Assembly (NCBI GenBank): GCA_025774865.1
Contig: JALGZO010000091.1
Coordinates: 1 to 13,637, forward strand
Direction: 5' to 3'
Length of the DNA stretch: 13,637 nucleotides
DNA from: a bacterium
GTDB lineage: Bacteria > ARS69
Position 1 is the stretch's first letter. Every line of letters begins with the position of its first letter. The position numbers were made by a program, and so were the translations under genes. The notes below the pieces were generated by a model that was not told the DNA's origin, made no database searches, and saw only the letters and a program-made list of their open reading frames with translations. Positions 1 to 13,637 of this stretch are shown piece by piece.

Positions 1-2
1 GT

Positions 3-815
3 ACGGACTCCGAAGGTGCCGGCAACGACGTCGACACCGTGATCGAGCTCTGGGATGACACGTGCGGAGGCCTGCTGACCTCGAACGACGACGGAGGCCC
101 CGGCCTCTACTCGTTGATCTCTGGGTACGTGGCGCCGTACACGGGGGCCTACAACCTGAAGATCCGTGGGTTCAGCTCGACGTCGTCGACCGGTGACTAC
201 TGGGCGATGGTCATCGCTACGCCGCAGACCGGCCCCGGCTTCTGCCCCGTCGGTACGTACAAGGCGAGCAAGATCAACGTCAACATGGAGATCAGCGACG
301 TCGCCCCGATCGAGACGCCGGGAATCAAGTTCAACCCGCAAGGCAACACGGTGATCACGGACGTCGTGATCGACATCTGCATGGATCACACGTGGGTCGG
401 CGACCTCAACATCGTGCTCAGGCGTACGGATTCGAGCGGCGGGGTCCTGGAGTGCAGTCTGCTGGACCGGCCGGGCGTGCCCCAATCCACCTTCGGGTGT
501 TCCGGGGACATGGTCTGCGATCCGGAGAACAAGTACTACTTCGGGAGCGATCCCACGCTCGAGCCACTGGGCGAGTTCGACTGCCCGGAAGTGATCGCCC
601 CGGCGTGCTACGCGGTGGCGATCGAGAACCCGGGATGTCTGGAGATCTTCCGGAATCTCCCGAAGGGCGACGGTGTCTGGACGCTCCTCATCACGGACAA
701 CGCCGCGGGTGACGACGGCTTCATCTACAACTGGTCGGTGCATCTCCTGTGCGAGACACCGATTTCGGTGGAAGAAGCGTCGTTCGCGGAGATCAAAGGC
801 AAGTACCGCGAGTAG
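3..815 (+). CDS. Secreted protein with PPC-like and proprotein-convertase P domain, 5' truncated
   Basis: The reading frame is open from the window edge, so only the last 270 residues are seen; the GTG at 39 lies inside a domain and is not a credible start. Visible residues 1-75 resemble a bacterial pre-peptidase C-terminal (PPC) domain, with the core DTVIELWDD followed by LLTSNDDGG. Residues of about 87-249 form a P/Homo B domain: a HTWVGDLNIVL strand, a DRPGVPQSTFGCSGD stretch, and the closing GDGVWTLLITDNAAGDDGF and NWSVHL. Such domains usually follow a secreted subtilase, metalloprotease or adhesin module, so the missing part may be a peptidase; that cannot be seen here. Several cysteines in the P domain fit an extracytoplasmic location. 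The protein ends in a short tail, EASFAEIKGKYRE, rather than the FlgD-like module of the next two genes. A strong terminator follows. Confidence 0.85.
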   Translation, partial: TDSEGAGNDVDTVIELWDDTCGGLLTSNDDGGPGLYSLISGYVAPYTGAYNLKIRGFSSTSSTGDYWAMVIATPQTGPGFCPVGTYKASKINVNMEISDVAPIETPGIKFNPQGNTVITDVVIDICMDHTWVGDLNIVLRRTDSSGGVLECSLLDRPGVPQSTFGCSGDMVCDPENKYYFGSDPTLEPLGEFDCPEVIAPACYAVAIENPGCLEIFRNLPKGDGVWTLLITDNAAGDDGFIYNWSVHLLCETPISVEEASFAEIKGKYRE

Positions 816-844
816 CTCTTTCCTGAGCTGCGCGGAAGTTTCTG

Positions 845-876
845 CGGGTCGGGTGCCTCGGCACCCGGCCCGTTTT
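845..876 (+). terminator. Intrinsic terminator after the P-domain gene
   Basis: A 13-bp stem (845-857 with 860-872, a single T-G wobble) closes on a two-base TC apex, or more realistically a 12-bp stem with a CTCG tetraloop, and is followed directly by TTTTCTTC. It lies 30 bases after the stop of the rightward gene and before the stop of the leftward gene. The T-tract is on the plus strand only, so it should mainly stop rightward transcription. Confidence 0.9.
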
Positions 877-889
877 CTTCGGGTGGGGC

Positions 890-3097
890 TCAGCGGAGCC
901 GAACCGCTTTCCGCACGAACGGCGTGTCGCCGAAGCCGCGGATGAAGTAGACGCCGGCGGGGAGCGGCCGCCCGCGATCGTCACGGCCGTCCCAGGCGAG
1001 GCGGTGCGCGCCCTCCGGTACCGGATCGTCCGAGAGCCGGCGGACCATCCGTCCGGCCACGTCGTAGACCCGGACGCTCAGTCGAGTCGGAACGGGAAAG
1101 GTGAACGAGAGCTCCTGCATCCCGCGGGCCGGCTGCGGGTGCGGCCGGCCGACCGTCCACGCGGGGGCGGGCACTTCCGCCGTCGGCGCCGACACGGGGT
1201 CGTTCCCCTGGAGCCAGAGGAACTGGTCGGCCACGAGGGGCCCGAGCTTCGTCGTGCCGCCGTCGGGCCAATCGACGAGCAGGCTGTCGATCACCGTCTC
1301 GCCGCCGAGGCCGAAGTGAAGATCGTGCGTTCCCTGGAAACCCCGCCAGGTATCGGCCCGGGCGCGCCGATGAACGACGACCGGACCGGCATGGCACGTC
1401 ACCTTCGCCCCGACGCTCGTGCCGCCGCTCGCGGTCGGGCCGAGCTGAACCGAGAGCCAGTGCCCCGCGGGTCCCTCGTTCCGGTAGAGGCGTGGCGGCG
1501 CGAGATTGGCGAAGAAGAGCGCCCCGGCGCCGTCCTGGTGAAAGAGATCGAGGTCCCCATCCTGGTCGATGTCTCCCCAGGCGCCGCCGTCCGACAGGTA
1601 GCTCGTGGTGCCCGACACCCAGGTCGGCCCGGTGAGTGGGACGAATGCGGCGCCGTCGTTGCGCCAGAGCACGTCGGGGGCGTTGCCGGTCAGCGAGGTG
1701 CCCTTGGCCACGAGGTGGATGTCGAGATCGGAATCGTTGTCGAAGTCGACCCACGTCACGTGACGCGGGTTGTCCGACGCCGTGAGACCGAGACTTCCCG
1801 TCAACTCGGTGAAGACGCCGCCGTCGTTCCGGAAGACGCGGGGAGGGGCGACGGGTGAGCTCGGCTGCTCGAGGTTCGTGGCGCCGGGATTTCCGACGCC
1901 GCCGGGCGGGTAGAGATACCCCGAGAATGCGCCGAACGTACCGGGCGGCGCCGACACGTGAAACTGCCACGGCCCGCCGGCGAACTCCCTCCACACGTAG
2001 AGACCGACATCCACCCCGGGATCGAAGATGGGCGCCCCCACGTAGGCGTCGGTCAGCGTCATCACGGGCTGCGTCTGATTCACGGCGTCCGGCCCGAGGA
2101 ACACCATCTCGGGGTGGTAGCCGCCGCGCCACTGGAGAATGGACACGGGGTCCCCGCCCAGCGACTCCATCGTGAACGTGTCGATTCCGTCGTCGCCGAA
2201 ACGGTGGTGAGCGAAGAACCAGAAGTCGCCGCCGTCCAGACCCCAGGCGTCGGTGACCCCGTCGCCTCCTTCGCAGATCACGAGGTCGAGATCGCCGTCG
2301 TTCTCGAGATCACCCCAGTCCGCCCCGGCGATGATGGGGAGGCTTCCGAGCGCGGCGGCGGTGACGTCAGCGAACACGCCGCCATCGTTGCGCCAGAGGA
2401 TCGTCGGCCGGAAGAACTCCTCGCCCCCCACGAGCAGGTCGGGATCGCCGTCGTCATCGTAGTCCGCGAACACGCCGCCGACCGTCCCCAGCTCTTCGTC
2501 GATGCCCCAGTCGCTCGCGACGTCGACGAACGTCATCGAGCCGTCGTTCCGGTAGAGGCGGTTCGGGAAGCCGGCGAGCGGGGCTACCGCGTGGTGCAGG
2601 TCGAGGTCACCGTCCCCGTCGACGTCCGCCGCCGAGAAATTGCGGCCGCGAGCGGTCGGGTCCAGCATGCCTCCCGCGTTGGTCACGAGATCGAAATCGC
2701 CGGAGCCGAGCCCGCGCCAGAGCTCGTTGCCGTCGTCGGAGCATCCGCAACCGCCGCCCCCACCGTGCGAGCACAGCGCGTCGAGCACGCCGTCTCCGTC
2801 CAGGTCGGCCCAGAGGAAGCCGTGGCGATCCTGAACGTCGGTGACGAGCTGGGGGCCGGCGATCGAGAACGAGCCGGTGCCGTCGTTCCAGAAGATGTTC
2901 GCGCTGAGCCAGTGGTGGTGGTTGAGGATGTCGAGGTCGCCGTCGCCGTCGATGTCCACCACCGAGCCGCCCCAGGTCGGTCCTTCGCCCCACACCCCGG
3001 CGGAACCCGCGACCTCGACGAACTCGGCGGCGACGGGAGTCGAGATCAGGGCGAACAGGGCGGCGAAGAGCGTCGTGGGTCTCGAGTCGGGATGCAT
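890..3097 (-). CDS. Secreted FG-GAP/VCBS repeat protein with ASPIC/UnbV and C-terminal sorting domain (CRTAC1-like)
   Basis: 735 residues. The start at 3097 is chosen because it gives a signal peptide (residues 1-24, ending PVAA) and has GAGGA just upstream; the frame stays open to 3241, but the extra 48 residues are basic and would bury the signal. Seven calcium-binding D-x-D-x-D/S-G type loops lie at about 48, 98, 158, 212, 263, 451 and 509, each typical of a VCBS/FG-GAP propeller blade, with recurrent L/I-W/Y-RNDG strands. Residues of about 545-612 match ASPIC/UnbV (GHWLSVQL, then HFGLGG and VDWPDGG). Residues of about 660-735 are a FlgD-like Ig fold (VYDVAGRMVRRL, AWDGRDDRGRPLPAGVYF), as used for type IX-like sorting. 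The likely role is an extracellular adhesion or binding protein; the ligand is unknown. The stretch at 272-410 has no calcium loop. Confidence 0.9.
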   Translation of the reverse strand: MHPDSRPTTLFAALFALISTPVAAEFVEVAGSAGVWGEGPTWGGSVVDIDGDGDLDILNHHHWLSANIFWNDGTGSFSIAGPQLVTDVQDRHGFLWADLDGDGVLDALCSHGGGGGCGCSDDGNELWRGLGSGDFDLVTNAGGMLDPTARGRNFSAADVDGDGDLDLHHAVAPLAGFPNRLYRNDGSMTFVDVASDWGIDEELGTVGGVFADYDDDGDPDLLVGGEEFFRPTILWRNDGGVFADVTAAALGSLPIIAGADWGDLENDGDLDLVICEGGDGVTDAWGLDGGDFWFFAHHRFGDDGIDTFTMESLGGDPVSILQWRGGYHPEMVFLGPDAVNQTQPVMTLTDAYVGAPIFDPGVDVGLYVWREFAGGPWQFHVSAPPGTFGAFSGYLYPPGGVGNPGATNLEQPSSPVAPPRVFRNDGGVFTELTGSLGLTASDNPRHVTWVDFDNDSDLDIHLVAKGTSLTGNAPDVLWRNDGAAFVPLTGPTWVSGTTSYLSDGGAWGDIDQDGDLDLFHQDGAGALFFANLAPPRLYRNEGPAGHWLSVQLGPTASGGTSVGAKVTCHAGPVVVHRRARADTWRGFQGTHDLHFGLGGETVIDSLLVDWPDGGTTKLGPLVADQFLWLQGNDPVSAPTAEVPAPAWTVGRPHPQPARGMQELSFTFPVPTRLSVRVYDVAGRMVRRLSDDPVPEGAHRLAWDGRDDRGRPLPAGVYFIRGFGDTPFVRKAVRLR

Positions 3098-3307
3098 GAT
3101 TCCTCGGGCGAGGGGAGACCCCCAGAATACCGACCCGGCGGAACGCGGAGCAACTCCCACGAGGGCCCCACGCCGAAAACGCCCCCGGAATCGAATGAAT
3201 TCGACGAATTCGAGGGGAGACTTGCGTCGTTGCCCCCGCATTTGGGATCATGCGAGGAAGCCGGGGATCCACCGAACGTGACTGAACGCATTCTGGGGGG
3301 GCGGTAC
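3098..3307. promoter_or_regulatory. Divergent intergenic region between two secreted-protein genes
   Basis: This 210-bp gap must hold the promoters of both outward-facing genes. I find no convincing -35/-10 pair on either strand. The best rightward candidate, TTGCGT at 3222 with GATCAT at 3246, matches only 7 of 12 consensus positions. The notable element is the palindrome at 3197-3211, listed separately. Confidence 0.4.
3197..3211. repeat. Perfect 15-bp palindrome in the divergent promoter region
   Basis: GAATTCG, a central A, then CGAATTC: two 7-base arms that are exact reverse complements. It is AT-richer than its surroundings, lies 100 bp upstream of the leftward start and 97 bp upstream of the rightward start, and has the size of a dimeric regulator site. 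Its regulator is unknown. A chance palindrome is possible. Confidence 0.4.
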
Positions 3308-5401
3308 ATGCGCAGGAACGGGCTTCTCATTTTGACGGCGATAGCAGCACTGGCAGTCCTTCCAGGGGTCGCGCAGGGCGCGGCTCAGGTCTGGCGGGTC
3401 ACCGACGCCACGGTGACTCTCTCTCTGGACCCCGCCCACCTGTCGAATCTCGGTCTCACCGTCGTCGAGGCCCGGCCCACGTCCACGCGCTACACGGCCC
3501 GGGAGCTCTCCCTGGAGACGCCCGCCTACGCGTTCGAGGCGACGACCGGATTCACGGCGAGCTTCCGGACCACCGACGGGTCGTTCGAAGCGTTCACCAC
3601 CGGCCGGGTCGAGGTCCCGGTCCGCGGCGGTCTGGCCTTCCGCACAGAGCATCCCGCCACGCGCGAGATCCTTGCACCTGTCTTCTTGTACGATTTCGTC
3701 GTGGAGCTCGATCCGTCCCGGCCCGATGCCATCCGGCTCCGGAGTTCCGATCCCGCCCTCCCGGTTCCCCTCGAGGTCCGGAGCGTCGGCGCCCGTTTCG
3801 ACTGGGAAGCCAGGCGGCTCTCGTTCCCCATGGGCGACCTCGTGATCACGGAAGCCTGGGCGAATCGTCTCGGGCAGCCGGAGATCGCGGGGCAGTGGGT
3901 CGGTGTCTTCGACGTGCGTTTCGGCGCGGAGCTCGCTCGCGGGGAGGACGTCGCCCCGACCGAACCCAGGTCCGAGCGCGGGAGCGTTCTCGACGTCCTT
4001 CTCGGCGAGCTCTACGGCATCACCTCGCAGGGACACATCGGGACGTTCCCCACCGGCGTGGCCGGCCTGTCCGCCGCCACGACGTCCTGCAACAACGGTG
4101 ACACCAACGTGCCGTGGAACGCGCCGATGGCCGAGACGCATCCGTTCATCGGGCTCGCCCTGTTCCGCTTGAAGGACGACCGGATGGAGATGATCGGGCA
4201 GAACTGGATGAAGCACGGCTGGTTCGCGCTGGCCAACGACCAGTGCGATCTGGGGTGCGTCGGGGGCGGCGGGACCTATCTGGCGGTCGGCTGCTCGGAC
4301 ACCTACTCCTCCGGCAACAACGGATCCCGCTTCTACCTGGGGCCGCGGGCCGAAGTGAACCCCTATACGGGGGCCTGGGAAGCGTGCGGGTCCTACTTCG
4401 ACGGGATCCCGGTCGATTGTGTGCGCGACGAGAACGGCGACGGTCTGGACGCCGTCGCGCATCGCCTGGAGGTCGCGGACGCGGACCTCGGTGACACCAC
4501 CGCCACTTACTACTACGAGGGCTGCTACTACGTCGCCGACGACGACTCCACGTACAACAACATCGGGTGGCGGGAATGCACCATGACCTGGAGCGGATCC
4601 AACTGGAGCTTCAGTACGCAGGGGGGAGGGCTGGCTCCGACCATCGGTCCGGTCATTGGAGTGTGGGGTGGTATCGAAAAGACCCAGCCGGTGGCCGACG
4701 GTGACGGCGACGTGATTCTCTCCGTCAAGACGACCGATCTCGGGGGCGGGATGTGGCACTACGACTATGCGCTCTACAACCGCCACAGTGATCGCGGCAT
4801 CTACTCGTTTTCGATTCCGGTCGAGGGAGTCAACGTGACGAACGTCGAGTTCCGGGACATCGACCAGGATTCGGGCAACGACTGGACTCACACCATCGGG
4901 AACAGCCTGATCACCTGGTCGACGGACGACTACGCGACGGATCCCGACGCGAACTACCTGCGCTATCAGACCCTTTTCAACTTCCGCTTCGACGCCGATG
5001 CGCCACCCACGGATGCCTCGGCGGTCGGCGGCATCTTCAAGCCGGGCACCGGGAGCACGGTCTACATCGACACGCAGGGACCGTACGCCGGAGCGACGTC
5101 GGTCGTCGCGGCCGCGTCGGGAGCGGACCTCCAGCTTTCCCTGGCCGGAGCCAACCCCTTCGCGGAGCGGGCCCGGCTCGAGTTCTCGTTGCCGCAGAAG
5201 TCGGAGGCGCGTCTGTCGGTCCTCGACGTGACCGGGCGGATCGTTCAGGTGTTGATCGACGGAACGGCGCCGGCCGGCCACAATGAGGTCGCCTGGAACG
5301 GCCGCGACGCGACGGGGTCGCGCGTGGCGAGCGGCGTCTACTTCTTCCGGCTCGACACCGCGGACGGGACGCGAACGGCGAAGGGCACGTTCGTCCGATA
5401 A
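3308..5401 (+). CDS. Secreted protein of unknown function with cysteine-rich core and C-terminal sorting domain
   Basis: 697 residues. The start at 3308 gives a signal peptide (MRRNG, then a hydrophobic run to VAQG at 21-24) and has a G7 Shine-Dalgarno run at 3295-3301, six bases away. The same frame is open far upstream, but only as antisense of the neighbouring gene. Residues 25-215 look beta-rich with no recognised domain. Residues of about 240-430 hold all eight cysteines (261, 313, 317, 329, 360, 371, 406, 424) and a motif-like stretch with THPFIGLALFRLKDDR, WMKHGWFAL, GCSDTYSSGNNGS and LGPRAEVNPYTG. From memory, similar stretches occur in uncharacterised secreted proteins of Planctomycetes; this is unchecked. 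Residues of about 612-697 are a FlgD-like sorting module (VLDVTGRIVQVLIDG, VAWNGRDATGSRVASGVYF). It is probably exported and surface-attached or released. I assign no activity. Confidence 0.85.
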   Translation: MRRNGLLILTAIAALAVLPGVAQGAAQVWRVTDATVTLSLDPAHLSNLGLTVVEARPTSTRYTARELSLETPAYAFEATTGFTASFRTTDGSFEAFTTGRVEVPVRGGLAFRTEHPATREILAPVFLYDFVVELDPSRPDAIRLRSSDPALPVPLEVRSVGARFDWEARRLSFPMGDLVITEAWANRLGQPEIAGQWVGVFDVRFGAELARGEDVAPTEPRSERGSVLDVLLGELYGITSQGHIGTFPTGVAGLSAATTSCNNGDTNVPWNAPMAETHPFIGLALFRLKDDRMEMIGQNWMKHGWFALANDQCDLGCVGGGGTYLAVGCSDTYSSGNNGSRFYLGPRAEVNPYTGAWEACGSYFDGIPVDCVRDENGDGLDAVAHRLEVADADLGDTTATYYYEGCYYVADDDSTYNNIGWRECTMTWSGSNWSFSTQGGGLAPTIGPVIGVWGGIEKTQPVADGDGDVILSVKTTDLGGGMWHYDYALYNRHSDRGIYSFSIPVEGVNVTNVEFRDIDQDSGNDWTHTIGNSLITWSTDDYATDPDANYLRYQTLFNFRFDADAPPTDASAVGGIFKPGTGSTVYIDTQGPYAGATSVVAAASGADLQLSLAGANPFAERARLEFSLPQKSEARLSVLDVTGRIVQVLIDGTAPAGHNEVAWNGRDATGSRVASGVYFFRLDTADGTRTAKGTFVR

Positions 5402-5429
5402 TCACCCGGCGAGCAAGCGCGGAGTCGAG

Positions 5430-7106
5430 ATGGCCGTCCAGTACGTCTACACGATGATCGACCTCGGCAAGGTCGTTCCGCCGAAGCGGAAGATCCTCGA
5501 GGGCATTTCCCTGTCGTTTCTTCCGGGCGCGAAGATCGGCGTGATCGGTCTCAACGGAGCCGGGAAGTCGTCGCTCCTGCGGATCATGGCCGGAGAAGAC
5601 GCCGATTTTCTCGGCGAGGCGCGTCCGGCCGAAGGCGTCCGGGTCGGGCACCTGTCGCAGGAGCCGGCGCTCGGGCCGTCGAAGGACGTTCTCGGCAACG
5701 TGATGGAGGGAGCGGGGGAGGCGAAGGCGCTTCTCGATCGCTACGAAGAGCTCAATCAGCAGCTCGCGAGCGAGCTCACTCCCGAGCAGATGGAGAAGGT
5801 CCTCGAGGAGCACGGGCGCGTTCAGGACGCGATCGAAGCGGCAGGGGCGTGGGAGCTCGATCGAACGCTCGAGATCGCGATGGACGCACTGCGGCTTCCC
5901 CCGGGCGACACCGACGTCTCGGTTCTGTCCGGCGGCGAAAAACGGCGGGTCGCGCTTTGCCGCCTCCTTCTCTCGCGCCCGGACCTGCTTCTCCTGGACG
6001 AACCCACGAACCACCTCGATGCGGAGTCCGTCGCCTGGCTCGAGCGGCACCTCCAGGAGTACGAAGGCACTGTCGTTTGCATCACGCACGATCGTTACTT
6101 CCTCGACAACGTCACGGGCTGGATCCTCGAGCTCGACCGCGGCCGCGGCATTCCGTGGCAGGGCAACTACTCCGGCTGGCTCGTCCAGAAGGACGCGCGC
6201 CTGGGTCGGGAGGAAAAGGAGGAGTCCGCGCGCCGCAAGGTGATCCAACGAGAGCTCGAGTGGGTGGGCATGTCGCAGAAGGCGCGGCAGGCGAAGGGCA
6301 AGGCGCGGCTCAAGGCCTACGAGAAACTCCTCGCCCAGGAGAAGGAGCGGCGGGTGGATCCGGTGGAGATTCGTATCCCTTCCGGGCCCCGGCTCGGCAA
6401 CGACGTGATCGAGACCACCGCGCTCGCCAAGGCGTACGGGGATCGCCTCCTGTTCGAGGACCTCACGATGAAGATCCCGCCCGGCGCGATCGTCGGGATC
6501 ATCGGTCCGAACGGAGCCGGGAAGACCACGCTCTTCCGGATGCTCGTCGGGGAGGAGAAGCCGGACGAGGGAACGCTGCACCTCGGGGAGAGCGTGCAGC
6601 TCGCCTACGTGGACCAATCCCGCGAATCACTCGAGGGCGACCGCCTGGTCTGGCAAGAGATCGGCGACGGCCAGGAGCAGATCGATCTCGGCGGGCGCGA
6701 AGTGAACACGCGCGCCTATGCCGCCACGTTCAACTTCAAGGGACCCGACCAGCAAAAGCGGGTGAAGGATCTCTCGGGTGGCGAGCGGAATCGCCTCCAC
6801 CTCGCGAAGCTACTCAAGTCGGGTGGGAACGTTCTGCTCCTGGACGAGCCCACGAACGATCTCGACATCGAGACCTTGCGCGCGTTGGAAAGCGCGCTCG
6901 ACCATTTCGCGGGTTGCGCCCTCATCATCAGCCACGACCGCTGGTTCCTCGACCGGGTGGCCACGCACGTCCTCGCGTTCGAGGGCGACAGCCGTGTCGT
7001 GTTCTTCGAGGGAAACTACCAGGAGTACGAGAAGGGCCGGCGCGAGCGCCTCGGCGCCGACGCGGATCAGCCGCACCGAATCCGCTACAAGAAGCTGATT
7101 CGCTAG
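5430..7106 (+). CDS. ettA: ABC-F ATPase EttA (energy-dependent translational throttle)
   Basis: 558 residues, close to the about 555 of E. coli EttA. The ATG at 5430 has GGAG at 5421-5424 and gives the family N-terminus. There are two ABC domains in one soluble chain. Domain 1 has Walker A GLNGAGKS (40-47), signature LSGGE (166-170), Walker B LLLLDEP with catalytic Glu191, and His220. Domain 2 has Walker A GPNGAGKT (359-366), signature LSGGE (448-452), Glu473 and His502. Residues of about 95-140 are the arm insertion, and about 242-325 the charged linker (PtIM) typical of ABC-F proteins. The C-terminus RIRYKKLIR is the EttA form. In E. coli EttA binds the ribosomal E site and gates entry into elongation according to the ATP/ADP ratio; the same role is inferred here. 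It starts 28 bp after the preceding gene and may be partly read through from it. Confidence 0.95.
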   Translation: MAVQYVYTMIDLGKVVPPKRKILEGISLSFLPGAKIGVIGLNGAGKSSLLRIMAGEDADFLGEARPAEGVRVGHLSQEPALGPSKDVLGNVMEGAGEAKALLDRYEELNQQLASELTPEQMEKVLEEHGRVQDAIEAAGAWELDRTLEIAMDALRLPPGDTDVSVLSGGEKRRVALCRLLLSRPDLLLLDEPTNHLDAESVAWLERHLQEYEGTVVCITHDRYFLDNVTGWILELDRGRGIPWQGNYSGWLVQKDARLGREEKEESARRKVIQRELEWVGMSQKARQAKGKARLKAYEKLLAQEKERRVDPVEIRIPSGPRLGNDVIETTALAKAYGDRLLFEDLTMKIPPGAIVGIIGPNGAGKTTLFRMLVGEEKPDEGTLHLGESVQLAYVDQSRESLEGDRLVWQEIGDGQEQIDLGGREVNTRAYAATFNFKGPDQQKRVKDLSGGERNRLHLAKLLKSGGNVLLLDEPTNDLDIETLRALESALDHFAGCALIISHDRWFLDRVATHVLAFEGDSRVVFFEGNYQEYEKGRRERLGADADQPHRIRYKKLIR

Positions 7107-7108
7107 AA

Positions 7109-7131
7109 CGAGCGACGGGGCGGTCCGCTCG
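7109..7131 (+). other. GC-rich hairpin just after the ettA stop
   Basis: CGAGCGAC pairs with GTCCGCTCG with a single bulged C and a GGGGCG loop, giving an 8-bp stem that begins three bases after the stop. No T-tract follows, so it is not a canonical intrinsic terminator. It could protect the 3' end or assist termination between the convergent ettA and yceI-like genes. Confidence 0.35.
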
Positions 7132-7169
7132 CCGCGAACCACCCCGCATCGTCGAATCCGTCTTGCCGT

Positions 7170-7778
7170 TCAGCTCTGCTCGGGCGCCACCGTGGCCTCG
7201 ATGTGCACCGTCATCGTCACGTCGTTGCCGACCAGAAGCGAACCCGTCTCCAGCGTCTTGCTGAACGAGACTCCGAACTCCTGACGATCGATCGTGCCCG
7301 TCATCTCGAGTGCGGTCATCGGCGTCTTGGTGAACGGGTTCTCGGCGAATCCGTGAATGACGACCTCGAAGTCCACCGACTTTGTCACTCCGCGCATCGT
7401 CAGGTCGCCGGTCAGGACGTACTTGTCACCCTTCTTCTTCGCCGACTTCGACTCGAACGTCAGCTGGGGGTGATTCTCAGTGTCGAAGAAATCGGGACTC
7501 CTGAGGTGTCCGTCGCGCTTTTCGTTGTTCGTGTTCACCGACGCCATCTGCACGGTGCCCGAGACCTTCAGGCTCCCCTCGATGTTCTTCGGATCGACCC
7601 AGACCGCCCCTTCGAACTCATCGAAGCGGCCCGGCACGTTCGCCAGGATGTGCCGAACGGAGAAGACCACCTGGGAGTGCGTGGGATCGACCGGGTACTG
7701 GACGACCTCGGCCATCGCGGACAGCGGTATCGAGGCAGTCAAGGTGAGTATCGTGATCAGGGGCAGCAGGCGATTCAT
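7170..7778 (-). CDS. YceI family exported lipid-binding protein
   Basis: 202 residues, the usual length for YceI proteins. AAAGGA sits eight bases before the ATG. Residues 1-23 are a signal peptide (hydrophobic run LLPLITILTLTASIPL, ending AMA). The mature part shows the family pattern: VDPTHSQVVFSVRH near the start, FDEFEGAVWVDP, the helix stretch NEKRDGHLRSPDFFDTENHP, LTGDLTMRGVTKSVDFEV, and a last strand with VGNDVTMTVHIEA. YceI folds as a lipocalin-like beta barrel that binds polyisoprenoid or fatty-amide ligands in the periplasm. The ligand here and any link to stress are not visible. It is transcribed alone: divergent from the PGI gene (144-bp gap) and convergent with ettA (63-bp gap). 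Confidence 0.93.
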   Translation of the reverse strand: MNRLLPLITILTLTASIPLSAMAEVVQYPVDPTHSQVVFSVRHILANVPGRFDEFEGAVWVDPKNIEGSLKVSGTVQMASVNTNNEKRDGHLRSPDFFDTENHPQLTFESKSAKKKGDKYVLTGDLTMRGVTKSVDFEVVIHGFAENPFTKTPMTALEMTGTIDRQEFGVSFSKTLETGSLLVGNDVTMTVHIEATVAPEQS

Positions 7779-7892
7779 TCGCTCATTCCTTTCGACAAGG
7801 TTTCGTTCGAGACGAGCTTCCGGATCCTAAAACGTCCTACGTACCGACCAGGCCCCTCGCGACCCGCGAAATTGCGGTTCCCCCCGAAAGGT

Positions 7893-7919
7893 GAGAGGAT
7901 CCGCCTCTTTCCAGGAGGC
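7893..7919 (+). promoter_or_regulatory. Competing hairpins over the PGI gene ribosome-binding site
   Basis: GCCTC (7903-7907) pairs exactly with GAGGC (7915-7919), which contains most of the AGGAGG Shine-Dalgarno before the ATG at 7923. The same CCTCT can instead pair with AGAGG (7894-7898), and a flanking G-T wobble extends this to six pairs, freeing the site. The two stems exclude each other. They are short (five to six pairs), so this may be chance. The rest of the 144-bp divergent gap (7779-7922) shows no convincing promoter. Confidence 0.3.
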
Positions 7920-7922
7920 ATC

Positions 7923-9572
7923 ATGGCGCGAGCGTCGACTTCCGGCCGGACAGAACCCCTATCCGCGCTGCGCGGCGACGAGTCGATCGCCCGGGGGACG
8001 AAAGACGCGCTCGACGCGCTGCAGGCCTCGAACATCGTCGCCCGGATCGCGGAGGGGGATCATACGGTCTGGCGCGACGACCCGACCGAAATCGTGGATC
8101 GCCTCGGCTGGCTCACTGTTGCCGATGGGATGCGTGCTGCGGTCTCCGGGATTCGGGAGTTTGCCGAAGGGTTGGCCGCGGAAGGCGTGGAAGACGTGGC
8201 GCTGCTGGGGATGGGGGGATCCTCCCTGGCCCCGGAAGTCCTCCGCCGGACGTTCGGATCGGCCCCGGGATTTCCGCGACTCCACGTCCTGGACACCACT
8301 TCGCCGGCCTGGATTCGGCGGGTGACGGGGTCATTCCGCCCCGAGCTCGGCCACGCCATCGTCGCCAGCAAGTCGGGCTCGACGATCGAGGTCCGGACCC
8401 TGTTCGCGCATTTCGAAAGCGTCGCGGCCGAGGCCGGGGAAGAGCCCGGGAAGCGCTTCACCGCGATCACCGATCCCGGGACCGAACTGGACGCCCTCGC
8501 CGAGGCGAAGGGCTTTCGCCGGACGTTCCGGAATCCTCCCGACATCGGCGGGCGGTACAGCGCCCTGTCGTTCTTCGGCCTGGTGCCGGGTGGCGTCCTC
8601 GGTGTCGACATCATGGGGCTTCTGGATCGGGCGCGGGCCATGGCGGCGCAGTGCGAGCCGGGGGTGGCGGCCGCTTCGAACCCGGGCGCGCTCCTCGGGG
8701 CCCTGCTGGGAGCCGCCGCCCTCGCGGGTCGGGACAAGTTGTCGATTCTCCTCTCGCCGGGGATTTCGTCCTTCGGGTTGTGGGTCGAGCAGCTCGTGGC
8801 CGAGAGCACCGGCAAGGAAGGGCGAGGCATCGTTCCGGTGGTGGACGAGCCGGTCGCGTCGGCCTCGTGCTACGGACGGGATCGCCTGTTCGTCGCGTTG
8901 CGCCTCCACGGCGACGACAACGAAACGCTCGACCGGCAGATCGATTCGCTCGTGACGTCGGGACAGCCGGTGTACACGATCGACGTTCCGGACCGCCTCG
9001 CGCTCGGGGCCGAGATCTTCCGGTGGGAGCTCGCCACGGCGATCGCCGGACACCTGCTCGGCATTCAGCCGTTCGACCAGCCCGACGTGCAGTCGGCGAA
9101 GACTCTCACGTCCGAGATCCTCGACGCCTTGACCCACGGCGAAGCGCGCCCGGAGGCGGACAGCGGCGATCCGGTCGCTCTTCTGGACGAGGTGCGGGAG
9201 GGGGATTTCGTCGGAATCATGATCTACGGCGACCCCGACGAGGAGATCGAGCGCGCCGTGAACGAGCTGCGGCGAGCCCTGCAGGAGTCCCGTCGCGTGG
9301 CGACCACTTACGGAATCGGCCCACGGTTCCTTCACTCCACCGGGCAGCTCCACAAGGGATACTCGAATCGGTGCGCCTTCGTGCAGCTCGTACTCGAAGA
9401 GGCCCCGCTCCCGATTTCCGGAAGATCGTTCGGGTTCGGCGACCTGATGTCCGCGCAGGCGTCGGGCGATCTCCTCGCGCTGCGAGCGGCCGGGAAGCGC
9501 GTCGCGCGGCTCGCTCCGGGCGACTCTCCCGCGGGTTCTCTGCGTCGGCTGGCCGCGAGCGTCGGACCATGA
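7923..9572 (+). CDS. pgi: Glucose-6-phosphate isomerase, stand-alone form of the transaldolase-fused PGI type
   Basis: 549 residues starting at an ATG with AGGAGG four bases upstream. It carries two SIS folds of the phosphoglucose isomerase kind that is normally the C-terminal half of bifunctional transaldolase/PGI proteins (about 950 residues). Landmarks: GMGGSSLAPEV (96-106), LDTTSPAWIRRV (123-134), the sugar-phosphate loop SKSGSTIE (149-156), GGRYSALSFFGLVPGG (209-224), WVEQLVAESTGKEG (287-300), PFDQPDVQ (383-390) and STGQLHKG (472-479). No transaldolase barrel is present: upstream is only a short gap and the divergent yceI-like gene. It would interconvert glucose 6-phosphate and fructose 6-phosphate in the cytoplasm. 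Its TGA overlaps the glucokinase ATG (ATGA), so the two are translationally coupled. From memory the family has HKGG where this has HKGY. Activity is likely but not proven. Confidence 0.88.
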   Translation: MARASTSGRTEPLSALRGDESIARGTKDALDALQASNIVARIAEGDHTVWRDDPTEIVDRLGWLTVADGMRAAVSGIREFAEGLAAEGVEDVALLGMGGSSLAPEVLRRTFGSAPGFPRLHVLDTTSPAWIRRVTGSFRPELGHAIVASKSGSTIEVRTLFAHFESVAAEAGEEPGKRFTAITDPGTELDALAEAKGFRRTFRNPPDIGGRYSALSFFGLVPGGVLGVDIMGLLDRARAMAAQCEPGVAAASNPGALLGALLGAAALAGRDKLSILLSPGISSFGLWVEQLVAESTGKEGRGIVPVVDEPVASASCYGRDRLFVALRLHGDDNETLDRQIDSLVTSGQPVYTIDVPDRLALGAEIFRWELATAIAGHLLGIQPFDQPDVQSAKTLTSEILDALTHGEARPEADSGDPVALLDEVREGDFVGIMIYGDPDEEIERAVNELRRALQESRRVATTYGIGPRFLHSTGQLHKGYSNRCAFVQLVLEEAPLPISGRSFGFGDLMSAQASGDLLALRAAGKRVARLAPGDSPAGSLRRLAASVGP

Positions 9573-10558
9573 TTCTCGCGGTCGACATTGGCGGCACGAA
9601 GATACACGCGGCGCTCTACGAGGTGTCGGGTCATCGACTCGAGAAGAAGTCCGAGTCGCTGCTCGCCACCGCGGACGTCCCGTCGCCCGGCGACGCGCTC
9701 GCGAGCTTCGTACGAGACCACGACTCGGTGATCGAGGCCTGTGCGCTCGGCGTCGCCGGCCCGGTGCTCGGGGACCGTGTCCCCGGTTCGAACCTCCCGT
9801 GGGAGCTGAGAGGAGCGGAGGTCTCGAAGGCGCTCGGCGGCGTTCCCGTCCGCTTGCTCAACGACCTCGAGGCGGCGGGCTACGGCCTCGAGGCGGTCGC
9901 ACACGAAGATCTGGTGACGCTGCAGGCGGGGAATCGGGCGCCCGATGGCAATCGTGCGCTGGTCTCGCCGGGCACCGGACTCGGCGAGACGATTCTCGTG
10001 AAGCGCGACGGCCACTACCGTCCCGTCGTCTCGGAAGCGGGTCACGCGGACTTCGCCCCACGCACGGACGAGGAAGTGGAGCTCTGGCGTTGGCTGCGCG
10101 GCACGTGGGGGCGGGCGACTTGGGAGCGCGTCGTCTCCGGCCCCGGACTCGTGAACGTGTTCCTGTGGCTGCGGGAGTCCGGGCGCGTGACCGACGACTC
10201 CGGCATCGAGGCGCGGCCCGGCGACTCGGCCCCGGCCGCGCTCATCACGCGCGGCGCCCTCGAGGGAGGCTCCGCGATTTGCCGCGAGGCCCTCCGCATC
10301 TGGGTCGACGCGTTCGGCGCGGAGGCGGGCAACGTGGCGCTGCGCGGGGTGACGACGGGTGGCGTGTTTCTCGGCGGGGGGATTCCCGCGCGCGTGCTCC
10401 CGGCCCTGCAAGAGGGCAGCTTTCTTCGGGCGTTCTGCGACAAAGCGCCCCAGGACCGGCTGGCTGCCTCGATCCCGGTGCACGTCGTTCGCGACACGGA
10501 AACGACCCTTCGCGGGGCTGCCATCGTGGCGGCCGAACTGGCCGCCGTCCCGCGCTAG
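9569..10558 (+). CDS. glk: Glucokinase (Glk family)
   Basis: 329 residues, against 321 for E. coli Glk. The N-terminal phosphate-binding loop DIGGTK (6-11) begins right at the start, which supports the ATG at 9569. NDLEA (98-102) holds the catalytic Asp99. SPGTGLGE (133-140) is the second phosphate loop. EAGHADFAP (156-164) supplies Glu156 and His159, matching Glu157 and His160 of E. coli Glk. VSGPGLVNVF lies further on, and a TGGVFLGGGI stretch near the C-terminus completes the ATP-side fold. It is the Glk family (PF02685-like) rather than a ROK kinase, because the ROK zinc cysteines are absent. It phosphorylates glucose to glucose 6-phosphate, the substrate of the overlapping upstream gene. 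There is no good Shine-Dalgarno, so translation probably relies on coupling. The stop shares CTAG with the stop of the opposing gene. Confidence 0.93.
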   Translation: MILAVDIGGTKIHAALYEVSGHRLEKKSESLLATADVPSPGDALASFVRDHDSVIEACALGVAGPVLGDRVPGSNLPWELRGAEVSKALGGVPVRLLNDLEAAGYGLEAVAHEDLVTLQAGNRAPDGNRALVSPGTGLGETILVKRDGHYRPVVSEAGHADFAPRTDEEVELWRWLRGTWGRATWERVVSGPGLVNVFLWLRESGRVTDDSGIEARPGDSAPAALITRGALEGGSAICREALRIWVDAFGAEAGNVALRGVTTGGVFLGGGIPARVLPALQEGSFLRAFCDKAPQDRLAASIPVHVVRDTETTLRGAAIVAAELAAVPR

Positions 10559-12033
10559 ACCGCCCGCATGAAGCGGACATCGTACGCCGGAACCGTCAAT
10601 TCGAGACCAACTTCTCGGAGTTCTCTCCGGTTTCGCTCGAAGCCGTCCCCGGAGGTCAGATCCTCGATCCGGACAGAATCTTCGGCCCCGCCGGGCCGGT
10701 CGAGCGGGATCGACGCGGTGGCATCCCGATCCCCCAGGTTGGCCACCACGAGGACGGTCTCGTCGGCCCCCGACCATCGGCTTCCGACGAGCGCCGCCGC
10801 CGCGTGCTCCCCGGCGGCGTCGACCTCGACCGGGCTCCAGGCTCCCCGGTGGAGTGCGTCGCGCCCCAGGAGTGCGAGCAGCCGATCGTAGAAGCCGCGA
10901 ATCTCCGCGACCTCGGGTTCCCGCGGGGCTCGGCCGAGCTGCACCGGTGTGCGCACCCGACGCCCCTCCACCTGTCCCTCGAAGAAGAAGCGGAGGCCCG
11001 GGAGGGAGTAGGTGACGGCGGCCGCGGCGAAGAGACGCGGTCCGAGCGTCTCGGCCGCGCGAGGCTCGTCGTGGTTCTCTAGGAAGCGCACGCGGGTCGC
11101 GTGGTGGGCGACCGGCCGGGCGACCACGTCCCGGACCCCCGGAACGTCGACGGCGACGAGACGGTCGTAGAGCTCCTTGTCGTAGGCGAAGTCGAACCCG
11201 CGTTCGCAGAGGCGGTCTTCCAGCTCCCAGTAGACTTCGGCGATCAACGTCGACTCGGGATGGTCACGGCGTAGAGCGGGAATCGCTTCGGACCAGAAGT
11301 CACCGGAGCCCGAGAAGCCCCCCCAGGTCGATCCGAACACGTCCTCCAGAACGAGCATCGCCATGTCGCAGCGCATGCCGTCGCAGCGGGCCGCGACGTC
11401 GATCAACTGCGACGTCATCACTTCGCGGGTCTCCGGGCGGCGGTAGTCGAGCTGCACGGTGTCGGTCCAACCGGCGAAGTAGGGATCACGGCCGTGGGCG
11501 AACACGCGCTCCTCGCCGCCCGGTGTCGTATGGACGAACCAGTTTTCCGGTTCACGCTCCACGTCCGACAACGCGCCTCGCACGAATCGATCGGGGTGAT
11601 CGTCGAGCCAGCGGTGGTCGCACGCCAGGTGATTCGGAACGAAGTCGAGGACGAGACCGAGTCCGCGGGCTCGCAGCCGGTCGCGGAACGCCGCCAGCGC
11701 ATCGTCGCCGCCGAGGGACGCCGCCACCGAGTACTCGGCGATGGCGTAGGGCGATCCGTCCACGTCGTCCGGTCGCCAATCGGGCAAGACCCGGGTGTAC
11801 TCGCGCCCGAGCTCCGGGATCCGGAGGGCGAGGTCTCGCGCGGCCGCGCCGGTGTGCCAGACTCCCATCAGCCAGATCCCGTGGAAGCCGCGTGAGGCGA
11901 TTTCGCGGAGCACGGCATCCGGCACGTCGGCGAGCGTGATCGTTCCACCGGCGTCCTCCGCCAGCGCCCGCAGCCACGAGCGCGCCGGAATCTCGAGGAT
12001 CAGGGGGTGAGGCGTCCGACGGAGAAGATTCAT
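10555..12033 (-). CDS. GH13 alpha-amylase-family glycoside hydrolase, cytoplasmic
   Basis: 492 residues from the ATG at 12033, chosen because the family N-terminus (PLILEIPARSWL, then GFHGIWLMGVW) begins there; the frame is open to 12117, but those 28 residues match nothing. The four GH13 regions are present: region I DFVPNH (130-135), region II GMRCDMA with nucleophile Asp223, region III IAEVYW with acid/base Glu266, region IV FLENHDE with Asp322. A short beta domain follows from about 395. There is no signal peptide, so it acts inside the cell, on imported maltooligosaccharides or storage glucan; the exact specificity (amylase, glucosidase or transglycosylase) cannot be read. Glucose it released would feed the convergent glk-pgi pair. 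There is no clear Shine-Dalgarno before 12033. It diverges from an HTH gene and may be controlled by it. Confidence 0.9.
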   Translation of the reverse strand: MNLLRRTPHPLILEIPARSWLRALAEDAGGTITLADVPDAVLREIASRGFHGIWLMGVWHTGAAARDLALRIPELGREYTRVLPDWRPDDVDGSPYAIAEYSVAASLGGDDALAAFRDRLRARGLGLVLDFVPNHLACDHRWLDDHPDRFVRGALSDVEREPENWFVHTTPGGEERVFAHGRDPYFAGWTDTVQLDYRRPETREVMTSQLIDVAARCDGMRCDMAMLVLEDVFGSTWGGFSGSGDFWSEAIPALRRDHPESTLIAEVYWELEDRLCERGFDFAYDKELYDRLVAVDVPGVRDVVARPVAHHATRVRFLENHDEPRAAETLGPRLFAAAAVTYSLPGLRFFFEGQVEGRRVRTPVQLGRAPREPEVAEIRGFYDRLLALLGRDALHRGAWSPVEVDAAGEHAAAALVGSRWSGADETVLVVANLGDRDATASIPLDRPGGAEDSVRIEDLTSGDGFERNRRELREVGLELTVPAYDVRFMRAV

Positions 12034-12091
12034 GGCGGGAGGCTCGCGTCGCGGCGGGTCCGGTGGAATCGATCTCGCGGACTTGTACCAG

Positions 12092-12105
12092 AGGGGCTCG
12101 CCCCT
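12092..12105 (-). other. Leader hairpin upstream of the GH13 gene
   Basis: AGGGGC and GCCCCT are exact reverse complements around a two-base centre, and CCA/TGG just outside could extend the stem past a two-base bulge. It lies 59-72 bp before the GH13 ATG and just upstream of the -35 element of the divergent HTH gene. It may be a leader-RNA structure or simply GC-rich sequence. Confidence 0.3.
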
Positions 12106-12110
12106 GGCGA

Positions 12111-12139
12111 TTGACATCGCGAATCAGTACCTTTTTACT
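12111..12139 (+). promoter_or_regulatory. Sigma-70-type promoter of the HTH gene
   Basis: TTGACA (12111-12116, perfect -35), a 17-bp spacer, and TTTACT (12134-12139, 4 of 6 to TATAAT). A start near 12146 would give a leader of about 22 bases that contains the G-rich ribosome-binding site (GGGGGAGGG, 12155-12163). It is the best promoter in the window by eye. Confidence 0.7.
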
Positions 12140-12143
12140 GATT
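12122..12143. repeat. Perfect 8-6-8 inverted repeat across the promoter, probable operator
   Basis: AATCAGTA, CCTTTT, TACTGATT: 8-bp arms with no mismatch. The dyad covers most of the spacer and all of the -10 of the adjoining promoter, and its right end lies 25 bp before the start of an HTH protein gene. It is strikingly AT-rich against the local background. Position and symmetry suit a dimeric repressor that blocks its own promoter. Which protein binds is inference. It is not a terminator, as no T-tract follows. Confidence 0.65.
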
Positions 12144-12167
12144 GTCTCCTGTCCGGGGGAGGGCGTG

Positions 12168-12800
12168 ATGTCGCTCGAATCACCCGGCGCCGTCCTGCGT
12201 CTCGAAGTGCGCCCCGTCGTAGGCGCCCGTCCCGCGAGCTCCGATCAGATCGACGCCCGCCTCGCGGAGGCAAAGCGTCTCCTGGAGACCGGGGTGGCCC
12301 CGGGCCGTTGGGAACCCGAGGCGCCGCCAGGCGTCCGCGGTCGGATCCGGTTCGAGAGAGCCGCGGATGCGTTCCCGATGCTCCACGATCTTCGGAGTGC
12401 GCTCCGGGCGGACCCGTCGCCGGTGGCGCTCGATCTCGTCGCGGGGCTCGGCGCCGGGGACGAAGCCGAGGGACTGCGCCGGTCCGCGGATGCGGTCCGG
12501 GTGCTCGGACAAAAACGGCGTCAGCTCACGCGGGCCGTGACCGGCGACACGGACGCGGACGTCGTGCTCTCGGCGCTGTGCCGGATGCTCGACAACCTGA
12601 TCGGCGGCTGGACCGACGCCCAGTGGCAAGCGGTCCATCGCCGGGATCGAGGACTCACGCTGCAGCAGATCGGAGAGGAGCTCGGCATCGCGTATCAGAA
12701 CGTGAGCAAGCGCTTGATCGCGGCACGATACTCCCTCTACCAGGATGTGCTCGGCGCGGCCAGCCTCGTGTTCTCCAAGAACACCCGCCCCCGCCTCTGA
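12168..12800 (+). CDS. Small HTH protein, probably SatD-like regulator
   Basis: 210 residues from the ATG at 12168, preceded by GGGGGAGGG. The last third is a clear helix-turn-helix of the sigma-region-4/LuxR kind: GLTLQQIGEELGIAYQNVSKRLIAARYSLYQ (about 162-192). Before it, residues 55-160 recall SatD-family proteins: a degenerate LRSALR stretch, VALDLVAGLGAGDEA, RSADAVRVLGQKRRQ, then MLDNLIGGWTDAQWQAV. The usual N-terminal GDIVDS-type motif is not obvious, so the family call is tentative. There is no signal peptide or membrane segment. It diverges from the GH13 gene across 134 bp that hold its promoter and a perfect dyad, so autoregulation and control of GH13 are plausible. It converges, with a 105-bp gap, on a helical protein gene. 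The gap has only a 5-bp hairpin (12817-12830) and no terminator. Confidence 0.8.
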   Translation: MSLESPGAVLRLEVRPVVGARPASSDQIDARLAEAKRLLETGVAPGRWEPEAPPGVRGRIRFERAADAFPMLHDLRSALRADPSPVALDLVAGLGAGDEAEGLRRSADAVRVLGQKRRQLTRAVTGDTDADVVLSALCRMLDNLIGGWTDAQWQAVHRRDRGLTLQQIGEELGIAYQNVSKRLIAARYSLYQDVLGAASLVFSKNTRPRL

Positions 12801-12905
12801 CGAGTCCGGGGTCAGCCCCATTGCCATGGGCGGGTTCGCGATGACCGCGGATATGCGCGACGCGCTGCTTCGGGAGGTGGAGACGACCCCGCAGCCCGCC
12901 GCTCG

Positions 12906-13616
12906 TTAGGGAATGGGAACCGCCGTCCCGGCTGCTTTCTTGGCGATCCCGAGGACATTGATCTGCGCCGGGTCGGTCACCCCGTCGGCGAGTCGCTTGT
13001 GCGCTCGCGACCACGCGAGGACCGCGACCGTCGCCTGCCGGAGCGCCGCGTTGTACTGGTTGGCGATCGAGTCGAGCTCTCTCGTCTGTTCCCAGTAGAG
13101 ATCGATGTCGGGCTGCAGCTGGTCGCGGAGCTCCCGAATCGAGCGCAGCCGGAAGAGGAGGCGCTCCTCGATGGCTCTCATCTCCGTGGGCGAAACACCG
13201 TCGCTGGGATCGACGACCTCCGCCAGGCTCGGCTGGTTGGTCATCAGCGAGTCGATCGCGCTCGGGTCACCCTGCCGGTGGGCTCGGAGGTAGAAGACGT
13301 CGTGGATGCTCCGCACGAGCTCGTCCCGGAGACCGCGGTCCGCCTCCTTCACGGCTCCGTGGTCCGCTTCGATTCGTGCACGGGCGGCTTCGACGGCTTT
13401 GTCGAGCGCGTCCTTCGTCTCGTCGAACAGCTCGCCGGCGGCGAACGCGATCTCGTCCACGATGGGCTGCGCCGCGTTGAGTGCGTCCAGGAGGTTGGTC
13501 TGGGCCCGGACGTCGTCGACGATCGCGTCGAGCCTCTCGGTGGTGAGATTGAGATCCGGAACCGGCTTCTCGAGCACGGGGCGAAGCAGCCCGTCGAGGT
13601 AGTCCGCGAGCTCCAC
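12906..13616 (-). CDS. All-helical hypothetical protein
   Basis: 236 residues from a GTG at 13616 with GGAG six bases upstream (13623-13626 on the other strand). The frame stays open to the window edge, so the true start may lie outside and the gene may be partial. I do not recognise it. The chain is rich in Ala, Glu, Arg, Asp and Leu, has no cysteine, and shows neither signal peptide nor membrane segment. Two long helical stretches, about 25-115 and 143-212, are joined by a short Pro/Ser/Asp loop (118-142), and the charge pattern suggests a coiled coil or helical bundle. It ends in a Lys/Ala-rich tail with VPIP. It could be a structural or scaffold protein, but nothing in its sequence or neighbours points to a function. 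Confidence 0.7.
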   Translation of the reverse strand: MELADYLDGLLRPVLEKPVPDLNLTTERLDAIVDDVRAQTNLLDALNAAQPIVDEIAFAAGELFDETKDALDKAVEAARARIEADHGAVKEADRGLRDELVRSIHDVFYLRAHRQGDPSAIDSLMTNQPSLAEVVDPSDGVSPTEMRAIEERLLFRLRSIRELRDQLQPDIDLYWEQTRELDSIANQYNAALRQATVAVLAWSRAHKRLADGVTDPAQINVLGIAKKAAGTAVPIP

Positions 13617-13637
13617 GGACCGCTCCGGTCCCGAGAG

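Follow-up and report, generated by a model that had tools for sequence, protein, structure and literature searches.

A perfect dyad over the promoter of a SatD-like regulator gene, a candidate lineage-specific operator

The 13,637-nt stretch of bacterial DNA analysed here (the window) contains a perfect dyad that lies across the promoter of a gene for a helix-turn-helix (HTH) protein. A preliminary description of this DNA proposed a strong promoter, an autorepressor and possibly an operator type for a group of SatD-like proteins. The locus therefore raises the question of whether the dyad is an operator, which protein would bind it and how widely it is shared.

The regulator gene (12168-12800, forward strand, ATG at 12168) encodes a protein of 210 amino acids and is preceded by a ribosome-binding site, GGGGGAGGG, at 12155-12163 on the same strand. 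Further upstream on this strand are a -35-like hexamer, TTGACA (12111-12116), and a -10-like hexamer, TTTACT (12134-12139). The dyad, AATCAGTA-CCTTTT-TACTGATT, has no strand and occupies 12122-12143. It is a palindrome of 22 bp with exact arms (8-N6-8) that overlaps the spacer and the -10 of the regulator's own promoter, the place expected for a repressor operator. The consensus -35, the ideal spacing of 17 bp to TTTACT and the exact repeat over spacer and -10 were all confirmed as first described. The strength attributed to the promoter was overstated, since its -10 matches the consensus at four of six positions, lacks the -11 A and belongs to a form that is not clearly enriched, and since a standard sigma-70 scan that requires the -11 A called no promoter at TTGACA/TTTACT. 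The -35 and a spacer of 16-18 bp are present, but TTTACT does not fit TANNNT. In the same genome, TTGACA-N16-18-TANNNT was strongly enriched (63 occurrences vs. 3 for the reversed control), and TTGACA with a TTNNNT -10 occurred 11 times compared with 4 in the control; four of these 11 match TANNNT as well. Judged by these matches, the -10 of the regulator gene is weak. A short inverted repeat 5' of the -35, AGGGGC-TC-GCCCCT, and a similar one in the related genome G002 were set aside because their arms are too short and chance is a likely origin.

The DNA around the dyad is 68% GC and the dyad itself is AT-rich, which was the reason given for regarding it as unlikely to occur by chance. This argument stands for AT-rich dyads and fails for perfect dyads in general. 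Perfect dyads with arms of at least 8 bp and gaps of 0-12 occurred in the window at chance frequency (6 vs. 7.0 in dinucleotide shuffles), but no AT-rich perfect dyad of at least 8 bp was found in 100 shuffles of the window and no AT-rich perfect dyad in 186 kb of the organism's own genome. Among shuffles, 2.1% had any such dyad within the 134-bp intergenic region and 0.26% had one inside the 33-nt promoter span; these figures are post hoc and flatter the dyad, because the site was picked after being seen.

By remote homology the regulator is a divergent SatD-like protein that lies outside the Pfam cut-off. Profile comparison with hhalign of the window protein's group with five SatD (PF16264) proteins gave a probability of 97.2 (E 4.3e-11, 142 columns) and spanned both the cyclase-like and the HTH parts, which bears out the SatD-like assignment of the preliminary description. 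The PF16264 model did not match the window protein at E values up to 1, nor did it find a match in G000-G004, where G000 is the organism's own genome. Residues D10, S14, R15, G51 and D52 are invariant among the five aligned SatD proteins (D..SR close to the N-terminus, GD in a hairpin); the window group carries E13/R15 and G55/G58, lacks an invariant Asp in that region and is without the SatD GD motifs. The C-terminal part is a sigma4-like HTH, whose match to Pfam Sigma70_r4 (E 4.8e-4) was below the cut-off. In the AlphaFold model (mean pLDDT 82, from four sequences in the alignment), this helical HTH region follows an N-terminal domain with a predicted nucleotidyl-cyclase-type fold. The predicted domain aligned with 2qv6 over 119 residues at 3.7 A (VIA-align Z 12.4) and with many structures of adenylyl cyclases and GGDEF domains (Z 10-12). 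The fold assignment depends on structural realignment of Foldseek candidates; Foldseek alone gave no match to the model at E 0.001, and a PDB sequence search using the window-protein alignment gave nothing convincing. The likeness to class III nucleotidyl cyclases and GGDEF proteins is thus one of fold, at about 10% identity, and catalysis by the predicted domain is unlikely because the beta2-beta3 hairpin has no conserved Asp.

SatD is familiar chiefly as a name from streptococcal acid tolerance, and none of the papers searched treats SatD as a DNA-binding protein. True SatD genes in other phyla nevertheless carry inverted repeats upstream, often as arrays, around TTGACA promoters. Repeats with gaps of 6, 8 or 10 numbered 45, compared with 11.6 +/- 4.2 in shuffles (z 8.1). 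As controls, neighbouring genes, some of which may share the intergenic region with SatD, gave z 3.2, and TTGACA promoters of the window's own genome gave z 1.7. The repeats include GTTGGC-N8-GCCAAC in several copies at locus L103, with similar arms at L102, L107 and L114; GTTGGCC-N6-GGCCAAC at SatD promoters; TTTAGC-N6-GCTAAA at L104; ATTGC-N9-GCAAT repeats at L109; GATTGTAT-N6-ATACAATC at L111, with a near copy at L100; and TGAAC-N7-GTTCA at L098 and L115, both of which are without TTGACA. Among the SatD loci (L100-L114, L098 and L115), some genera whose proteins are 37-47% identical have arm sequences in common. Extending the SatD search in other phyla yielded a single additional gene. A strict 6-N6-6 dyad centred on the -10 was rejected as a SatD signature, as it occurred in 2 of 12 SatD promoters and 2 of 30 control promoters and the difference was not significant. 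The promoter repeats suggest that SatD is a transcription factor that regulates its own gene. Since true SatD genes carry such arrays, the wider family may plausibly be autoregulated; autoregulation is a reasonable reading of the SatD genes and, by analogy, of the window gene. The window resembles the SatD genes in having a related protein and an inverted repeat around a TTGACA promoter, and differs in having one unshared dyad where SatD genes have arrays common to relatives, and a protein that the Pfam model does not match and that has no GD motifs.

Conservation of the dyad was assessed in a phylum sample of five genomes, four of which carry the regulator. No further orthologues were present in this sample, and a wider contig search returned two already-known orthologues and one distant Bacillota fragment. 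The dyad was absent upstream of all three orthologues (G001, G002 and G003, all from other genera), where the best ungapped matches had 6, 7 and 9 mismatches of 16. At the corresponding place the -35 is TTGACA in G001 and G003 and TCGACA in G002. G002 also retains the flanking block TGGCGATYGACA, but its dyad region could not be aligned. G000, G001 and G002 have the same recognition helix, AYQNVSKRLIAARY, and that of G003 is nearly identical. Because the helix is identical in two orthologues, the cognate operator would be expected to persist, and because SatD operator arms remain common down to 37-47% protein identity, absence of the dyad at 53-57% is telling. A scan of the organism's own genome (assembly 92.65% complete) found no second copy with up to 3 mismatches, and a regulon of dyad sites was rejected on this basis. 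G002 and G003 each contained one site with 3 mismatches, neither at the orthologous gene and both near the chance level. The preliminary description had proposed an operator type for the SatD-like group, to be checked by a search for a conserved dyad at the -10 of orthologues and a genome scan for the regulon, and had itself named absence upstream of orthologues as the result that would speak against it. For the group, that is the result obtained, even where the helix is identical, and nothing in the scan pointed to a regulon. These comparisons accordingly do not support an operator type common to SatD-like proteins; the dyad is present in one species out of the four compared, and a shared type cannot yet be claimed. 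A species- or genus-specific operator at the dyad is possible, and if the window gene is autoregulated like SatD, its cognate site would need to have diverged after the genera separated.

The regulator adjoins a divergent GH13 alpha-amylase-type gene (10555-12033, reverse strand), and this divergent pair is conserved in all four regulator-bearing genomes, which represent four genera. The fifth genome has no regulator and one weak GH13 match only. The predicted promoters of the pair, whose hexamers are consensus matches, stand back to back: TGGCGATTGACA contains both TTGACA and the -35-like TCGCCA of the GH13 gene (12105-12110, reverse strand), which abuts it, and a -10-like TACAAG preceded by TGG lies at 12082-12087 on the reverse strand. 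In G002 TCGCCA is identical and lies with the common block TGGCGATYGACA, the -10 region reads TGATACAAC, and TGGCGATCGACA is retained at an unchanged 17-bp spacing from TG(N)TACAA on the opposite strand. In G003 the -35s of the two genes overlap. Overall, the -35-like elements abut or overlap in three of the four genomes, and conservation within the intergenic region is highest in the block TGGCGATYGACA. Beyond the GH13 gene, here and in G002, are genes for YceI, phosphoglucose isomerase and glucokinase; the YceI and phosphoglucose isomerase genes are also present in G003. The neighbourhood from YceI to the SatD-like gene occupies 7170-12800 of the window and is thus kept in G002 and partly in G003. 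Its gene content suggests a role for the SatD-like regulator in sugar metabolism.

Among about 30 TTGACA promoters read in the same genome, only one has a perfect dyad of at least 8 bp, and it belongs to an ArsR-type HTH gene. This dyad, ATAGGTAAC-GTAGAG-GTTACCTAT, has a 9-N6-9 arrangement over the -10 (L094, 1519-1542, on G000:C267). This promoter and that of the window both have TTGACA and precede an HTH gene, and in both a perfect dyad with an N6 spacer lies over the -10; they differ in arm sequence and HTH family, and the window has the weaker -10. The comparison class is that of autorepressed HTH genes with a palindromic operator over the -10, of which L094 is the example in this genome, and by analogy it supports the operator reading in general. 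The L094 dyad reaches the start codon of the ArsR-type gene (G000:C267, about 2693), and an AHSA1-domain gene comes next. Another TTGACA promoter, L066 1506-1523 (G000:C9), has a 7-N4-7 dyad in its spacer, ACTAGAC-GTTT-GTCTAGT.

The dyad is probably an operator of an ordinary kind. We tentatively favor, at a little short of an even chance, a lineage-specific operator that most likely serves autorepression by the SatD-like protein. A dimeric regulator would bind the dyad, cover the spacer and the -10 of the sigma-70-type promoter and so block RNA polymerase at the SatD-like gene. The SatD-like protein itself would be the likeliest binder, with its HTH domain contacting DNA and its N-terminal, nucleotidyl-cyclase-folded domain sensing a signal. 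Because the divergent promoters are back to back, the same dimer would also sit upstream of the GH13 -35, centred near -57 of the predicted GH13 start, and could act there. An operator is favored because this GC-rich DNA has an exact AT-rich dyad across the spacer and -10, where chance would rarely put one, and because the only comparable promoter found belongs to the ArsR-type gene. Autorepression is favored because the encoded protein is SatD-like and has an HTH and because true SatD genes are enriched for upstream inverted repeats; the divergent pairing in four genera, with both genes missing from the fifth genome (bar the weak GH13 match), adds to this reading. It is weakened by the absence of the dyad from orthologues with the same helix, the single copy, the weak -10 and the lack of significance of N6-on-(-10) geometry in SatD promoters. 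The autorepressor originally predicted is therefore upheld in part: the dyad's position and the promoter repeats of SatD genes elsewhere fit it, but the orthologues do not share the dyad.

Absence of the dyad where the HTH is kept would be accounted for if the operator belonged to a different regulator of this organism, one whose control of the SatD-like gene, possibly together with the GH13 gene, is confined to this lineage. The intergenic region, with its abutting -35 elements, would suit such a shared divergent control region. Regulators often have multiple sites, however, and no other copy at 3 or fewer mismatches was present in the 92.65% complete assembly, so that a different regulator would be a local one with a single target; we regard this explanation as unlikely but as a serious rival. 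Neutral coincidence in an AT-rich promoter patch, with selection on the -35 and its surroundings only, is another serious rival, though fairly unlikely. It draws on the ordinary frequency of perfect 8+8 dyads in the window (6 vs. 7), on the retention of the TGGCGATYGACA block next to a dyad region that is not alignable in G002, and on the post hoc choice of the site. Against coincidence, AT-rich perfect dyads are absent from the 186 kb of genome searched, and the 0.26% event would have to fall exactly on a regulator promoter.

A role for the dyad as an RNA hairpin, either an attenuator or a stabilising stem in a leader from a promoter further upstream, is very improbable. The 8-bp stem does fold alone in RNA prediction, but it is not followed by a T-run, its fold does not stand out from shuffled sequences (z -1.1) and a scan for terminator-like sites gave none there. 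With the TTGACA promoter in use, moreover, the dyad precedes the start and stays untranscribed. An RNA hairpin over the ribosome-binding site was also rejected, being no better than shuffles.

An isolated palindrome at one promoter is ordinary, and the wider lead is SatD as a regulator with its own operators. From the promoter repeat arrays, the HTH and the cyclase-type fold predicted for the window relative, SatD appears to be a transcription regulator. The dyad finding points to family-wide SatD autoregulation, of which the window alone is no demonstration. A more general scheme, though a doubtful one, would unite SatD and SatD-like proteins in a single superfamily of autorepressors that sense ligands. 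Each member would combine a nucleotidyl-cyclase-type domain, often degenerate, with an HTH and would act through inverted repeats in its own promoter, the arms varying between genera; the window dyad would then represent the form found in one lineage and would control the divergent GH13 gene of a glucose-metabolism cluster. In Streptococcus pyogenes, satD was reported to be an essential yet accessory gene (PMC11323703), a status that would be explained if SatD represses something harmful.
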